From: Pseudoalteromonas sp. Scap06
GTDB taxonomy: Bacteria; Pseudomonadota; Gammaproteobacteria; Enterobacterales; Alteromonadaceae
Reading direction: 5' to 3'
Assembly: GCF_013394165.1 (NCBI RefSeq)
Contig: NZ_CP041330.1
Coordinates: 2,782,501-2,846,500 of the forward strand
Length of the DNA: 64,000 nucleotides
The first letter of the stretch is position 1. Each line of letters opens with the position of its first letter. A program made the translations under genes and the position numbers. Positions 1-64,000 of this stretch are shown piece after piece. A model generated the notes under the pieces. The model did not search any database. It was not told the DNA's origin and saw only the letters and a program-made list of their open reading frames with translations.

Positions 1-81
1 TGAAAAATAAATAATTGCACCCAAGCCTTTGCTTACTTACCATAGAGGGATATAACTTCTATGTAAAAAAAGTGATTTGCC

Positions 82-816
82 ATGCGAGTGCCTCATATTT
101 ATCAATCATCACCAATTGCCCTTAATACTCCTTTAAACCTTGACGATGATGCTGCTGGGCACATAGGTCGAGTGTTGCGCATGAAAGTGGGCGAGCAGGT
201 TTCTATTTTTAATGGTGAAGGCGGAGAATTCCTCAGTGAAATTATTGAGGTGAGTAAAAAGAGCGTGGTTGTTATGCCACTTGAATTTAATCCTCATGAC
301 GTTGAATCACCATTAAAAATTCATTTAGGCCAGTGCGTATCCCGTGGTGACAAAATGGATTTTACCATTCAAAAGTCTGTTGAATTAGGGATCACTGAAA
401 TCACTCCTATTTTTAGCCAGCGCTGCGGCGTAAAACTAAGTGGCGACCGCTTAGAAAAAAAACACCAGCAATGGCAAAAAATAGCCATTGCCGCATCAGA
501 GCAATCTGGGCGCAACTTTGTGCCAAAAGTACACTCACCTGTTGATTTAAAAACCTGGCTTGAACAGCAAACAGCTGCCATTAAATTAACTTTGCATCCT
601 CGCGCCGAACACAGTATTAAAACTATTACCATTCCCGATGACGGCGTGCGCTTTTTAGTAGGGCCGGAAGGCGGATTTACTGACGATGAAATAGCACAAA
701 CAAAGCAACAAGAATTTGTAGATATTCGCTTAGGCCCGCGGGTACTTCGCACAGAAACAGCAGCGTTAACCGTTTTAAGCGCACTGCAATTACAATTTGG
801 CGATTTAGCTAATTGA
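82..816 (+). CDS. rsmE: 16S rRNA (uracil1498-N3)-methyltransferase RsmE
   Basis: Cytoplasmic SPOUT-class enzyme that uses S-adenosylmethionine to make m3U at 16S rRNA position 1498. The 244-residue length fits the family. The SAM-binding trefoil-knot signatures are visible: GPEGGF at residues 194-199 and LGPRVLRTETA near residues 217-227. The N-terminal part (MRVPHIY..., IGRVLRMKVGE) resembles the PUA-like RNA-binding domain of RsmE. It is followed after 66 bp by gshB on the same strand, the usual gammaproteobacterial order (rsmE-gshB-yqgE-yqgF). No strong Shine-Dalgarno is seen before the ATG. The 191-residue frame antisense to this gene is a shadow. Confidence 0.96.
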   Translation: MRVPHIYQSSPIALNTPLNLDDDAAGHIGRVLRMKVGEQVSIFNGEGGEFLSEIIEVSKKSVVVMPLEFNPHDVESPLKIHLGQCVSRGDKMDFTIQKSVELGITEITPIFSQRCGVKLSGDRLEKKHQQWQKIAIAASEQSGRNFVPKVHSPVDLKTWLEQQTAAIKLTLHPRAEHSIKTITIPDDGVRFLVGPEGGFTDDEIAQTKQQEFVDIRLGPRVLRTETAALTVLSALQLQFGDLAN

Positions 817-882
817 AATAACAAAAAGCACCCACATATCAAGGTTACAGTTGTAAAAAACACATAAATTAAGGCACAGCGC

Positions 883-1830
883 ATGGCAATTAAGTTAGGT
901 ATTATTTCAGATCCTATTAGTGGATTTAATATTAAAAAAGACACCGGTTTTGCAATGATGATGCAAGCGCAAACCCGTGGCTACGAAATTTACTACATGG
1001 AAATGGATGATTTATCGCTGCGTCAAGGCAATGCCTACGCCACTGCAGCCAAAGCGCAGGTTTTTGATAACGCAGAAAAATGGTACCAACTTGAAGAAAA
1101 AACCACCATTGCGCTGGCTGATTTAGACGTTATTTTAATGCGTAAAGATCCGCCTTTTGATACTGAATATATTTACGCAACCTATATTTTAGAACGTGCT
1201 GAGCAAGCGGGTACTTTAGTTATTAATAAGCCACAGAGCTTGCGTGACGCCAATGAAAAACTTTTTACAGCTTGGTTTAGTGAGCACACACCTGATACAT
1301 TAGTTACGCGCAGCCAAAAGCAAATCCGTGAATTTTTAGCCCAGCACAAGGATATTATTTTAAAACCACTGGATGGTATGGGCGGTGCTTCTATTTTTAG
1401 AGTAAAAGCAGATGATGCCAATATTGGCGTAATATGCGAAACCTTAACTGAGCATGGCAGTCGCTTTGCGATGGCGCAAAATTACATTGAAGAGATCACT
1501 CAAGGTGACAAGCGCGTATTGGTTGTTGATGGTGAAGTTATTCCTTATTGCTTAGCGCGTATCCCACAAAACGGCGAAACGCGCGGTAACTTAGCCGCCG
1601 GCGGACGTGGTGAAGCACGCCCAATTAGTGAGTCAGATCTTAAAATTGCTCAAGCAGTTGCCCCTACATTGAAAGAAAAAGGCTTAATATTTGTTGGCTT
1701 AGATATCATTGGCGATAAGTTAACTGAAATTAACGTAACAGCACCAACCTGTGTTAAAGAAATTGAGGCCGCTTACGACATTTCTATTACCGGTATTTTA
1801 TTTGATGCCATAGAGAGAAAACTTAGCTAA
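883..1830 (+). CDS. gshB: Glutathione synthetase
   Basis: Catalyses ATP-dependent joining of gamma-glutamylcysteine and glycine, the last step of glutathione synthesis, in the cytoplasm. At 315 residues it is full length. It begins with the family N-terminus (IKLGIISDPISGFNIKKDT) and continues into an ATP-grasp fold with KPLDGMGGASIFRV as the glycine-rich ATP loop and a C-terminal INVTAPTCVKEIE segment typical of GshB. It lies between rsmE and yqgE. A 41 bp hairpin follows the stop codon. Confidence 0.97.
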   Translation: MAIKLGIISDPISGFNIKKDTGFAMMMQAQTRGYEIYYMEMDDLSLRQGNAYATAAKAQVFDNAEKWYQLEEKTTIALADLDVILMRKDPPFDTEYIYATYILERAEQAGTLVINKPQSLRDANEKLFTAWFSEHTPDTLVTRSQKQIREFLAQHKDIILKPLDGMGGASIFRVKADDANIGVICETLTEHGSRFAMAQNYIEEITQGDKRVLVVDGEVIPYCLARIPQNGETRGNLAAGGRGEARPISESDLKIAQAVAPTLKEKGLIFVGLDIIGDKLTEINVTAPTCVKEIEAAYDISITGILFDAIERKLS

Positions 1831-1840
1831 AGCCATAGCA

Positions 1841-1881
1841 AACTTTAAGCGCTGACGCTTCTATAGTCATCGCTTAAAGTT
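1841..1881. terminator. Hairpin after gshB
   Basis: A perfect 11 bp inverted repeat (aactttaagcg / cgcttaaagtt) with a 19-base loop starts 10 bp past the gshB stop. There is no long T-run, so it could be an imperfect terminator or an mRNA-stabilising hairpin. Confidence 0.45.
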
Positions 1882-1952
1882 GAATAAATTTTTAGTGTTA
1901 AAACATGGGACTATGCCATACTCAAGATTCAATAACTAAAGGGGTAAAAATT

Positions 1953-2510
1953 ATGCAGTCATTAGAAAATCATTTTTTAATCGCAATGCCATCAATGCAA
2001 GACCCTTTTTTTAAACGTGCGGTCACTTATATTTGTGAACACAATGAAGAAGGCGCTATGGGACTTGTTATCAATCAACCGATTGATGTTACCGTAGGTG
2101 AGCTACTCGACAAAATTGATATTGATAACGATAAGTCGCAACATGCCGCGCAAGTGACAGTGTATGCTGGCGGGCCGGTAAAAACGGATCGTGGCTTTGT
2201 GCTACATTCACCAAAACCGGGGTATTCGGCAAGCCAAAAATTGAGCAGTGATATTATGATCACTACCTCAAAAGATGTATTAGCCACATTAACTACTGCT
2301 CAAGCACCCGAGCAATTTATAATTACCTTAGGTTACTCAGGTTGGGAGCAAGGCCAGCTAGAACAAGAGCTACTTGATAATAGCTGGTTGATTATAAAAG
2401 CCGACCCTAAAATAATTTTTGATACCCCAGTGGAAAAGCGCTGGGAAATGGCAGTCTCTATGCTTGGTTTTGATGTTAGCCAATTAAGCCCCGAAGCTGG
2501 ACATGCTTAG
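1953..2510 (+). CDS. yqgE: YqgE/AlgH family protein (UPF0301)
   Basis: A conserved protein of the DUF179/UPF0301 family, 185 residues; its biochemical role is not established. The start is set at ATG 1953, not the in-frame ATG at 1905, because the family begins at LENHFLIAMPSMQDP and an AAAGGGG ribosome-binding site lies just upstream. Conserved blocks are YICEHNEEGAMGLVINQP, the GGPV segment and LGYSGWEQGQLE. It sits between gshB and ruvX as in other Gammaproteobacteria. The TAG stop is unusual: its final G is the first base of the MITE-like repeat at 2510-2773, so the insertion boundary supplies the stop codon. Confidence 0.93.
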   Translation: MQSLENHFLIAMPSMQDPFFKRAVTYICEHNEEGAMGLVINQPIDVTVGELLDKIDIDNDKSQHAAQVTVYAGGPVKTDRGFVLHSPKPGYSASQKLSSDIMITTSKDVLATLTTAQAPEQFIITLGYSGWEQGQLEQELLDNSWLIIKADPKIIFDTPVEKRWEMAVSMLGFDVSQLSPEAGHA

Positions 2511-2773
2511 GGTCTGTTGACCTTTGCTGATTAAAATTTGTTCAAACTAGGGGCAATTTAATCGCGGCGCGAAGTTTGTAACCTAGTGGGCTAAGTAAAA
2601 ACCGAGCAACAAAGAGTAAATCGCCCCTAGGCAGAACCCTTCGGGCAGCGCCTGTTTGGCATTTATGCTGCGTTATCGCCTATTTATGGGGAATAACCAC
2701 ACCACAAAGGCTCTGCCTTGCCTAAATACCAAACAGACTGCTGCAAATTTAACCTTGAAAGGTTAACAGACCC
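2510..2773. repeat. MITE-like element, copy 1
   Basis: This 264 bp non-coding repeat is nearly identical to 13393-13655. Its ends are inverted repeats (gggtctgttgaccttt and aaaggttaacagaccc, one mismatch), flanked on both sides by TA, as expected for a TA target duplication. Inside is a nested inverted repeat at 2547-2560 / 2617-2630 (one mismatch), and another pair built on ctgtttggcattta / taaataccaaacag. It has no coding capacity, so any movement would need a transposase acting in trans. It separates yqgE from ruvX. Confidence 0.85.
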
Positions 2774-2793
2774 TAATAACATAAAAGACAAAC

Positions 2794-3243
2794 ATGACTA
2801 AAAAAACAGTAAAACCGCAAGGTGAGCGCACCGTAATGGGATTTGATTTTGGTACTAAGAGCATTGGTATTGCAATTGGTCAAGAATTGACAGGCAGCGC
2901 CACCAGCCTAAAGGCGGTGAAAGCTCAAGATGGCATCCCTAATTGGGATGACATTGCTGTACAGGTAAAAGAGTGGCAACCTGACTTAATGGTGGTTGGC
3001 TTACCGCTTAATATGGATGGCACTTCTCAAGAGGTTACCTTTAAAGCCAAAAAGTTCGCCAACCGTTTGCATAATCATTACGGTATAGCGGTTCATACTC
3101 AAGATGAGCGCTTAACTACCGCTGATGCTAAAGCACGGTTGTTTGAACGTGGTGGTTATAAAAACTTAGGTAAAGGCAACGTAGATAATATGTCTGCGGT
3201 GATAATTCTAGAGAGCTTTTTTGAAGCCAGTTATGGCGAATAA
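2794..3243 (+). CDS. ruvX: Putative pre-16S rRNA nuclease / Holliday junction resolvase-like YqgF (RuvX)
   Basis: Small RNase H-fold protein of the YqgF/RuvX family (149 residues, full length). YqgF is implicated in 16S rRNA 5'-end maturation and was first classed as a Holliday-junction resolvase homologue. Visible motifs are [16 protein letters not shown] with the first acidic residue, [19 protein letters not shown] with the second acidic cluster, and the C-terminal [11 protein letters not shown]. It normally follows yqgE directly; here a MITE-like element separates them. A strong terminator follows. Confidence 0.95.
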
Positions 3244-3254
3244 ATTGATTTAAC

Positions 3255-3281
3255 AAAAAAAGCGCTTAAAGCGCTTTTTTT
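3255..3281 (+). terminator. Rho-independent terminator after ruvX
   Basis: An 11 bp perfect stem (aaaaaaagcgc / gcgcttttttt) with a 5-base loop and T-run, starting 12 bp past the ruvX stop. It is symmetric enough to work in both directions. Confidence 0.9.
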
Positions 3282-3299
3282 ATGCGTGGATTTAGATTT

Positions 3300-3450
3300 G
3301 GGTCTATTAACCTTTGCGGATTAAAACTCGTTCAAGTAAGGGGCGATTTAATCATGGCGCGAGGTTTATAACCTAGCTGGCTCGATAACTGCTCCTACGT
3401 TATACTACTGGCTTATATCCATGTAGGCAGCAACGAGTTAATTGTCCTTA
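3300..3450. repeat. Degraded MITE-like element (partial copy)
   Basis: Starts with gggtctattaacctttgcgg and shares about 80 bp with the left part of the 2510-2773 repeat, including the arm around aaggggcgattta at 3338. The middle then diverges, and a weak complementary arm (gagttaattgtcctta) closes at about 3450. The right half of the full element is missing. It fills the space between the convergent ruvX and pilU genes and reaches the pilU stop codon (3448-3450). Confidence 0.6.
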
Positions 3451-4584
3451 GGTAATATTACCTTTATCATCAAGGCCATCAATGGTTACACCTTGCAAAA
3501 AGCCTGCCCCTTGCTGCTCGTTATTACGCAGTTTTATCATTAAACGTAAATCATTTGGCGAGTCTGCATGATGAAGTGCATCGGCATAGTTAATCCGTTG
3601 CTGTCTGTAAAGCTCAAACAGCGCTTGGTCAAAGGTCTGCATGCCCATTTCAGTTGATTTGGCCATAGTTTCTTTAATACCACCAATGTTACCGTTTTTA
3701 ATCAGCTCACTCACCATTGGCGTATTCAATAATACCTCTATAGCAGCAGCACGTCCCTCACCATCAGAGGTAGGGATAAGCTGCTGGGCAATAATAGCGC
3801 GTAAGTTTAATGCTAAATCATATTTAAGCTTATCGTGCTTCTCTTTTGGAACTAAGTGCATAATACGATCAATAGCTTGGTTAGCATTGTTAGCATGTAA
3901 GGTGGCAACACATAAATGACCTGTTTCTGCAAAGCTTAACGCATACTCCATAGTTTCTTGCGATCGAATTTCACCAATCAAAATAACATCAGGCGCTTGG
4001 CGTAAAGAGCTTTTTAGTGCTGACTCAAAACTTTCAGTATCTAAGCCCACTTCACGTTGAGTAATAATGCTTTTTTTATGTTCATGAACAAACTCTATTG
4101 GATCTTCTATAGTTAAAATATGCCCACGTTGATTGCGATTTCTATAACCAATAAGCGCCGCCAAAGACGTTGATTTACCGGTTCCCGTACCACCGACAAA
4201 TAATACCAGTCCGCGCTTTGACATAATCACATCTGTAAGCGCTGAGGGCAATCCAAGTTCTTTTACATCAGGTATTTGGGTCACAATCCGGCGAATAACC
4301 ATCCCCGCTCTATCGCGTTGCCAAAAAGCCGAAATACGAAAGCGCCCTTCGCTGGTTGCAATCGCAAAGTTACACTCTTTGGTGTTATGAAACTCTGCTT
4401 TTTGCTTTTCACTCATCGCTGATTCAACTAATTCCAGCGCTTGCTCATCGGTTAGCTTGTCATCATTAAGAGGTATCAGCTCGCCATTAATTTTAGCGCT
4501 AATAGGCAGCTGGCTTGATACAAATAGATCAGAGCCTTTTTTGTCGATCATTATTTGTAAAAAGTGATTTAGAGATAAAGTCAT
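3448..4584 (-). CDS. pilU: Type IV pilus retraction ATPase PilU
   Basis: PilT/PilU-subfamily hexameric secretion ATPase at the inner-membrane base of the type IV pilus; PilU assists PilT in pilus retraction. In its 378 residues the Walker A is GGTGTGKST, the Walker B region is ILIGEIRS and the His box is GHLCVATLHANN. A PilU-type C-terminal tail replaces the AIRNLIRE motif of PilT. It is cotranscribed downstream of pilT, and its Shine-Dalgarno (AAGGAA) overlaps the pilT stop codon, only 9 bp before the start. The 3' end meets a degraded repeat. Confidence 0.95.
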   Translation of the reverse strand: MTLSLNHFLQIMIDKKGSDLFVSSQLPISAKINGELIPLNDDKLTDEQALELVESAMSEKQKAEFHNTKECNFAIATSEGRFRISAFWQRDRAGMVIRRIVTQIPDVKELGLPSALTDVIMSKRGLVLFVGGTGTGKSTSLAALIGYRNRNQRGHILTIEDPIEFVHEHKKSIITQREVGLDTESFESALKSSLRQAPDVILIGEIRSQETMEYALSFAETGHLCVATLHANNANQAIDRIMHLVPKEKHDKLKYDLALNLRAIIAQQLIPTSDGEGRAAAIEVLLNTPMVSELIKNGNIGGIKETMAKSTEMGMQTFDQALFELYRQQRINYADALHHADSPNDLRLMIKLRNNEQQGAGFLQGVTIDGLDDKGNIT

Positions 4585-4593
4585 AATAATTCC

Positions 4594-5634
4594 TTAAGCG
4601 CTAAACTGCGTCTTATCTTGTGCTTTTGTATACGCCGCTGAGTGAGTGATAATGCCTCTGTTAACAAGGTTTGTTAAACATTGATCCATGGTTTGCATGC
4701 CCTGCGACGCACCGGTTTGAATCGATGAGTACATTTGAGCAATTTTATCTTCACGAATTAAGTTACGAATAGCAGGCGTTGCCAACATGATTTCGTGTGC
4801 AGCCACTCGCCCTCCACCGACCTTTTTGATCAGTGTTTGTGAGATAACCGCACGCAATGATTCCGAGAGCATAGAGCGGATCATGTCTTTTTCTTCACCA
4901 GGAAATACGTCAATAATACGGTCAATGGTTTTAGGTGCCGACGTGGTATGCAAAGTGCCAAACACTAAGTGACCAGTTTCAGCAGCAGTCATAGCAAGGC
5001 GAATAGTTTCTAGATCTCGTAGCTCACCTACCAAAATAACATCAGGGTCTTCACGCAATGCACTTCGCAAGGCATTAGAAAAACTATGTGTATCGCGGTG
5101 AACTTCACGCTGGTTAATTAAGCTGAGTTTATTATCGTGCACAAATTCGATAGGATCTTCAATGGTCAGTACATGATGATGTTTATTTTGATTTATATAG
5201 TCCACCATGGCTGCGAGTGTAGTCGACTTACCTGAGCCTGTAGGGCCGGTAACTAATACTAAGCCTCGTGGGTTATCTGAAATTTGTTTGAATATTTCCG
5301 GCGCGCCCAAATCTTCAAGTGTCAATACATCACTCGGGATAGTACGAAACACGGCAGCAGGACCACGATTAGAGTTAAAGGCATTTACACGAAAACGTGC
5401 TAAATTAGGGACTTCAAAAGAAAAATCCACTTCGAGATTTTGTTCATAGTCCTTACGCTGGTTATCGTTCATAATGTCATAAACCAGACTGCTGACTTCT
5501 TTATCTCCAAGTGCTGGTATATTAATACGTCGCACATCACCATCAACACGTATCATAGGTGACACCCCTGATGATAAGTGCAAATCTGATGCTTTATGTT
5601 GCACACTAAATGCCAATAATTCGGTGATATCCAT
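4594..5634 (-). CDS. pilT: Type IV pilus twitching motility ATPase PilT
   Basis: ATPase powering type IV pilus retraction, twitching and DNA uptake. It has 346 residues with the expected N-terminal PAS-like region (LLAFSVQHKASDLHLSSG), Walker A GPTGSGKST, Asp box, Walker B ILVGELRD, His box GHLVFGTLHTTS and the retraction-specific AIRNLIRE motif near residue 290. It is first in the pilT-pilU operon and divergent from yggS, a common gammaproteobacterial arrangement, so its promoter must overlap the start region of yggS. Confidence 0.97.
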   Translation of the reverse strand: MDITELLAFSVQHKASDLHLSSGVSPMIRVDGDVRRINIPALGDKEVSSLVYDIMNDNQRKDYEQNLEVDFSFEVPNLARFRVNAFNSNRGPAAVFRTIPSDVLTLEDLGAPEIFKQISDNPRGLVLVTGPTGSGKSTTLAAMVDYINQNKHHHVLTIEDPIEFVHDNKLSLINQREVHRDTHSFSNALRSALREDPDVILVGELRDLETIRLAMTAAETGHLVFGTLHTTSAPKTIDRIIDVFPGEEKDMIRSMLSESLRAVISQTLIKKVGGGRVAAHEIMLATPAIRNLIREDKIAQMYSSIQTGASQGMQTMDQCLTNLVNRGIITHSAAYTKAQDKTQFSA

Positions 5635-5663
5635 TTATGACTCCACAACTAACTGATAAATAT

Positions 5664-6350
5664 ATGGTTACAATAGCAGAACGACTCACATCCGCCTACG
5701 CTAGAATTGCAGAGGCAGCGCAAAATGCACAGCGTAATAGTAACGAAATTACGTTACTTGCAGTATCTAAAACCAAACCCGCCTCTGATATTATGGCAGC
5801 TTATGAGCAAGGGCAACGCCAATTTGGTGAATCTTATGTTCAAGAAGCTGTAGATAAAATAGCGCAACTAGCCACATTTAGCGATATTGTTTGGCATTTC
5901 ATTGGCCCTATACAGTCAAATAAAAGCGCTTTGGTGGCTGCTAATTTTGACTGGGTACAAAGCGTCGATAGACTAAAAATAGCAAAACGCTTAAACGCTC
6001 AGCGCCCACAGGAAATGCCCGCTCTTAATGTACTGATACAAGTTAATATTAGCGCAGAAGATGCTAAATCAGGCTGTACCATAGAAGAGATTGACCAACT
6101 AGCGCAATTTATAAGTCAGTGTTCACAGTTAAAATTACGCGGACTAATGGCTATTCCTGCAAAAAGTGACGATGCTAACACGCAAATTCAATATTTTGAG
6201 CAATTACAAACTTGCTTTGATAAACTACAGACCCAATATCCTCATATAGATACGTTGTCGATGGGGATGAGTAACGATGTAGAGACTGCCATAGCGGCAG
6301 GTTCAACCATGGTGAGGATCGGCACAGATATTTTTGGAACACGAACTTAA
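5664..6350 (+). CDS. yggS: PLP homeostasis protein YggS (PROSC/PLPBP family)
   Basis: Single-domain type III-fold PLP-binding protein that buffers pyridoxal phosphate; no catalytic reaction is known. The PLP lysine lies in ITLLAVSKTKPASD, followed by QFGESYVQEAVDK, WHFIGPIQSNK and the C-terminal LSMGMSNDVETAI and VRIGTDIFGTR phosphate-binding motifs. The start is placed at ATG 5664 because MVTIAERL aligns with the usual N-terminus; an in-frame ATG at 5637 would add nine residues and almost touch pilT. It is followed by proC after 17 bp and yggT, the conserved yggS-proC-yggT cluster. Confidence 0.94.
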   Translation: MVTIAERLTSAYARIAEAAQNAQRNSNEITLLAVSKTKPASDIMAAYEQGQRQFGESYVQEAVDKIAQLATFSDIVWHFIGPIQSNKSALVAANFDWVQSVDRLKIAKRLNAQRPQEMPALNVLIQVNISAEDAKSGCTIEEIDQLAQFISQCSQLKLRGLMAIPAKSDDANTQIQYFEQLQTCFDKLQTQYPHIDTLSMGMSNDVETAIAAGSTMVRIGTDIFGTRT

Positions 6351-6367
6351 AAGGTGATAACAGACAT

Positions 6368-7189
6368 ATGTCAGATAAAAAAATCGCATTTATAGGCACA
6401 GGTAATATGAGCTACGCCATCATTGGTGGCATGGTAAAAAACGGCTTTAACGCAAACAATATTATTGCAACTAACCGCAACCAAGAAAAACTAGCCAAGG
6501 TAGCATCCGACTTTAAGGTGCAAACCACCAGTGATAATAACGAAGCTATGCGCGATGCAGATGTCATTGTTCTGTCTGTTAAACCACAAATGATGGGCGA
6601 CTTGTGCCAATCATTTCAAGATTCAGGCATCGACTTTAGTGATAAATTATTTATCTCAGTCGCTGCAGGCTTAACCGTTAAACGCTTACGTGAAATGCTT
6701 GGCCAAGATGTGAAAATGGTGCGTTGTATGCCAAATACACCGTCGTTACTTGGCCGTGGTGTATCGGGCTTATATGGCGCTGGCGAAACGCAAAGCGAAC
6801 ATGAATTTGTACAACAAGTTTTTGAATGTACAGGTATAGTTGTGTGGGTAGAGCAAGAATCGCAAATTAACGATATCATTGCTGTGACAGGCTCATCGCC
6901 AGCTTACTTTTTCTTATTTATGGAAGCGATTGAAGAAAAAGCGAAAGCACTTGGCTTTAATGATGAAGACGCGCGTCGCTTAGTACAGCAAACAGCGCTA
7001 GGCGCAGCTGAAATGGCACTTAGCCAACCAGATATTAGCATTTCGCAACTGCGTGCAAATGTAACCTCAAAAGGCGGTACCACGCATGCAGCTGTTGAGC
7101 ATTTAAAAGCGCAAGGTTTAACCCAAACTGTGGGTGATGCAATGGATGCGTGTATTGCGCGTGCAGTGCAAATGGAACAAGAACTTTAA
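6368..7189 (+). CDS. proC: Pyrroline-5-carboxylate reductase
   Basis: Reduces pyrroline-5-carboxylate to L-proline with NAD(P)H, the final step of proline biosynthesis. It has 273 residues, a normal length. The N-terminal dinucleotide-binding loop is FIGTGNMSYAIIGGM; VRCMPNTPSLLGRGV and VTGSSPAYFF are conserved. The C-terminal helical dimer domain carries the family signature LRANVTSKGGTTHAA. It lies in the yggS-proC-yggT cluster. Confidence 0.97.
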   Translation: MSDKKIAFIGTGNMSYAIIGGMVKNGFNANNIIATNRNQEKLAKVASDFKVQTTSDNNEAMRDADVIVLSVKPQMMGDLCQSFQDSGIDFSDKLFISVAAGLTVKRLREMLGQDVKMVRCMPNTPSLLGRGVSGLYGAGETQSEHEFVQQVFECTGIVVWVEQESQINDIIAVTGSSPAYFFLFMEAIEEKAKALGFNDEDARRLVQQTALGAAEMALSQPDISISQLRANVTSKGGTTHAAVEHLKAQGLTQTVGDAMDACIARAVQMEQEL

Positions 7190-7215
7190 AACCATTTTTT
7201 ATTGAAGGTTATACT

Positions 7216-7749
7216 ATGAATGCCATGCAATTTTTAATTAGCACCTTGTTTGATCTATTTTTAATGGTGGTACTACTGCGTTTTTGGCTACAGTGGGCAA
7301 AAGCCGACTTTTACAACCCGATGAGCCAATTTGTGGTCAAAGCCACTTCGTTTGCAGTTAACCCGCTGCGAAAAATCATTCCAGGGCTAGGCGGGCTTGA
7401 TTTAGCCTCTTTGTTGCTGGCATTTATAGTGGCTGCGGCAAAAATAAGTACATTAATGTGGCTTATTTATAGCTCTTGGGCTATTCAACCTGTGCTTATA
7501 CAGGCGCTAATAACTGTTTTAAAAGAAGGTTTAAATTTAGTCTTTTGGGTGTTAATCGTCCGCGCTATTTTAAGCTGGGTAAGCCAAGGCTATAACCCAA
7601 TTGAAGCGGTATTCCATCAGCTTACTGAGCCAATGTTAAAGCCGATCCGTAAAATCTTACCTCCACTAGGAGGCTTAGACTTATCGGTATTGGTACTGAT
7701 CATCGGCATTCAGTTTTTACAAATGCTGCTAATGGACCTTTTAGCTTAA
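7216..7749 (+). CDS. yggT: YggT family integral membrane protein
   Basis: Small inner-membrane protein with two tandem YGGT repeats, each a pair of hydrophobic segments around a re-entrant motif (NPLRKIIPGLGGLDLASL and MLKPIRKILPPLGGLDLSVL). The cellular function of this family is not settled; the adjacent proC may explain reported effects on osmotic stress. The start is the ATG at 7216, because the longer frame (7150) lies inside proC and lacks family similarity. The product is 177 residues, followed by a terminator. Confidence 0.92.
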   Translation: MNAMQFLISTLFDLFLMVVLLRFWLQWAKADFYNPMSQFVVKATSFAVNPLRKIIPGLGGLDLASLLLAFIVAAAKISTLMWLIYSSWAIQPVLIQALITVLKEGLNLVFWVLIVRAILSWVSQGYNPIEAVFHQLTEPMLKPIRKILPPLGGLDLSVLVLIIGIQFLQMLLMDLLA

Positions 7750-7763
7750 GCACAACGTAATAT

Positions 7764-7788
7764 AAAAGAGGCCTAGCGCCTCTTTTTT
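7764..7788 (+). terminator. Rho-independent terminator after yggT
   Basis: A 9 bp perfect stem (aaaagaggc / gcctctttt) with loop ctagc and a T-run, 15 bp past the yggT stop. It closes the yggS-proC-yggT unit. Confidence 0.9.
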
Positions 7789-7807
7789 ACATACTCAGGA
7801 GTTAACC

Positions 7808-8251
7808 ATGCAACGTTTAATAAAGTTTTGTTTTATTGCTTGTCTCGCTTTAGCATTTAATGCACACAGCGCTCAAGAACAAGGCGCCCAATACAAAGAA
7901 CTAGGCCCTTGGCAAGTTCATTACATAGCCTTTCCATCAACGTTTATTCAACCGCAAATAGCTAAAGCCTATGACCTTGAGCGTAGTGGCTATAAAGGTA
8001 TTGTTAATATTTCAATATTAAAAAATAATGCAGATAAAGCCGCTCAAAAAGCGACATTACAAGGTATCGCTAAAAACTTATTAGGTAACAAGCAAACCCT
8101 TAACTTTAAAGAAGTCGTTGAAGGCGATTCAATTTATTACCTAGCACAAGTAGATTACACCAACGAAGAAATTTTACGTTTTGAAATTGAAATCCAACAA
8201 GGTAATCAGTTTCAAACATTAAAGTTTAAGCAAAAATTTTACGTAGATTAA
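7808..8251 (+). CDS. DUF4426 family periplasmic protein
   Basis: A 147-residue secreted protein with a signal peptide (hydrophobic [16 protein letters not shown], cleavage near residue 22). The body ([47 protein letters not shown]) matches what I know as DUF4426, a family of unknown function. It has a good ribosome-binding site (caggag) and ends 2 bp before rdgB, so the two are probably cotranscribed. Confidence 0.8.
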
Positions 8252-8253
8252 AT

Positions 8254-8853
8254 ATGACCAACACCTTAGTACTTGCAACCGGTAACCCCGGAAAAGTGAA
8301 TGAGCTGGCTAACATGCTCAGCTCACTTAATATTAATGTTGTACCGCAAAGCGACTTTAATGTCAGTGACGTAGCCGAAACAGGCACCACGTTTGTAGAA
8401 AACGCGATAATTAAAGCGCGTCATGCGGCTAAAATTACCGGACTGCCTGCTATTGCAGATGATTCAGGCTTAGAAGTGGATGGCCTGAATGGCGCGCCAG
8501 GTGTTTACTCTGCTCGTTTTGCAGGAAATAGCGCAAGCGATCAAGATAATATCGATAAATTACTGGCTGATTTAGGCAACAACCCTAATCGCAGCGCTCG
8601 CTTTTGGTGTGTGTTGGTACTAATGCGTCATGCCGACGACCCTACTCCACTTATTTGCAGTGCTAGCTGGGAGGGCGAAATTACCCTTAGCCAACACGGT
8701 AAAGGTGGCTTTGGTTACGATCCTATCTTTTTTGTACCATCAGAAAATTGTACCAGTGCAGAGCTTACAAAAGAGCAGAAGAATGCACTAAGTCACCGTG
8801 GGCAAGCACTTAATAAATTACTACAAGAGTTACAACACAAAGGCGGCCTGTGA
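8254..8853 (+). CDS. rdgB: dITP/XTP pyrophosphatase (non-canonical purine NTPase)
   Basis: Hydrolyses dITP, ITP and XTP to monophosphates, keeping deaminated purines out of nucleic acids. The 199 residues match the HAM1/RdgB length. Motifs are [12 protein letters not shown] at the N-terminus, [20 protein letters not shown] with the metal-binding acidic residues, [10 protein letters not shown] and the C-terminal LSHRGQAL. The stop overlaps the hemW GTG start by 4 bp, the common rdgB-hemW coupling. Confidence 0.97.
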
Positions 8854-9986
8854 ACCTTCCTCCACTGAGTTTATATGTGCACGTGCCTTGGTGCGTGCAA
8901 AAATGCCCTTACTGCGACTTTAATAGCCACGGGCAAAAAGGTGACATCCCTGAAGCTGAATATGTACAGCACTTAATTGACGATTTAAAAGCTGATTTAC
9001 ACTTAGTACAAGGGCGAAAAATTCACAGTATTTTTATTGGCGGCGGCACGCCAAGCCTATTAACCGGCGCAGCATATACCCGTTTACTCAATGAAATCGA
9101 TAACCTAATTGGTTTAAGCGATAACTGTGAAATAACCCTTGAAGCAAACCCGGGCACAGTCGAAACTGGCCGTTTTAAAGATTATGTAAAAGCAGGGATT
9201 AACCGTATCTCTATTGGCGTGCAAAGCATGCAAAATGATAAGTTAAAAGCCTTAGGCCGAATTCATGGTGCCGATGAAGCCTGTTATGCGGCACAACAAG
9301 CTACTGAAGCAGGGTTGAATAGCTTTAACCTTGATTTAATGCATGGTTTACCAGGGCAATCTCTCGATGACGCACTAAGTGATTTAAAACAAATTATTGC
9401 CCTGAGCCCTCCACATATTTCTTGGTATCAGCTCACCATTGAGCCTAATACACAATTTGCTTCAAAACCGCCCACGTTGCCGCAAGATGAGACCTTATGG
9501 GATATTCAAGAACAAGGCCAAGCATTATTAGCACAAGCAGGCTATCAGCAATACGAAATATCGGGGTATGCAAAACCGGGCTTTCAATGCCAACATAACT
9601 TGAATTATTGGCGGTTTGGCGATTATCTTGGTATTGGCTGTGGCGCCCATGGTAAGGTCACTGATGCGAAAACGGGGGTGATAACACGCACTGAAAAGGT
9701 TAAACATCCACGGGGCTACATGGACATTATTAAGCCCTACTTGTACAAAAGCTGGCAAGTAGAACAAGACGACTTAGCGTTTGAATTTTTTATGAATCGC
9801 TTTCGTTTAACAGAGCCATGCCCGATTGAAGACTACAGTGCACTGACTAATCAGCCATTACAAAGCCAACAAGCGGCTTTGAATAAAGCCATTAACACAG
9901 GTTTATTAATAGAAAAAGACGGCCATTGGCAAGTAAGCCTTAAAGGCCATCGCTTTTTAAATGACCTGCTAGAATTGTTCGTATAA
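8850..9986 (+). CDS. hemW: Radical SAM protein HemW (heme chaperone)
   Basis: Radical SAM protein related to coproporphyrinogen dehydrogenase HemN; HemW members bind heme and act as chaperones. The 4Fe-4S motif CVQKCPYC (C15, C19, C22) is followed by [11 protein letters not shown] and EANPGTVE. The substrate region keeps [20 protein letters not shown], and the HemN C-terminal domain is present. At 378 residues it has the HemW length, not the roughly 450 of HemN. The start is GTG at 8850 overlapping the rdgB stop (GTGA), implying translational coupling. Confidence 0.94.
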
Positions 9987-10001
9987 CGCTTTTGGCGTTA
10001 T
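9983..10001 (+). terminator. Hairpin overlapping the hemW stop
   Basis: A 7 bp stem (ataacgc / gcgttat) with loop ttttg begins inside the hemW stop codon. No clear T-run follows, and a second short hairpin (catgta / tacatg) lies at about 10005-10023. Terminator function is uncertain. Confidence 0.4.
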
Positions 10002-10070
10002 GCGCATGTAAAGTAAATACATGAAAAATTAAAATACCCTAATGGGTTTCTAACAACAAAAGGGAAACGA

Positions 10071-11903
10071 ATGCGTAAACTTACTCTAATTGCTGCCACG
10101 GTAAGCGTGGCACTGCTTGCTGGTTGCCAACAAGCAACACAACAATCAACGCCAGCACCGGCGGTTCAAGCTCAACCGGTACAAAGTGAAATTGATAAAG
10201 CGAATGCTTTTTTTGAAGACACTTTTAATCGTGATGTAATGAGCAGCCCAGTTTATCAAACCTACATGGGCATCAAAAAAGATTACGATAAATGGGATGA
10301 CAACAGCGAAGAAAAAGCGCTTAAAGACTTGGCGCAAACTAAAGCCGATTTGGTCACCCTCAACAGCATTAACCGTGCGCAATTAGATGCAGCGACTCAA
10401 GTAAGTTATGATTTAAAAAAACAAGATTTAGAAGCCAGCATTGCTGATTTTAAATGGCGTTACCATAACTACCCAGTAAACCAGATGTTTGGTACGCACT
10501 CTATGGTGCCGGCTTTTTTAATTAACCAGCATCAAATTAGCAACGTAAAAGAAGCCAACGATTACATTGCTCGTTTAAATGGGGTGCCAGGTGTATTTGA
10601 GCAACTTATTACCGGCTTAGAAATTCGCGCCGATAAAAACATTATTGCACCTAAATTTGTATTTCCACACGTGATTGATTCAAGCAAAAACATCATTAAA
10701 GGTGCGCCGTTTGAACAAGGTGAAGATTCTACGCTTTTAGCTGACTTTAAACGCAAGGTAAATGCATTAGAAATCGACCAAGCTGAAAAAGATGCACTTA
10801 TTAGTAAAGCGACTAAAGCATTAAAAACAGCAGTTAAACCTGCTTACTCTAAGTTAATTAACTACATTGCACAGCTAGAAAAACGTGCTGATGACCGTGA
10901 CGGTGCTTGGAAATTCCCTGATGGCGAAGCGTTTTACAATAACGCGCTTAAACGTACAACTACGACAGACCTTACTGCAAAAGAAATTCATGCTATTGGT
11001 CTTGCCGAAGTGTCACGTATTCATGATGAAATGCGTGCTATTAAAGATAAAGTTGGCTTTGAGGGCGACTTAAACGCTTTTATGCAGTTTATGAAAACCG
11101 ACAAGCAATTCTACCTTGCTAATACTGAAGCGGGTAAAGCGCAGTACCTAAGTGAAGCTAAAGGCTTAATTGATAACATGAAAACACGCTTAGATGAGCT
11201 GTTTATTGTAAAGCCAAAAGCCGACATGATAGTAAAACGTGTTGAAGCTTTCCGTGAAAAAGCGGCAGGTAAAGCGTTTTATCAACAACCTGCGCCAGAT
11301 GGTTCTCGCCCAGGTATTTACTACGCCAACCTATACGACATGGAAGCAATGCCAACTTACCAAATGGAAGCTCTAGCTTACCATGAAGGTATTCCGGGTC
11401 ATCACATGCAAATTGCTATTTCACAAGAATTAGAAGGCGTGCCTAAGTTCCGTAAATTTGGTGGTTACACAGCCTACATTGAAGGTTGGGGTTTATACTC
11501 AGAGTTACTACCAAAAGAAATGGGCCTTTATGAAGACCCGTATTCAGATTTTGGTCGTTTAGCTATGGAGTTATGGCGTGCCTGTCGTCTAGTGGTTGAT
11601 ACCGGTATTCACGCAATGAAGTGGACTCGCCAAGAAGGTATTGATTACTACGTTAACAACACTCCTAACGCCACTTCTGACGGTGTAAAAATGGTTGAGC
11701 GTCATATTGTAATGCCATCACAAGCAACGGCTTACAAAGTAGGTATGCTGAAAATATTAGAACTACGTGAAGCAGCTAAAGAGCAACTTGGCGACAAGTT
11801 TGATATTCGTCAGTTCCACGACGTAGTGCTTAAGAATGGCCCTGTACCACTGAACGTTCTAGAAAACTTTGTTGATGAGTGGGTTGCTAGCAAACAAGCT
11901 TAA
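10071..11903 (+). CDS. DUF885 family lipoprotein, putative metallopeptidase
   Basis: A 610-residue predicted lipoprotein: the N-terminus carries a lipobox (VALLAGC, Cys19) and a Gln/Pro-rich linker. The rest is a DUF885 domain. The zinc-site-like motif AYHEGIPGHHMQI lies near residues 436-448, followed by YIEGWGLYSELLPKEMG, as in HExxH-type DUF885 proteins thought to be peptidases. Substrate and activity are unknown. It stands alone with its own ribosome-binding site (aaaggga) and terminator. Confidence 0.88.
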   Translation: MRKLTLIAATVSVALLAGCQQATQQSTPAPAVQAQPVQSEIDKANAFFEDTFNRDVMSSPVYQTYMGIKKDYDKWDDNSEEKALKDLAQTKADLVTLNSINRAQLDAATQVSYDLKKQDLEASIADFKWRYHNYPVNQMFGTHSMVPAFLINQHQISNVKEANDYIARLNGVPGVFEQLITGLEIRADKNIIAPKFVFPHVIDSSKNIIKGAPFEQGEDSTLLADFKRKVNALEIDQAEKDALISKATKALKTAVKPAYSKLINYIAQLEKRADDRDGAWKFPDGEAFYNNALKRTTTTDLTAKEIHAIGLAEVSRIHDEMRAIKDKVGFEGDLNAFMQFMKTDKQFYLANTEAGKAQYLSEAKGLIDNMKTRLDELFIVKPKADMIVKRVEAFREKAAGKAFYQQPAPDGSRPGIYYANLYDMEAMPTYQMEALAYHEGIPGHHMQIAISQELEGVPKFRKFGGYTAYIEGWGLYSELLPKEMGLYEDPYSDFGRLAMELWRACRLVVDTGIHAMKWTRQEGIDYYVNNTPNATSDGVKMVERHIVMPSQATAYKVGMLKILELREAAKEQLGDKFDIRQFHDVVLKNGPVPLNVLENFVDEWVASKQA

Positions 11904-11928
11904 TTATCAAGTAACTACTTAAACATAT

Positions 11929-11952
11929 AAAAGGTCGCAATTGCGGCCTTTT
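11929..11952 (+). terminator. Rho-independent terminator after the DUF885 gene
   Basis: A 10 bp stem (aaaaggtcgc / gcggcctttt, one wobble pair) with loop aatt, followed by gtttt, 25 bp past the stop. Confidence 0.85.
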
Positions 11953-12007
11953 GTTTTATAAAGCAAAAAATTAAGCTAGGATAAAGTAGGTATTCAAGGA
12001 GAACAGA

Positions 12008-12667
12008 ATGGATCTAAGCATACAGCTACTCAATGCGCGTATTAAACAACAACAGTTTGATGAGCTTGATAACGACTTTAAAAAGCTTACTGACGCTCAA
12101 AAAGTGATGCAGCTTAATTACCTGTTTGAAAGCGCGTTACGCATGAGTATTAAATACGATTTTATGCAAAACATTGCCGTGCGAATTTTAGCGAGCAATA
12201 CGCCACCAGCGCCGTTTATTGAAAAGCTAACCAGTTTAGATGCACTGAGCTTTTTTACTCCTGCGCTTAAATTAAATAAAGGCTTTATTAGTACAGATAG
12301 CCATGGCAATAACGTGTTACATAATGTGTTCAAGCACGCAGCGCCGAGTCAATTGCCTTTTAACTATGTTCGCTCGTTAATGTTATTTGAATCTAATGAA
12401 GAGTTACTGCATGCATTGGCGCAAATCAATCAGTACGGGCTCACTCCTGTGGCCAGCTATATCGTTTATGCACATAAGCCTAACATTCCGGTAAAGCATG
12501 AATTCTCAGCCTTACTGGCATTAATGGAAATAGAACAAAAACAAAATCCTAGAGCAAAATTACAATTGCTTGAGGCATTAAAAAACGACCCTCCAAGCGA
12601 AATTACCTTGCTATTAAGCGCCGCATATTTACAGCGCTCTACTGAACAAGTAGCGGCACTAATCTGA
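12008..12667 (+). CDS. Hypothetical protein, ankyrin-like helical repeats
   Basis: A 219-residue soluble protein I do not recognise. It has a good ribosome-binding site (aaggag) before ATG 12008 and coding-like composition. It appears mostly alpha-helical; the segment STDSHGNNVLHNVFKHA resembles an ankyrin-repeat start (D.HGN.VLH), and the C-terminus is a helical hairpin region. No signal peptide or membrane span. Its 3' end overlaps the convergent SIMPL gene by 9 bp. Confidence 0.7.
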   Translation: MDLSIQLLNARIKQQQFDELDNDFKKLTDAQKVMQLNYLFESALRMSIKYDFMQNIAVRILASNTPPAPFIEKLTSLDALSFFTPALKLNKGFISTDSHGNNVLHNVFKHAAPSQLPFNYVRSLMLFESNEELLHALAQINQYGLTPVASYIVYAHKPNIPVKHEFSALLALMEIEQKQNPRAKLQLLEALKNDPPSEITLLLSAAYLQRSTEQVAALI

Positions 12668-13375
12668 TAAGTAATATTCTACGCTAGTAACCACGCGTAC
12701 ATTTTTAATTTGCGGTGTGTTTGAATCCCGATCGCTAATACTAAACTGCCCTTGGCGTGCGGTTTTAATTTTACCTAAAAGGGAGTTTGAATCTTTCGCA
12801 AATTTATTTGCTACTTCACGAGCTTTTTCTGTGGCTTCTTGCACCATGGCTGGCTTTATATCGTTAAGCCCAGTAAAAATATATTCAATACGAGTTTGAT
12901 AGTTATCTTGCACTATGGCTATATTTTGTTTAGCTAACTGACTCACTTTACTCAGTGCGTTTTTAACTTTATCAGGGGCATTAGAGTAAACAATAATATT
13001 TGAGCTAATAACGTATCTAAACTTTTGATTGTCGTTCGCGTATTCACGCGCTTGCTTATCAATAATAGATTGAGTGCCTGTCGATATTTCCTCATCGTCA
13101 AAGCCATGTAGCTTTAAAAAGGCAATTACAGCATCATTTTTTTGCTCAACTCGCTCAACAAGCTTTTCAAGGTTGTTATCGGCGTCATTAAACTGCAGCG
13201 GCCAAATAACAGTATCAGCGACCACTTCACGCTCTGCTAAGCCTTTGACCTGAACAGTGCGCTCCATGCCTTTAATATCAAGTGCGGCTCCTTTGATGAT
13301 AAAGCCCAATGCAATTAAGCCGATGCTTAAACAAACTGCTGCCATAACAACGGTTACATTCGATATTTTATTCAC
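12659..13375 (-). CDS. SIMPL (DUF541) domain protein
   Basis: A 238-residue envelope protein with an N-terminal uncleaved anchor or signal (VVMAAVCLSIGLIALGFIIKG) followed by a SIMPL/DUF541 domain (VQVKGLAEREVVADTVIWPL, DEEISTGTQSI, TARQGQFSISD). YggE of E. coli belongs to this family and is linked to oxidative-stress phenotypes, but the molecular role is unknown. It is convergent with the ankyrin-like gene, and its upstream region is occupied by the MITE-like repeat starting at 13393. Confidence 0.85.
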   Translation of the reverse strand: MNKISNVTVVMAAVCLSIGLIALGFIIKGAALDIKGMERTVQVKGLAEREVVADTVIWPLQFNDADNNLEKLVERVEQKNDAVIAFLKLHGFDDEEISTGTQSIIDKQAREYANDNQKFRYVISSNIIVYSNAPDKVKNALSKVSQLAKQNIAIVQDNYQTRIEYIFTGLNDIKPAMVQEATEKAREVANKFAKDSNSLLGKIKTARQGQFSISDRDSNTPQIKNVRVVTSVEYYLSD

Positions 13376-13392
13376 TTCACTCTCCTTGATTA

Positions 13393-13655
13393 GGGTCTGT
13401 TGACCTTTGCGGATTAAAATTTGTTCAAACTAGGGGCGATTTAATCGCGGCGCGAGGTTTGTAACCTAGTGGGCTAAGTAAAAACCGAGCAACAAAGAGT
13501 AAATCGCCCCTAGGCAGAACTCTTCGGGCAGCGCCTGTTTGGCATTTATGCTGCGTTATCGCCTATTTATGGGGAATACCACACCACATAGGCTCTGCCT
13601 TGCCTAAATACCAAACAGACAGCTGCAAGTTTAACCTTGAAAGGTCAACAGACCC
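13393..13655. repeat. MITE-like element, copy 2
   Basis: This 263 bp repeat is nearly identical to 2510-2773. The terminal inverted repeats (gggtctgttgaccttt / aaaggtcaacagaccc) are perfect here, and both flanks are TA (13391-13392, 13656-13657). Left nested inverted repeat: 13430-13443 with 13500-13513 (perfect 14 bp). Right nested inverted repeat: 13535-13548 with 13605-13618 (one mismatch). It separates the divergent SIMPL and acetyltransferase genes, so it lies in or next to both promoters. Confidence 0.88.
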
Positions 13656-13754
13656 TAATATCAATAATAAGCATGTTCACGCTCGAAAAAACACAATAAA
13701 CAGGTTACATTGAGACAGTACAGAACGCAAAACTTAATCAGCCAAGGAAACGCA

Positions 13755-16421
13755 ATGAGTCTAAAACGTATTAACCAGTTTTTTAACCCAAGCTCTGTTG
13801 CTGTTATTGGGGCATCAAACACCGCCACTCGCGCGGGTAATGTGGTAATGCGCAACTTACTGCAAGGTGGCTTTAAAGGGCCTATTATGCCCGTTACCCC
13901 AAATCATACAGCGGTACACGGCGTATTGGCTTACCCCAGTATTGAAGCCTTACCTAAAGTGCCTGATTTAGCCGTTATCTGTACCAATAAAAACACCTTA
14001 ATGAAAATTATTGAGCAGCTAGGTACGCTTGGCTGTCATAGTGCCATTATTATTGCGGATGGTTTAACTACAGCTCAAAAACAGGCACTCAAAGAGAGCG
14101 CAGCTAAGCATAAAGTCACCCTGCTTGGCTCAAATTGTTTAGGGTTGCTTATTCCGCATATAGGCTTAAATGCAAGCTTTTCTCATACTGTTGCCACACC
14201 AGGTAAACTGGCTTTTGTATCGCAATCTGCAGCAGTTTGCTCAACTATTCTTGATTGGGCAAAAAATAAAGAAATTGGCTTTTCATACTTTGTATCTATG
14301 GGGGATTGTTTAGATATTGAGTTTGACGAAATACTCGACTTTTTAGGTCGTGATGCTAAAACCAAAGCCATCTTACTGTACATCGATAATATTGATGATA
14401 TCCGCAGCTTTATTTCTGCCGCTCGAGCAGCCGCATTTTCTAAACCTGTTATTGCTATTAAAACTGGCAGAACCAGCGCAGGGGCTCTCGCCGCTGAAAT
14501 ACACACCGGCGGAAAACAAAGCTCAGATGCGGTATATGATGCCATGTTTCAACGTGCGGGTATGCTAAGAGTAAACGACTTACGTGAGCTCTTTGCCGCC
14601 ACCCAAACCTTGGCAATGCATCCTAAGTTACTGCAAGTAGAGCAACTTACCATATTAACCAATGGTGGCGGCCCTGGAGTGATGGCGGTTGATGAACTCA
14701 TTCAAAGCTCAGGAAAACTTGCTCAGCTCAGTGATGAAACTCGCGAAGCACTTAATAAAGTGATCCCGCATTCAGACACCGCTGCCAATCCGGTCGATAT
14801 ATTTGGCGATTCTGCGCCAGTGCGTTATAAGCATGCGTTAGAAATATTACTAAATGCTAAAGAAGTTAAAAACTTACTGATCATCCACACTCCATCGGCT
14901 TTGGCCCCAAGTGAAAATTACGCTCAGGTTATTGTTGAGGCGCTAAATAAATTACCGAAAATGGCACGCCCGTATGTAATTACTAATTTTATGGGTGAAG
15001 ATGCTGCTTTTGCTGCAAGACGCATCTGCGCTAATAACGCCATCCCTACCTATCGTACCCCAGAAGGGGCGGTAGGCGCCTTTATGCACTTAGTAAGCTA
15101 CCGTCGTAACCAAAAGCATTTAACTCAAACGCCAGAATCAAATACTGACGATGCCACTATTAATAAAGCAGCAGCGAAAGCGACTATAAAAGAGTTTTTA
15201 AATGATGAACAACATTACTTATCAACCCATCAAGCAAGTCATATTTTAAGTAGTTACGGCATTGACTGTATTCAAACTGAAGTTGCCTACACTCCAACCG
15301 AAGCCAAAGAGCAAGCAATAGAGCTGGGCTTTCCAGTGGCATTGAAATTGATTAGCCCCAGTATTCCCTCTAAGTCTGAAGTCGGCGGTGTCGTACTAAA
15401 CCTCAATGATGCACAAGAGGTAGAGCAAACCGCATTTGCCATGCTGTTAAGAATAAAGAACACCTACCCTGATGCCATAATTGATGGTTTTTCATTACAG
15501 AAAATGGCACCTCGAGCGGGAGCTAACGAGCTGCGTATAGCCATTAAAACAGAGCCTAATTTTGGGCCGGTTATTTTATTAGGTGAAGCCGGTACAGGGC
15601 TTGAATATGCACAAGCCGCAGTCGCTTTGCCACCACTGAATATGAACCTAGCTAAATATTTAATTGCCGCCGCCCATGATAAAGGCGTACTTAAAGATCG
15701 TGTTCTGCCAGAAAAAGTAGATAAATATCGTTTGTGTTCACTACTAACTCGAATTTCTCAATTGGTGGTTGATCAACCGGACATCACCTCATTAGAACTT
15801 AATCCTATTTTAGCAAGTAATGGCCAGTTTTTAGTGCTTGATGCCACCATGAATTTGAATCAGTATCAGGCTCAAGCACATCGAAAACGTTTATCTATTC
15901 GTCCTTACCCTATTGAACTAGTTGAACAAGTCACTTTAAAAAATAATACCTTCGCAACGCTCAGACCAATCAAACCTGAAGATGAGCAAGCACATCAAGC
16001 GTTTGACCAGTCATTAACCAAAGAAGATAGGTATAAACGCTTTTTTGGTGAGTTACCACAATTTAACCACGATCAACTCGCGAAAATGACGCAAATTGAT
16101 TACGACCGCGAAATGGCGTTTATTGTTACCCAAACACAAGACGAGCAACAGCACACCCTAGGGGTTTCACGAGTGATTATGGACCCAGATAACTTACAAG
16201 CAGAGTTTGCTATTGTAGTACGTTCTGATTGCCAAGGGCTTGGATTAGGACGTATTTTAATGAATGCAGCAATTTCTCATTGTAAGCGCCAAGGGGTAAA
16301 AACCGTTGAGGGGATCACCCTACCTGAAAACACTGGCATGATTGAGCTGGCTCGTAAACTCGGATTTAAAATTAGTCGTGATTTTGAAGAAGGCAGTATC
16401 AATATGTTACTCACATTATAA
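13755..16421 (+). CDS. Acyl-CoA synthetase (NDP-forming)-GNAT fusion, protein acetyltransferase Pat/PatZ type
   Basis: An 888-residue multidomain protein: an N-terminal CoA-binding Rossmann domain (SSVAVIGASN...), succinyl-CoA ligase-like domains, an ATP-grasp domain, and a C-terminal GNAT domain from about residue 730. This is the Pat/YfiQ architecture, which acetylates lysines, classically inactivating acetyl-CoA synthetase. The start is ATG 13755 with an AAGGAAA ribosome-binding site; the frame extends upstream without similarity. His250 sits in IHTGGKQSSDAVYDA, the region that carries the phospho-histidine in ADP-forming acetyl-CoA synthetases. A K+ channel gene begins 8 bp downstream. 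Confidence 0.9.
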   Translation: MSLKRINQFFNPSSVAVIGASNTATRAGNVVMRNLLQGGFKGPIMPVTPNHTAVHGVLAYPSIEALPKVPDLAVICTNKNTLMKIIEQLGTLGCHSAIIIADGLTTAQKQALKESAAKHKVTLLGSNCLGLLIPHIGLNASFSHTVATPGKLAFVSQSAAVCSTILDWAKNKEIGFSYFVSMGDCLDIEFDEILDFLGRDAKTKAILLYIDNIDDIRSFISAARAAAFSKPVIAIKTGRTSAGALAAEIHTGGKQSSDAVYDAMFQRAGMLRVNDLRELFAATQTLAMHPKLLQVEQLTILTNGGGPGVMAVDELIQSSGKLAQLSDETREALNKVIPHSDTAANPVDIFGDSAPVRYKHALEILLNAKEVKNLLIIHTPSALAPSENYAQVIVEALNKLPKMARPYVITNFMGEDAAFAARRICANNAIPTYRTPEGAVGAFMHLVSYRRNQKHLTQTPESNTDDATINKAAAKATIKEFLNDEQHYLSTHQASHILSSYGIDCIQTEVAYTPTEAKEQAIELGFPVALKLISPSIPSKSEVGGVVLNLNDAQEVEQTAFAMLLRIKNTYPDAIIDGFSLQKMAPRAGANELRIAIKTEPNFGPVILLGEAGTGLEYAQAAVALPPLNMNLAKYLIAAAHDKGVLKDRVLPEKVDKYRLCSLLTRISQLVVDQPDITSLELNPILASNGQFLVLDATMNLNQYQAQAHRKRLSIRPYPIELVEQVTLKNNTFATLRPIKPEDEQAHQAFDQSLTKEDRYKRFFGELPQFNHDQLAKMTQIDYDREMAFIVTQTQDEQQHTLGVSRVIMDPDNLQAEFAIVVRSDCQGLGLGRILMNAAISHCKRQGVKTVEGITLPENTGMIELARKLGFKISRDFEEGSINMLLTL

Positions 16422-16429
16422 TAATTATT

Positions 16430-17374
16430 ATGCAGAAACTTAGACAAACCATCAACCAAGTATTTGAGTCTTCAGGTAAGTACCAACGGGCCGGTCACTT
16501 TTTAGATGCCCTACTAATCACTATTATTATGATAAATGTGGTGGCCATCGTACTCGAATCAGTGCACAGCATTGCCACTGCGTACTACAACGAATTTTTA
16601 ATGTTAGAGCTGGTATCGGTTGCCATATTTAGTGCTGAATACCTAATACGTGCTTGGACCTGTGTAGATAGAGTAAAATACGCCTCTATGGATTGCTCCA
16701 ATACACAAAAGCGGATCCGCTATATTTTATCACCACTGGCTATCATCGATTTAATCGCCATTTTGCCAAGTCTATTAATGTTTTTCTTTGCTTTAGACTT
16801 ACGTTTTTTACGCGTACTACGTTTATTAAGAGTATTTAAGCTCACTCGTTATTCACGGGCTATGCAGCTGTTATTACAGGCATTTATTGATGAATCAAGT
16901 TCATTATTGGCTGCATTTTTTATTATGGCAGTAGTACTTATTTTAGCTTCATGCGGTATTTATTTATTAGAACATGACATTCAACCAGACAAGTTCGGCT
17001 CAATTCCAGCCGCTATGTGGTGGGCAATGGCAACACTAACTACAGTTGGGTATGGTGATGTTGTGCCAATAACACCGATTGGTAAGCTGTTTGGTGGTGT
17101 CATCACTCTAGTAAGCATGGGCATGGTGGCTATACCCACTGGTTTATTAGCGTCGAGCTTTTCAGAGCAAGTTCGTAAACGTCGTCAGTTATTTGAAGAT
17201 GCCACCCATGAGCAAATAACCGACGGTAAACTCTCCGACGAGCAATTACATCACCTAGAAGATCTTCGCTACAAACTCGGGTTAAGTAAGTTAGAAGCTA
17301 ATAAAGCAATAAAAGCGGAACTTAATAAACGCAGCTCACATTTATTTTGTCGCCATTGTGGTAAGCGCCCTTAA
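16430..17374 (+). CDS. Voltage-gated potassium channel, six-transmembrane
   Basis: A 314-residue inner-membrane ion channel. Hydrophobic segments S1-S6 are visible; S4 has regularly spaced arginines (LRFLRVLRLLRVFKLTR), and the selectivity filter is TVGYGD near residues 205-210, the K+ signature. The cytoplasmic tail has a charged helix and ends in HLFCRHCGKRP, a CxxC half of a zinc-ribbon-like motif. It follows the acetyltransferase gene after 8 bp and is probably cotranscribed. Confidence 0.93.
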   Translation: MQKLRQTINQVFESSGKYQRAGHFLDALLITIIMINVVAIVLESVHSIATAYYNEFLMLELVSVAIFSAEYLIRAWTCVDRVKYASMDCSNTQKRIRYILSPLAIIDLIAILPSLLMFFFALDLRFLRVLRLLRVFKLTRYSRAMQLLLQAFIDESSSLLAAFFIMAVVLILASCGIYLLEHDIQPDKFGSIPAAMWWAMATLTTVGYGDVVPITPIGKLFGGVITLVSMGMVAIPTGLLASSFSEQVRKRRQLFEDATHEQITDGKLSDEQLHHLEDLRYKLGLSKLEANKAIKAELNKRSSHLFCRHCGKRP

Positions 17375-17400
17375 TAACACATACACAAAGCAGAGGCGCT

Positions 17401-20400
17401 TTAAGCTTGTGAAAATACAGGCTGCCAATCGCGTTCAATGAGCTCAAGCACTTGCTCTTTAGGCACCGCTTTACTGAACAAATAACCTTGAAAGTAGCTG
17501 CAACCTTGAGCTTTTAAGAAGGCCAGTTGATGTGCGCTTTCAACCCCTTCAGCAATACACTCTTTACCTAAACTGCTGGCTAAAGTCAGCGTGGATTGGA
17601 TAATCGCTTCATTATCCGAATCAATACCAATATCTTGCACAAAACTACGATCAATTTTTAATACATCAATGGGGAAGCGCTTTAAATACGTTAATGAAGC
17701 ATAACCCGTTCCAAAGTCATCCATGTATAATTTACACCCGAGCTGCTTTAGTGCATCCATATTTTTAAGCGCATACTCTGAGTCTCTCATTAAAATAGAC
17801 TCCGTTATTTCAAATACAATGGCCTCAGGCGGTAGTGCCGCATTACTCAATGCCTGGCGAATTTCAGGTATAAGCTCAGCAAACTCAAAATCAAGTGCTG
17901 ATAAATTAATTGATAAATATAAATCGGGATTCACCTTGCGCCAACGCACCAACTGTACAAGTGCTCTTTTAAATGTTTGCAGCATAATTTTGGTAATTAA
18001 ACCAATATTTTCAGCCACATTTGCAAACTCTTGCGTACTAGCTAGCTGATTTTCAGGCCAGCGTAATAACACCTCAAAGCCTACCGTTCTTTGTGTAGAT
18101 GTACTAATTATAGGTTGATAGTAATTACAAAACTCGTGCTCATGATACGCTTTGATCAATTGCGACTCTAAATGCAGCGCCCTTTCAATTTTTTGATTCA
18201 TTTCTTGTTTGTAAAACTTGTAACCACCTTCTAAACCATCTTTAGCATAATAGAGCGCCACATTTGATGCTTTTAACAGCGCTTTATAATGCGTCGCGTC
18301 ATCGGGGAAAAGCGCCACCCCAATACTTAGATGAACCTTCACACTTTGGTTATTCATAGCAATGTCTTTACTCACACAATCCATAAGCTTGGTGCATATA
18401 AGTAATACTTCTTCTATTTGTTGAATATCTTCAACTAAAATAACAAATTCACCACCACTTAAACGCGCTACGCTATCACAGGGACGCAATGCTATTTTTA
18501 AACGATTTGCCACCAGCTTAATGATCTCATCAGCGCTTTCTGTCCCAAATGAGTCATTAAAGTATTTAAAGCGTTTTATATTTACGTGTATTAAAGCGAC
18601 TTTACTGTGATGGCGACGCGCTTGATCTATGGCATGCATAGCTCGGTCGTTAAACAGAGTTCTGTTTGGCAAACCCGTTAATGAATCGTAATTAGTTAAT
18701 AAATGTAGCTCATTCTCAGCTGACTTTTGGGCATGAATATCCGTTAAAATAACCACATAACTGCTTAATCTTTGGCTTTCATCCGCTACAGCGCTTATTT
18801 TTACTAACACATGGCGCTGTTCCTTATTAGCCAATACCACAGTATCTTCACATGAGAAATGCTCACCTACTTCAAGTTTTTGCATAATGCGTAAATAATC
18901 AAAATAGCTACTGCGAGTCATACCTAAATTAAGTGAGCGAGTTGAACGAGGCTCTGCCGATAAAGCAAAAGCCGCTTGTAGCGACTTATTTGAAGCACGT
19001 ATATTAAAGTTTTTATCTAAAATAAACACCCAATCTCGAGTCTGCTCAAACGCGGCAGTAAATAGTCGAGCGTGTTCTTCAAATGCCATCTCGCGTGTCA
19101 TATTGGTATACGTACCCGCTACTTTTTGCGGAGTTGTTTCATTCCATTCAACCACTTTGCCAAAGTCTTTGTACCAGCGCCAATGACCTTTGGCATGACG
19201 CAATCGGTAAGTACAGTTAAAATATCCTTTGTCAGTTGATAAAAATTCTAACCACTCTAACCTAAAAATAGCACGCTCTTGTGGGTGAACTTTATCTAAG
19301 TAGTCATCTAAACTGACTGAGTCTTCCGCATAACCTAATTCGTTGACTAACCTTGGCTGATAAATATTTAACTGATTTGCTTGCCAATCCCATACCCCCG
19401 ATTCACTCCCCTCTAGCGCAAGCTTTAAGCGCGCCTCGCTATCTTGGCTTTCTTTGTGTGCAGCTAATAAAATACGCTGTATTTTGTTACGTCTCATCAC
19501 CCATGCAGTCACTACAGTGATCAACAAAATAGCATAAAGTGCTAAAAAGTAAGGGGCCCGCCATAACGGGTATTTCACTTTAATATTTAACGTTGCTGGC
19601 GGAGTATACTCACCCGTCAACGGATCCTTTGCCCAGACTTTTAACTGGTAGCTACCGGGGTTTAATTTAGGAAACACCACGCGATTATTACGGGTATAAC
19701 TTTTTTTACCTTTATCGAGCTGATATTCATAAATAATACGTTCTTGAAAACTGAATGACATCGCTGAGAACGCAATTTCAAGCCCTATATCATCATGATT
19801 TAAAGTAATATTTTTTAATGGCTGTTGTAAGTTAATCGACAAGTCTCGAGACATTAAATTAATGCGAGTAATGTTGACATGTTCTAACAAACCTTGGCTA
19901 TTTTTATTCTCTTTGGGATCAAAATAGGTAAAGCCTTTAAGGCTACCATAGGCAATTCGTCCATCATTTAATTTTGCCATAGCACCACTATTAAATTCAG
20001 CAGAAAGCACCCCGTCTGATGTAGTAAACTGCTGAAAATGAATAGTGTTAGGGTTTAGTCGCCATATTCCTTTATGACTACTCATCCAAATCATTCCCTC
20101 TTCATCTAGCACCATATCGTATAATAGTGTGCCTAATTTATTTTTATCTAAATCAATGGTATGCACTAATTCATAGCTGCTGGCATCAATTCCAATCAAA
20201 CCAAAGTTAGATAAAGAGAGCCATAGAATCCCTTGCCTGTCTTCAACATACGAAAGAATTCTCACTGCAACATTGTCATGATGTTTGGGTACTTTATAAA
20301 GGGTATTTAAACTGAGCTCATCAGGATTAAACTGGTATAACACCCCACCACTAAAAAATAGCGGCCACTTTGGCTGAGAGGGCAATGGCGCTAAAAAGCC

Positions 20401-21906
20401 ATGTGCTAAGAACGGGTCAAATTGGGAAAACTCGCCTTTTAATGGGGTTAAAATCAGGCTATCAATATTATATTTAAACATGCCATGATCAGGGTGAACA
20501 AAATATAAATCACCATTTTCTAACAAGGCAATACCATGCATCCAGTCGTTTAAAAATATTTGGTTCTTGGGGCTGGCAGTTTTAGGTTGAGTAAGCTGCT
20601 GGGTTTGGGGGTCAAAAATAAACAGCCCTCGGTTTGTTTGTAACCAAAGTTTATTTTTGTAAGGCATAATTTTGAAAATAGTAAATTCTGTGGTTAGTAA
20701 ATCAACTTTATAATCTTTTAAATACACCGTTGAGGTGTTATTTTTTATATCAACCGCAGTTAAACCATTATGGGTACCTAACCATAACTTATCTTGGAAT
20801 TGTTTAATTGCCCAGACTGAGTGATGCGAAAATCCATCCCCTCCCAGAGCATTTCCCTCTACATTATAAAACTTATAGTTGTCTCCCGATAAATAAAAAG
20901 CACCATCAGTTTTAGTCGCAAGCCACATACCGCCTGATTTATCTTTTACCATATCAATAATGCTGGTATCGGCAAGGGTGTATTTACTTTGTTGAATACG
21001 TTTATTTTTAACCACCGTTTTGGTGGTCAAATTAAAGCTGAGCAGACCTTTGTCTGTTGCTAAATCAAGAACCCCCTGCTGATTATCTATATCCCAAACA
21101 TTTAAATCAGCCAGCAGCTTTTCATTTGTAAATGACTGCTCATTATTATTAAACAATGCCTCTATATTGCTAATATCAACAGCGTATAAACCTTTAACAG
21201 CCCCAACCAATAACTGATTACTATCACCCAGTGCAAATGACTTCACATTGTTTTGATAGATGTGTACATCGGTTTCGCTTAAATGCTCTAGAGGGCGTAC
21301 TTGTTGCGTTGCAATATTAAATACATAAGCACCGTCTGTACTGCCAATAAAGATATAGCCATTGTAATGAAACAAGGTACGTACAAATGCATTTTCAAAT
21401 TGCTCAGGCAGCTTAAATAAAGGAGTAATAGAGCCACTGGCTATATCAAGTTTTGCAAACACTCGCCCTTGTCCAATCCACAAGGATTTATCATCTGTGG
21501 CCAACATAGTAAAAACAGACTGCTGAAGAATTTGCTCTTCTGTCACTGGCTTTTTTAGATACTGCTGATAGGTATTTGTTTGCGGGTCATACCTGAAAAG
21601 CCCCGCTAACAAGGAAGCAATCCAAATTTGTCCTTCTGGATCTTGGTATATGCGATCAATAATGGTCTCTTCTAACTCACCATTTGGGCCATTAATTGGA
21701 ATAACCTGATAGCCGTCGTAGCGATTTAACCCTCCTTCAGTAGAGAGCCATAAATAGCCATTATTATCAATAAGCATAGTATTAACGTAGCTTTGAGATA
21801 ACCCTTCGCTCGGGGATAGCCTTTTTACTTGCGCTGTTGCAGCGAGGCTTATGAGCATAAATAGCACAAACATGGCTGTGATAAACCTATTAATACAGAT
21901 GCCCAT
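17401..21906 (-). CDS. Propeller-sensor PAS-GGDEF-EAL protein (c-di-GMP signalling)
   Basis: A 1501-residue membrane receptor. A signal peptide is followed by a large periplasmic beta-propeller of Reg_prop repeats (repeated LWLSTEGGLNRYDG-like and GMWLATKTDG blocks, residues ~30-680), a Y_Y_Y domain (~690-775), one transmembrane helix (~785-800), two PAS domains (~830-1070), GGDEF (~1075-1235) and EAL (~1250-1490). The GGDEF signature is SGGEF (near 1149) with an RxxD inhibitory site five residues before; the EAL signature reads EVL (near 1277), followed by an intact DDFGTGYASL. It is therefore more likely a c-di-GMP phosphodiesterase or receptor than a cyclase. It stands alone, convergent with the K+ channel. 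Confidence 0.92.
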   Translation of the reverse strand: MGICINRFITAMFVLFMLISLAATAQVKRLSPSEGLSQSYVNTMLIDNNGYLWLSTEGGLNRYDGYQVIPINGPNGELEETIIDRIYQDPEGQIWIASLLAGLFRYDPQTNTYQQYLKKPVTEEQILQQSVFTMLATDDKSLWIGQGRVFAKLDIASGSITPLFKLPEQFENAFVRTLFHYNGYIFIGSTDGAYVFNIATQQVRPLEHLSETDVHIYQNNVKSFALGDSNQLLVGAVKGLYAVDISNIEALFNNNEQSFTNEKLLADLNVWDIDNQQGVLDLATDKGLLSFNLTTKTVVKNKRIQQSKYTLADTSIIDMVKDKSGGMWLATKTDGAFYLSGDNYKFYNVEGNALGGDGFSHHSVWAIKQFQDKLWLGTHNGLTAVDIKNNTSTVYLKDYKVDLLTTEFTIFKIMPYKNKLWLQTNRGLFIFDPQTQQLTQPKTASPKNQIFLNDWMHGIALLENGDLYFVHPDHGMFKYNIDSLILTPLKGEFSQFDPFLAHGFLAPLPSQPKWPLFFSGGVLYQFNPDELSLNTLYKVPKHHDNVAVRILSYVEDRQGILWLSLSNFGLIGIDASSYELVHTIDLDKNKLGTLLYDMVLDEEGMIWMSSHKGIWRLNPNTIHFQQFTTSDGVLSAEFNSGAMAKLNDGRIAYGSLKGFTYFDPKENKNSQGLLEHVNITRINLMSRDLSINLQQPLKNITLNHDDIGLEIAFSAMSFSFQERIIYEYQLDKGKKSYTRNNRVVFPKLNPGSYQLKVWAKDPLTGEYTPPATLNIKVKYPLWRAPYFLALYAILLITVVTAWVMRRNKIQRILLAAHKESQDSEARLKLALEGSESGVWDWQANQLNIYQPRLVNELGYAEDSVSLDDYLDKVHPQERAIFRLEWLEFLSTDKGYFNCTYRLRHAKGHWRWYKDFGKVVEWNETTPQKVAGTYTNMTREMAFEEHARLFTAAFEQTRDWVFILDKNFNIRASNKSLQAAFALSAEPRSTRSLNLGMTRSSYFDYLRIMQKLEVGEHFSCEDTVVLANKEQRHVLVKISAVADESQRLSSYVVILTDIHAQKSAENELHLLTNYDSLTGLPNRTLFNDRAMHAIDQARRHHSKVALIHVNIKRFKYFNDSFGTESADEIIKLVANRLKIALRPCDSVARLSGGEFVILVEDIQQIEEVLLICTKLMDCVSKDIAMNNQSVKVHLSIGVALFPDDATHYKALLKASNVALYYAKDGLEGGYKFYKQEMNQKIERALHLESQLIKAYHEHEFCNYYQPIISTSTQRTVGFEVLLRWPENQLASTQEFANVAENIGLITKIMLQTFKRALVQLVRWRKVNPDLYLSINLSALDFEFAELIPEIRQALSNAALPPEAIVFEITESILMRDSEYALKNMDALKQLGCKLYMDDFGTGYASLTYLKRFPIDVLKIDRSFVQDIGIDSDNEAIIQSTLTLASSLGKECIAEGVESAHQLAFLKAQGCSYFQGYLFSKAVPKEQVLELIERDWQPVFSQA

Positions 21907-21923
21907 GTGTTTCCTATGCTGAT

Positions 21924-22331
21924 TTAGGGTTGCTGATATTTCAATGCAATAATATTGCGGTGCTTGTATGCATCAAATAGCGTTAATAACTCAGGAGTAT
22001 ATGTTAACACCTGGTTAAAACCAAGTGCCTGATAAAAATCAGTAATATGTTGGTAAGCGAATGTGTAAACAACGTCGGTTTGCTGATTTAAAAGCGTGCT
22101 TAACAGCTTTGTTGCAACACCAGTTGAGCGGTATTCAGGGGCCACAAAAACAGTCGATAAAAATAAAAAAGTCGGTTTATGTTGTAAGCGGCACGCCGCA
22201 ATCATCGTGTGGTTATCGTAAGCGACCCACAGTTGGTCTTGTTTATTTGCGCGACCGCGAACTTTATGTAAGGTATAAAACTTATTTATTAAGGGCGTTT
22301 TAACTGGTTCTAATTGTTTTATAACAACCAT
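21924..22331 (-). CDS. GNAT family N-acetyltransferase
   Basis: A 135-residue single-domain acetyltransferase. The core VFVAPEYRSTGVATKLLSTL is the beta4-alpha3 acetyl-CoA binding segment (R-x-x-G-x-A), with YQALGFNQVLTYTPELL as the C-terminal motif. The substrate is unknown. It lies 17 bp upstream of the propeller-GGDEF-EAL gene and 12 bp downstream of the DUF3283-like gene, so the three may form one transcript. Confidence 0.85.
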   Translation of the reverse strand: MVVIKQLEPVKTPLINKFYTLHKVRGRANKQDQLWVAYDNHTMIAACRLQHKPTFLFLSTVFVAPEYRSTGVATKLLSTLLNQQTDVVYTFAYQHITDFYQALGFNQVLTYTPELLTLFDAYKHRNIIALKYQQP

Positions 22332-22343
22332 AGCAAGTAAACT

Positions 22344-22547
22344 CTAACTTAGCATAAGTGCCAAATATTGCTCAAACTTTTGCTTTAAAAAACCTTGCTC
22401 CGCAACAGGACGACTATGCAGGGTGTCGTAAACTTGTTCACGCGTTTTCTTGCCACGCTTAATTTGATATGCCCAAAATGAAGCTTCGTAGTCTAACTGA
22501 ATTTGATACTTTTGCTCTCGTGGTAAATCACACAGGTTATAACTCAT
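22344..22547 (-). CDS. Small DUF3283-like protein
   Basis: A 67-residue cytoplasmic protein (MSYNLCDLPREQKYQIQLDYEAS...) whose pattern resembles DUF3283, a small family known from Vibrio and relatives with no assigned function. A ribosome-binding site (GAAAGGGG in minus-strand sense) lies before the ATG. Likely cotranscribed with the downstream GNAT gene. Confidence 0.7.
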   Translation of the reverse strand: MSYNLCDLPREQKYQIQLDYEASFWAYQIKRGKKTREQVYDTLHSRPVAEQGFLKQKFEQYLALMLS

Positions 22548-22769
22548 ATTACCCCTTTCACTGGCCCGATAAAACTTAGATTATACGTTTAAACTTATAA
22601 TAAACTAACTCTATAGCGAATAAAAAGAATCTGCCGTAAATAATCTAAGGGGATCAATAATTGTTAAAGATAGACTTTGCTAGATTATGACTAGAAACTG
22701 GGCAAAACACAGCCAATTTGTTATTATACCCACCTACTCATTTGCCTCTAATAGACTGGAAATACTGAC

Positions 22770-23468
22770 GTGTTTAAATACTCTAAAGGACTACTTGTAT
22801 TAATAGGTTTAGTTTTTAGCAATCCGTCATTTGGCCATAGTTACAGCTATACATTTAATCGCCCGCAGAACACCCAGCAAGCAAATTATACTATTGAGCT
22901 ATTACAATTAGCGTATGCAGATATAGGCTTTAAATTAAATATTATCGATTTTAATCGCCAGAATGCATTATTTGCGGCAAATAATGGCATGTTAGATGGG
23001 CAGCTTGCTCGTGATATTAGTATTGAAAGTGCTTACAAAAACTTAATTCGAGTTAATTACCCGTTATTTAAATTTAGTCTTGAGCTTTATAAGCACTGTG
23101 AACCCAGCTCTACTAAAACAATGGATAGCGTTGCTATTATAGCCAGCTACCCTGTGCAACAACGATATTTAGACAGTATTGATTTTCAAGGCGAGGTTAT
23201 TGAAGTAAAAAATAATACCACTCAATTAAATTTACTGATCCAGCAAAAAGTAGAAGCTGCATTACTGATTGATTTTGCGATGGCCAATAAAACTATTCCT
23301 CCTGCTTTAGGTTGCTATGAAAAACAAGTGGTTGCTACCTACCCGCTTTATCATTATTTACATAATAGCCATGCGAGTATTGCTTTGCAGCTTGAGACTA
23401 CACTTAAGAAATTACACAACAATGGCACGGTAGCTAAACTCAGGTCAAAGTACAAACTACAATTTTAA
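22770..23468 (+). CDS. Periplasmic solute-binding-like protein (SBP family 3 type)
   Basis: A 232-residue secreted protein with an N-terminal signal peptide (LLVLIGLVFSNPSFG) and a fold consistent with extracellular solute-binding proteins of family 3: YTIELLQLAYADIGFKLNI near the N-terminus, a hinge segment, and a C-terminal LKKLHNNGTVAKLRSKY helix typical of that family. The usual pocket residues are not clear, and no transporter genes are adjacent, so it may be an orphan sensor-like protein. The start is GTG at 22770. It overlaps the convergent DUF1289 gene by 4 bp. Confidence 0.75.
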   Translation: MFKYSKGLLVLIGLVFSNPSFGHSYSYTFNRPQNTQQANYTIELLQLAYADIGFKLNIIDFNRQNALFAANNGMLDGQLARDISIESAYKNLIRVNYPLFKFSLELYKHCEPSSTKTMDSVAIIASYPVQQRYLDSIDFQGEVIEVKNNTTQLNLLIQQKVEAALLIDFAMANKTIPPALGCYEKQVVATYPLYHYLHNSHASIALQLETTLKKLHNNGTVAKLRSKYKLQF

Positions 23469-23710
23469 AAATCAAAGCCTTGCTGCCGTGTTGGCGAAGC
23501 GGTTTGCTCAGCTTTATTTTTTTGCTGTAAATAACGTTTATAGCGTTGTTGGCATAGGCTCAATACTTTCTTTTTTTGGGCATTGGTTAACGAATTCCAC
23601 GAAAATCGCTCATCACGACTGCGATAACATCCTTTGCAGTAGCCTCGATTATTAACCAAGCAAATACCTTTACAAGGGCTAGGAATATCAAATATTTCAA
23701 TTTGTTGCAT
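23465..23710 (-). CDS. DUF1289 family protein
   Basis: An 81-residue protein with the DUF1289 cysteine pattern: PCKGIC followed by YCKGCYRS, then a basic helical tail (QKKKVLSLCQQRYKRYLQQK). The four cysteines probably bind a metal; function unknown. The start is ATG 23710 because GGAGGGTTTG immediately precedes it; the longer frame to 23779 includes an upstream terminator region. Confidence 0.85.
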   Translation of the reverse strand: MQQIEIFDIPSPCKGICLVNNRGYCKGCYRSRDERFSWNSLTNAQKKKVLSLCQQRYKRYLQQKNKAEQTASPTRQQGFDF

Positions 23711-23762
23711 CAAACCCTCCAGTCTAAAAAAGCATAGCTTGAGTATAGCGCTATTTTTGTGC

Positions 23763-23794
23763 AAAAAAAAAGCAGCCAATTAATTGCTGCTTTT
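23763..23794 (-). terminator. Terminator of the acyltransferase gene
   Basis: A 9 bp stem (gctgctttt / aaaagcagc at 23768-23776 and 23786-23794) with a T-run in the minus-strand direction, 14 bp beyond the stop of the 23809-24942 gene. Confidence 0.88.
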
Positions 23795-23808
23795 ATCTTA
23801 GCTGTTAA

Positions 23809-24942
23809 TTAATGTTCACAGCTTTGTTCATCTACTTGTGTTTTTCTATGATACGGTTTGGCGTACATCGCTAGTACCAAAGATCTTAATTCTTCTGGCA
23901 CTTTTGCTAAACGCTCTGCAAATTGTGCTGCATCATTTTTATTTATAACCGCTTCAGTACAACCACCCGCAATATAATTGCCTGGGTGCAAATAAAACGA
24001 ATCAATTATTTGCTTATCAATGGTTTTTGCCAATTCATCGGCACTATCGCAATCTGACTGAATAGGCTGGCCAAACGATAAGTGCACATGCCCTTTGGCT
24101 GAACTAAAACCTTCAACAATGCTAGCAATATCTTCACCCGCCGATTTCACATATTTACCATGATGCTGTTTATGGTAAAGCTCTTTTGCCTTAGCTATTG
24201 CACAGGGTTCATATTGGTAAGATATTGCAACCGGCACCACTTTTAGTTCTTTAATGTATTCGCCAAATTCTTTCTTTTGTTTACGTCCATTTAGTTGCAG
24301 CATTTTTAATAGTGCGGGATCGGTTTGATCTACACCATCTTTGGCACGGCCTTCTTTTTGAGCAATCCAAATAGAATGCCCACTGCTGAGTGAGTCATAA
24401 ATATAAGCCGATAATTGAGTCAGCGCTTTTAACATCTCCTTTGGAGCTTTAGCTGAGCGTTTTACAATAAAACTTTTATTTAAACGCATAAGCTCTGTAA
24501 TGTATGGGATTTGCAGTAAGTTATCACCAATCGCAATTCTCACGGTTTTCATTTTATGCTGAAAAAGGCCCCAATTAACCAATGCAGGATCGAGTACAAT
24601 GTCTCTGTGGTTTGAAACAAAAAGATAGGCTTGATCAGGGTCTAACGCCTCTAAGCCCGAAAAAGTAACGTTTGATGTGGTGCGGTTTACTAATTTATTT
24701 AAGTAATGTGCAACTTCATTTTGTACATCTTCAACTGTTTTAACTTTGCCCCATTTTTTACGCAACTGATGCTTTATTATAGCGCGTGCTAAAAACCCAA
24801 CTGCGGATATAAAGCGTGGCAAATTATACTTTGCTATCACATCAAGAAACGCATTATCGTTAATTAATCGCGTTAATGAGGCGGCAACTTCATCGTCATT
24901 GTAAGGTCTTATATCTGCGTACTTATCTTCTAGTTCTATCAT
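23809..24942 (-). CDS. PlsC-like 1-acylglycerol-3-phosphate acyltransferase family protein
   Basis: A 377-residue glycerolipid acyltransferase homologue. The catalytic block FVSNHRDIVLDPAL (near residues 110-123) is a variant of the usual HxxxxD motif with one extra residue, a form I know from a distinct PlsC-like group. KSFIVKRSAKAPKEML and IWIAQKEGRAKDG correspond to the acyl-acceptor binding blocks. Substrate unknown; probably membrane-associated. Single gene with its own terminator, facing away from a 440 bp intergenic region. Confidence 0.82.
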   Translation of the reverse strand: MIELEDKYADIRPYNDDEVAASLTRLINDNAFLDVIAKYNLPRFISAVGFLARAIIKHQLRKKWGKVKTVEDVQNEVAHYLNKLVNRTTSNVTFSGLEALDPDQAYLFVSNHRDIVLDPALVNWGLFQHKMKTVRIAIGDNLLQIPYITELMRLNKSFIVKRSAKAPKEMLKALTQLSAYIYDSLSSGHSIWIAQKEGRAKDGVDQTDPALLKMLQLNGRKQKKEFGEYIKELKVVPVAISYQYEPCAIAKAKELYHKQHHGKYVKSAGEDIASIVEGFSSAKGHVHLSFGQPIQSDCDSADELAKTIDKQIIDSFYLHPGNYIAGGCTEAVINKNDAAQFAERLAKVPEELRSLVLAMYAKPYHRKTQVDEQSCEH

Positions 24943-25382
24943 TTACTGCATCTACAAAGTTAAAAACGGCGCGCGAAAACGCCCCGTTATGTCTGATTTT
25001 GATTATAACTCAAGCAAAAATACGAAACTAGCAATACTAAAGTTCGATTTACTGAGTTTTCATAGCGTTATAGTTTAGTACTGAGCATCATTGCCAGATT
25101 AACCGCTCATGTGTATAAACTATAGCTATTAATTATTAATTCAAATGGATAGACCTTACTAATAGCACTTTGTTCAAGTTAACTTAGCAAGGCAGTTGGT
25201 CATAATAACATGCAAGTTAACCCTCAGTGGGCAGACCACATTTAAATATGACTTTACTCCTGTTAATGTGAACACAATAAGCTAAGTCTAAATAAATCTA
25301 TAACATTCAATTAAATAATGATCTTTTTATCTGCGTACAGAGGTTACTCCCTCTCTAACACATACACATATTAGGACACACC
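24943..25382. other. Intergenic region, divergent promoters presumed
   Basis: A 440 bp AT-rich gap between the divergent acyltransferase and 2-hydroxyacid dehydrogenase genes. I find no open frame, tRNA, repeat or clear operator. A short imperfect hairpin (agaggttactccctct) lies near 25338. The region presumably holds both promoters, but I could not assign -35/-10 boxes with confidence. Confidence 0.5.
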
Positions 25383-26327
25383 GTGAATATAACAATTCTT
25401 GATAACGCAACACTGGCAAACACGTCACTGGATGGTATTTCAGCACTTGGAGAGCTCACAGTGCATCAGCTAACTAGCCCTGAGCAAGTATTAGCGCATA
25501 GCCAAAATGCAGAAGTTTTAATCACCAACAAAGTGGTGATTAATCGTGACACTATGATGCAATTAAAATCATTAAAGCTCATTTGTGTTAGTGCAACGGG
25601 TACCAATAATGTTGATTTAAATGCCGCGAAAGACTTAGGTATAGCAGTTACTAATGTTGCCGGTTATTCGACCCCTTCTGTTGTTCAGCATACCTTTTCG
25701 TTGATCACTAACTTATTAGGTAATACTCACCGCTATCAAGCAGATTGTCAGCAAGGCGCGTGGCAAAAAAGTGAGATGTTTTGTCGACTGGATTACAACT
25801 TTAATGACATCCAGGACAAAACATTAGCCATTATTGGTGGTGGCACTTTAGGTAATGCAGTATCTAAAGTGGCTGAAGCGTTTGGCGCCAATGTAATTAT
25901 TGCAGAGCGTAAAGGCGCGGCGTGTCGCAACGGACGCACCCCGTTTGAAACAGCAATAAAAACAGCGGATATTATTAGCGTTCACTGCCCACTTAATGAT
26001 GAAACGCGCGACTTAATTACACTTAATGAATTAAAAATGATGAAGCCAACTGCGCTAATTATTAATACCGCACGCGGTGGGATTATCAATGAAGCTGACT
26101 TAGTAGAAGCATTAAAAGCCAATATTATTGCCGGTGCGGGCGTTGATGTACTTACCAAAGAGCCCGCTGAGCTGACCAATCCTCTGGCTAATTATACGGG
26201 TGATAACTTACTACTTACACCACATATAGCGTGGGCGAGCACTGAATCTATCGTGCGTTTAGTAAAAGAAGTGAGTTTAAATATTACAGCATTTAGTCTA
26301 CACGAGTCGCGTAACCGCTTGGTTTAA
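25383..26327 (+). CDS. D-2-hydroxyacid dehydrogenase (HprA / glycerate dehydrogenase-like)
   Basis: NAD(P)-dependent reductase of 2-keto acids such as hydroxypyruvate or glyoxylate; 314 residues, standard length. N-terminal catalytic part: CVSATGTNNVDLNAAKDLGI. NAD-binding motif: LAIIGGGTLGNAV near residue 150. Catalytic Arg in NTARGGIINE, Glu in the DVLTKEPAE region and His in LLTPHIAWAS. The start is GTG 25383 with AGGA ten bases upstream. The exact substrate cannot be read from sequence. An inverted repeat follows it. Confidence 0.9.
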   Translation: MNITILDNATLANTSLDGISALGELTVHQLTSPEQVLAHSQNAEVLITNKVVINRDTMMQLKSLKLICVSATGTNNVDLNAAKDLGIAVTNVAGYSTPSVVQHTFSLITNLLGNTHRYQADCQQGAWQKSEMFCRLDYNFNDIQDKTLAIIGGGTLGNAVSKVAEAFGANVIIAERKGAACRNGRTPFETAIKTADIISVHCPLNDETRDLITLNELKMMKPTALIINTARGGIINEADLVEALKANIIAGAGVDVLTKEPAELTNPLANYTGDNLLLTPHIAWASTESIVRLVKEVSLNITAFSLHESRNRLV

Positions 26328-26362
26328 TGCCATAAAAGTAACTTAGTCAAAATTACTAAAAA

Positions 26363-26396
26363 GTGGCTTTTTAGATTTATATTTTAAAAAAGCCAC
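26363..26396. terminator. Inverted repeat after the dehydrogenase gene
   Basis: A 10 bp perfect stem (gtggcttttt / aaaaagccac) with a 14-base AT-rich loop, 36 bp after the stop. It could fold into a weak terminator hairpin for the upstream gene. Confidence 0.5.
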
Positions 26397-26501
26397 CACC
26401 CCACCAAACATAATAAAAACAAGCCATTGATTTTTAAGAGTTTAAAAACTGGCCTAGTCTTTGCTATATTGTCTTTAATTAATCATCTAGGGTAATAAAA
26501 A

Positions 26502-26882
26502 ATGAAAAAAACACTTTTAATCGCTGCACTTACCGCTCCTTTTTTAACGGGTTGTGTAATCGCTGTATCAGATGGCGAAGCAGAGGGTCACTGGGCAGGT
26601 AATAGCTCTTCAAGTTGGCAAGCAACACATAAAAACAATCGTGAAATCATTTCAGGCTTGGCAATGGATAGCTCGTATCAGTCGGTGTTAAACCAACTAA
26701 AAACACCTAACTTCACTGAATTGTTAAAAAAACAGGATGATGTTTACCAAGTCTTGTTCTACGCAACGCACAGCATTCATTCAGATGGGAAAATGACCAA
26801 AGATGAATGCACACCGCTCGTTTTCAAAAATGATAAATTAGTGGGTATTGGTAGCTCAGCGTTATTGATGCTAACAAATTAA
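26502..26882 (+). CDS. DUF3192 family lipoprotein
   Basis: A 126-residue putative lipoprotein with lipobox LTGC at residues 15-18. The body (NNREIISGLAMDSSYQSVLNQLKTPNFTE, VLFYATHSIHSDGKMTKDECTPLVFKNDKLVG, separately recognisable blocks) matches DUF3192, which resembles small SmpA/BamE-like lipoproteins. Function unknown. Single gene, convergent with the response regulator gene 14 bp downstream. Confidence 0.82.
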   Translation: MKKTLLIAALTAPFLTGCVIAVSDGEAEGHWAGNSSSSWQATHKNNREIISGLAMDSSYQSVLNQLKTPNFTELLKKQDDVYQVLFYATHSIHSDGKMTKDECTPLVFKNDKLVGIGSSALLMLTN

Positions 26883-26895
26883 GCTCTCGAAAATA

Positions 26896-27795
26896 CTATT
26901 GGGCGCTAATTTGATTGCGCCCTGACTTTTTAGCATTATATAAACCTGAGTCAGCCTCTTCTAATAACGCTTTCTCGGTGTATGCTTGACTGCTCTCACT
27001 TGAGGCAATTCCAATACTAATAGTAATGTGTGAAGCATTTAAAGATGCGTTGTGTTCTATATTCAAGTCATTAATAGCTTTGCGTAATTTATTAGCAAAC
27101 GCAATAGCGCCTTGCTGATTGGTTTCTGGTAATACTGCAACAAACTCTTCACCACCATAACGGGCAACAAAATCACTGCCACGTTCACATTGCGCCACTA
27201 ATGTTTGCGCCACTGCTTTTAAACACTCATCGCCAGCACGATGACCGTAGTAGTCGTTATAGCGCTTAAAGTGATCAATATCGATAAGCAGTACACACAT
27301 GGAGGAATTATTACGCTTACTTCTTCGCCACTCTCGTTCTAAGTTTTCATCTAAATAACGTCTGTTAGGTATTTCTGTTAAACCATCAATAGACGCAAGC
27401 ATTTCTAATAAATCGTTTTTTTGCTTAATGAGTAATTGATTACGCACACGCACTTTAACAATAGAGGCATAAAATGGCTTAACAATGTAATCCATTGCGC
27501 CTAACTCTAAGCCTTTTGCTTCGTCTTCATGAGAGCTATTCGCTGAGATAAAAATAATGGGGATTGTATGGCTTAGGCTGCTTTCTTTAAGCTCCACCAG
27601 CACGTCGTAACCATTCATGCCTGGCATAATAATGTCTAAAATAATTAAGTCTACTTGTGTGTGCTTAACAAATACCAACGCCTCTTCACCACTAGCCACT
27701 AAGTAAACCTCATGCTCGTCACTTAGGGTTTTTTCTAAAATGATTCGGTTAAGCGCATCGTCATCTACAATTAATATTTTTGCTTTATTTATCAT
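26896..27795 (-). CDS. Response regulator with diguanylate cyclase output (REC-GGDEF)
   Basis: A 299-residue protein: N-terminal receiver (ILIVDDDALNR; phospho-acceptor Asp in LIILDIIMPGMNG; conserved Lys in YIVKPF) and a C-terminal GGDEF domain with an intact RYGGEEF signature and an RGSD inhibitory site five residues before. It should make c-di-GMP under phosphorylation control. Its start overlaps the end of the upstream hybrid kinase by 11 bp, so the two are translationally coupled and probably form a cognate pair. Confidence 0.95.
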   Translation of the reverse strand: MINKAKILIVDDDALNRIILEKTLSDEHEVYLVASGEEALVFVKHTQVDLIILDIIMPGMNGYDVLVELKESSLSHTIPIIFISANSSHEDEAKGLELGAMDYIVKPFYASIVKVRVRNQLLIKQKNDLLEMLASIDGLTEIPNRRYLDENLEREWRRSKRNNSSMCVLLIDIDHFKRYNDYYGHRAGDECLKAVAQTLVAQCERGSDFVARYGGEEFVAVLPETNQQGAIAFANKLRKAINDLNIEHNASLNASHITISIGIASSESSQAYTEKALLEEADSGLYNAKKSGRNQISAQ

Positions 27796-30700
27796 TGCTT
27801 ACATCTAAACTTTTTATATAAATTTGCACTTGCTCTAACTGTATTATTAATTCTTTAATTGCAGCTGCGGCGTGCTCGCCGCCCGCTTTTAATACCTGCT
27901 CAGTGTGTTGAGCACACAATAATAATCGGTTAAAACCTAAATTTCCTGCTATCCCTTTTAAACTATGCACTAAGCGTACCATTTCAATACTAGGGTTGTT
28001 GTTTTGAAGCTCAGCTGAATATGACTCACTTAATGTCGCTAACTTGTCTAACATACTGTGCAGTACAGAGTGATCATCGTCAAACTGAGACAAAGCAAAG
28101 GCTTTATCGAAAAAACATGGCGTAGCGATGCCAAGGCTTGCGATTGCTGTAAATAAAACTGGCGCAACCACAGGCTTAGTTAAATGTTTATTCATCCCAC
28201 CATTGAGTGAGCGCGAAATGTCGGCTGGTTCACTATGCGCGGTTAATGCAAAAATAGGTAATTGCTGAGCGTCAAACTGTTGGCGTATTATTTCAGTCGC
28301 TTGATAGCCATCAATTTTGGGCATTTGAATATCCATTAAGACTAAGTCGGGGCGTAAGCTACTTACCAATTCAATCCCTTTTTGCGGGTCATTGATCGTA
28401 ACAACATTTACTCCAGCTTGACTCAAAATACTGCTAATAATATCGAGGTTCAATGGATTATCGTCTATCGCTAACACTAATATTCCTGAGACTGTATCAC
28501 GCGGTTTTTGTGCTTTGTTTTCAATTGCCTTCACTATTTTTTGCGAGCTCAAATTAAGTAATCGCTGTGCAAGTGCGCTTGAGGGTAAGAACTGGGTAAT
28601 AAGGGAATCATTTATTGGTGGCTGTTCGTCTTGATTATCTGTAATAACAACAATCGAAATAGCAGCTGTACGCAGTGTTGCTTTTATTTTTGGTGTTAAA
28701 AAGGCCGACAGCTCACACGCATCAATGATTATTGTGTGCGCTTGCAGCAAATATTCTGGTTCAGCGATTACCCTATTAAGCGTTTGGTTATTAATAACAG
28801 GATACGCTTTAATTACTTGATTAAGTAACGTACTTTTAGCGCTAGTAATTACTAATAACTTATTTTCATCACGAGTAACTTTGTTGGTATCGGTCGCTAA
28901 ATCGAGCGTAAAGTAAAAATAGCAACCTTGTCCTTTATCGCTATCAAGTGAAATTTCCCCGCCCATTAATGCCACACTGTGTTTTACTATTGCCAGCCCT
29001 AAACCTACTCCTTGATGCTGACGAGTGGATGACTCATCGCCTTGGGTGAAGGCATCAAATAAACGGCGTTGATCGGCTTGAGCAATCCCCTCACCTGTAT
29101 CTATAACCCCAAAACAGATACGCTGCAACTCATTACGGCTACTTGGCTGTAACTGCATTTTTAATGTCACGTTGCCTGTAGGAGTAAATTTAACAGCATT
29201 GGTTAATAAGTTACCTAACACTTGTTGCAAACGAATGGAGTCGCCAACTAAAAAAGGGGAAATATGTGGGTCAATATCAACTTTTAGCTGTATCTGCTTT
29301 GCTTGGCATAAAGGCAAAATTAAGCTTTCGCAGGTATCAATCAAATCAACTAGGCATAAAGGCGCTAATTGCAGCGTTGCTTCATTACTTTCAACACGCG
29401 CAAAATCAAGCATACTATTAAGCATTTGTAATAAATTATTGGCTGCATACGTCGCTTGGCTGGTCAGTTGCACTTGTCGCTGCGTTAATCCATGCTCTAC
29501 TAACATGTCTAATAGCCCTAGTATGGCATTGAGAGGAGTACGTATTTCGTGGCTCAAATTAGCAATAAAGCGACTTTTAGCCAAGGTGGCTCGCTCTGCA
29601 TCATCTTTGGCTTTCGTAAGCTCAGTAACATCTTGAATATGAATAACATAATATAGCGGCTGAGCATTCTCATTCCAAATTAATGACATACTCAACTGCA
29701 ACCAAGCATTTAATTGAGTGTGCGCAAAAGTTAAATGAAACACCTGTTTTTTGTTGTGCAGTAGTTGCTGCAGCAAGGCTTCGAGTTCTTGCCACTGCGT
29801 GTCACTAAATAGTGTATCAAACGGGGTATCTGTTAATTGATGATGTTTGGTAAACAGTTTTCGCGCGGCTTTATTAACCTGTAAAATAGCGTACTCAAGT
29901 GAAAGTAAAAACACCCCATTAGCAGCAAATTCAATGGCACTTCTAAATTTAGATTCCGACTCTTTTAATGCATATAGAGTATGTTGCTGCGCAGTAATAT
30001 CGCGACCAATTCCCATTGTGCCTAGCAATTGGCGCTGTTCATCATAAAACGGAGCAATCGTTAACTGATAAGTTTGCTTAGCAACGTCTATACGCTGCTG
30101 AATTTGCATTTTATGCTGTAATGCTTGCTGCTCCAGCCGCTGGATTTGCTCGTAGCTGCGACTAATGCTATGCATATTTTGACCAATAAGTTCGCTTTGG
30201 CTCTTACCTATAAACTGCTCAAATGCTTTATTACAACCTAAAAAGGTGCCGTCTGTATTTTTAAAATATATAAAGTCAGGCACGCTGTTAAGTACTGTAT
30301 TTAGCAGGGCTAAATGCCGCTCTTTTGCTTGGTCGCTATGTTTTAATTTTTCAGATTTGAGCTGCACCTGCTCATCTAACTTTTTATTAGCATTTTGCAA
30401 TGAAATAACTAAACGTTCATTTTTCGCAAAAATAGCTTTCACCCTAGCAAACCAAGGTTGCCAATTTAATGGTATTTTGTAATTTAAATATCCCGAGTTG
30501 TCATCGTTATGATGTTCTAAGTAACGCATTAGCTCTGTCATAGGTCTGATAAATATACGCTTGCTTAACCAAAAAAAGACATAAAACATCAAGCATAAAA
30601 ATAACGCTAATGAAATAAACTCCAACACCACTTCTTGCACAAGGCTGCTGGTCAGCATTTGCTCATCAGCAAGAAACCCTAAATGAATCGGGCTCTGATC

Positions 30701-31558
30701 TGAGGGTTGAATTAAAAAAAGCAGTTCAGACAGGGTTGTACGCTTTGGTGAGCGCGTATTAATTTGAGGCCAGTATGTCGAAAAATTTATTGCTTGGTTA
30801 ATTGACTGCTGTGAACTGGCAATAATTTGATTTGCTTGATTAATAAAAACATACTCACCTTGCTTAGAGGTGATTTTGTTTAACCAGCCAGAGATGGCCT
30901 GCAAGTCATAAATTAAAATAATATAATCAGATGAATTTCGCTCACGCTGACGGCCAATCGCAAAATATGCTTTATTACCCAGATTAATGACTGCACTCGA
31001 AGCCAATTTGGCTGCTGACGGTAAGGGTTTAAAGTCGCCATTCAATAGCGGGATAAATATATTATTTTGAGTATTGTCGCGCCGAGTTAAGTATGCAAAC
31101 CCACGTTCATCAACATACGCAACAGAATGCACAGATGAAAGCAGCGCTAAGGTGGTATTAAAAGAGGGTGCAAGCGATATTACCTGCTGCCACTGTAACA
31201 GTGCCGACTCAGAAGAACTAAACTGGCCTTTACCTGCAATTTCACCGTTTAAATGTTCAAATTGGCGATAATAATAATGCTCATATTGGTTAATGTTTTC
31301 TGTAAGATTATAATTTTCTACAAGAAAAGTTTGCTTGTTATACATAACAAACATTGCATCAACCAAGTCCCCCATTGCTTGCATATCATGATCAAGCTGC
31401 GCAGATAATGCATTAAAATCAGTGGTCTTTTTTGTTATTGCACGTTCCATTTTTATATTATAAAAATGCAAACACAAAAAAGAGGCCACTAACAAAGGCA
31501 GTGCTAGCGCCACAAAAACAGAGCGATGATAATGTTCTAACGGCAAAAATTTCAACAA
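27785..31558 (-). CDS. Hybrid sensor histidine kinase (PAS-HisKA-HATPase-REC-Hpt)
   Basis: A 1257-residue inner-membrane kinase. Transmembrane helices near residues 13-32 and 305-330 enclose a periplasmic sensor domain; then come a coiled coil, two PAS domains, HisKA with the phospho-His in NLSHEIRTPLN (near 670), HATPase_c (GVGLGLAIVKH), a degenerate receiver-like segment (~900-1020), a functional receiver with Asp in LVLMDIQMPKIDG (near 1075), and an Hpt domain with His in VHSLKG (near 1197). The start is TTG at 31558 by the longest supported frame. It is coupled to the downstream REC-GGDEF regulator, suggesting a phosphorelay that ends in c-di-GMP. Confidence 0.93.
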   Translation of the reverse strand: MLKFLPLEHYHRSVFVALALPLLVASFLCLHFYNIKMERAITKKTTDFNALSAQLDHDMQAMGDLVDAMFVMYNKQTFLVENYNLTENINQYEHYYYRQFEHLNGEIAGKGQFSSSESALLQWQQVISLAPSFNTTLALLSSVHSVAYVDERGFAYLTRRDNTQNNIFIPLLNGDFKPLPSAAKLASSAVINLGNKAYFAIGRQRERNSSDYIILIYDLQAISGWLNKITSKQGEYVFINQANQIIASSQQSINQAINFSTYWPQINTRSPKRTTLSELLFLIQPSDQSPIHLGFLADEQMLTSSLVQEVVLEFISLALFLCLMFYVFFWLSKRIFIRPMTELMRYLEHHNDDNSGYLNYKIPLNWQPWFARVKAIFAKNERLVISLQNANKKLDEQVQLKSEKLKHSDQAKERHLALLNTVLNSVPDFIYFKNTDGTFLGCNKAFEQFIGKSQSELIGQNMHSISRSYEQIQRLEQQALQHKMQIQQRIDVAKQTYQLTIAPFYDEQRQLLGTMGIGRDITAQQHTLYALKESESKFRSAIEFAANGVFLLSLEYAILQVNKAARKLFTKHHQLTDTPFDTLFSDTQWQELEALLQQLLHNKKQVFHLTFAHTQLNAWLQLSMSLIWNENAQPLYYVIHIQDVTELTKAKDDAERATLAKSRFIANLSHEIRTPLNAILGLLDMLVEHGLTQRQVQLTSQATYAANNLLQMLNSMLDFARVESNEATLQLAPLCLVDLIDTCESLILPLCQAKQIQLKVDIDPHISPFLVGDSIRLQQVLGNLLTNAVKFTPTGNVTLKMQLQPSSRNELQRICFGVIDTGEGIAQADQRRLFDAFTQGDESSTRQHQGVGLGLAIVKHSVALMGGEISLDSDKGQGCYFYFTLDLATDTNKVTRDENKLLVITSAKSTLLNQVIKAYPVINNQTLNRVIAEPEYLLQAHTIIIDACELSAFLTPKIKATLRTAAISIVVITDNQDEQPPINDSLITQFLPSSALAQRLLNLSSQKIVKAIENKAQKPRDTVSGILVLAIDDNPLNLDIISSILSQAGVNVVTINDPQKGIELVSSLRPDLVLMDIQMPKIDGYQATEIIRQQFDAQQLPIFALTAHSEPADISRSLNGGMNKHLTKPVVAPVLFTAIASLGIATPCFFDKAFALSQFDDDHSVLHSMLDKLATLSESYSAELQNNNPSIEMVRLVHSLKGIAGNLGFNRLLLCAQHTEQVLKAGGEHAAAAIKELIIQLEQVQIYIKSLDVSNDK

Positions 31559-31621
31559 GTTACCTAATTATTGGCTCAAAAATCAAACTGTAGACTATCG
31601 AGCCAAGATGTTAAGCGCAAG

Positions 31622-33013
31622 TTATAAATTCTCCTCGGCAAATGACGCTAGTCGACTTCTTACTACACCATTAAGATTAACAGTAGCGCCGCCTTCAAAG
31701 TGCTTAAATCGCTCCACAATATAGGTAAGTCCAGAGGTAACAGCGGTTAAATAGTTACTGTCTATTTGTGCTAAATTTCCGGTACAAATAAGTTTAGTTC
31801 CTTCACCACAACGGGTAATAATGGTTTTGAGCTGAGAAGCCGTTAAGTTTTGGCTTTCATCTAAAATCACCACCGCATTTTGAATACTTCGCCCACGCAT
31901 GAAGTTCACCGATTTAAACTGAACATTGGCTTTTTCCATAATGTAATTACGGCTTGAAACAGGGTTCTCATCTCCTTTATGCAGCACCTCTAAGGTATCG
32001 GTTATGGCAGCCAGCCAAGGCGCCATTTTCTCTTCCTCGGTGCCAGGTAAAAAGCCAATCGATTCGGCAATTTCAGGGGTGTTTCGGGTTACAATCACTT
32101 TATCGTAAACACCTTTTTCAATCACCATTTCCAGTGCACATGCAAGCGCCAGTAAGGTTTTACCACACCCCGCAGGGCCGGTTAAAATAACAAGTTCAAT
32201 AGAGGTATCGAGCAGTGCATCTAGTGCCATTGCTTGGTAAATATTTTTTGGCTTTATTCCCCAAGCACTTTGATGCATTAGTCGCTCTGCTCCAATATCT
32301 TTAATGGTAATATGCTCACCATCGTAAGATTTGACTCTAGCGGCAAACTGATCGCCATCATCAAGTAAATACTCATTACAAAACACATCTGGGATTAAAT
32401 CTTTAGGGATATGATGGACTGTTTCACGCCCGTGTTGCTCAGTGTTACACTCGCCAACATGCTGCCAAAAATCACCAGTAATTTTTTTATAGCCGCTGGT
32501 AAGTAAGGCGATATCGTCAATAAGCTGATCGGTACGGTAATCTTCAACATATTTAAGCCCCGCCCCTTTGGCTTTTAAGCGCATGTTGATATCTTTAGTA
32601 ACCAGTATGACTTTTTTATCACTGTGCTGATTTTGTAAGTGCACCGCGCAATTAATAATGCGGTGGTCGTTTTCATTGCCCGGTAAGCCGGAAATAGAAT
32701 CGGCAAATAAATGGTCATTTACAATCAGTAAGCTTCCCGTTAATCCGCCTTGTTTATTACTTGGTAGCGCAACCCCTTGTAACATTTGCTCGGGAGAGGC
32801 CTGGCTGAGCACTCCATCAAGTCCACGAATGGCCACTCGGGCATCGCGACTTACATCGTGTTTTCTGTCTTTAATGTGATCAAGCTCTTCTAATACCGTC
32901 ATTGGAATAACCACTTGGTGTTCTTGAAATGACAAATACGCGAGGGGTTCATGAAGCAATACATTGGTATCTAGCACATACATTTTACTATCAAGGTTCG
33001 AAGCTTTTTCCAT
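31622..33013 (-). CDS. PhoH family protein with N-terminal PIN domain
   Basis: A 463-residue PIN-PhoH fusion of the PhoH2/YlaK type. The N-terminal PIN-type RNase domain (YVLDTNVLLHEP, VLEELDHIKD, VTKDINMRLKA) is followed by a PhoH ATPase/helicase-like domain with Walker A TGPAGCGKTLLA near residue 280 and Walker B AVVILDESQNLT. Such fusions have RNA-unwinding and RNase activity in studied homologues. It starts at 33013 with an AAGGAA ribosome-binding site. It is divergent from rapA. Confidence 0.93.
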   Translation of the reverse strand: MEKASNLDSKMYVLDTNVLLHEPLAYLSFQEHQVVIPMTVLEELDHIKDRKHDVSRDARVAIRGLDGVLSQASPEQMLQGVALPSNKQGGLTGSLLIVNDHLFADSISGLPGNENDHRIINCAVHLQNQHSDKKVILVTKDINMRLKAKGAGLKYVEDYRTDQLIDDIALLTSGYKKITGDFWQHVGECNTEQHGRETVHHIPKDLIPDVFCNEYLLDDGDQFAARVKSYDGEHITIKDIGAERLMHQSAWGIKPKNIYQAMALDALLDTSIELVILTGPAGCGKTLLALACALEMVIEKGVYDKVIVTRNTPEIAESIGFLPGTEEEKMAPWLAAITDTLEVLHKGDENPVSSRNYIMEKANVQFKSVNFMRGRSIQNAVVILDESQNLTASQLKTIITRCGEGTKLICTGNLAQIDSNYLTAVTSGLTYIVERFKHFEGGATVNLNGVVRSRLASFAEENL

Positions 33014-33311
33014 AGCACTTTCCTTACGTTTTATGATTTTTATGCTATACCCAATAAACTAATCAGTGTGACTAATAAACTTGATTAATTACTTAGGTAT
33101 AATTTGAGTTTAGTCTATTTGTCATAAAAGTCTGTTTTATGACAAATATCATTTAGTTTGAATTTCCTACAAAATCGGCGCACTAATCAGTGCTTATAGA
33201 TAGGAATAATTCACACTTATAAAATTAATTAAAAGTCAGGCAAATAGCGCCTTGCAGTGGTGTTATCTAACAGGTAACATAGCCGCCTTTTTCTTCATAG
33301 ACGAGACATAC

Positions 33312-36206
33312 ATGAATTTTTCCTTAGGTCAGCGTTGGATCAGTGATACAGAGTCAGATTTAGGATTGGGCACCGTTGTTGCCATTGATGGCCGCCAGGT
33401 CAGCATTTTATTTCCTGCCAGTGGTGAAAACCGTGTTTATTCTTCTGCAGAAGCTCCGGTAACCCGCGTAGCATTTAATCCTGGTGATGTGATCCGAAGC
33501 GTTGAGGAGTGGGAATTACAAGTTGAGTCAATTGAAGTACAAGGCGAATTACTGTGCTATCACGGTGAACGTATTGATAACGGTGAAAAAGTACAATTAA
33601 AAGAGACCTTTTTAGACCATTTTATTAAATTTAATAAACCACAAGACCGTTTATTTGCAGGCCAAGTAGACCGCTTTGATCGATACACTTTGCGCTACCA
33701 AACTTGGTTACACCAATTTGAACGCCAACAGTCACCTATTAAAGGTTTAATTGGCCAACGTGCCAACCTTATTCCGCATCAGCTTTATATTGCCCAAGAA
33801 GTAGGTAAACGTTTTGCGCCACGTGTACTACTTTCTGATGAAGTAGGTTTGGGTAAAACCATCGAAGCTGGCATGATTTTACACCAACAAATTATTACTG
33901 GTCGCGCCAGCCGTGTGCTCATTGTGGTACCTGAGAACTTGCAGCACCAATGGTTAGTAGAAATGCTACGCCGTTTTAATTTACGTTTTTCTATTTTTGA
34001 TGAAGAGCGCTGCGACGAAGCGTTTGCTGATTCACCTAACGTATTTGATACCGAGCAACTGGTGCTTACCAGCCTTGAGTTTTTAACTAAGAAAAAACGT
34101 TGGTTTGAACAATCTACGTTGGCCGACTGGGACTTATTAGTCATTGATGAAGCCCATCATTTAAGCATTAACAACAATAAACCTAGTGCCGAATACCAAC
34201 GTATGGCTGAGCTGAGTCAAGACATTCCGGGGCTAATTTTATTAACAGCAACGCCAGACCAACTGGGTCATCGTAGCCACTTTGCACGCTTACAACTGCT
34301 CGACCCAGATCGCTTTTACGACTACGACGTATTTAAAGAAGAAGAAGCAAACTACAAAGATGTAGCCGAAGCTGCTAACCAACTACTGCAAGAGCAATCA
34401 TTAGATGATAACGCTAAAGCAACCTTGATTGAGCTATTAAAAGAAACGGATATCACCGATATTCTTGAAACAGCACAACAAGGCGACCTTGAAGCACGTA
34501 AAGAAATTTTAAATATGCTTTTAGACCGTCACGGTACTGGCCGCATCTTATTTAGAAATAGTCGCAGTGGTATTGATGGTTACCCAAGTCGTAAATTACA
34601 CGCCTACCCTATGGCTTTACCTAAGCAATACAAAACAGCAATGACTGTACTAGGTAATATGAGCGGCATTCAAAATGCTGAACTCAGTGCACAGCGTGCA
34701 CTTTTCCCTGAAAAAATATTTCAAGAGTTTGAAGGTGAAAGCGCCAGTTGGGGTTTATTTGACCCGCGTGTAGATTGGCTGATCGAAACGCTAAAAACTC
34801 TCAAACGTGAAAAAGTATTACTCATTTGTGCTAAAGCCGAAACCGCAATCAGCCTTGAGCAAATATTACGTGAACGCGAAGCAATTAAAGCCTCGGTTTT
34901 CCACGAGGGCATGTCGATAATTGAACGAGACCGCGCCGCGGCGTTCTTTGCCGATGAATACGATAATGCTCAAATATTATTGTGTTCTGAAATTGGTTCA
35001 GAAGGCCGTAACTTCCAATTCTCACATCATTTAGTGTTGTTTGATTTACCGCTCAACCCAGATTTACTTGAGCAACGAATTGGTCGCTTAGACCGCATAG
35101 GACAAACACAAGATGTGAACATTCATGTGCCTTACTTTGAAAATACGGCACAGGAAGTGTTATTACGTTGGTACAACGAAGGCCTAGATGCATTTGAAAG
35201 CACTTCAACCACAGGACAGTTATTATATAAAGAATTTAGCGAAGACTTACTTGAATATATTGCAGCTCATAATTGTGACGAAGATGAGCTAGACCCATTG
35301 CTTGAGCAAGTAGCACAAAAGAATGCAGTATTACGTAAGCAAATGGAAAGTGGCCGAGATCGCCTACTAGAACTGCATTCATCAGGGCAAGGCGCTGCTG
35401 ATTCACTCGTAGCTGACATTGAAAAACTCGATAATCAGTTTGAGCTACCAAGTTACATGATCAATGTGTTCGACACCTTTGGCGTAAGCCAAGAAGATAA
35501 AGGTGAAAACACTATTATTTTAAAACCCACTGAGCATATGCTTAATGCCTCATTCCCTGCTTTAAAAGAAGATGGCATGACGGTAACATTTGACCGTGAT
35601 ACCGCTCTTTCGCAAGAAGATGTGCACTTTATCAGTTGGGATCACCCTATGGTGCAAGGCACTATGGACATGATTTGCGATGATGACTTTGGTAGTGCGT
35701 CAGTGGCGTTACTTAAAAACAAAAAGTTACCACCAGGAACATTCTTTGTTGAGCTAATCTTTGTTGCCGAGGCGATGGCACCAAAAGTACTGCAAGTGGG
35801 CCGCTTTTTACCGCCTACGCCTATTCGTATTTTACTCGATAAGAGCAGTAATAACTTAGGCGAAAACGTTGACTTTGATGGCTTTAATCAACAGTTATCT
35901 GCGGTAGGTCGCCAAACAGCAAGTAAATTAGCCGGTGCATTACAAAGTGCGGTTCATCCGATGATCAACACAGCAAAAGACATGGCGCAACAAAAGCTGG
36001 ATGTTATTCGTGCAGAGTCATTAGCTAAAATGCAAACATCGTTGAGTGAAGAGCAACAGCGTTTAGAGGCACTGAAACAAATAAACCCAAATATTCGCCA
36101 AGAAGAAATTACTTTTTACGACAAACAACGCAATGAGCTAACCGCACATATTGAAAAAGCGCAGTTAAAACTCGATGCAATTCGTTTAATTGTGGTTTCG
36201 CACTAG
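33312..36206 (+). CDS. rapA: RNA polymerase-associated SWI2/SNF2 ATPase RapA
   Basis: RNA-polymerase recycling factor with a Swi2/Snf2 ATPase. The 964-residue product begins FSLGQRWISDTESDLGLGT, the same as characterised RapA, which fixes the start at ATG 33312 (the frame runs on upstream to 33252 without similarity). Helicase motifs: LLSDEVGLGKTIEAGM (Walker A), VIDEAHHL (Walker B), LLTATP, and C-terminal motif IGRLDRIGQTQ. A C-terminal spacer and SWI/SNF-associated region completes the protein. It is followed by a strong terminator and rluA. Confidence 0.97.
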   Translation: MNFSLGQRWISDTESDLGLGTVVAIDGRQVSILFPASGENRVYSSAEAPVTRVAFNPGDVIRSVEEWELQVESIEVQGELLCYHGERIDNGEKVQLKETFLDHFIKFNKPQDRLFAGQVDRFDRYTLRYQTWLHQFERQQSPIKGLIGQRANLIPHQLYIAQEVGKRFAPRVLLSDEVGLGKTIEAGMILHQQIITGRASRVLIVVPENLQHQWLVEMLRRFNLRFSIFDEERCDEAFADSPNVFDTEQLVLTSLEFLTKKKRWFEQSTLADWDLLVIDEAHHLSINNNKPSAEYQRMAELSQDIPGLILLTATPDQLGHRSHFARLQLLDPDRFYDYDVFKEEEANYKDVAEAANQLLQEQSLDDNAKATLIELLKETDITDILETAQQGDLEARKEILNMLLDRHGTGRILFRNSRSGIDGYPSRKLHAYPMALPKQYKTAMTVLGNMSGIQNAELSAQRALFPEKIFQEFEGESASWGLFDPRVDWLIETLKTLKREKVLLICAKAETAISLEQILREREAIKASVFHEGMSIIERDRAAAFFADEYDNAQILLCSEIGSEGRNFQFSHHLVLFDLPLNPDLLEQRIGRLDRIGQTQDVNIHVPYFENTAQEVLLRWYNEGLDAFESTSTTGQLLYKEFSEDLLEYIAAHNCDEDELDPLLEQVAQKNAVLRKQMESGRDRLLELHSSGQGAADSLVADIEKLDNQFELPSYMINVFDTFGVSQEDKGENTIILKPTEHMLNASFPALKEDGMTVTFDRDTALSQEDVHFISWDHPMVQGTMDMICDDDFGSASVALLKNKKLPPGTFFVELIFVAEAMAPKVLQVGRFLPPTPIRILLDKSSNNLGENVDFDGFNQQLSAVGRQTASKLAGALQSAVHPMINTAKDMAQQKLDVIRAESLAKMQTSLSEEQQRLEALKQINPNIRQEEITFYDKQRNELTAHIEKAQLKLDAIRLIVVSH

Positions 36207-36255
36207 AGGATATAGCTGTCAGTCGTTAGTTAAAGGTCAACTAACGTGTGCATTG

Positions 36256-36285
36256 AAAAAGCGCGATATTTATATCGCGCTTTTT
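36256..36285 (+). terminator. Rho-independent terminator after rapA
   Basis: A 14 bp perfect stem (aaaaagcgcgatat / atatcgcgcttttt) with a two-base loop and terminal T-run, about 50 bp past the rapA stop. It could act bidirectionally. Confidence 0.92.
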
Positions 36286-36345
36286 ACTTGAGCCTTTGCG
36301 CTCGCTCCACTAAAATAGCGCACTTCAAAATCACTGAGGTCTGCC

Positions 36346-36999
36346 GTGTTAGTTAATTACAATCCCCCTATGAGCCCGTATTTAACTATACTGTTTCAAG
36401 ACGATGATTTACTTATTGTAAATAAGCCTAGCGAGTTACTCACCGTACCAGGTAAAGACCCAAAACATGCCGATAGCTTAATTAATCGCGTCAACCGTGT
36501 TTTTCCTACGGCTAAAATTGTTCACCGTTTAGATATGGCTACCTCAGGGATACTTTGCTTGGCAATGAACAAAGCCGCTCACCGCCATTTAAGTATGCAA
36601 TTTCAAGAGCGTGAAACGGCAAAGCGTTACATTGCGCGAGTTTATGGGCAACTTGAAAGTGAAACGGGCTCAGTTGACTTACCGCTTATTTGTGATTGGC
36701 CGAACCGTCCTAAGCAAATGGTTGATCACGACAATGGCAAGCCCTCGCTTACTCATTTTAAAGTGCTTAAGCGCGAAGCACAGGCAACCCGTGTAGAGCT
36801 TACTCCTATTACTGGGCGCTCCCACCAGCTGCGAGTACATATGCTAAGCTTAGGCCACCCTATTTTAGGCGATCGTTTATATGCCCACAAAGACGCACTT
36901 GCTGCGGCTCCTCGCCTACAGCTGCATGCACAAATGCTACAACTCAAACACCCTTTAACAGAGCAAGTACTTACTTTTGAAGCTGAACCCGAGTTTTAA
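36346..36999 (+). CDS. rluA: Dual-specificity rRNA/tRNA pseudouridine synthase RluA
   Basis: Makes pseudouridine at 23S rRNA 746 and tRNA position 32 in E. coli. In the 217 residues the catalytic Asp lies in VHRLDMATSGI, with conserved LICDWPNRPKQ and PITGRSHQLRVHML further on. The N-terminus VNYNPP matches RluA, placing the start at GTG 36346. The neighbour rapA on the same strand is also seen beside rluA in E. coli. Confidence 0.95.
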   Translation: MLVNYNPPMSPYLTILFQDDDLLIVNKPSELLTVPGKDPKHADSLINRVNRVFPTAKIVHRLDMATSGILCLAMNKAAHRHLSMQFQERETAKRYIARVYGQLESETGSVDLPLICDWPNRPKQMVDHDNGKPSLTHFKVLKREAQATRVELTPITGRSHQLRVHMLSLGHPILGDRLYAHKDALAAAPRLQLHAQMLQLKHPLTEQVLTFEAEPEF

Positions 37000-37072
37000 A
37001 TAAACACGCAAATAGCTAAACTTTTATAGCCTCGCGCCGATACCTAAATAATCTTTATTGTTTGGGTTCATT

Positions 37073-37969
37073 ATGGTTGTTGCGCAATTTATAAAAATGT
37101 CACTCTGTGCATTATCAGCTGTTTGCATATTAATGCATTGGCAAACATATGCAGTGGAACATATAGCTCCTACAGCCCACTCAACTATTATTGAAAATGA
37201 TATTAAACGCTTAGCACCAGGGGATGAAATTAAAACCATTGAGCTTGGCGACACACCATTTTTAACCTTACATCGTGAATACATGAGCGCTGATTTTAGA
37301 GGTGTGGTGATTCTAATACCCGACTGGCAATCGAGCCCTACAAACAATTCTGGCATGAACTTTTTGCGCAAAGAGTTAAATAACCATGGCTATAGCACTT
37401 ACGCTATGACGGTGCCCGATATTAATTGGCAAGCTGCTGAGCAGAGCAGCGAGGCAAATAATCAACCGACTGCAGCAGATAACAGCACGCCAACTGAGCC
37501 GCCTCATCATGTTGATTATATTGAGCAGGTCAATATTGATGTACTAGATAATTACAAAACAAATTTAATTGCTCGCTATGAGGCACTTTATCAGCAAGCG
37601 AGTGAAGCCTCGAATGATATTGTGGTTATTGCTCAAGGAACCAGTGCGGGAGTATTAATGGAGCACTATGCTGATTTTTCAGATTTACAGATCAATGCAT
37701 TTATTAGTTTAAGTAGCTTCTTACCAAATTCACAGCGTAATGCGCGTTTGAGCCAAACCACCTCTTTAGTGACACCGGCGTTATTAGATATTTATTTTTC
37801 AGGCGATCATAACGATATTTTAATGAACCTTAAAAACCGTCAGCGTTGGGTTAACCGTAATGCAAAGTTTGATTACCGCCAGCGCCAGCTATTTGGATTG
37901 CGCGATGCGCCGCAGCAACATGCACGCTTGAGCAAAGAAATAGACGGTTTTTTACGCCGCCTTTTTTAA
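37073..37969 (+). CDS. DUF3530 family protein, alpha/beta-hydrolase-like
   Basis: A 298-residue exported protein, with an N-terminal hydrophobic segment (MSLCALSAVCILMHW) as signal peptide or anchor. The body has DUF3530 features: FRGVVILIPDWQSSP, NHGYSTYAMTVPDI, VVIAQGTSAGVLMEHY in the position of a nucleophile elbow (G-T-S-A-G) and a low-complexity Ser/Thr/Asn linker near residues 115-140. The function of DUF3530 is unknown. ATG 37073 is preferred over TTG 37058. The 3' end overlaps the convergent djlA gene by 18 bp. Confidence 0.8.
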   Translation: MVVAQFIKMSLCALSAVCILMHWQTYAVEHIAPTAHSTIIENDIKRLAPGDEIKTIELGDTPFLTLHREYMSADFRGVVILIPDWQSSPTNNSGMNFLRKELNNHGYSTYAMTVPDINWQAAEQSSEANNQPTAADNSTPTEPPHHVDYIEQVNIDVLDNYKTNLIARYEALYQQASEASNDIVVIAQGTSAGVLMEHYADFSDLQINAFISLSSFLPNSQRNARLSQTTSLVTPALLDIYFSGDHNDILMNLKNRQRWVNRNAKFDYRQRQLFGLRDAPQQHARLSKEIDGFLRRLF

Positions 37970-38809
37970 ATACTCGTAAGCGGCTTGAATATCTTGGCTT
38001 TTTTTAACCGCGACTTCCATCATGTGCTTAGGTAAACCTTGCGATACCAGTTTATCAGGATGGTGCTGAGCCATAAGCTTTCGGTACGCTACTTTAATAT
38101 CACGTTGCGACGCATCTTTATTTAGCCCTAACAAGGCCAATGCCTGCGAGCGATTCATATCATTATTTGGCGGTACATGATGTCCTGAGCCTTCTCGGTA
38201 ACTACTACTTTGACTTTGCTGCTGCCTAAAGCGCTGTTGTTGCTGCCTAAAATTAAACTCTGCTTGATAACGTTTTAGTACAAAGGCAAAGTGTGCTTTA
38301 GATACCCCCAACTGCTTGCTTACTTCTTGCAGTAATTGCTTTTCTTGCGCGGCAAGCACGCCATCAGAAAACGCCATTTGAATTTGAATTTCTAAAAATA
38401 ACTGTAGTAAATCGTAACGTTTAGCAAAACGTTCTTTAAAGTCATAAACCGTGTCTTTGAGTGAAAAGTCGCTGTCTTTACCCGATTGAAATGCCTGCTG
38501 CGCTTCACGGCGCTCTTCGCCTTTTAAGCCCATTTCATCCATAAATAGCGTCGCAGCTTTAATATGGGTTTCGCTTATTCGTCCATTTGACTTGGCGATA
38601 TGCCCCATTACTGCAAAGCAGCTAGAAAAAAACAGTGCTTGGCGCTCGTTAACATCATCGCCTTTAAAAAGGTTAGAGAAGCCACCAGCCTGATCAAAGT
38701 CTTTCTTTAGACTTTTATCAAACATATGGCCTAGGTATAAGCCTAAAATGGCGCCAAATATTTTGCCAAACATAAAACCAAAACAGAAACCGAGAATTTT
38801 TCCCCACAT
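37952..38809 (-). CDS. djlA: Co-chaperone DjlA
   Basis: A membrane-anchored DnaJ-like protein, 285 residues. It has an N-terminal glycine-rich transmembrane segment (ILGFCFGFMFGKIFGAILGL), a central TerB-like DjlA domain (LKGEERREAQQAF, FSDGVLAAQEKQLLQEVS), a Gln-rich linker and a C-terminal J domain with the HPD motif (MAQHHPDKL). It stimulates DnaK at the inner membrane. It lies in a minus-strand group with murU and amgK, divergent from lptD, an order common in Gammaproteobacteria. Confidence 0.95.
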   Translation of the reverse strand: MWGKILGFCFGFMFGKIFGAILGLYLGHMFDKSLKKDFDQAGGFSNLFKGDDVNERQALFFSSCFAVMGHIAKSNGRISETHIKAATLFMDEMGLKGEERREAQQAFQSGKDSDFSLKDTVYDFKERFAKRYDLLQLFLEIQIQMAFSDGVLAAQEKQLLQEVSKQLGVSKAHFAFVLKRYQAEFNFRQQQQRFRQQQSQSSSYREGSGHHVPPNNDMNRSQALALLGLNKDASQRDIKVAYRKLMAQHHPDKLVSQGLPKHMMEVAVKKSQDIQAAYEYLKKAA

Positions 38810-38842
38810 TTTAAAACTTACCTCTAGTGTTTTATATTTAGC

Positions 38843-39499
38843 TTATGGTGCTAATTGTTGGTTAAGAGTCGATAAACGCTCTGGTGTGCCTATATCGTCC
38901 CATTGGCCAATATAGAGTTCAGTGGAGACTAAATGTTCATTTAATTTTTCACGCAGTAAAGGCCCTAACGGGAGAATACCTGGGGGAAGCCCTTCAAAGA
39001 AATCAGCCTGATAACGGCCAATTCCAGAAAAAGTATAGCGCTGTTCACTATTAGGTAAGTGGCTTAGCGTAAAATCACCATCTGGGTTATGCGCAGGATT
39101 TTCAACCAATACAATGTGCGCTTCTTTTGGCTGTAAATGCAGCTGCATTAATGCACTAACATCGTAATCGCTGTAAACATCACCATTAATAACAATAAAT
39201 GACTCATCTAATAAAGGAAGTGCTTGAATAATTCCGCCTGCAGTTTCAAGCCCGCCAGTTGCTTCCTGGCTATAGGTAATACTTACCCCCCATGCACTGC
39301 CATCTGCAAAGTAGGTTTTTATTTTATCTCCTTGCCAGGCGAGATTAATCACAATCTGCGTAATACCAGCTGCTTTTAAGCGCATAATATGATGCTCAAT
39401 AAGTGGTTTACCTGCCACACATAACATAGGTTTTGGCAACTGTGCGGTGAGCGGCATCATACGTTTACCGCGTCCTGCAGCTAAGATCATGGCCTTCAT
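38843..39499 (-). CDS. murU: N-acetylmuramate alpha-1-phosphate uridylyltransferase MurU
   Basis: Transfers UMP from UTP to MurNAc alpha-1-phosphate, giving UDP-MurNAc in the anabolic recycling route of peptidoglycan that bypasses fosfomycin-sensitive MurA. The 218-residue protein has the nucleotidyltransferase signature MILAAGRGKRMMPLT, then KPMLCVAGKPLIEH and a metal site in INGDVYSDYD. The start is ATG 39499 with GAGGAAC upstream; the longer frame lies inside amgK. The ATGA overlap with the amgK stop shows translational coupling. Confidence 0.93.
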   Translation of the reverse strand: MKAMILAAGRGKRMMPLTAQLPKPMLCVAGKPLIEHHIMRLKAAGITQIVINLAWQGDKIKTYFADGSAWGVSITYSQEATGGLETAGGIIQALPLLDESFIVINGDVYSDYDVSALMQLHLQPKEAHIVLVENPAHNPDGDFTLSHLPNSEQRYTFSGIGRYQADFFEGLPPGILPLGPLLREKLNEHLVSTELYIGQWDDIGTPERLSTLNQQLAP

Positions 39500-40497
39500 A
39501 GTTGTTCCTCTTTTAACCGCTGCTGTACTTTTGGTACTACGTAATTTTTTACCCAATCAGACAAGTCACTAAGCTCTGGATACTCTGCCGCCACTTCAAC
39601 AATATACGCTAGTGTTGGTAATATATTGGTTAAGTAACCTTTTTTGCCATCCCGTAAATACAAGCGACAAAAAATACCCGCTGCTTTTAAATGGCGCTGC
39701 AAGCCAGTTAAATCAAACCAATACTTAAATTGTGCGAATGACTCGTTAGTTATTAAACTTTGTCGCTTAAATTCGTCATAACCAAACTCAAGTAAATGAG
39801 TCAGCTCGTCGTTGGGCAATTTAAAATAACAATCTCTTAAAAGCGAGACTAAGTCATAACATAACGGACCTTGTACCGCGTCTTGATAATCAATAATTGC
39901 CCATTGCTGCTCGCAGCGCATAATATTACGGCTATGGTAATCACGATGCATAGTCACTGTGGGTTGTTCAAGCAGTGTATTGATTAGCAGCGCAGTACTT
40001 GTTTGCCAAATATTTTGTTGCTCAGCGCTGAGCTCTGTACAAATAAAATCATTAACTAACCAATTTTTAAAAATATCCAGCTCAAGTGCAATAAAGTCAT
40101 GGTCATACGGATTCATTGACGGAGCTTTAGGCGTTTTAGCCCACTTGGCACTTAAACTGATCAGCTGCTGGTAATACTCGCTGCGATTGGCATCATCAAG
40201 CAAGTCAGCTAAATGGGTGTTACCCAAATCACTTAAAATAAAAAAACCTTGCTGCTCATCACTATGAATAATGGATGGTAATAAAAACCCCTGCTCAGAA
40301 AACACCTTATTTAATGCAATATAAGGGACGTTGTTAACTTTTTTTGGATCTGAGTCCATCACAATAAAGCTTTTATTTTCAGCGCTTAACCTATAATAAC
40401 GGCGAAAACTGGCATCTGCGGTTATTGCATCAAGCGCGCAGGATTGCTCACTAAAGTGAGTATTAATAAACTGTTGTAAACTCTCAAAACGTGTCAT
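39496..40497 (-). CDS. amgK: Anomeric MurNAc/GlcNAc kinase AmgK
   Basis: Phosphorylates MurNAc and GlcNAc at the anomeric position, feeding MurU. The 333 residues have an aminoglycoside phosphotransferase-like fold, with catalytic loop MHRDYHSRNIM and metal-binding IIDYQDAVQGP. It is first in the amgK-murU-djlA group and divergent from lptD with 94 bp between the starts, so the two promoters share that space. Confidence 0.93.
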   Translation of the reverse strand: MTRFESLQQFINTHFSEQSCALDAITADASFRRYYRLSAENKSFIVMDSDPKKVNNVPYIALNKVFSEQGFLLPSIIHSDEQQGFFILSDLGNTHLADLLDDANRSEYYQQLISLSAKWAKTPKAPSMNPYDHDFIALELDIFKNWLVNDFICTELSAEQQNIWQTSTALLINTLLEQPTVTMHRDYHSRNIMRCEQQWAIIDYQDAVQGPLCYDLVSLLRDCYFKLPNDELTHLLEFGYDEFKRQSLITNESFAQFKYWFDLTGLQRHLKAAGIFCRLYLRDGKKGYLTNILPTLAYIVEVAAEYPELSDLSDWVKNYVVPKVQQRLKEEQL

Positions 40498-40591
40498 TTT
40501 ATAAGCTATCTATTTTTCACTAATTACTTTGCTATTGTTTTCCTTTATTATGTATAGCTTGTAACTAATCACAGAGCATAAAGGTCGATAA

Positions 40592-42838
40592 ATGAGCAAA
40601 ACCTGGGGCATTTTGATGCTAAGCGTACTGAGCGCACCATCGCTTGCCGAAACTGAACTGACACACAACTTTTGTGGCACTTCAATGCAAACCAGAGCTT
40701 GGCAACCGCTAGCTGGCCTTGAGCTTGGAACGGTTGATATCAGCGCTGATGACGTTGAGCTTTTAGGCACACAAAGCGCTGAATTTACTGGTAATGTTGA
40801 TATTAACACCGTTAACATGAGTTTGTCCGCACAATCAGCACTGATTGATAAACAACGCGGCCTACTCAATGCCACCGGCCCTATTACCTACCGCGATTAT
40901 GTGAGTAAAGTTCAAAGTGCGGGCTTAAACGCCGATTTAAACAACTCAGCCTTTAGCTTATTAGGTGCACAATACAGCCTAACACAACAGCAAGGCAAAG
41001 GCGGCGCGGAAAAACTCACCATAGACAAGTCTGGCTTAATGCTGATGAATGCAAGCTTTACTGCTTGCCCGGGTAATACGCCAGTATGGGCGATTGAAGC
41101 CGACGAAATTAATTTATCGCGAGAAGAAGGCTGGGGTGAAACCTACAATGCGGTGCTACGTATTTTAGACACGCCAGTGCTCTATTTACCCTATTTTACT
41201 TTCCCACTTGATGAGCGCCGTAAATCAGGCTTATTAACACCCAGCTTTTCAAGCTCAGATCGCTATGGTTTAGAGACTATTACGCCTTATTATTGGAATA
41301 TTGCTCCAAACTATGATGCAACCATTACGCCGCGTTATATGTCACGCAAAGGTTTACAGCTACAAACTGAATTTAGATATCTAACTCCAGAACACCAAGG
41401 TTTAGTGGCTGTCGAATACTTAAATAAAGATGACTCAGAGCCTGAGCTTGACGAGCGTTTTTTGTTTCATTGGCAACAAAAAAGCTATATAGGCGAAGAC
41501 TGGCGAGCCAGTATTGATATAACCAATGTCAGTGATGATAATTACCTTACTGATTTAAACTCAACTTATGCAAGTAAAACCGATACTCAGCTTTATCGTA
41601 CCGGCTCACTAACTCACATGGGCGAGATGTGGCGTACTGATATAAAAATACAAAACTTTGAAGTACTCGGTGACCACTTAGAGTCATATACAGCCTTACC
41701 TCAAGTTAGCTTTACACAAACTACGCCGTGGAAAATTGATTACTTCGATTTTACTGTTTCAGGGGAGCTGAGCCACTTTACTAATAGCTCAGCGGTGATT
41801 GACCAAGCAACTCGCGTGCATATAGAACCTAAAGCACGCTTTGATTACAAAGAATATGCTTGGTCATTTTTATCTGAAGTAAGCCTGCTACAAACTAACT
41901 ATAAACAAGACGGCAACTTACAGGGCACTCAATATAGCGAGACGGTCTCGCGCACATTGCCGAAACTCCGCTTATATTCTCAGCTTAACTTTGAGCGCGA
42001 CACCTCAATTTTTATCGACGATGGCATTCAAACCTTAGAACCACAAATTCAGTATTTATATACACCAAATAAAGATCAGTCCGATATTGGCTTATACGAT
42101 ACCACTAAATTACAAGATGACTTTTTTGGCCTATTCAGGGATGCACGTTTTTCAAGTGTTGACCGTATTGCCGCTGCAAATCAATTTACGCTTGGGGCAA
42201 CCACCCGTTTATTTGATAAGAAAAATGAAGAAGTATTTAATTTCAGTGCTGGCCAAATATTTTATTTAAGTGATTCAGCCAAGCCCACAGAGCAAGGGCT
42301 TAACAGCGACAGTAACTACAATGCCTTGTTTGCAGCGCAAACCATGTTACATTGGCACCGCCGCTGGTATTTATCCGGTGGTATTCAGTACGATACGGAT
42401 GGCAAGCAAATTATCCAGTCAAATGTTACCTTAGATTATAAAGGTGACAATAATCAGCTGGTTCAATTGAACCATCGCTATGCAAATGATGTCTCAGGAA
42501 ATACAATCGAACAAGCGGGCTTATTTACAAGCATTCCTATCAGTGACGAATGGCAGTTTATTGCAAGTTACCATCGCGACCTTGATAATAACCGCAGCAT
42601 TGAAGTATTTAGTGGATTACAGTATGAATCGTGTTGTTGGGCGTTCCAAATTACTGGTCACCGCCAAATTGAAACTGATTTAAATCAGTCAATTGGGCAA
42701 CCCCAAGCCACTTTTGATTCGAGCATTCGTTTGAATTTTGTATTAAAAGGGCTTGGTAGTAAAAGCCGTTATGATGCTCAAAAATTATTACAACAAGGTA
42801 TTTTTGGTTATCGTAGGCCGTATTTTCTTAATGACTAA
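40592..42838 (+). CDS. lptD: LPS assembly outer membrane protein LptD
   Basis: Outer-membrane beta-barrel that inserts lipopolysaccharide into the outer leaflet with LptE. The 748-residue protein has a signal peptide (residues 1-19), an N-terminal OstA/LptA-like beta-jellyroll (~45-150) and a C-terminal barrel. The four cysteines used for the two rearranging disulphides are conserved: C28, C159 and the adjacent pair C681-C682 (ESCCWAF). It is followed by surA, pdxA, rsmA, apaG and apaH, the classic order. Confidence 0.97.
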   Translation: MSKTWGILMLSVLSAPSLAETELTHNFCGTSMQTRAWQPLAGLELGTVDISADDVELLGTQSAEFTGNVDINTVNMSLSAQSALIDKQRGLLNATGPITYRDYVSKVQSAGLNADLNNSAFSLLGAQYSLTQQQGKGGAEKLTIDKSGLMLMNASFTACPGNTPVWAIEADEINLSREEGWGETYNAVLRILDTPVLYLPYFTFPLDERRKSGLLTPSFSSSDRYGLETITPYYWNIAPNYDATITPRYMSRKGLQLQTEFRYLTPEHQGLVAVEYLNKDDSEPELDERFLFHWQQKSYIGEDWRASIDITNVSDDNYLTDLNSTYASKTDTQLYRTGSLTHMGEMWRTDIKIQNFEVLGDHLESYTALPQVSFTQTTPWKIDYFDFTVSGELSHFTNSSAVIDQATRVHIEPKARFDYKEYAWSFLSEVSLLQTNYKQDGNLQGTQYSETVSRTLPKLRLYSQLNFERDTSIFIDDGIQTLEPQIQYLYTPNKDQSDIGLYDTTKLQDDFFGLFRDARFSSVDRIAAANQFTLGATTRLFDKKNEEVFNFSAGQIFYLSDSAKPTEQGLNSDSNYNALFAAQTMLHWHRRWYLSGGIQYDTDGKQIIQSNVTLDYKGDNNQLVQLNHRYANDVSGNTIEQAGLFTSIPISDEWQFIASYHRDLDNNRSIEVFSGLQYESCCWAFQITGHRQIETDLNQSIGQPQATFDSSIRLNFVLKGLGSKSRYDAQKLLQQGIFGYRRPYFLND

Positions 42839-42934
42839 GCTGCATTTTGTATAGTAAAAATTTACAAATAACTATATCAATCTAGTCGCCTTTAGCATTA
42901 CAACAGTACTATTAGTAAGAGTAGTAAAAAGAAT

Positions 42935-44230
42935 ATGAATTTAAAAAAATTATTAACATCAGCAGTTTTAACGTTTAGCTTATGCCAAAGTGCATTCGCC
43001 GCACCGGTCGAAATAGATAAAGTGATTGGTATTGTAAACCAAGGCGTTATTTTAAAAAGTGAAGTAGACACAATTGTTGATCGTGTTAAAAAACAAGCAG
43101 AAGAACAAAATCAACAGCTGCCAAAAGACGAAACACTGCGTGTACAAGCAATTGAGCGCTTAGTTAATCAAACGCTAATGATGCAAATGGCTGAGCGTAT
43201 GGGCTTAGAGATTTCAGATAGCCAGCTCGACCAAACACTCGCCAACATGGCCAAAGAGCAAGGCGGTACAATTGCTGATTTACGTCGTACTATTGAAGCG
43301 TCGGGTGAGAGCTTTCAAGCTTACCGTGAAGAAATTCGTAAAGAGATAACCACGCAACAAGTCATTCGTGTAAACGTAGACCGTCGTATATATATAAGCG
43401 ACCAAGAAATTGATAACTTGCTAAAAATTATGGATAGCCAAGGCAAAAATGCCGAAGAATACGATATTGGTCATATTCTTATCGATATTCCAAGCGGTGC
43501 AAGTGCAGATGACGTCAGCTCTGCAAAAACACGCGCAGACAAGGTAATTGAACTGCTGCAAGACGGCCAAGAGTTTAAGCGTATTGCTATTTCTTCATCA
43601 AGTGGTCCAAAAGCGCTTGAGGGTGGTCAATTAGACTGGATGGGCATTAATGAAATGCCATCTTTATTTGCAGAAGCGGTGAAAGGGCAAAAGAAAGGTA
43701 CGATTATTGGCCCACTTCGCTCTGGCGCAGGTTTTCATATTATTAAGGTGCAAGACGTTCGTGGTCGCCAAGTAGTAGAAGCCACAGAAGTTAAATCCCG
43801 TCATATTCTTATTAAGCCTTCAATTATTTTAAGCGAAGAAAAAGCCCGCACTATGCTAGCTGGCTTTGTTAAGGATTTACGCGCTGGAAATGCTGACTTT
43901 GCAGAACTAGCTAAAGAGCACTCGCAAGACCCAGGCTCAGCGCTTAAAGGCGGGCAATACGACTGGACTGATCCAACTACCTACGTTCCTGCGTTTAGAG
44001 ATACATTGCTATCTCTTGATCAAAACGAAATCAGCGAACCCTTTAGAACCCAGTATGGCTGGCACATTGTGCAGTTGTTAGATACACGCGTTGCAGATAA
44101 AACTGAGCAAGCTAAGCGTAATCGTGCACATGGCATGTTGTTTAATCGTAAATTTAAAGAAGAAGGTTTTAACTGGCAGCAAGAAATGCGCGAACAAGCC
44201 CATGTTGAAATTTTCCCAACAGACGAATAA
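42935..44230 (+). CDS. surA: Periplasmic chaperone and peptidyl-prolyl isomerase SurA
   Basis: Chaperone for outer-membrane proteins, including LptD, encoded just upstream. The 431 residues include a signal peptide cleaved near [11 protein letters not shown], a SurA N-terminal chaperone domain ([20 protein letters not shown]), two PpiC-type parvulin domains ([13 protein letters not shown]..., [15 protein letters not shown]...) and a C-terminal helix. Its stop lies 2 bp before pdxA. Confidence 0.96.
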
Positions 44231-44232
44231 TT

Positions 44233-45225
44233 ATGACCTTAAGAATTGCGGTAACCCCTGGTGAGCCTGCTGGCATTGGCCCTGACTTGCTATTAAAACT
44301 GGCACAGCACAGCTGGGATGCACAGCTAGTAGCGATTGCAGATGCATCGCTACTAAAGCAGCGCGCTAAACATTTAGGTTTAAACATTAAATTAATTGAA
44401 TTTGATGAAAGCGCCGAAGCCATGCCTACATCGGCTGGCAGCTTGTACATAAAACAGATTGATTTAGCCGAGCCGGTTGAACTGGGTGTGCTGAATGACG
44501 CAAACGGTCAATACGTATTAGACACACTGCGTATTGCTAGCGAAAAGAATATGGACGGCACTTTTGATGCTGTTGTTACCGGCCCTGTTCATAAAGGTAT
44601 TATTAACCAAGCCGGTATTTCTTTTAGTGGCCACACAGAGTACTTTGCTCAACAATCGGGCACCGCTGATGTTGTTATGTTATTAGCTACCGAAGGGCTA
44701 CGAGTTGCATTAGTAACAACGCATATCCCGCTTGCTTATGTTGCTCGTGCTATTACCCAAGAGCGACTGGTTAAAGTGGCTAATATTCTTAATCATGACT
44801 TAAAAACCAAGTTTGGTATTGAGCAACCGCGTATTTTAGTCTGTGGCTTAAACCCGCACGCTGGTGAAGATGGCCATTTAGGCCTCGAAGAAATCGACAC
44901 GATTACGCCTACACTTGACATACTAAGAGCTGAGGGGATGAACTTAATCGGGCCTTTACCAGCAGACACATTATTTCAAGATAAATACCTAAATGAAGCT
45001 GATGCTGTGTTGGCTATGTATCACGATCAGGGATTACCTGTGCTAAAATACAAAGGATTTGGTAAGTCAGTGAATATAACTCTTGGCCTTCCATTTATCC
45101 GCACTTCAGTCGACCACGGTACTGCGCTTGATTTAGCCGGTACTGGTGATGCTGATGTTGGCAGTTTTGAATTAGCGATCCGCGAAGCAATTAAGCTCGC
45201 CCATGAAAAAGCACAGAATCAATGA
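44233..45225 (+). CDS. pdxA: 4-hydroxythreonine-4-phosphate dehydrogenase
   Basis: NAD-dependent oxidation of 4-hydroxythreonine phosphate in the DXP-dependent PLP pathway. The 330 residues carry the N-terminus [16 protein letters not shown], metal-site histidines in SGHTEYFA and [14 protein letters not shown], and the C-terminal [15 protein letters not shown] motif. Its stop overlaps the rsmA start by 4 bp (ATGA). Confidence 0.97.
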
Positions 45226-46028
45226 CCGATAAAGTACATTTAGGACACCGCGCCCGTAAACGTTTTGGCCAAAACTTTTTATTCGATGAATCAATCATCG
45301 ATAAAATTGTCACCGCTATTGATCCCAAGCCGCAAGATAATTTAGTCGAAATTGGCCCAGGCCTTGGCGCTATTACTGAGCCTGTAGCCGATTTAAGTGG
45401 CCATTTAACGGTTGTTGAGCTAGATAAAGATTTAGCCCAACGTTTAATTGAACACCCTTTTTTAGGGCCTAAATTAACCGTAAACCAAGGCGATGCAATG
45501 AAGTTTGATTTTGCAAGCCTAGTTAAAGACGACAAAAAGCTAAAAGTATTTGGTAACCTACCGTACAACATTTCTACTCCTTTGTTGTTTCACCTTTTTG
45601 AATTTGCCGATCATATTGAGCATATGCACTTTATGCTGCAAAAAGAAGTGGTAAAACGCATGGTTGCAGGCCCAGGCAGCAAAACCTTTGGCCGCTTGAG
45701 TGTAATGACTCAATACTACTGTAATGCGATGCCTGTAGTAGAAGTACCACCAGAGTGCTTTAAACCTGCACCTAAAGTGGACTCTGCGGTTATTCGCTTA
45801 ATCCCCAAAAAGGCAGAGCAGCGCACAGCTAAGAGCGTTAAAATATTAAATACCGTCTGTTTAGAAGCGTTTAATCAACGTCGTAAAACACTGCGCAACA
45901 GCCTAGGTAACCTTTTAACCGCTGAAGAGTTAACCAGCATTGGCATTGATATTACTTTGCGTGCTGAGAGCCTGTCGTTACAACAATTTATTGATATAGC
46001 TAACTGGATTTATGACAACAAGCAGTAA
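45222..46028 (+). CDS. rsmA: 16S rRNA (adenine1518/1519-N6)-dimethyltransferase RsmA (KsgA)
   Basis: Dimethylates two adenines in helix 45 of 16S rRNA late in 30S assembly. The 268 residues carry RKRFGQNFL at the N-terminus, SAM-binding [11 protein letters not shown], catalytic motif [11 protein letters not shown] and the C-terminal RRKTLRNSL. The start overlaps pdxA by 4 bp, and apaG follows directly. Confidence 0.97.
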
Positions 46029-46029
46029 T

Positions 46030-46401
46030 ATGGGATCACCTGTAAAGGTATCTGTAGAAACATTTTATGTAGAAGAGCAATCGCAACCTGAACTTGATAA
46101 ATTTGTGTTTGCTTACTCCGTTACTATAAAAAACCACAGTTTATGTAGTGCAAAACTACTCAGTCGCTATTGGTTAATTACCGATGCCAATGGCAAAGAA
46201 GTAGAAGTACAAGGTGAAGGTGTGGTGGGTGAAACCCCAGATATAGCCCCAGGCGAAAGTTACAAATACACCAGTGGTGCAATATTAGATACTCCGGTAG
46301 GCACCATGCAAGGGCATTACACTTTACGAAACGAATTTGGTGCTGAGTTTGAAGCCCCCATAAATGTGTTCCGTTTAGCTTGCCCTAATATCTTACACTG
46401 A
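46030..46401 (+). CDS. apaG: Co2+/Mg2+ efflux-associated protein ApaG
   Basis: A single Ig-like (DUF525) domain protein of 123 residues. It has LLSRYWLITDANGKEVEVQG, EGVVGETPDIAPGE and YTSGAILDTPVGTMQGHY as separate conserved blocks. Its biochemical role is unclear; in Salmonella apaG is linked to cobalt resistance. The start at ATG 46030 matches the family N-terminus (SPVKVSVETFYVEEQS); an in-frame ATG at 46012 would overlap rsmA and add six residues. Confidence 0.92.
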   Translation: MGSPVKVSVETFYVEEQSQPELDKFVFAYSVTIKNHSLCSAKLLSRYWLITDANGKEVEVQGEGVVGETPDIAPGESYKYTSGAILDTPVGTMQGHYTLRNEFGAEFEAPINVFRLACPNILH

Positions 46402-46417
46402 GTAAGAACAGCGTCTA

Positions 46418-47236
46418 ATGGCCGACTACGCAATAGGTGATTTACAAGGCTGCTTTAACGAATTTAGTTTATTGTTAAAGCAAGTCGACTTTAATCCTAG
46501 CAAAGATCATCTCTACCTAGTAGGTGATATTGTTGCTCGCGGCCCAGACTCCAAAGCATGTCTTGATTACATATATCAGCACCAAGACAGCGTTAGCGTC
46601 ACATTAGGCAATCATGACTTACATATGATTGCCTGTTATTTAAATAATGTTGCCCCCAACCCCAAAGACAAACTAACGACTCTGTTCAACAGCAGTAAAC
46701 TCCCACATTACGTCGCGTTTTTGCAAACTCAGCCTTTAGCTCTTTACTTAGATAAATATGATTGCTTTATTTCACACGCGGGGCTAAACCCTGATTGGTC
46801 GTGCGTGCAAGCCATTGAGCACGCCCAATTCGCACAGCAATGCTATGGTGCTGACAACGCTCAATACTTCTTAAAAAACATGTATCAGCCTCACCCACTA
46901 ACATGGAGTGAGCAACTCGATGACGCTGCCAAGTTTCGTTATATTGTTAATTATTTCACCCGTATGCGCTTTATTACACCCGATAACTTGCTTGATTTTA
47001 GTGCAAAAGAAGCAACAGCAAATAGCCATTCATTGATTCCTTGGTTTTCTCATCCTAAAATTGTTAACGCTCAACATGACCTTGTTTTTGGTCATTGGGC
47101 TGCACTTGAAGGTCAAACTCCCTACAAACACCTGTACGCTCTAGATACAGGTTGCGTCTGGGGCGGCTCAATGACCTTAATAAATTTACAGAGCAAACAA
47201 AAACTTTCAAAAAAATCACAACTTTTGTCTAAATAA
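46418..47236 (+). CDS. apaH: Bis(5'-nucleosyl)-tetraphosphatase (symmetrical) ApaH
   Basis: Hydrolyses Ap4A to two ADP and can decap Np4-capped RNA. It is a calcineurin-like phosphoesterase of 272 residues with the metal motifs YAIGDLQGCFNE (GDxxG), LVGDIVARGPDS (GDxVxRG) and LGNHDLH (GNHD), plus LVFGHWAALEG. It is last in the lptD-apaH run; the next gene is 300 bp away and functionally unrelated. Confidence 0.96.
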   Translation: MADYAIGDLQGCFNEFSLLLKQVDFNPSKDHLYLVGDIVARGPDSKACLDYIYQHQDSVSVTLGNHDLHMIACYLNNVAPNPKDKLTTLFNSSKLPHYVAFLQTQPLALYLDKYDCFISHAGLNPDWSCVQAIEHAQFAQQCYGADNAQYFLKNMYQPHPLTWSEQLDDAAKFRYIVNYFTRMRFITPDNLLDFSAKEATANSHSLIPWFSHPKIVNAQHDLVFGHWAALEGQTPYKHLYALDTGCVWGGSMTLINLQSKQKLSKKSQLLSK

Positions 47237-47484
47237 ACTGAAAAAAGTTAATACATCTGTTAAGTTTAAGAGTGCATGTTAAATTGCATAATTACAAACC
47301 ATTCACAACTAAGTGTAAAAAATAGCAACACTCTCTAATCTAATTAAAGATGAGGAAAATTGCTTTGTATTATTTTACATCCATAATCGAATAGTTGAAT
47401 TATGTATGCTTAGTGTGTGATGAAGTTTCACGGTAAATTTAGCAACTAACTATTAACAGTAAAAATTAATTATTTTTAATTACT

Positions 47485-47510
47485 TAACTTATTGTTGAAA
47501 GCGCCGATAA
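47485..47510 (+). promoter_or_regulatory. Candidate sigma-28 (FliA) promoter of the chemoreceptor gene
   Basis: GCCGATAA at 47503-47510 matches the sigma-28 -10 consensus exactly; taacttat at 47485-47492 is a weaker -35 with a 10 bp spacer (11 is usual). The expected start would give a leader of about 28 bases before ATG 47545. Chemoreceptor genes are frequent FliA targets. Confidence 0.5.
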
Positions 47511-47544
47511 GTTTTAATAGACGTATTTTTGAATGGAAAACCAT

Positions 47545-49560
47545 ATGAATCTAACAGTGAGTCAACGTATTTGGGGTGGTTTTATATTTATCACTTTATT
47601 ACTTTTAATTATTGGCGGTAACTCTTTAATAAAAATAGCAAATATAGATCGCTCAACTCAAAAGGTTAATCAGCTATCGCTTCCGGCATTAAACAAGAGC
47701 GCTCAATTACAAGCTGAATTTATTTTGATGAGTAAAGCTGCTCAAGCTAGCTTTCACACTTCATCGGCTCAAGAGCTAGCGCCAATAAAAGCACAAATAG
47801 AAGAACAAAAACAGTTATTTGATAAGTTACATCGCGAGCTACAACAAGTAGTAAAAGATGATCCACAACTAAATAAGAGTAGCCTTGACGTTGAAAAGAC
47901 CTACTTAAGTTTTTTAAGCATTATAGAGAGCCTACTCAAAGACAAAAACACTCAGTTAGTGCTTAATAAAAAGCTTAAAGCTCAATTAGAAACCGTTGAG
48001 CTTGCGGCAGAAGATGCCAACTCTATGGTTCTTGATATTATTGATATCGATGGTTTAGAAGATAACTACCCGCGTGCTTATCAAGCAGCTAATAACCTTG
48101 AAAATAACTTTATGTCTGTGGTTACCAGTAGCACCGATATGTTAACTGTTAAAACACTTAATACGCTCGATATTATTAAAAATGAACAAGTATATTACTT
48201 TGAAGAAGTCGTTCGTACCGTTTCATTAATACAACCTGCAATAGAGCAGAGCCATAGCGGCTTGTTTAACGACTTAAAAGGTTATGTAGATACACTTGAG
48301 AGTAATATTTTAGGTAACGATAGCCTTTCAGCAAATAAAAAACGCCTTATTGATGCAATCAGCACAACTGAACGTGAATTAGAAGAGTCTGAAAAAGCTA
48401 CTAAAACAGCACTTAGCCAAATTGACGAATTAGTATTACAAGCCAGCGGCGTTGCATTTACTTTGCAAGAAGGCGTTCGCAGCGATGTAAACTCAGCTAA
48501 CTTATGGACTTGGATAGGCATGATCATTGCTACTATTATCGCTGTGCTTGTGGCCATTGTTACAGTTAACCGTATTACTAAGCCATTAGCAGAAGTTAAC
48601 CGCATTTTAGATATTGTTGCCAGTGGTGATATGACTCAACGCTTGGATGACAGCGCAAAAGATGAATTTGGTGAATTGTCGAAAAGTTGTAACACCTTAA
48701 TTGATAGCTTACGTAGCTTAATTACCGGTATTATTTCGCGTTCAACACAGCTTGCTGCTGCTTCTGAGCAAACCTCAACAATTACCGGTGAGTCGAGCAA
48801 AGCGATTAGTAATCAACAAGCGCAAGTAGAGCAAGCGGCAACCGCAACCACTGAAATGAGCAGTACCTCTCAAACAGTGAGCAACAGTGCTCAACAAGCA
48901 CTGGGCGAAATCAAAAATGCTGATAAAGAAGCTGAACGCGTTAAAGGTATTTCAAATCAAAATAAAGCAACCATTGAACAACTCGCTTACGAAGTTGATG
49001 AAGCATCAAGTGTTATTAATAAGCTACACAAAGATAGCGCCTCAATTGGTAGTATTTTAGACGTTATTCGTGGTATCGCTGAGCAAACTAACTTACTTGC
49101 ACTTAATGCGGCCATTGAGGCAGCGCGTGCCGGCGAGCAAGGCAGAGGCTTCGCCGTGGTAGCTGATGAAGTAAGATCGCTTGCAAGTAAAACTCAAGAG
49201 TCGACCCAAGAGATTCAATCTATGATTGAATCACTACAGTTGGGCGCTGAAGAAGCAGTTAAAGCCATGGAAAAAGGTAAAGAACGCGCTGTTTCTTGTG
49301 TTGAGCAAAGTGATTTAGCTAATAGTGCACTAGATTCAATTACTCTTGCGGTATCGCAAGCGCACAATGTCAGTGAAGAGATATCAACGGCAGCACAAGA
49401 GCAACAACAAGTATCACAAGAGATTAGTGAACGCTTAGAGTCTATTGTTGCTATCGCCGAGCAAACAGCAGAAGGTGCTGTACAAACTAATATTTCAAGT
49501 TCAGAAGTGGCTAAATTAGCCGAAGAACTAAGAATATCAGTAGAGAACTTTAAAGTATAA
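47545..49560 (+). CDS. Methyl-accepting chemotaxis protein
   Basis: Inner-membrane chemoreceptor of about 671 residues. TM1 is [18 protein letters not shown]; then a long helical periplasmic domain (~35-315) that could be a four-helix or double four-helix bundle, TM2 ([19 protein letters not shown]), HAMP ([20 protein letters not shown]) and a cytoplasmic coiled coil with the conserved hairpin tip ([16 protein letters not shown]). No CheR-binding pentapeptide is seen at the C-terminus (VENFKV). The start is ATG 47545, preferred to ATG 47533 for spacing to a weak GGAA site. The ligand cannot be inferred. Confidence 0.93.
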
Positions 49561-49567
49561 GTATCGC

Positions 49568-49597
49568 ACTGTAAGTAGCCTTAGGGCTGCTTACAGT
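49568..49597. terminator. Hairpin after the chemoreceptor gene
   Basis: A 13 bp stem (actgtaagtagcc / ggctgcttacagt, one wobble pair) with a 4-base loop starts 8 bp after the stop; no T-run follows. Confidence 0.55.
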
Positions 49598-49733
49598 TCA
49601 CCCCTAGTAAGTCATAGTAAAACCCCCACTTCCTCATTAGGTATACTTACATACCCCCACAATCTTACTCTAAATACACAACATCCAACTGATTAGTCCG
49701 TGAAGTCATTTAATACTATTTATATTTTCTTTG

Positions 49734-49900
49734 GTTATACCAATTCGCTTAATTAAGTGGTCTATTTTGAGGCTGGAAAAACGCGTTGATAGCTAGGCAA
49801 AAAATTTGCTATTTAGTTGCTCTAAATGAGAATTTTTAACGCAGGCAGCGACACGTTTAGCCCCGCAAAGTGATTAAGTATTATTGCGGATTGATATTAC
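49734..49900. repeat. MITE-like intergenic repeat, second family
   Basis: A 167 bp AT-rich segment with imperfect 15 bp terminal inverted repeats (gttataccaattcgc at the left, gcggattgatattac at the right, 12 of 15 complementary). The sequence has no open frame. It resembles intergenic repeats I recall from Pseudoalteromonas and Colwellia, though no second copy is present here to prove it. It is unrelated to the 2510/13393 family. Confidence 0.5.
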
Positions 49901-50018
49901 AAACAACGGAGCCGCTATTAAAACAATAAGCCATGGTGCTTAACATAAATTTTTAATTAGATGGACACAATTACGGTAGGTATATTTTCGGTGGTAACAG
50001 AGTGAATTTTAAAAACAA

Positions 50019-50042
50019 AAAACCCAGCATAAGCTGGGTTTT
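50019..50042 (-). terminator. Terminator of the rpmB-rpmG operon
   Basis: A 10 bp perfect stem (aaaacccagc / gctgggtttt) with loop ataa and A/T runs on both sides, 23 bp beyond the rpmG stop; the composition would also work on the plus strand. Confidence 0.9.
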
Positions 50043-50065
50043 TACATTTCTGAAAGAAAACTAAA

Positions 50066-50221
50066 TTACTTAATTTTAGCTTCTTTGAAAATCACATGTT
50101 TACGAGCCTTAGGATCGAACTTTTTGATTTCCATTTTTTCAGGCATGTTACGCTTGTTCTTGTCGGTAGTGTAGAAAAAACCAGTACCAGCAGTTGAAAC
50201 TAAACGGATCTTATCGCGCAT
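50066..50221 (-). CDS. rpmG: 50S ribosomal protein L33
   Basis: A 51-residue ribosomal protein read directly from the sequence: it starts [19 protein letters not shown], then [19 protein letters not shown] and ends IFKEAKIK. It lacks the paired CxxC zinc motifs, so it is the cysteine-free L33 form. It lies 11 bp downstream of rpmB, the conserved rpmBG operon, and is followed by the terminator at 50019-50042. The gene is shorter than 60 codons and easy to miss. Confidence 0.96.
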
Positions 50222-50232
50222 AATTCAGTTCC

Positions 50233-50469
50233 TTAAACTTTTTCGCCACGAGCACGGATTTCTGTAAGAACCGTGTCAATGCCTTTTTTATCGATAATAC
50301 GCATACCTTTAGTAGTAGTGCGTAATGTTACAAAACGTTTTTCACTTTCAACCCAAAAACGGTGTGTTTGTAGGTTAGGTAGGAAACGACGTTTAGTCGC
50401 GTTTCTCGCGTGTGAACGGTGGTTACCAACCGCTGGACGCTTACCTGTAACTTGACATACTTTAGACAT
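50233..50469 (-). CDS. rpmB: 50S ribosomal protein L28
   Basis: A 78-residue large-subunit protein ([20 protein letters not shown]..., ending [10 protein letters not shown]), full length for proteobacterial L28. First gene of the rpmBG operon; an apparent promoter lies at 50557-50585, giving a leader of roughly 80 bases. Confidence 0.97.
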
Positions 50470-50556
50470 GTCTATATATCTCCAATAACTTCGCTCGAGC
50501 TTAATTTTTCCCTAAGGCCATGTATTTGTGCCCTAGAGATAAATCGAAGGGCGCTC

Positions 50557-50585
50557 TTTATACAGCTTTTACAGGCAAAGATCAA
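50557..50585 (-). promoter_or_regulatory. Candidate sigma-70 promoter of rpmBG
   Basis: In the minus-strand direction TTGATC (50580-50585) and TATAAA (50557-50562) are separated by exactly 17 bases, giving 4/6 and 5/6 matches to the sigma-70 consensus, about 90 bp upstream of the rpmB start. Confidence 0.55.
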
Positions 50586-50743
50586 ATACTGATCTTATCC
50601 AACCAGCTCATGTGTAAATTTTATAGCGGCTAATTATAAAGATCGAATGCCCTTAGGGAAAGTAAAAACTGCATTTAAATTAAACTAATTTGCCAAAACA
50701 CACTAAACCGCTCATTTTTAGCACATATCTGCGAGCAATAAAC

Positions 50744-51418
50744 TTAAATAAGTCCCCGTTCGGCAAACGAAACACAATTTTCACCACCAATAATAATATG
50801 ATCCAATACATTTATGTCGACTAATTGCAGCGCTTGGCACAATTTATTGGTAATTAGTTTATCGGCCTGACTTGGTTCTGCAATACCGCTGGGATGATTA
50901 TGTGAAAAAATAACCGCTGCCGCATTATTTTTTAAAGCCGCTTTGACAACTTCACGTGGATATACACTGGCTGCGTTAATCGTACCATAAAATAAGATTT
51001 CATCTTTCAATAAACGATTTTGACTATCAAGATACAACACCATAAACACCTCCTGCTGCAACCCTCGCATTTGCAGGGTTAAATAGTCGTAAACAGCTTG
51101 AGGGGAATTAAAAACGGCATCGCGAACAAAGCCTTCTTGCATATAACGCTGACTTAGCTCAAGTACTGCTTGTAACTGTACATATTTAGCTGTACCCAGC
51201 CCTTTTTGCGCACAAAACTCATCTATGCTGGCATTAAACAAATTATGCAGGGTTTTATTTTCATTGATCAGATGTTGTGCCAGCTCTATTGCATTCATAC
51301 CGGGTAAACCCGTACGTAAAAATATAGCCAATAGTTCAGCATCAGAGAGTGCCTTTGCGCCTTTTGCTAGCAGCTTTTCTCGCGGTCTGAGTGAATTAGG
51401 CAGAGAGGTTAATTGCAT
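50744..51418 (-). CDS. radC: RadC/JAB-domain protein
   Basis: A 224-residue protein with an N-terminal helix-hairpin-helix region (GLPGMNAIELAQHL, LGTAKYVQLQAV) and a C-terminal JAB1/MPN metal site: FSHNHPSG followed by PSQAD. The historical link with DNA repair is doubtful, and its true function remains open. Chromosomal gene next to coaBC and rpmBG as in many Gammaproteobacteria; divergent from coaBC. Confidence 0.95.
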   Translation of the reverse strand: MQLTSLPNSLRPREKLLAKGAKALSDAELLAIFLRTGLPGMNAIELAQHLINENKTLHNLFNASIDEFCAQKGLGTAKYVQLQAVLELSQRYMQEGFVRDAVFNSPQAVYDYLTLQMRGLQQEVFMVLYLDSQNRLLKDEILFYGTINAASVYPREVVKAALKNNAAAVIFSHNHPSGIAEPSQADKLITNKLCQALQLVDINVLDHIIIGGENCVSFAERGLI

Positions 51419-51559
51419 CGTTCATCCTTGAAAGCGGTCAGTATCATATAACTGTAATGCAAAATTAAAAATTAGCGCGATAAAACGCATTTTATCTTAG
51501 CTGTCACGCTCAAGATTTGTTATTTTAGCCAGCATATTTTATAAAATTGATGAACAACC

Positions 51560-52753
51560 ATGATTAATTTAACAAATAAAAAAATAGTGCTGGGTATTAG
51601 CGGTGGAATTGCAGCCTATAAATGTGCCGAACTCGTAAGACGTTTAAAAGACCATGGTTGTGACGTTAAAGTTGTAATGACTGAATCAGCAAAGCATTTT
51701 ATTACCCCGCTAACGATGCAAGCTGTCAGTGGTGAAATAGTGTCTGACTCATTACTCGACCCATCAGCAGAAGCTGCGATGGGACATATTGAATTTGCCA
51801 AATGGGCTGATTTAATTTTAGTGGCTCCTGCCACCAGCAATATTATTGCAAAAATGGCGGTAGGCATTGCTGATGATCTACTCACTACGTTATTACTCGC
51901 AACTCCTGCAAAAGTGGCTGTGGCACCGGCTATGAATCAACAAATGTACGCGCACCCTGCCACGCAAGCTAATATAGCCACTTTAAAGGCTCGTGGCGTT
52001 GCAGTTTGGGGGCCAGGCAAAGGTGAGCAAGCCTGTGGTGATGTAGGTGCAGGGCGAATGCTTGAACCGCATGAATTAGTGAGTTTATGCACTGAACCTG
52101 CGCAACCACAACTCTTAGCGGGTAAAACCATTACTATTACCGCAGGCCCAACCCGAGAACCTCTCGATCCGGTGCGTTTTATATCAAACCACAGCTCAGG
52201 AAAAATGGGTTATGCACTAGCACAAGCTGCTTTATCATTTGGCGCGCAAGTTAACTTAATTTCAGGCCCAGTGACCATTACCGCGCCGCAAGGCGTTAAT
52301 TTAATTAATATAGAAAGTGCTGAGCAGCTACTGCAAGAATCTCTCAATTACGCCCATCAATCAGACGCCTTTATTGGCTGCGCTGCTGTAGCCGATTACC
52401 GCGCAGCGAATATCGCCACGCAAAAAATGAAAAAACAAGGCGATGAACTCACTCTTAGCTTAGTTAAGAACCCAGACGTTATAGCAGCGGTAGCAAACCT
52501 TACACAAAGCCGCCCTTACACTGTCGGCTTTGCAGCAGAAACGCAAAATGTTGCTAACTACGCTAAAGGGAAATTGACTAATAAAAACCTCGATATGATT
52601 TGCGCAAACGACGTATCGCAAAGTGATTTAGGCTTTAATTCAGAACGTAACGCACTTACTCTTTATTGGCAAAATGAACAACTCGATTTACCTGTGACTA
52701 GTAAAACAGAAATAGCAATCAAAGTGATCGAGCAGCTTGCCAAACGATTATAA
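51560..52753 (+). CDS. coaBC: Bifunctional phosphopantothenoylcysteine decarboxylase/phosphopantothenate-cysteine ligase CoaBC (Dfp)
   Basis: Two steps of coenzyme A synthesis in one 397-residue protein. The N-terminal flavoprotein decarboxylase domain ([30 protein letters not shown], and PAMNQQMY for substrate binding, residues ~1-190) is followed by the CTP-dependent ligase domain ([30 protein letters not shown]). The next gene is slmA; the dut gene often found between them is absent. Confidence 0.97.
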
Positions 52754-52860
52754 AAAGGCTGGAAACAAACTGAATAAAACATTAACATGATGACGCCTTG
52801 TGACCTTTTAGTGTAATTTTACTTCGCTAATATAGTTTAATGCTTGCGCAGTACCAGAGC

Positions 52861-52877
52861 TTCACGTAATACGTGAA
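52861..52877. promoter_or_regulatory. Operator-like inverted repeat upstream of slmA
   Basis: A perfect palindrome ttcacgt-aat-acgtgaa lies 100 bp before slmA. It has the shape of a dimeric repressor site but differs from the SlmA consensus I know (GTGAG-type half-sites), so the binding protein is unknown. Confidence 0.3.
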
Positions 52878-52977
52878 AATATCGCTTCACTGGTTATTGC
52901 CCGCACAAACACTAGGCAGGTAGCTGTGTTATCGCACGTTGATGTAGAAAAAATAACTATTAAAAAAAGGAATGTTC

Positions 52978-53565
52978 ATGCCTGCGACAAAAAAAAGTAA
53001 TCGCAAAGAGCAAATACTGCAAGCACTCGCACAAATGTTAGAAACCAGCCCTGGTCAGCGTATTACAACTGCCAAACTTGCCGCAGAAGTTGGCGTATCT
53101 GAAGCCGCTCTTTATCGCCACTTTCCGAGCAAAGCGCGGATGTTTGAAGGATTAATTGAGTTTATTGAAGATACCCTGCTATCACGTATTAATCTTATTT
53201 TAGATAACGAAAAAGAAAGCAAAGCACGCGTATACAATACCTTATTACTGTTGCTAACGTTTGCTGAGAAAAACCCTGGCATTACTCGTATATTAACAGG
53301 CGATGCTCTACAAGGTGAGCAGGAGCGACTTCGTGAACGTGTACAAGGCTTATTTGAAAAGCTAGAGACCCAATTCAAGCAAATTCTTAGAGAGCGTAAG
53401 CTACGTGAAGGTAAAAACTTCCAAAGCGATGAGCTAACCCTAGCTAACTTTTTGCTTGCCTACGTTGAGGGTAAAATGAATCAGTTTGTGCGCAGTAATT
53501 TTAGTGCTCGCCCAAGTGAGCAATTTGAAAAACAATGGCCAGAACTTCAAAAAATTTGGTTATAA
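52978..53565 (+). CDS. slmA: Nucleoid occlusion factor SlmA
   Basis: TetR-family DNA-binding protein that blocks FtsZ ring assembly over the nucleoid. The N-terminal helix-turn-helix is [22 protein letters not shown], readable in two blocks, [15 protein letters not shown] and [11 protein letters not shown]; the C-terminal domain includes [13 protein letters not shown] and FVRSNF. The start is set at ATG 52978 rather than 52972 because the AAGGA site abuts 52972 and is correctly spaced (6 bases) for 52978; the product is 195 residues. Confidence 0.95.
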
Positions 53566-53575
53566 GATTCGAAGT

Positions 53576-53606
53576 AATACCTTGTTAGTGATGCTAACAA
53601 GGTATT
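53576..53606 (+). terminator. Hairpin after slmA
   Basis: A 13 bp perfect stem (aataccttgttag / ctaacaaggtatt) with a 5-base loop starts 11 bp after the slmA stop; only a short A/T tail follows. Confidence 0.65.
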
Positions 53607-53671
53607 AAATAAACCACTTCCACTCCTATTTTTCACAGATGCCTACCACCTCGCATCCCGTAGCTCGAAAA

Positions 53672-53727
53672 TTTTACCTTTTACCTTTTACCTTTTACCT
53701 TTTACCTTTTACCTTTTACCTTTTACC
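53672..53727. repeat. Heptanucleotide tandem repeat (TTTTACC)x8
   Basis: Eight perfect consecutive copies of TTTTACC (56 bp), about 107 bp upstream of the S9 peptidase start and after the slmA hairpin. Perfect unit identity suggests an actively slipping microsatellite. Confidence 0.95.
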
Positions 53728-53834
53728 ATTCATTTTTAACCTCTCATCTCTGCCCTGCTACCACTTATCGTATCTACTCGAATTGTTATTAAAACTCGTT
53801 ACAATAAAATAATGTTAAAAAACGAGAATCTATA

Positions 53835-56582
53835 ATGAAAACACAACTCACTCTTATAGGCTGTGCACTTATTACCAGCTTAACGAGCGCCAGTGCCTTA
53901 GCAAATAAGCCATTAGAATTTAAAGATGTATTTGATTTTAAATCTGTAAAAGGCACACAGCTTTCTGAAAATGGTCAAATCCTCTCTTTAAGTGCAACTC
54001 CTTATCGTGGCAATGCCACTGGGCAAGTCTACTCGCTAAATAACAACAAGCTTATTGCTGAGGTAGAGCGAGGCACTCGCCCTACAATTAACAAAATGGC
54101 GAACTGGGTTGCATTCATCCAAGTGCCTACCCTACTTGAAAAAGAAACCACTAAGAAAAAAAGCGATCTAAAAAACAATCTAGTATTAGTGAATACCCAA
54201 ACCGGTGAGCAACAACGCTTTAATGACGTAAAAGACTACGTACTCGCTAATAACGGGAAGTGGCTTGCCTATCGTAAAAATGAGAGCACAGACGCGGATG
54301 ATAAAAACGCCGATAACGATAGCGCTATCCCTGCAGACAAAAAAGATAAAAGCTACCCGCTGGTTATCGTCAACTTAAGCGATAAACGCACCCACACTCT
54401 TGAAAGTGCTTTCACCTATGATATTAGCGCCACCAGCGATCAATTATTAGTGAGCCAAAGCTATGTGGATGGCAATAATAATCAAATTACTTTATTTTCA
54501 CTCAATGATTTTACCAGCACAGCATTAATTGACGAGCCTGGTGTGGTTGCCAACAAAATAGCTTGGCATCCAATCAATAAGAGTGTTGCATTTACTTTAG
54601 GTAACTATGTAAACGATGATAAGCGTCGCCGCCAATACGAATTAACGCTTTGGCAGGACGAAACGCTTACCACTGTGCAGTCACCTAACCCAGAATGGTT
54701 AATGGGTAAAACTGCGACATTAACGTGGGCCGAAGATGGTACACGCCTATACTTTGAAAACCGCCCAAAACTTGCTGAAAAAGTTAAACAAAAGGAATAT
54801 ACCGATGAGTCGTCATTGTATGACTTTGAGGTTATTCGCGACCAAAAAGGGTTAAATGTATGGCACAACAACGATGCGCAAATTAAACCTCGCGAAGAGC
54901 AGCAATGGAATGAAAGTAATAAGAATCGACATTACACGGCGGTATACCATGTAAACTCGCAACAAGTTGTGCAGTTAAGCACACCAAATATGCCTGAGGT
55001 CGCACTTAATACTGAACGCGCGGATTCATTATTAGGCTACTCAAATCTAGCCCATCTTGAAAAAATAATGTATGGCGGCTTTTTTGCTGACTACTTTGCG
55101 GTTGATATAAAAACGGGTAAACAAACACCTATTATTAACGACTATCCATTTAGACCTAGCCTTGCGCCTAATGGTCAGTTTGCTGCTTACTTTGATAACA
55201 ACCAAGTACAGCTTAAAAACTTAGGCAATAACAAAGTGAGCGTACTCAGCAAAGCAATTAACGCTACCTTTGCCGATGACAAACACGATTATCCATCTAA
55301 GCAGCCTGGCTATGGCTTTGCTGGCTGGCTTAACGATAGCAGCGAAATACTGGTTTATAGTAAATATGATATTTGGTCGTTTAATGTAAATACCAAGCAA
55401 GCCAAACGCTTAACTAATGGTAAACAAAGTAATACTCAGTACAGAGTAATCAAGCTTGATAAAAACCAAGTGGGCTTTAACAGCAATGATACTCTTTTGC
55501 TCTCTGCAATTAACTTACAAAGTAAGCAAAGTGAGGTGGCTAAACTTAATTTAACAACGCTTAACGTTACTAAAGTACTCACAGGTAATAAGCGTTTTGA
55601 TGTAATTAAAAAAGCCAAAAATGCCGATAAATACTTATTTACTGAGCAAACCTATCAGCAATTTCCTGATATTTATCAAACAGACTTTAGCTTCAAACAA
55701 GCACAACAAGTCACTAACCTTAATCCTCAGGTAACTAATTTTGCTTGGGGAGAAAAGCCTGAACTTATTAGCTATAAAGGCTTTGATGGAGAAGATTTAC
55801 AAGGGGTATTAATCAAACCTGCCGGCTATAAAAAAGGCGATAAAGTACCGGTTGTGGTGTACTTTTACCGCTATATGAGCCAGCGTATGTACGATTTCCC
55901 TAAAATGGAATTAAATCATCGCCCTAACTTTCCGATGTTTACATCAAATGGCTACGCCATCTTTTTACCTGATATTCGTTTTGAAATAGGTCATCCAGGT
56001 AAGTCTTCAACTCAAACCATGATCAACGCCACTCAAAAGCTGATTGATTTAGGCATTGCCGATGCTAATAAAATAGGGTTACAAGGCCATTCATGGGCGG
56101 GTTATCAAAGCGCGTTTATGATCACTGAAACTGATATGTTTAAAGCTGTAGTTTCGGGTGCGCCAGTGTCTAACATGACCAGCGCCTACAGTGGCATTCG
56201 CTTAAAGTCAGGGCTTGCTCGCCAATTTCAATATGAAACAGGGCAAAGTCGCATTGGTAAAAACTTATTTGAAGCCCCTGAGCTTTATATTGAGAACTCG
56301 CCAGTCTTTTTTGCGGATAAAGTAAATACCCCGATTCTGATTATGTTTGGTGATAAAGATGATGCTGTGCCATGGCATGAAGGCGTGCAATATTACTTAG
56401 CACTACGCCGTGCGGGTAAAGATGCTACATTTTTACAATATGAAGGTGAGCCACATCACTTAAAGCAATTCCCTAATCAGGTAGATTTCTCAGTACGTAT
56501 GATGCAGTACTTTGATCATTACTTAAAAGGCAAGCCAGCCGCTAAGTGGATGAACGAAGGTGAAGCGTTTATCGAAGAGTAA
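53835..56582 (+). CDS. S9 family prolyl oligopeptidase-like serine peptidase, secreted
   Basis: A 915-residue exported peptidase. It has a signal peptide (IGCALITSLTSASALA), a long N-terminal beta-propeller with a Lys/Asp-rich insertion near residue 155, and a C-terminal alpha/beta-hydrolase domain. The triad is visible: Ser in LQGHSWAGYQS, Asp in MFGDKDDAVPW and His in GEPHHLK. At 915 residues it is longer than classic ~700-residue S9 enzymes, mainly in the propeller part. Substrate unknown; probably periplasmic peptide degradation. A tandem heptamer lies in its upstream region, and a terminator follows. Confidence 0.93.
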   Translation: MKTQLTLIGCALITSLTSASALANKPLEFKDVFDFKSVKGTQLSENGQILSLSATPYRGNATGQVYSLNNNKLIAEVERGTRPTINKMANWVAFIQVPTLLEKETTKKKSDLKNNLVLVNTQTGEQQRFNDVKDYVLANNGKWLAYRKNESTDADDKNADNDSAIPADKKDKSYPLVIVNLSDKRTHTLESAFTYDISATSDQLLVSQSYVDGNNNQITLFSLNDFTSTALIDEPGVVANKIAWHPINKSVAFTLGNYVNDDKRRRQYELTLWQDETLTTVQSPNPEWLMGKTATLTWAEDGTRLYFENRPKLAEKVKQKEYTDESSLYDFEVIRDQKGLNVWHNNDAQIKPREEQQWNESNKNRHYTAVYHVNSQQVVQLSTPNMPEVALNTERADSLLGYSNLAHLEKIMYGGFFADYFAVDIKTGKQTPIINDYPFRPSLAPNGQFAAYFDNNQVQLKNLGNNKVSVLSKAINATFADDKHDYPSKQPGYGFAGWLNDSSEILVYSKYDIWSFNVNTKQAKRLTNGKQSNTQYRVIKLDKNQVGFNSNDTLLLSAINLQSKQSEVAKLNLTTLNVTKVLTGNKRFDVIKKAKNADKYLFTEQTYQQFPDIYQTDFSFKQAQQVTNLNPQVTNFAWGEKPELISYKGFDGEDLQGVLIKPAGYKKGDKVPVVVYFYRYMSQRMYDFPKMELNHRPNFPMFTSNGYAIFLPDIRFEIGHPGKSSTQTMINATQKLIDLGIADANKIGLQGHSWAGYQSAFMITETDMFKAVVSGAPVSNMTSAYSGIRLKSGLARQFQYETGQSRIGKNLFEAPELYIENSPVFFADKVNTPILIMFGDKDDAVPWHEGVQYYLALRRAGKDATFLQYEGEPHHLKQFPNQVDFSVRMMQYFDHYLKGKPAAKWMNEGEAFIEE

Positions 56583-56587
56583 CTAAT

Positions 56588-56613
56588 AAACCGGCGCTAT
56601 TTGGCGTCGGTTT
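56588..56613 (+). terminator. Hairpin terminator after the S9 peptidase
   Basis: A 10 bp stem (aaaccggcgc / gcgtcggttt, one wobble pair) with a six-base loop, 6 bp past the stop and ending in a short T-run. Confidence 0.75.
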
Positions 56614-56739
56614 AACATTTAAAACCAGTAATTAAAGACTATGTAAAGTTTTAAATAAATACTAAATCACTATTAAAACTGACTTTTATATTCAGTTCGC
56701 GTATTCTAATCTCCTGATTTAAATAACCTCTATAACGAA

Positions 56740-57663
56740 ATGAGCAACGCCACTCCCCCATTTTCAATCTCAGCCAGCATGACTCACAGCATTGCAAATA
56801 TTAGTGAAGCTTTAGGTAAAATCAGTGCCTTATATTCGCCAGCAACTATTGAGCACTATAAGCAACAAAAACTCACCTCTATACAAATGAAAAACTCTGA
56901 ATTTCAATTTACAGTATCTGACCTATCAAGCCCAGATAGCTTATTAGCTCTGCATCGCAGCTTAATGAAAGATCAAAGTGAAAAGTCAGGCCGTTATAGG
57001 GAGCAAGGTCTAGCGTTAAAAAATGGCTTACAAATGGCACCACAGGCAATTCGAGTGCCACAAATGGTAGAAGAGCTATTTGCGTGGTTTAATACAACTA
57101 ACCACCACCCTCTAATCAGTAGTGCAGTATGCCATTATGAATTACAGTTTATTCAACCGGTTGCACAGGGTAATACTGAGTTAGCGTGTGTGTGGCAAAC
57201 CCAACAATTATCACAATGGCATACGCTGTTTTCATTGCTAAACATTCATAACTTAATAGCGGCAACACGCCAACGATACTTTGAAAGCATTAACCTAAGT
57301 ACCAAAACCGGTGACTCATCCGTGTTTATTGAGTACATGTTAGAGACATTACTTTCAGCATTAGATATTTTAGAAAGTGATTTAAAATCAATAACAAAAA
57401 GCCAAACCCCACAACAACCCCCTCAAGTTAAAAACACTATACACTTAGACATACAAGCCCCCCAAGTCATCGCTTTAATAAATGTATTTAACCAAAGCGA
57501 AAAACCATTAAACCGACAAGAGCTACAAAACCAGCTAGGGTTAAAAGATCGAAAACATTTTAGAGAGCGCTATTTAAAACCTGCAATTGATGCAGGCATA
57601 ATCGAAATGACTATTCCCGAAAAACCGAATAGTAAAATGCAGCAATATAGACTTAAAAGTTAG
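56740..57663 (+). CDS. Fic-fold protein with degenerate active-site and inhibitory motifs
   Basis: A 307-residue protein with Fic-family layout: an N-terminal helical part, a Fic core (SGRYREQGLALKNG, VPQMVEELFAWF, then the loop), a FIEYMLETLLSALDIL helix, and a C-terminal winged-helix domain (PLNRQELQNQLGL). The catalytic loop normally reading HPFxxGNGR is QPVAQGNTE (residues 139-147): His, Phe, the second Gly and Arg are all replaced, so AMP transfer is not expected. The N-terminal inhibitory motif [ST]xxxE[GN] reads SIQMKN (47-52), with Lys in place of Glu. It may be a DNA-binding or regulatory relic. No antitoxin gene is adjacent. It may be chromosomal or transposon cargo. Confidence 0.78.
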   Translation: MSNATPPFSISASMTHSIANISEALGKISALYSPATIEHYKQQKLTSIQMKNSEFQFTVSDLSSPDSLLALHRSLMKDQSEKSGRYREQGLALKNGLQMAPQAIRVPQMVEELFAWFNTTNHHPLISSAVCHYELQFIQPVAQGNTELACVWQTQQLSQWHTLFSLLNIHNLIAATRQRYFESINLSTKTGDSSVFIEYMLETLLSALDILESDLKSITKSQTPQQPPQVKNTIHLDIQAPQVIALINVFNQSEKPLNRQELQNQLGLKDRKHFRERYLKPAIDAGIIEMTIPEKPNSKMQQYRLKS

Positions 57664-57674
57664 AAATAAAAAAT

Positions 57675-57696
57675 GCCACTTAAGAGCTTAAGTGGC
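57675..57696. terminator. Symmetric hairpin after the fic-like gene
   Basis: A perfect 10 bp inverted repeat (gccacttaag / cttaagtggc) with a two-base spacer, 11 bp past the stop; A-run upstream, weak T-run downstream, so it may serve both strands. Confidence 0.6.
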
Positions 57697-57958
57697 AGGT
57701 TTAATAAGCCGCGCTGAGCGACTTTTTTGTATTCTGCTATTAAAAAATGAGACAAAGGGTTGCTCAAACCCTAGTTTTTAACCTTTAAAAAATCAAAAAC
57801 CTGACATTATAAAAAGAGGCAAGAAATATAGAATTTTTTTGTGTCATAAATCTTTGCTCTCGCCCTGCAAAAAGTCACGATTAGATCCATGCTTTTGCTA
57901 TAGTTTTAAAAGACTATTTTTTATCATACGTTACCATATCCATCTACAGGTAATGCTT
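57697..57958. other. Non-coding gap holding the probable left boundary of the Tn7-like element
   Basis: AT-rich, no open frame I trust. Two sites begin with the TGT trinucleotide that starts Tn7-family ends: 57728 (tgtattctgctattaa) and 57840 (tgtgtcataaatctttg), each preceded by a T-run. Short related strings (ttgctcaaaccc, ttgctctcgccc, ttttgctatag) recur but are too degenerate to call TnsB-binding sites. The opposite end is outside the window, so the boundary cannot be proved here. Confidence 0.35.
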
Positions 57959-58276
57959 ATGAACACCATAATAACTGATTGGTTTTTTGTCACCATCATG
58001 GATAAAGATCAACATATAGGTGATGTTATTTGGGGAATAGTAGAGGAAGACAATTCTTACCGCTTTTTTAAAGGGGATTATGTATCTACCAGCCGAGTTG
58101 TAGAAATTAATTATGCCAACAGATTTGCTAAAACTTGCTCTGGAAGTCTATATCAGCTTCAAGGAAATGGAAAAAAGGCCATCATAGACATTGATGACTT
58201 TGAATTACTAAGATCTGGTTTCAGCCCGATACAAATTAGAGCCTTAAACAAGGTAGGCTCAAGATTCCCTCATTAG
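57959..58276 (+). CDS. Hypothetical small protein convergent with the tniQ operon
   Basis: A 105-residue protein; I do not recognise a named function. The start is ATG 57959 (AGG eight bases upstream; earlier in-frame residues are non-coding in character). Visible pattern: DWFFVTIMDKDQHIGDVIWG, then YRFFKGDYVSTSRVVEI, then SGSLYQLQGNG and a C-terminal helix SGFSPIQIRALNKVG. The F-x-x-GDYVxTS and YxLxGxG pattern resembles small uncharacterised proteins, such as those called DUF6957, that I recall from plasmids and islands. Its stop is 15 bp from the convergent stop of the large tniQ. No signal peptide or membrane span. Probably transposon-borne. Confidence 0.65.
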   Translation: MNTIITDWFFVTIMDKDQHIGDVIWGIVEEDNSYRFFKGDYVSTSRVVEINYANRFAKTCSGSLYQLQGNGKKAIIDIDDFELLRSGFSPIQIRALNKVGSRFPH

Positions 58277-58291
58277 TTGGGATTCATAAAT

Positions 58292-59710
58292 TTACGGGCG
58301 TTTTCGTTTTGACTTTGGGGGAATTGGCGAAGTTTTAGCTGGCAAAATGTCTTCCAACATTAGCTTGTCATGATTGTAAATCATAAAAAACTCAGCATTG
58401 TAGTGTTTTTTAATGTCTTTTCTAAGCCAATCAGGATGGGCTTTCACTGCCGATTTTAATACTGTTAGTGCAGAATCAAGTTTTTTTTGATGTCTCAATT
58501 TTTTCCGCCACAAACTCAAGCCTTTAGTACGGCAGAAAATATGCTCAATAGTTGATGGTTTTAGCGATAGTTGAGTAGATATTTCTTCTATCGTGTATCC
58601 ATAAAAACCTTTAATAACCACTTTCCTAATTATTTCATCAGGCAAATGCATTGAGTTTGATTCGTGGTGTATTCCATTTAACTCCAGTAACTTGCGGATA
58701 TAACAACGACTGATACCCAAAGTTTTTTCAATTAAATTCATACTTTGCCCCGCCTCCGCTAACTTCAAAATATCCTTATCAAAGTTACTTTTTGAGTTGC
58801 AGGTAATATTGGGGTAATGACATGATTCCTTCTTCAAGTTTTCCATCCAGCATAAAACTAAGAAATACTTTAATGGGTGGGCGGGAGTTCTCGTTTTTAC
58901 TCGGAGCATAGGTCCAACAAAATCAAACGATTGGACTGAGATGGGTATGCCTAATGGTACATTAGCACTCAATCCTTTCCAAAACCTCCTCAACTCTGTT
59001 GTTAACTGTTCATACTTCAATTGACCTGATTGAGTAATAAACCCCAACGTTTTTAAGTTTTGAGTTATTACATCAATAGATTCACGTTGAAAGTGCTCTT
59101 GTTTATACTCTTGAAACTTTCTAATCGAAAATTCAGAAAACAAAACATCTACTCTGTTTGCTTTTTGACTATCGCCCACAAATAAGGGGAGTGACAGACG
59201 CCTATCTAAATGCAAATCGTCATTTCTTATCCCCTCCAACAGGCAATGGTGAATTACACATGCTGTCATTCCGGGTATTTGGTGTTCTATATGCCAGTAA
59301 CTTGTACCATATGTTATTAAGTCATGGCTTGCACATTCTGGGCAATATTTGTGACCTGCGAATAGCTTTAATCCATATTGTGGTGTCATAGATAAATGAA
59401 ATGGCGAGCCTTTCTCACCGAGAATTGAACGATAAAGTTTACTAGATTGCGGTGACTTCAGAGTTGCATCAAAAATAGGGAACAACGTTCTGTTATTTAT
59501 GGTTAGATGTAATGACTCTTCAAAATAGTGAGCAAATTTTTCGAGTGCATTTGGCAAATAGGGATGGATGCGTTTCTTATTTACGTCAAAAACATTTGAA
59601 ACTAGTGTGTTGTGATTAAAAAGGCCAGATATAGCATGATATCGAGATACCACACTATATACTGTTTCACCTTCAAACATTTTAAAAACTGGCAATAAGC
59701 TCATTGGCAT
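58292..59710 (-). CDS. TniQ/TnsD-family target-site selector, long form
   Basis: A 472-residue TniQ-domain protein like TnsD of Tn7. The N-terminal TniQ signature (GETVYSVVSRYHAISG) leads to the CCCH zinc motif: C123 and C126 (YCPECASHDL), C151 and H154 (GMTACVIHH), the same spacing I know for TnsD. Adjacent YGTSYWHIEHQIPG is conserved. The C-terminal half holds two helix-turn-helix-like units (ILKLAEAGQSMNLIEKTLGIS; EEISTQLSLKPSTIEHIF) and a basic tail ending KRKRP, suited to specific attachment-site DNA. The start overlaps the shorter tniQ by 29 bp. It probably directs insertion to a fixed chromosomal site. Confidence 0.9.
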   Translation of the reverse strand: MPMSLLPVFKMFEGETVYSVVSRYHAISGLFNHNTLVSNVFDVNKKRIHPYLPNALEKFAHYFEESLHLTINNRTLFPIFDATLKSPQSSKLYRSILGEKGSPFHLSMTPQYGLKLFAGHKYCPECASHDLITYGTSYWHIEHQIPGMTACVIHHCLLEGIRNDDLHLDRRLSLPLFVGDSQKANRVDVLFSEFSIRKFQEYKQEHFQRESIDVITQNLKTLGFITQSGQLKYEQLTTELRRFWKGLSANVPLGIPISVQSFDFVGPMLRVKTRTPAHPLKYFLVLCWMENLKKESCHYPNITCNSKSNFDKDILKLAEAGQSMNLIEKTLGISRCYIRKLLELNGIHHESNSMHLPDEIIRKVVIKGFYGYTIEEISTQLSLKPSTIEHIFCRTKGLSLWRKKLRHQKKLDSALTVLKSAVKAHPDWLRKDIKKHYNAEFFMIYNHDKLMLEDILPAKTSPIPPKSKRKRP

Positions 59711-60626
59711 ACTCTTTCTCTAAGCCCAACTCCTTTCTTTTCCAAAATAGAGCGACTAGCCAAAATACAGGGTCAACATACTTACTCGTCGCACCGCTAG
59801 CTAAAGCATTTACTATTTTTCTTTTATGACAACCGTGAGGCGACGAGTAGTAACTAAATAAAGATGACAAAAAGCTTGCCCCTAGATCGACTTCTAGCTC
59901 TATCTCAAGTGTGTCCGTAAGAGATTTATCAGGCTTTATCGACTTGCTATCTGAACCACATATTTTCCAAAACTCACTTTTTAACATAAAGAGACGTTCG
60001 CTATCCTTTGATGCTAAATCATATAAATTGGAACAGAACTCACTAAACAAATAATGTGTAGGGGTGGTTGTCTCCAATAACAGTTCCCAATCATCCACTT
60101 GATGAGGTAAGTGCAAGGAGTCTAAGGTTCGTCCTTTTTTTTTGGGAACGAGCAAGGGAGTGGCATGCTTATTACAGACGCTGACACCGTGAAGTTGATG
60201 TTTCACGTGCCAATATGATGCACCATATATATTAAGATCTTCTTCTATACAGTTAGGACAAGCTTTCCAACGAACCACGTTGCTAGTCACTCCAGAATTG
60301 TGAACTCCATGAAGTTTTGCAGGAACTTGAGTTAGATGAATCCGACTTTTGAAGTATTTATATCTATCATGGTCTATGGATAAAACCCAAAGAGGAAACT
60401 CAGTTGCTTGCTGTGCAATTTGGGGATTATCAAAGGTGCGAGCATTCAGCTTGCAAACCTTTTGACAAGATTTTGATAGCGGTATATTCGTTTGTAGTTC
60501 ACTAGCCTTGACCCCGAACTCTTTAAAGTATGTATGCTTTTCTGGTGCTCCAGATAACCAATAGCGCCTTAGCCACCAACTATAAATGTGCTCACCGGGT
60601 AAAATTGATAAGTAAAATGGGATCAT
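59682..60626 (-). CDS. tniQ: TniQ-family target selector, short form
   Basis: A 314-residue TniQ-domain protein. The N-terminus PGEHIYSWWLRRYWLSG is the TniQ start; the CCCH zinc motif is C123 and C126 (KACPNCIEEDLN) with C151 and H154 (GVSVCNKHATPLL). It lacks the long C-terminal DNA-binding repeats of its neighbour. Its ATG overlaps the tnsC stop (ATGA) and its end overlaps the long tniQ by 29 bp, so all are translationally coupled. In elements with two selectors the short TniQ often serves a second pathway, such as mobile-element or RNA-guided targeting; which applies here is unknown. Confidence 0.9.
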   Translation of the reverse strand: MIPFYLSILPGEHIYSWWLRRYWLSGAPEKHTYFKEFGVKASELQTNIPLSKSCQKVCKLNARTFDNPQIAQQATEFPLWVLSIDHDRYKYFKSRIHLTQVPAKLHGVHNSGVTSNVVRWKACPNCIEEDLNIYGASYWHVKHQLHGVSVCNKHATPLLVPKKKGRTLDSLHLPHQVDDWELLLETTTPTHYLFSEFCSNLYDLASKDSERLFMLKSEFWKICGSDSKSIKPDKSLTDTLEIELEVDLGASFLSSLFSYYSSPHGCHKRKIVNALASGATSKYVDPVFWLVALFWKRKELGLEKEYANELIASF

Positions 60627-62017
60627 AGCGGTACGTACGCCCCATCTTCGTTGTATTCAATGTCACTCACTTCTATCAACATATCTTTTTCAAGACGTTT
60701 TAAAATTCGAGCTTCTGTTTGGGTTGGCGTGTATTCCGGCAAATATATTTTAATTTCGTTAAGTAGCTCTTTAGCTAACTTTCCTTTTGGTTTTTGACTT
60801 GCTGCACATTTAAACAGCTTTTTTAAAGTTGGCTCTATTGCTTTTTCTATTTGATCTTTTAAATTAAAAATGTCGTCGAACAAATCATTCATTCCTAATT
60901 TAAGAGCCAAAATAGCTGGTTTAAGTAGCTTAAATTTAGTGTCGTAAACGTGCTTTAAATCTTCAACGGTAATAGAGTTCTTTTGATTTCTTATCGCATA
61001 AACATTGGCTTGAGAAATCAAATGAAAAAGGCAGTGCGGTACGCCTCGTGTGCACTCGTAAATAGCATTTCTGATGTCATCAGTTAATTCTAGAGGACTA
61101 GGTATTAATTGATAAGACCATGCGTATTCAACCAATAGTTCCCAGTCTTCTTCGTCTTGCTGAAAGTTGATTAAGTCAACTGGAAGCCCCAATCTTCGCA
61201 AATTACTAAATTCAGTTTTAAATGTTTTTATTGCCTTGGTTGTTCCTATGTTGATAACGGGAATTTTGGCAATATTCGTCATGTCCTGCATCAAACGGAA
61301 TATTTTTTCTTTGTCTCCGCCACTAGCAAAAGATAGATTCTGTACCTCATCAAATATAAGTAGTCCTAAACCCAAACTTGAACAGGCGGCAACGATATTG
61401 TCGATTGTATCTTCGACCTTTTTGCCTTTAGTAATTTTAAAATCTTTACTCCTACCATCTTTTGTGAATTTATCTATTTCACAAATTATTCTTTTACAAA
61501 CCGCATCAGGACTAGCATTTGGTGGAATATCAACTTTGAGATAGACAATCTGCTGAAAGTCCAGACCGTATTTACCGCTTTTTGTATGCGAGTGACTTTG
61601 TTCAAATACACCTAATATTGTATCCATAAGCGTTGATTTTCCCGTGCCTGAAAGTCCAGTAAGAATCATGCATTCAGAGGATGTTTTCTTTATCTTTATT
61701 TGCTTTGTTGATATCAGATTGTTGTACCTCTGTTGCTCTTCAGATAACGGGTTACGAGACATAAACCCGGCCATTAAAACATTGTAAAGGTCACAATATG
61801 TTTCGTAGTACATACCAGTGGGTGAAACAGTCTTCATTAAAGAAAGTGCCTCTAACTCTTTGTCATAATCAAGATATTCGTCAATATCATCGGGCACCGT
61901 AATTTCGTCAGTTACCAGCTCCTCAAACTCAGCCTCGCTTAATCTGGGGTGAATTGCTTCTGCTAACGGGTTGCCCCGTAAGCTTCGTGTTTTAATGTTT
62001 TGATAATTAACTGTCAT
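60623..62017 (-). CDS. tnsC: TnsC-family AAA+ transposition regulator
   Basis: A 464-residue ATPase that links the target selector to the TnsB transposase. Walker A is LTGLSGTGKST near residues 119-129 and Walker B is LLIFDEVQN near 219-227; a sensor-like IGTTKAIKTF segment follows, then a helical lid with RGVPHCLFHL. The start is ATG 62017 with AGAGGT upstream; the longer frame to 62083 has no ribosome-binding site and lies inside tnsB. It overlaps tnsB by 11 bp and the short tniQ by 4 bp. It is longer than the ~300-residue TniB of Tn5053-type elements, favouring Tn7-type TnsC. Confidence 0.92.
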   Translation of the reverse strand: MTVNYQNIKTRSLRGNPLAEAIHPRLSEAEFEELVTDEITVPDDIDEYLDYDKELEALSLMKTVSPTGMYYETYCDLYNVLMAGFMSRNPLSEEQQRYNNLISTKQIKIKKTSSECMILTGLSGTGKSTLMDTILGVFEQSHSHTKSGKYGLDFQQIVYLKVDIPPNASPDAVCKRIICEIDKFTKDGRSKDFKITKGKKVEDTIDNIVAACSSLGLGLLIFDEVQNLSFASGGDKEKIFRLMQDMTNIAKIPVINIGTTKAIKTFKTEFSNLRRLGLPVDLINFQQDEEDWELLVEYAWSYQLIPSPLELTDDIRNAIYECTRGVPHCLFHLISQANVYAIRNQKNSITVEDLKHVYDTKFKLLKPAILALKLGMNDLFDDIFNLKDQIEKAIEPTLKKLFKCAASQKPKGKLAKELLNEIKIYLPEYTPTQTEARILKRLEKDMLIEVSDIEYNEDGAYVPL

Positions 62018-64000
62018 TTTTTTTACCTCTATTATTAGTTTTCTCTCTATTCTCCCGTATTCTTCTAGCGCGAGCAGACTCAATAGGTGCGCTATTGTTA
62101 TCCGTTAATCTTGATTGACTAGTCTCAACTTCTTGTACTTCAACTAATCGATATTGATCAGCTAAGTACATAGAATGCCTAGCCTGATCTTGTTCTATTT
62201 CGCGTTCGATATGAACGTTACGATGTTCTTTGATGGGTTGAGTATTTGCGTCATTGACCGTGATTTTTTCCTGCTCCAACCTTGCATTAGCTTGAAGGTC
62301 TTCGATCAAGGCTCTGGTTTTACCTTGCTTAGCTTTATGGTTTTTTATTATTTGCTTGTTTTCTTCATGAATGATGTCTTGTTCAGCTTCAATTTCTTCA
62401 ACAGAAACATGTTTAAACAGACTTCCATTTTGAATTGCAGGTTGAAAACCATCAGGTGTTTCAATAAATATTACGTCCATTGAGTGACGCATATAGCGAC
62501 ACGGTAGTTTTGGTGAAGTCCCTCCTTTTTTCTGATATTCATTAGCTTTGGTCCATTCGCACGTATATTTTTGTTTGAACCCTTTGAGCGAAATATGAGT
62601 TGGCAAACATGTCACCTCTCCTACTTCGAGCAAGCTACCATATAGCTCGAAATCATTAACATGCTTTAAATAACCAGCTCTATTTCGCTTGTCCCAATCC
62701 CAAACCTGACCGGGAATTTGTTTTACACCATCCATGTACATTTCTTTAGAGAGTTCTATTCCTTTATTTAACGAGTAATTGTTATAAATGATGATGTAAG
62801 TGATCAAAATTTGATAAAGCTCATTTATGTTTAATAAAGCTTTTTGTCTCAATAACCTTTTTATGTGCGATGGAACGTTGTTTGGGCTATATCCGTCAAC
62901 CTGCCCCTTAACAGCATCATGTAACAGCCGAAAGGCTCTCTCAACCAACCCCTTATCGTGAGAATGACCTTCTTGATTAAATTGAACAGAAATATGCGCA
63001 TCTCTCGAATAGCACCTAGACAATTCTGCTGCCATTTCTGCATTATCACAGCCAATATTCCTGCACTTGCCTTCTTGTTTCCAATCGTTAGGCCCTATTT
63101 CAATACCTACCTCTTTGCAGAATTGCTGTTTATTCCTAAATGTATTGAACATAATTGCTCTTGCCGTATCGGCAGAAGGATTTTTTAGTGTGATATACAA
63201 ACCTACGAAAGTACGAGAACTCATATCACGAACGACATATACAGTTGCTTTACCTACTCTCCTTTTTCGCGTTGGGTCAAACTGACAAACCAGTTCGACG
63301 TCATACGGGGTTTCGTCAACCTGATAGTAGTAACCAATACCTTTGTCATAGTAATAATGTAGTGTCCCTTCAAGCGCTGTGTGGTTTTTAGCTACTTCCG
63401 CTGAACGTCCCTTAGCTTTATCTATTTTTTTCTTATTTTTGTTACGGTACTTTCTGGCAATGTTTCTAAATTGCCACTCAGTAATTAATCGATCTTCACC
63501 CCATCGCTCATATGATCGCCTTTTTGTTTCAGGGTTATAGCTTTGGTAGCTATAAGATTCATCCAGACATTTTTGATAGACCGTATCCAAATACATTGAT
63601 GGATCACTTTTTTTATAATGCTTGTTCAGTGCAGCAATAACATTACGCTCATCTTTTTCTGTGGCAACGCGCCCGAAACCTGAGTTAGGTCCCGGCTTTG
63701 AAGTGTAATTTCTATTAATAGTTTGGCCTGTCCCGGGAGAACGTAAAAATATGTTGGGGTTACACCCTGAACGAAAGTACTTCCAGAGATCTCGATACAC
63801 TTGTGCTCTGGAGCATGTTTTATCACCAGCTTTCATGGCCTGCTTAATCAATCCTTTGCCATAAGGATCAATAACAAATTCTTCTAAATTGTCTAAAATA
63901 GGTCGAAGTCTTTCGACTTTTTCATCCCTCTTTTTCTTCTGATGTTCAAGCACAAAAGAGTCGGGAATAGTCATGTATTTTGGCAACCCAAGTGTTCCTA
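62007..64000 (-). CDS. tnsB: TnsB-family DDE transposase (5'-truncated by the window edge)
   Basis: Retroviral-integrase-superfamily transposase that joins transposon ends to target DNA. Counting from the TTG at 63986, the catalytic triad is D224 (YYYQVDETPYDVEL), D314 (NIGCDNAEMAAEL) and E349 (SHDKGLVERAF). Helix-turn-helix regions precede it (QVYRDLWKYFRSGCNPN), and a beta-barrel plus a charged C-terminal tail follow. In Tn7 TnsB about 65 residues precede the equivalent of residue 10, and the frame here is open to the last base (GTLG before the TTG), so the true start is very likely beyond 64000. It overlaps tnsC by 11 bp. Confidence 0.93.
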   Translation of the reverse strand, partial: GTLGLPKYMTIPDSFVLEHQKKKRDEKVERLRPILDNLEEFVIDPYGKGLIKQAMKAGDKTCSRAQVYRDLWKYFRSGCNPNIFLRSPGTGQTINRNYTSKPGPNSGFGRVATEKDERNVIAALNKHYKKSDPSMYLDTVYQKCLDESYSYQSYNPETKRRSYERWGEDRLITEWQFRNIARKYRNKNKKKIDKAKGRSAEVAKNHTALEGTLHYYYDKGIGYYYQVDETPYDVELVCQFDPTRKRRVGKATVYVVRDMSSRTFVGLYITLKNPSADTARAIMFNTFRNKQQFCKEVGIEIGPNDWKQEGKCRNIGCDNAEMAAELSRCYSRDAHISVQFNQEGHSHDKGLVERAFRLLHDAVKGQVDGYSPNNVPSHIKRLLRQKALLNINELYQILITYIIIYNNYSLNKGIELSKEMYMDGVKQIPGQVWDWDKRNRAGYLKHVNDFELYGSLLEVGEVTCLPTHISLKGFKQKYTCEWTKANEYQKKGGTSPKLPCRYMRHSMDVIFIETPDGFQPAIQNGSLFKHVSVEEIEAEQDIIHEENKQIIKNHKAKQGKTRALIEDLQANARLEQEKITVNDANTQPIKEHRNVHIEREIEQDQARHSMYLADQYRLVEVQEVETSQSRLTDNNSAPIESARARRIRENREKTNNRGKKNDS

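Follow-up and report, generated by a model that had tools for sequence, protein, structure and literature searches.

Does each of two different TniQ proteins direct one TnsABC core to a target of its own? The question is raised by the right-hand end of the window, the whole 64,000-nucleotide stretch of DNA analysed here. An earlier note had described there one TnsB-TnsC pair followed by two distinct TniQ proteins, and had proposed two targeting routes and a distinct Tn7-like branch. The dual-selector core is confirmed, and the interpretation as a whole is partly supported.

The element and its operon

The operon has the order tnsA-tnsB-tnsC-short TniQ-long TniQ. On the minus strand of the window, the long TniQ (472 aa) is encoded at 58292..59710, the short TniQ (314 aa) at 59682..60626, TnsC, a TniB/AAA ATPase (PF05621), at 60623..62017 and TnsB at 62007..64000. 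The tnsB gene is cut by the window edge and in full encodes 744 aa, reaching 64241 in window numbering; tnsA (273 aa, PF08722) lies outside the window at 64234-65055. TnsB has no Pfam match but is similar to the tnsB loci of the two further elements that the genome carries (E 1.4e-17 and 3.3e-16). The overlaps that had been read are correct: 4 bp for tnsC/short TniQ, 29 bp for short/long TniQ and, provided that TnsC begins at the ATG at 62017, 11 bp for tnsB/tnsC. As had been claimed, C123, C126, C151 and H154 are numbered identically in the two TniQ proteins. Both contain PF06527, and 41/41 short and 41/41 long relatives keep a loose C..C-[HC]-[CH] pattern. The C-termini do differ, the short protein being a TniQ core alone and the long one, the proposed yhiN selector, having in addition a TnsD region (PF15978) with weak HTH-like matches. 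Over ~290 columns from the start of the long TniQ, the short one aligns at 19% identity, which rules out a recent duplication; the two are separately conserved and neither is always broken. A three-sequence structure prediction for the short TniQ reached a pLDDT of 37 and was set aside.

Right of the window, tnsA and the yhiN-side end were found, completing a Tn7-like element of 21,259 bp. Its 27-bp inverted termini, TG..CA, match exactly at both ends. The distal terminal inverted repeat TGTATTCTGCTATTAAAAAATGAGACA (57728..57754, plus strand) forms the start of the element and its exact inverted copy stands beside yhiN (genome C1:2861460-2861486), ~15 kb past the window edge. The 4-bp target-site duplication (57724..57727; TTTT on the plus strand, AAAA on the yhiN strand) is repeated beside yhiN, and the insertion point lies 2 bp past the yhiN stop codon. 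The comparison with an empty site was made in the sister genome G105, which has the intact site CGCGTAAAAAGTCGC at yhiN and a flank of 99.6% identity over 1,127 bp. An element end between tnsA and hsdM was dropped, the exact ends having been located elsewhere.

About 14 kb of cargo lies beyond tnsA, outside the window. It is restriction-type defence; the scanned proteins are of restriction-modification, GmrSD and YgjP types, and one is without a match. Inside the element, a small ORF of 105 aa (57959..58276, plus strand) is convergent with the long tniQ and has a weak DUF6957 match below the cut-off; in 8 of 54 loci, a relative of it lies at most 350 bp from a TniQ gene. The note's statement that no cas genes, CRISPR or tnsE are visible holds for what was scanned: no cas or TnsE domain was found among the Pfam-scanned element proteins, a set without the small ORFs, and no 20-mer is repeated across the 21,259 bp.

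The element, hereafter E1, shares TnsABC plus TnsD with Tn7, in which the tns genes likewise point away from the att gene. The possibility that the operon is reversed compared with Tn7 was dropped; the orientation is that of Tn7, with only the cargo placed between the end and tnsA. Unlike Tn7, E1 lacks TnsE among its scanned proteins, has a second TniQ, carries cargo between the att-side end and tnsA, duplicates 4 bp instead of 5 bp and uses yhiN instead of glmS.

With a small TniQ and, in tandem, a TnsD of >400 aa, E1 is a dual TniQ-TnsD element. Faure et al. 2023 (PMC10293859) report 998 such Tn7-like loci, dual elements without Cas included. The proposed distinct branch thus stands in so far as the 4-bp duplication sets it apart, whereas Cas-less dual elements as such had already been published there. 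E1 resembles those loci, especially the mostly Cascade-less Tn7017 branch, in combining tnsC, a small TniQ and a larger TnsD; they too are mostly without cas genes, with two target-selection options proposed (PMC10293859). Unlike those loci as far as described there, the branch of E1 has a 4-bp duplication, att sites at gcvP and yhiN (parE for Tn7017; PMC11406308 Table 1) and clear exchange of the long TniQ, of which Faure et al. 2023 give only a few examples (PMC10293859). A short TniQ plus a homing TnsD is also the layout of the CRISPR-associated transposons I-B, I-D and Tn7017, from which E1 differs in having no cas domain in its scanned proteins and no repeated 20-mer. Insertion at yhiN is shared with Tn6230, for which Table 1 of PMC11406308 lists the molecular details as unknown.

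Landing sites and exchange of the long TniQ

Among 140 TniQ matches from 394 genomes of the order are 23 same-strand neighbour pairs, in every one of which a short frame of 300-351 aa precedes a longer one of 475-559 aa; the pairing is therefore more than chance. Complete operons with a small TniQ and TnsD in tandem number 32. Near the operon, only the TnsA, B, C and TniQ families are present in 40/40 elements, and no sixth gene family is common, the next occurring in 10/40. Dual elements stand behind gcvP in 25 of the 33 genomes examined and are linked to neither gcvP nor yhiN in three (G060, G151, G271). As far as searched, gcvP is new as the majority site of dual elements of the order, and it is a common landing site for them. 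Insertion past the gcvP terminator was considered as well and abandoned when the gcvP-sited ends mapped 4-12 bp behind the stop codon (44 bp in G452).

Phylogenies of TnsB and both TniQ proteins were built; that of the short TniQ agrees with TnsB, that of the long TniQ departs from it. The 15 rows from E1's branch make up one side of a branch with support 100 for TnsB and likewise for the short TniQ. In the long-TniQ tree the nine yhiN rows are grouped (99) and the six gcvP rows fall among gcvP-type long TniQs. The sites divide likewise, six members with the gcvP type standing at gcvP and nine with the yhiN type at yhiN. Forcing the 15 rows together in the long-TniQ tree was rejected (AU p 1.4e-5), for a group defined from TnsB but after an earlier tree had been seen. 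The trees were quick and contain long branches, and where G311 joins E1's branch there is one warning that such branches meet; broken or incomplete operons were excluded (L030, L035, L088/G417, G1068, G1245, G1288, G893 and G1109). Over 32 elements, distances of the short TniQ correlate with those of TnsA/B/C at r 0.85/0.85/0.84, and those of the long TniQ at lower values of 0.64/0.61/0.75. Among 13 stretches examined, eight contain an att gene; five have a long TniQ nearest that of E1 and lie at yhiN, the other three one nearest that of E2 and lie at gcvP.

Because the att site, gcvP or yhiN, tracks the long TniQ type, this protein seems to be the selector that homes to the chromosomal site. 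The site switch inside E1's branch is new as far as searched. The trees and distances suggest that the short TniQ travels with the TnsABC cutting machinery when the long TniQ is exchanged. By swapping one selector and not the other, the exchange serves as a natural experiment and assigns homing to one of the two. Of the two routes in the earlier note, fixed-site homing by one selector thus finds support, and the second may belong to the short TniQ.

Plasmid entry and the short TniQ

A dual element of 18,010 bp with the duplication GATCT is present in the A. salmonicida conjugative plasmid pAsa4b, for which pKAM339_1 is the empty-site control; this finding, too, is new as far as searched. A search for TGT ends failed, the actual ends being TGATCA. 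Its target and the gcvP end of G132 share no match longer than 8 bp, and its long TniQ has 88% identity with the one of G394, located at gcvP. The element belongs to the 5-bp group, outside E1's branch. No plasmid copy of that branch was found, since all 460 plasmid records matching the branch TnsB are <60% identical, with 23-26% identity among the 30 of 460 matches listed. The pAsa4b copy shows that dual elements can enter plasmids, whichever protein directs them; entry could be off-target activity of TnsD or TnsC.

The short TniQ might instead bridge TnsC and the long TniQ, both acting at one site in a homing route only. The two genes lie side by side in one operon, the short protein lacks the TnsD region and follows TnsABC as a bridge would, and none of the further gene families near the 40 operons is common. 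This is nevertheless unlikely: CyCAST TnsAB, TnsC and TnsD home without TniQ, which lowers that activity (PMC10293859), the G417 element stands behind gcvP although its short TniQ is split, a break that may have arisen after insertion, and the plasmid element occupies a site unlike gcvP.

Target-site duplication and the two-selector reading

Sixteen elements of E1's branch were examined, and all 10 that were resolved, six at yhiN and four at gcvP, have a 4-bp duplication, against 5 bp in all 11 resolved of 14 other dual elements examined; ends were not obtained for 6/16 and 3/14, respectively. Random windows yield a comparable end pair once in 150. In five of the 21 resolved elements (G194, G217, G452, G046, G073) the duplication helped to choose the end pair, because similarity ranked the pair that was accepted second or third. 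Weak ends were left uncounted in E2 (12 of 22) and G029 (14 of 22, 4 bp). The 4-bp duplication, backed for E1 by the empty-site control, thus appears to mark its branch, which is new as far as searched. E1 is Tn7-like by genes and ends though it departs from the published duplication-length mark, an exception common to the whole branch. The branch opens TnsAB strand-transfer geometry to comparison between relatives sharing the target gene gcvP.

The 4 bp could be a misread 5 bp, one terminal base at one end belonging to the target. T, the first base of the element, does follow the 4 bp of the right flank in six of the 10 resolved branch elements (G009, G217, G264, G417, G452, G194), which exceeds one in four. 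This explanation is improbable, however, as it fails on the flanks of E1, G041, G985 and G879, the E1 empty site, provided that both symmetric ends count, gives four added bases, and the identical procedure reads 5 bp in all 11 resolved other elements.

The preferred reading, at a probability of roughly two in three, is that two selectors share one TnsABC core in a complete Tn7-like transposon. The long TniQ would act as TnsD, its C-terminal region presumably recognising the yhiN 3' end, and would bring TnsC, upon which TnsAB would insert 0-2 bp behind the yhiN stop, where insertion is observed. The short TniQ, a TniQ core retained with TnsABC upon long TniQ exchange, would most likely open another route, into mobile plasmids, by linking TnsC with a partner not encoded by the element. 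The branch TnsAB would join ends with a 4-bp stagger, as read from the duplications. More tentatively, the plasmid route would use neither TnsE nor CRISPR, the TniQ core joining TnsC to a host or plasmid structure or protein, on a 4-bp-stagger core whose homing changes by long TniQ swap. That the short TniQ is a regulator damping or competing with the long TniQ, without a target of its own, is very improbable: CyCAST TniQ strongly lowers TnsD homing (PMC10293859) and the short TniQ changes faster than its partners (E1 and G041 are 40% identical in it, whereas the other four Tns proteins reach 66-82%), yet minimal TniQs in the literature link the core to a partner for targeting (PMC11406308) and the metal-site pattern is kept in all 41 short relatives.

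E1 at the yhiN locus

TniQ matches occur at three places in the genome carrying the window (two contigs, 4.13 Mb), corresponding to three Tn7-like elements. The element under study, E1, starts at window position 57728, continues beyond the window edge and spans C1:2840228-2861486 of the genome (21,259 bp) between ends that form an exact 27-bp inverted repeat. Read from the yhiN side, it consists of one end, about 14 kb of cargo reaching to tnsA, the operon tnsA-tnsB-tnsC-short tniQ-long tniQ oriented away from yhiN, a small convergent ORF and the other end. The cargo codes for type I restriction-modification, a YgjP-like peptidase and two GmrSD-like proteins. No repeated 20-mer was found in the whole element, which excludes an ordinary CRISPR array, and the scanned E1 proteins, small ORFs being outside the scan, showed no cas or TnsE domains.

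E1 starts 2 bp past the stop codon of yhiN (identified by TIGR00275). The sister genome G105, which shares 99% identity in yhiN and 99.6% over 1,127 bp of the left flank, has an empty site, CGCGTAAAAAGTCGC, without the element. The sides of E1 read CGCGTAAAA and AAAAAGTCGC, giving a four-base duplication when both symmetric ends are counted. In the empty site a Fic gene comes after yhiN, and thus the Fic gene standing left of the element in the E1 genome is chromosomal.

In 8 of 54 loci a DUF6957-like small ORF lies no more than 350 bp from a TniQ gene: in the window (57959-58276) and in L026, L028, L031, L032, L033, L086 and L091; the L028 copy also bears an Xre/MbcA/ParS toxin-binding domain. 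TTTTACC tandem repeats (window 53658-53755) stand upstream of an S9 peptidase-like gene.

Landing sites and exchange of the long TniQ

A search for gcvP covered 33 genomes with a tandem short and long TniQ pair (a dual element). In 25 of them an element lies behind the 3' end of gcvP in the same direction, with about 2-32 kb to tnsA; the genome of the window is counted here through E2, its second dual element, E1 being at yhiN. Three genomes (G041, G009, G217) have a dual element at yhiN, two dual elements stop at contig breaks (G087, G289), and in three genomes (G060, in which gcvP is split over contigs, G151 and G271) the dual element was linked to neither gene. At yhiN the resolved ends lie 0-2 bp past the stop codon, at gcvP 4-12 bp past it, with G452 at 44 bp. 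No paper in the literature searched mentions Tn7-like elements together with gcvP; five were listed that mention them together with yhiN, PMC11406308 among them. In G138 (C4:2112700-2159199) two different dual elements stand in tandem behind one gcvP. A detached gcvP 3' fragment occurs in G194 (stretch 29607-29753) and detached yhiN 3' fragments in G054, G065, G106 and G107; these may be spare landing sites that elements carry or have left behind.

In the TnsB tree, which like the others is a quick tree with long branches and which gave a warning of G311 meeting the E1 branch, the 15 rows of that branch are separated from all other rows (support 100), and, again with support 100, E1 and G041, both at yhiN, cluster with the six gcvP elements. 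The identical 15 rows are together in the short TniQ tree (support 100; inner grouping 91). The long TniQ tree unites the nine yhiN rows in one group (support 99) and places the six gcvP rows beside G311 among other gcvP-type proteins; forcing the 15 rows together was rejected (AU p 1.4e-5). Across 32 elements, short TniQ distances against those of TnsA, TnsB and TnsC gave correlations of 0.85, 0.85 and 0.84, and long TniQ distances 0.64, 0.61 and 0.75, in agreement with the trees. Branch members found with a TnsB profile, in 13 stretches, fit this too; one of them (G071) was already known from the gcvP search. An att gene is present in eight; the long TniQ is nearest that of E1 in the five at yhiN and nearest that of E2 in the three at gcvP. 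We infer that the long TniQ chooses the att site and the short TniQ is part of the core.

Nearly the entire short TniQ profile aligns with the long TniQ profile, at its columns 5-291. Against Tn7 TnsD (PDB 8glu) the short profile matches over its positions 5-152 and the long profile over 5-293, and weak helix-turn-helix matches follow the TnsD-matching part of the long protein. Judged from these profile alignments, the short TniQ looks like a TniQ core without the DNA-binding region. The only gene families universal in 40 elements were TnsA, TnsB, TnsC and TniQ (next family 10/40), and no common sixth partner gene was found in them between 6 kb ahead of TnsB-TnsC and 9 kb behind, within stretch limits.

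Length of the target duplication

Candidate end pairs were ranked on similarity alone (22 nt, TG..CA), and of the three best the first one flanked by a duplication of 4 bp or more was accepted, a rule without bias toward 4 over 5 bp. The accepted pair was the most similar in 16 of 21 cases and second or third in G194, G217, G452, G046 and G073; an acceptable pair turned up in 1 of 150 trials with random proximal windows. Ten of the 16 E1-branch elements examined were resolved, every one with a 4-bp duplication, at yhiN (E1, G041, G009, G217, G985, G879) or gcvP (G264, G194, G417, G452); ends were not resolved in G976, G1159, G871, G1221, G071 and G029. Among the other dual elements 11 of 14 were resolved (all but E2, G257 and G156), every duplication being 5 bp; a plasmid copy, also 5 bp, stands outside this count. 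Since the two groups differ at one and the same gene, gcvP, the length follows the transposase and not the site.

The 4-bp duplications could instead be 5-bp ones misread, with an uneven end. The base after the duplication equals the first base of the element (T) in six of the ten resolved branch elements, which allows 5 bp there, but differs from it in the remaining four, and we regard a misreading as improbable. With this count taken into account, we assign a probability of about 0.65 to the overall reading, in which the long TniQ homes to the att gene, the short TniQ stays with the core and likely serves a second route, and TnsAB cuts with a 4-bp stagger. In a literature search that listed 15 of its 35 matches, none of the listed papers on Tn7-like elements mentions a 4-bp target.

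Distribution and plasmid insertion

Both the pairing and the idea of two routes are already known: Faure 2023 (PMC10293859) reports 998 dual loci, proposes direct and indirect selection and describes exchanged proteins in a few cases only. The 4-bp branch, the gcvP site and a swap with site change were not found in print within the literature searched.

Dual elements enter conjugative plasmids, which does not imply the short TniQ as the agent. Plasmid pAsa4b of A. salmonicida (NZ_KT033469) carries an 18,010-bp dual element with ends matching at 19/20 and the duplication GATCT, and plasmid pKAM339_1 has the same site uninterrupted. Between the pAsa4b target and the gcvP end of G132 no match exceeding 8 bp was found. 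The long TniQ of the plasmid element shares 88% identity with its counterpart in G394, where the element sits behind gcvP. No TnsE was found by annotation or in five scanned proteins of the element, and A449 carries a version with a split short TniQ. A TniQ match was listed for 279 plasmid records. Five other plasmid hits were examined: the enterobacterial CP099124.1 (L139) has tnsABC and a single TniQ of 331 aa with no annotated TnsD, and of the rest one has a single large TniQ, one two large TniQs, one a broken element with pieces of TniQ, TnsD and TnsE, and one no annotated TniQ.

Of 394 genomes sampled from the order, 85 gave TniQ matches, 140 altogether. Same-strand TniQ neighbours numbered 23, in 21 genomes, all short then long, with three opposite-strand neighbours left out. 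Complete tnsA-B-C-short-long operons came from the genus, the order and one named contig (n=32); nine further rows brought these to 41. E2 itself (C1 about 587353-594275; L011:7354-14276) lies 14 kb behind gcvP, and its TnsB is 24% identical to that of E1. The third element of the genome (L013:12247-18089) has a single TniQ and a tnsC split into two ORFs; glmS lies roughly 7-9 kb past the stretch boundary, in L014. The reversed order, a long TniQ gene and then a shorter one, occurs in G034 (L032, with a TniQ match below the Pfam cut-off), G018 (L040) and G021 (L042), the last two elements being close to yhiN.
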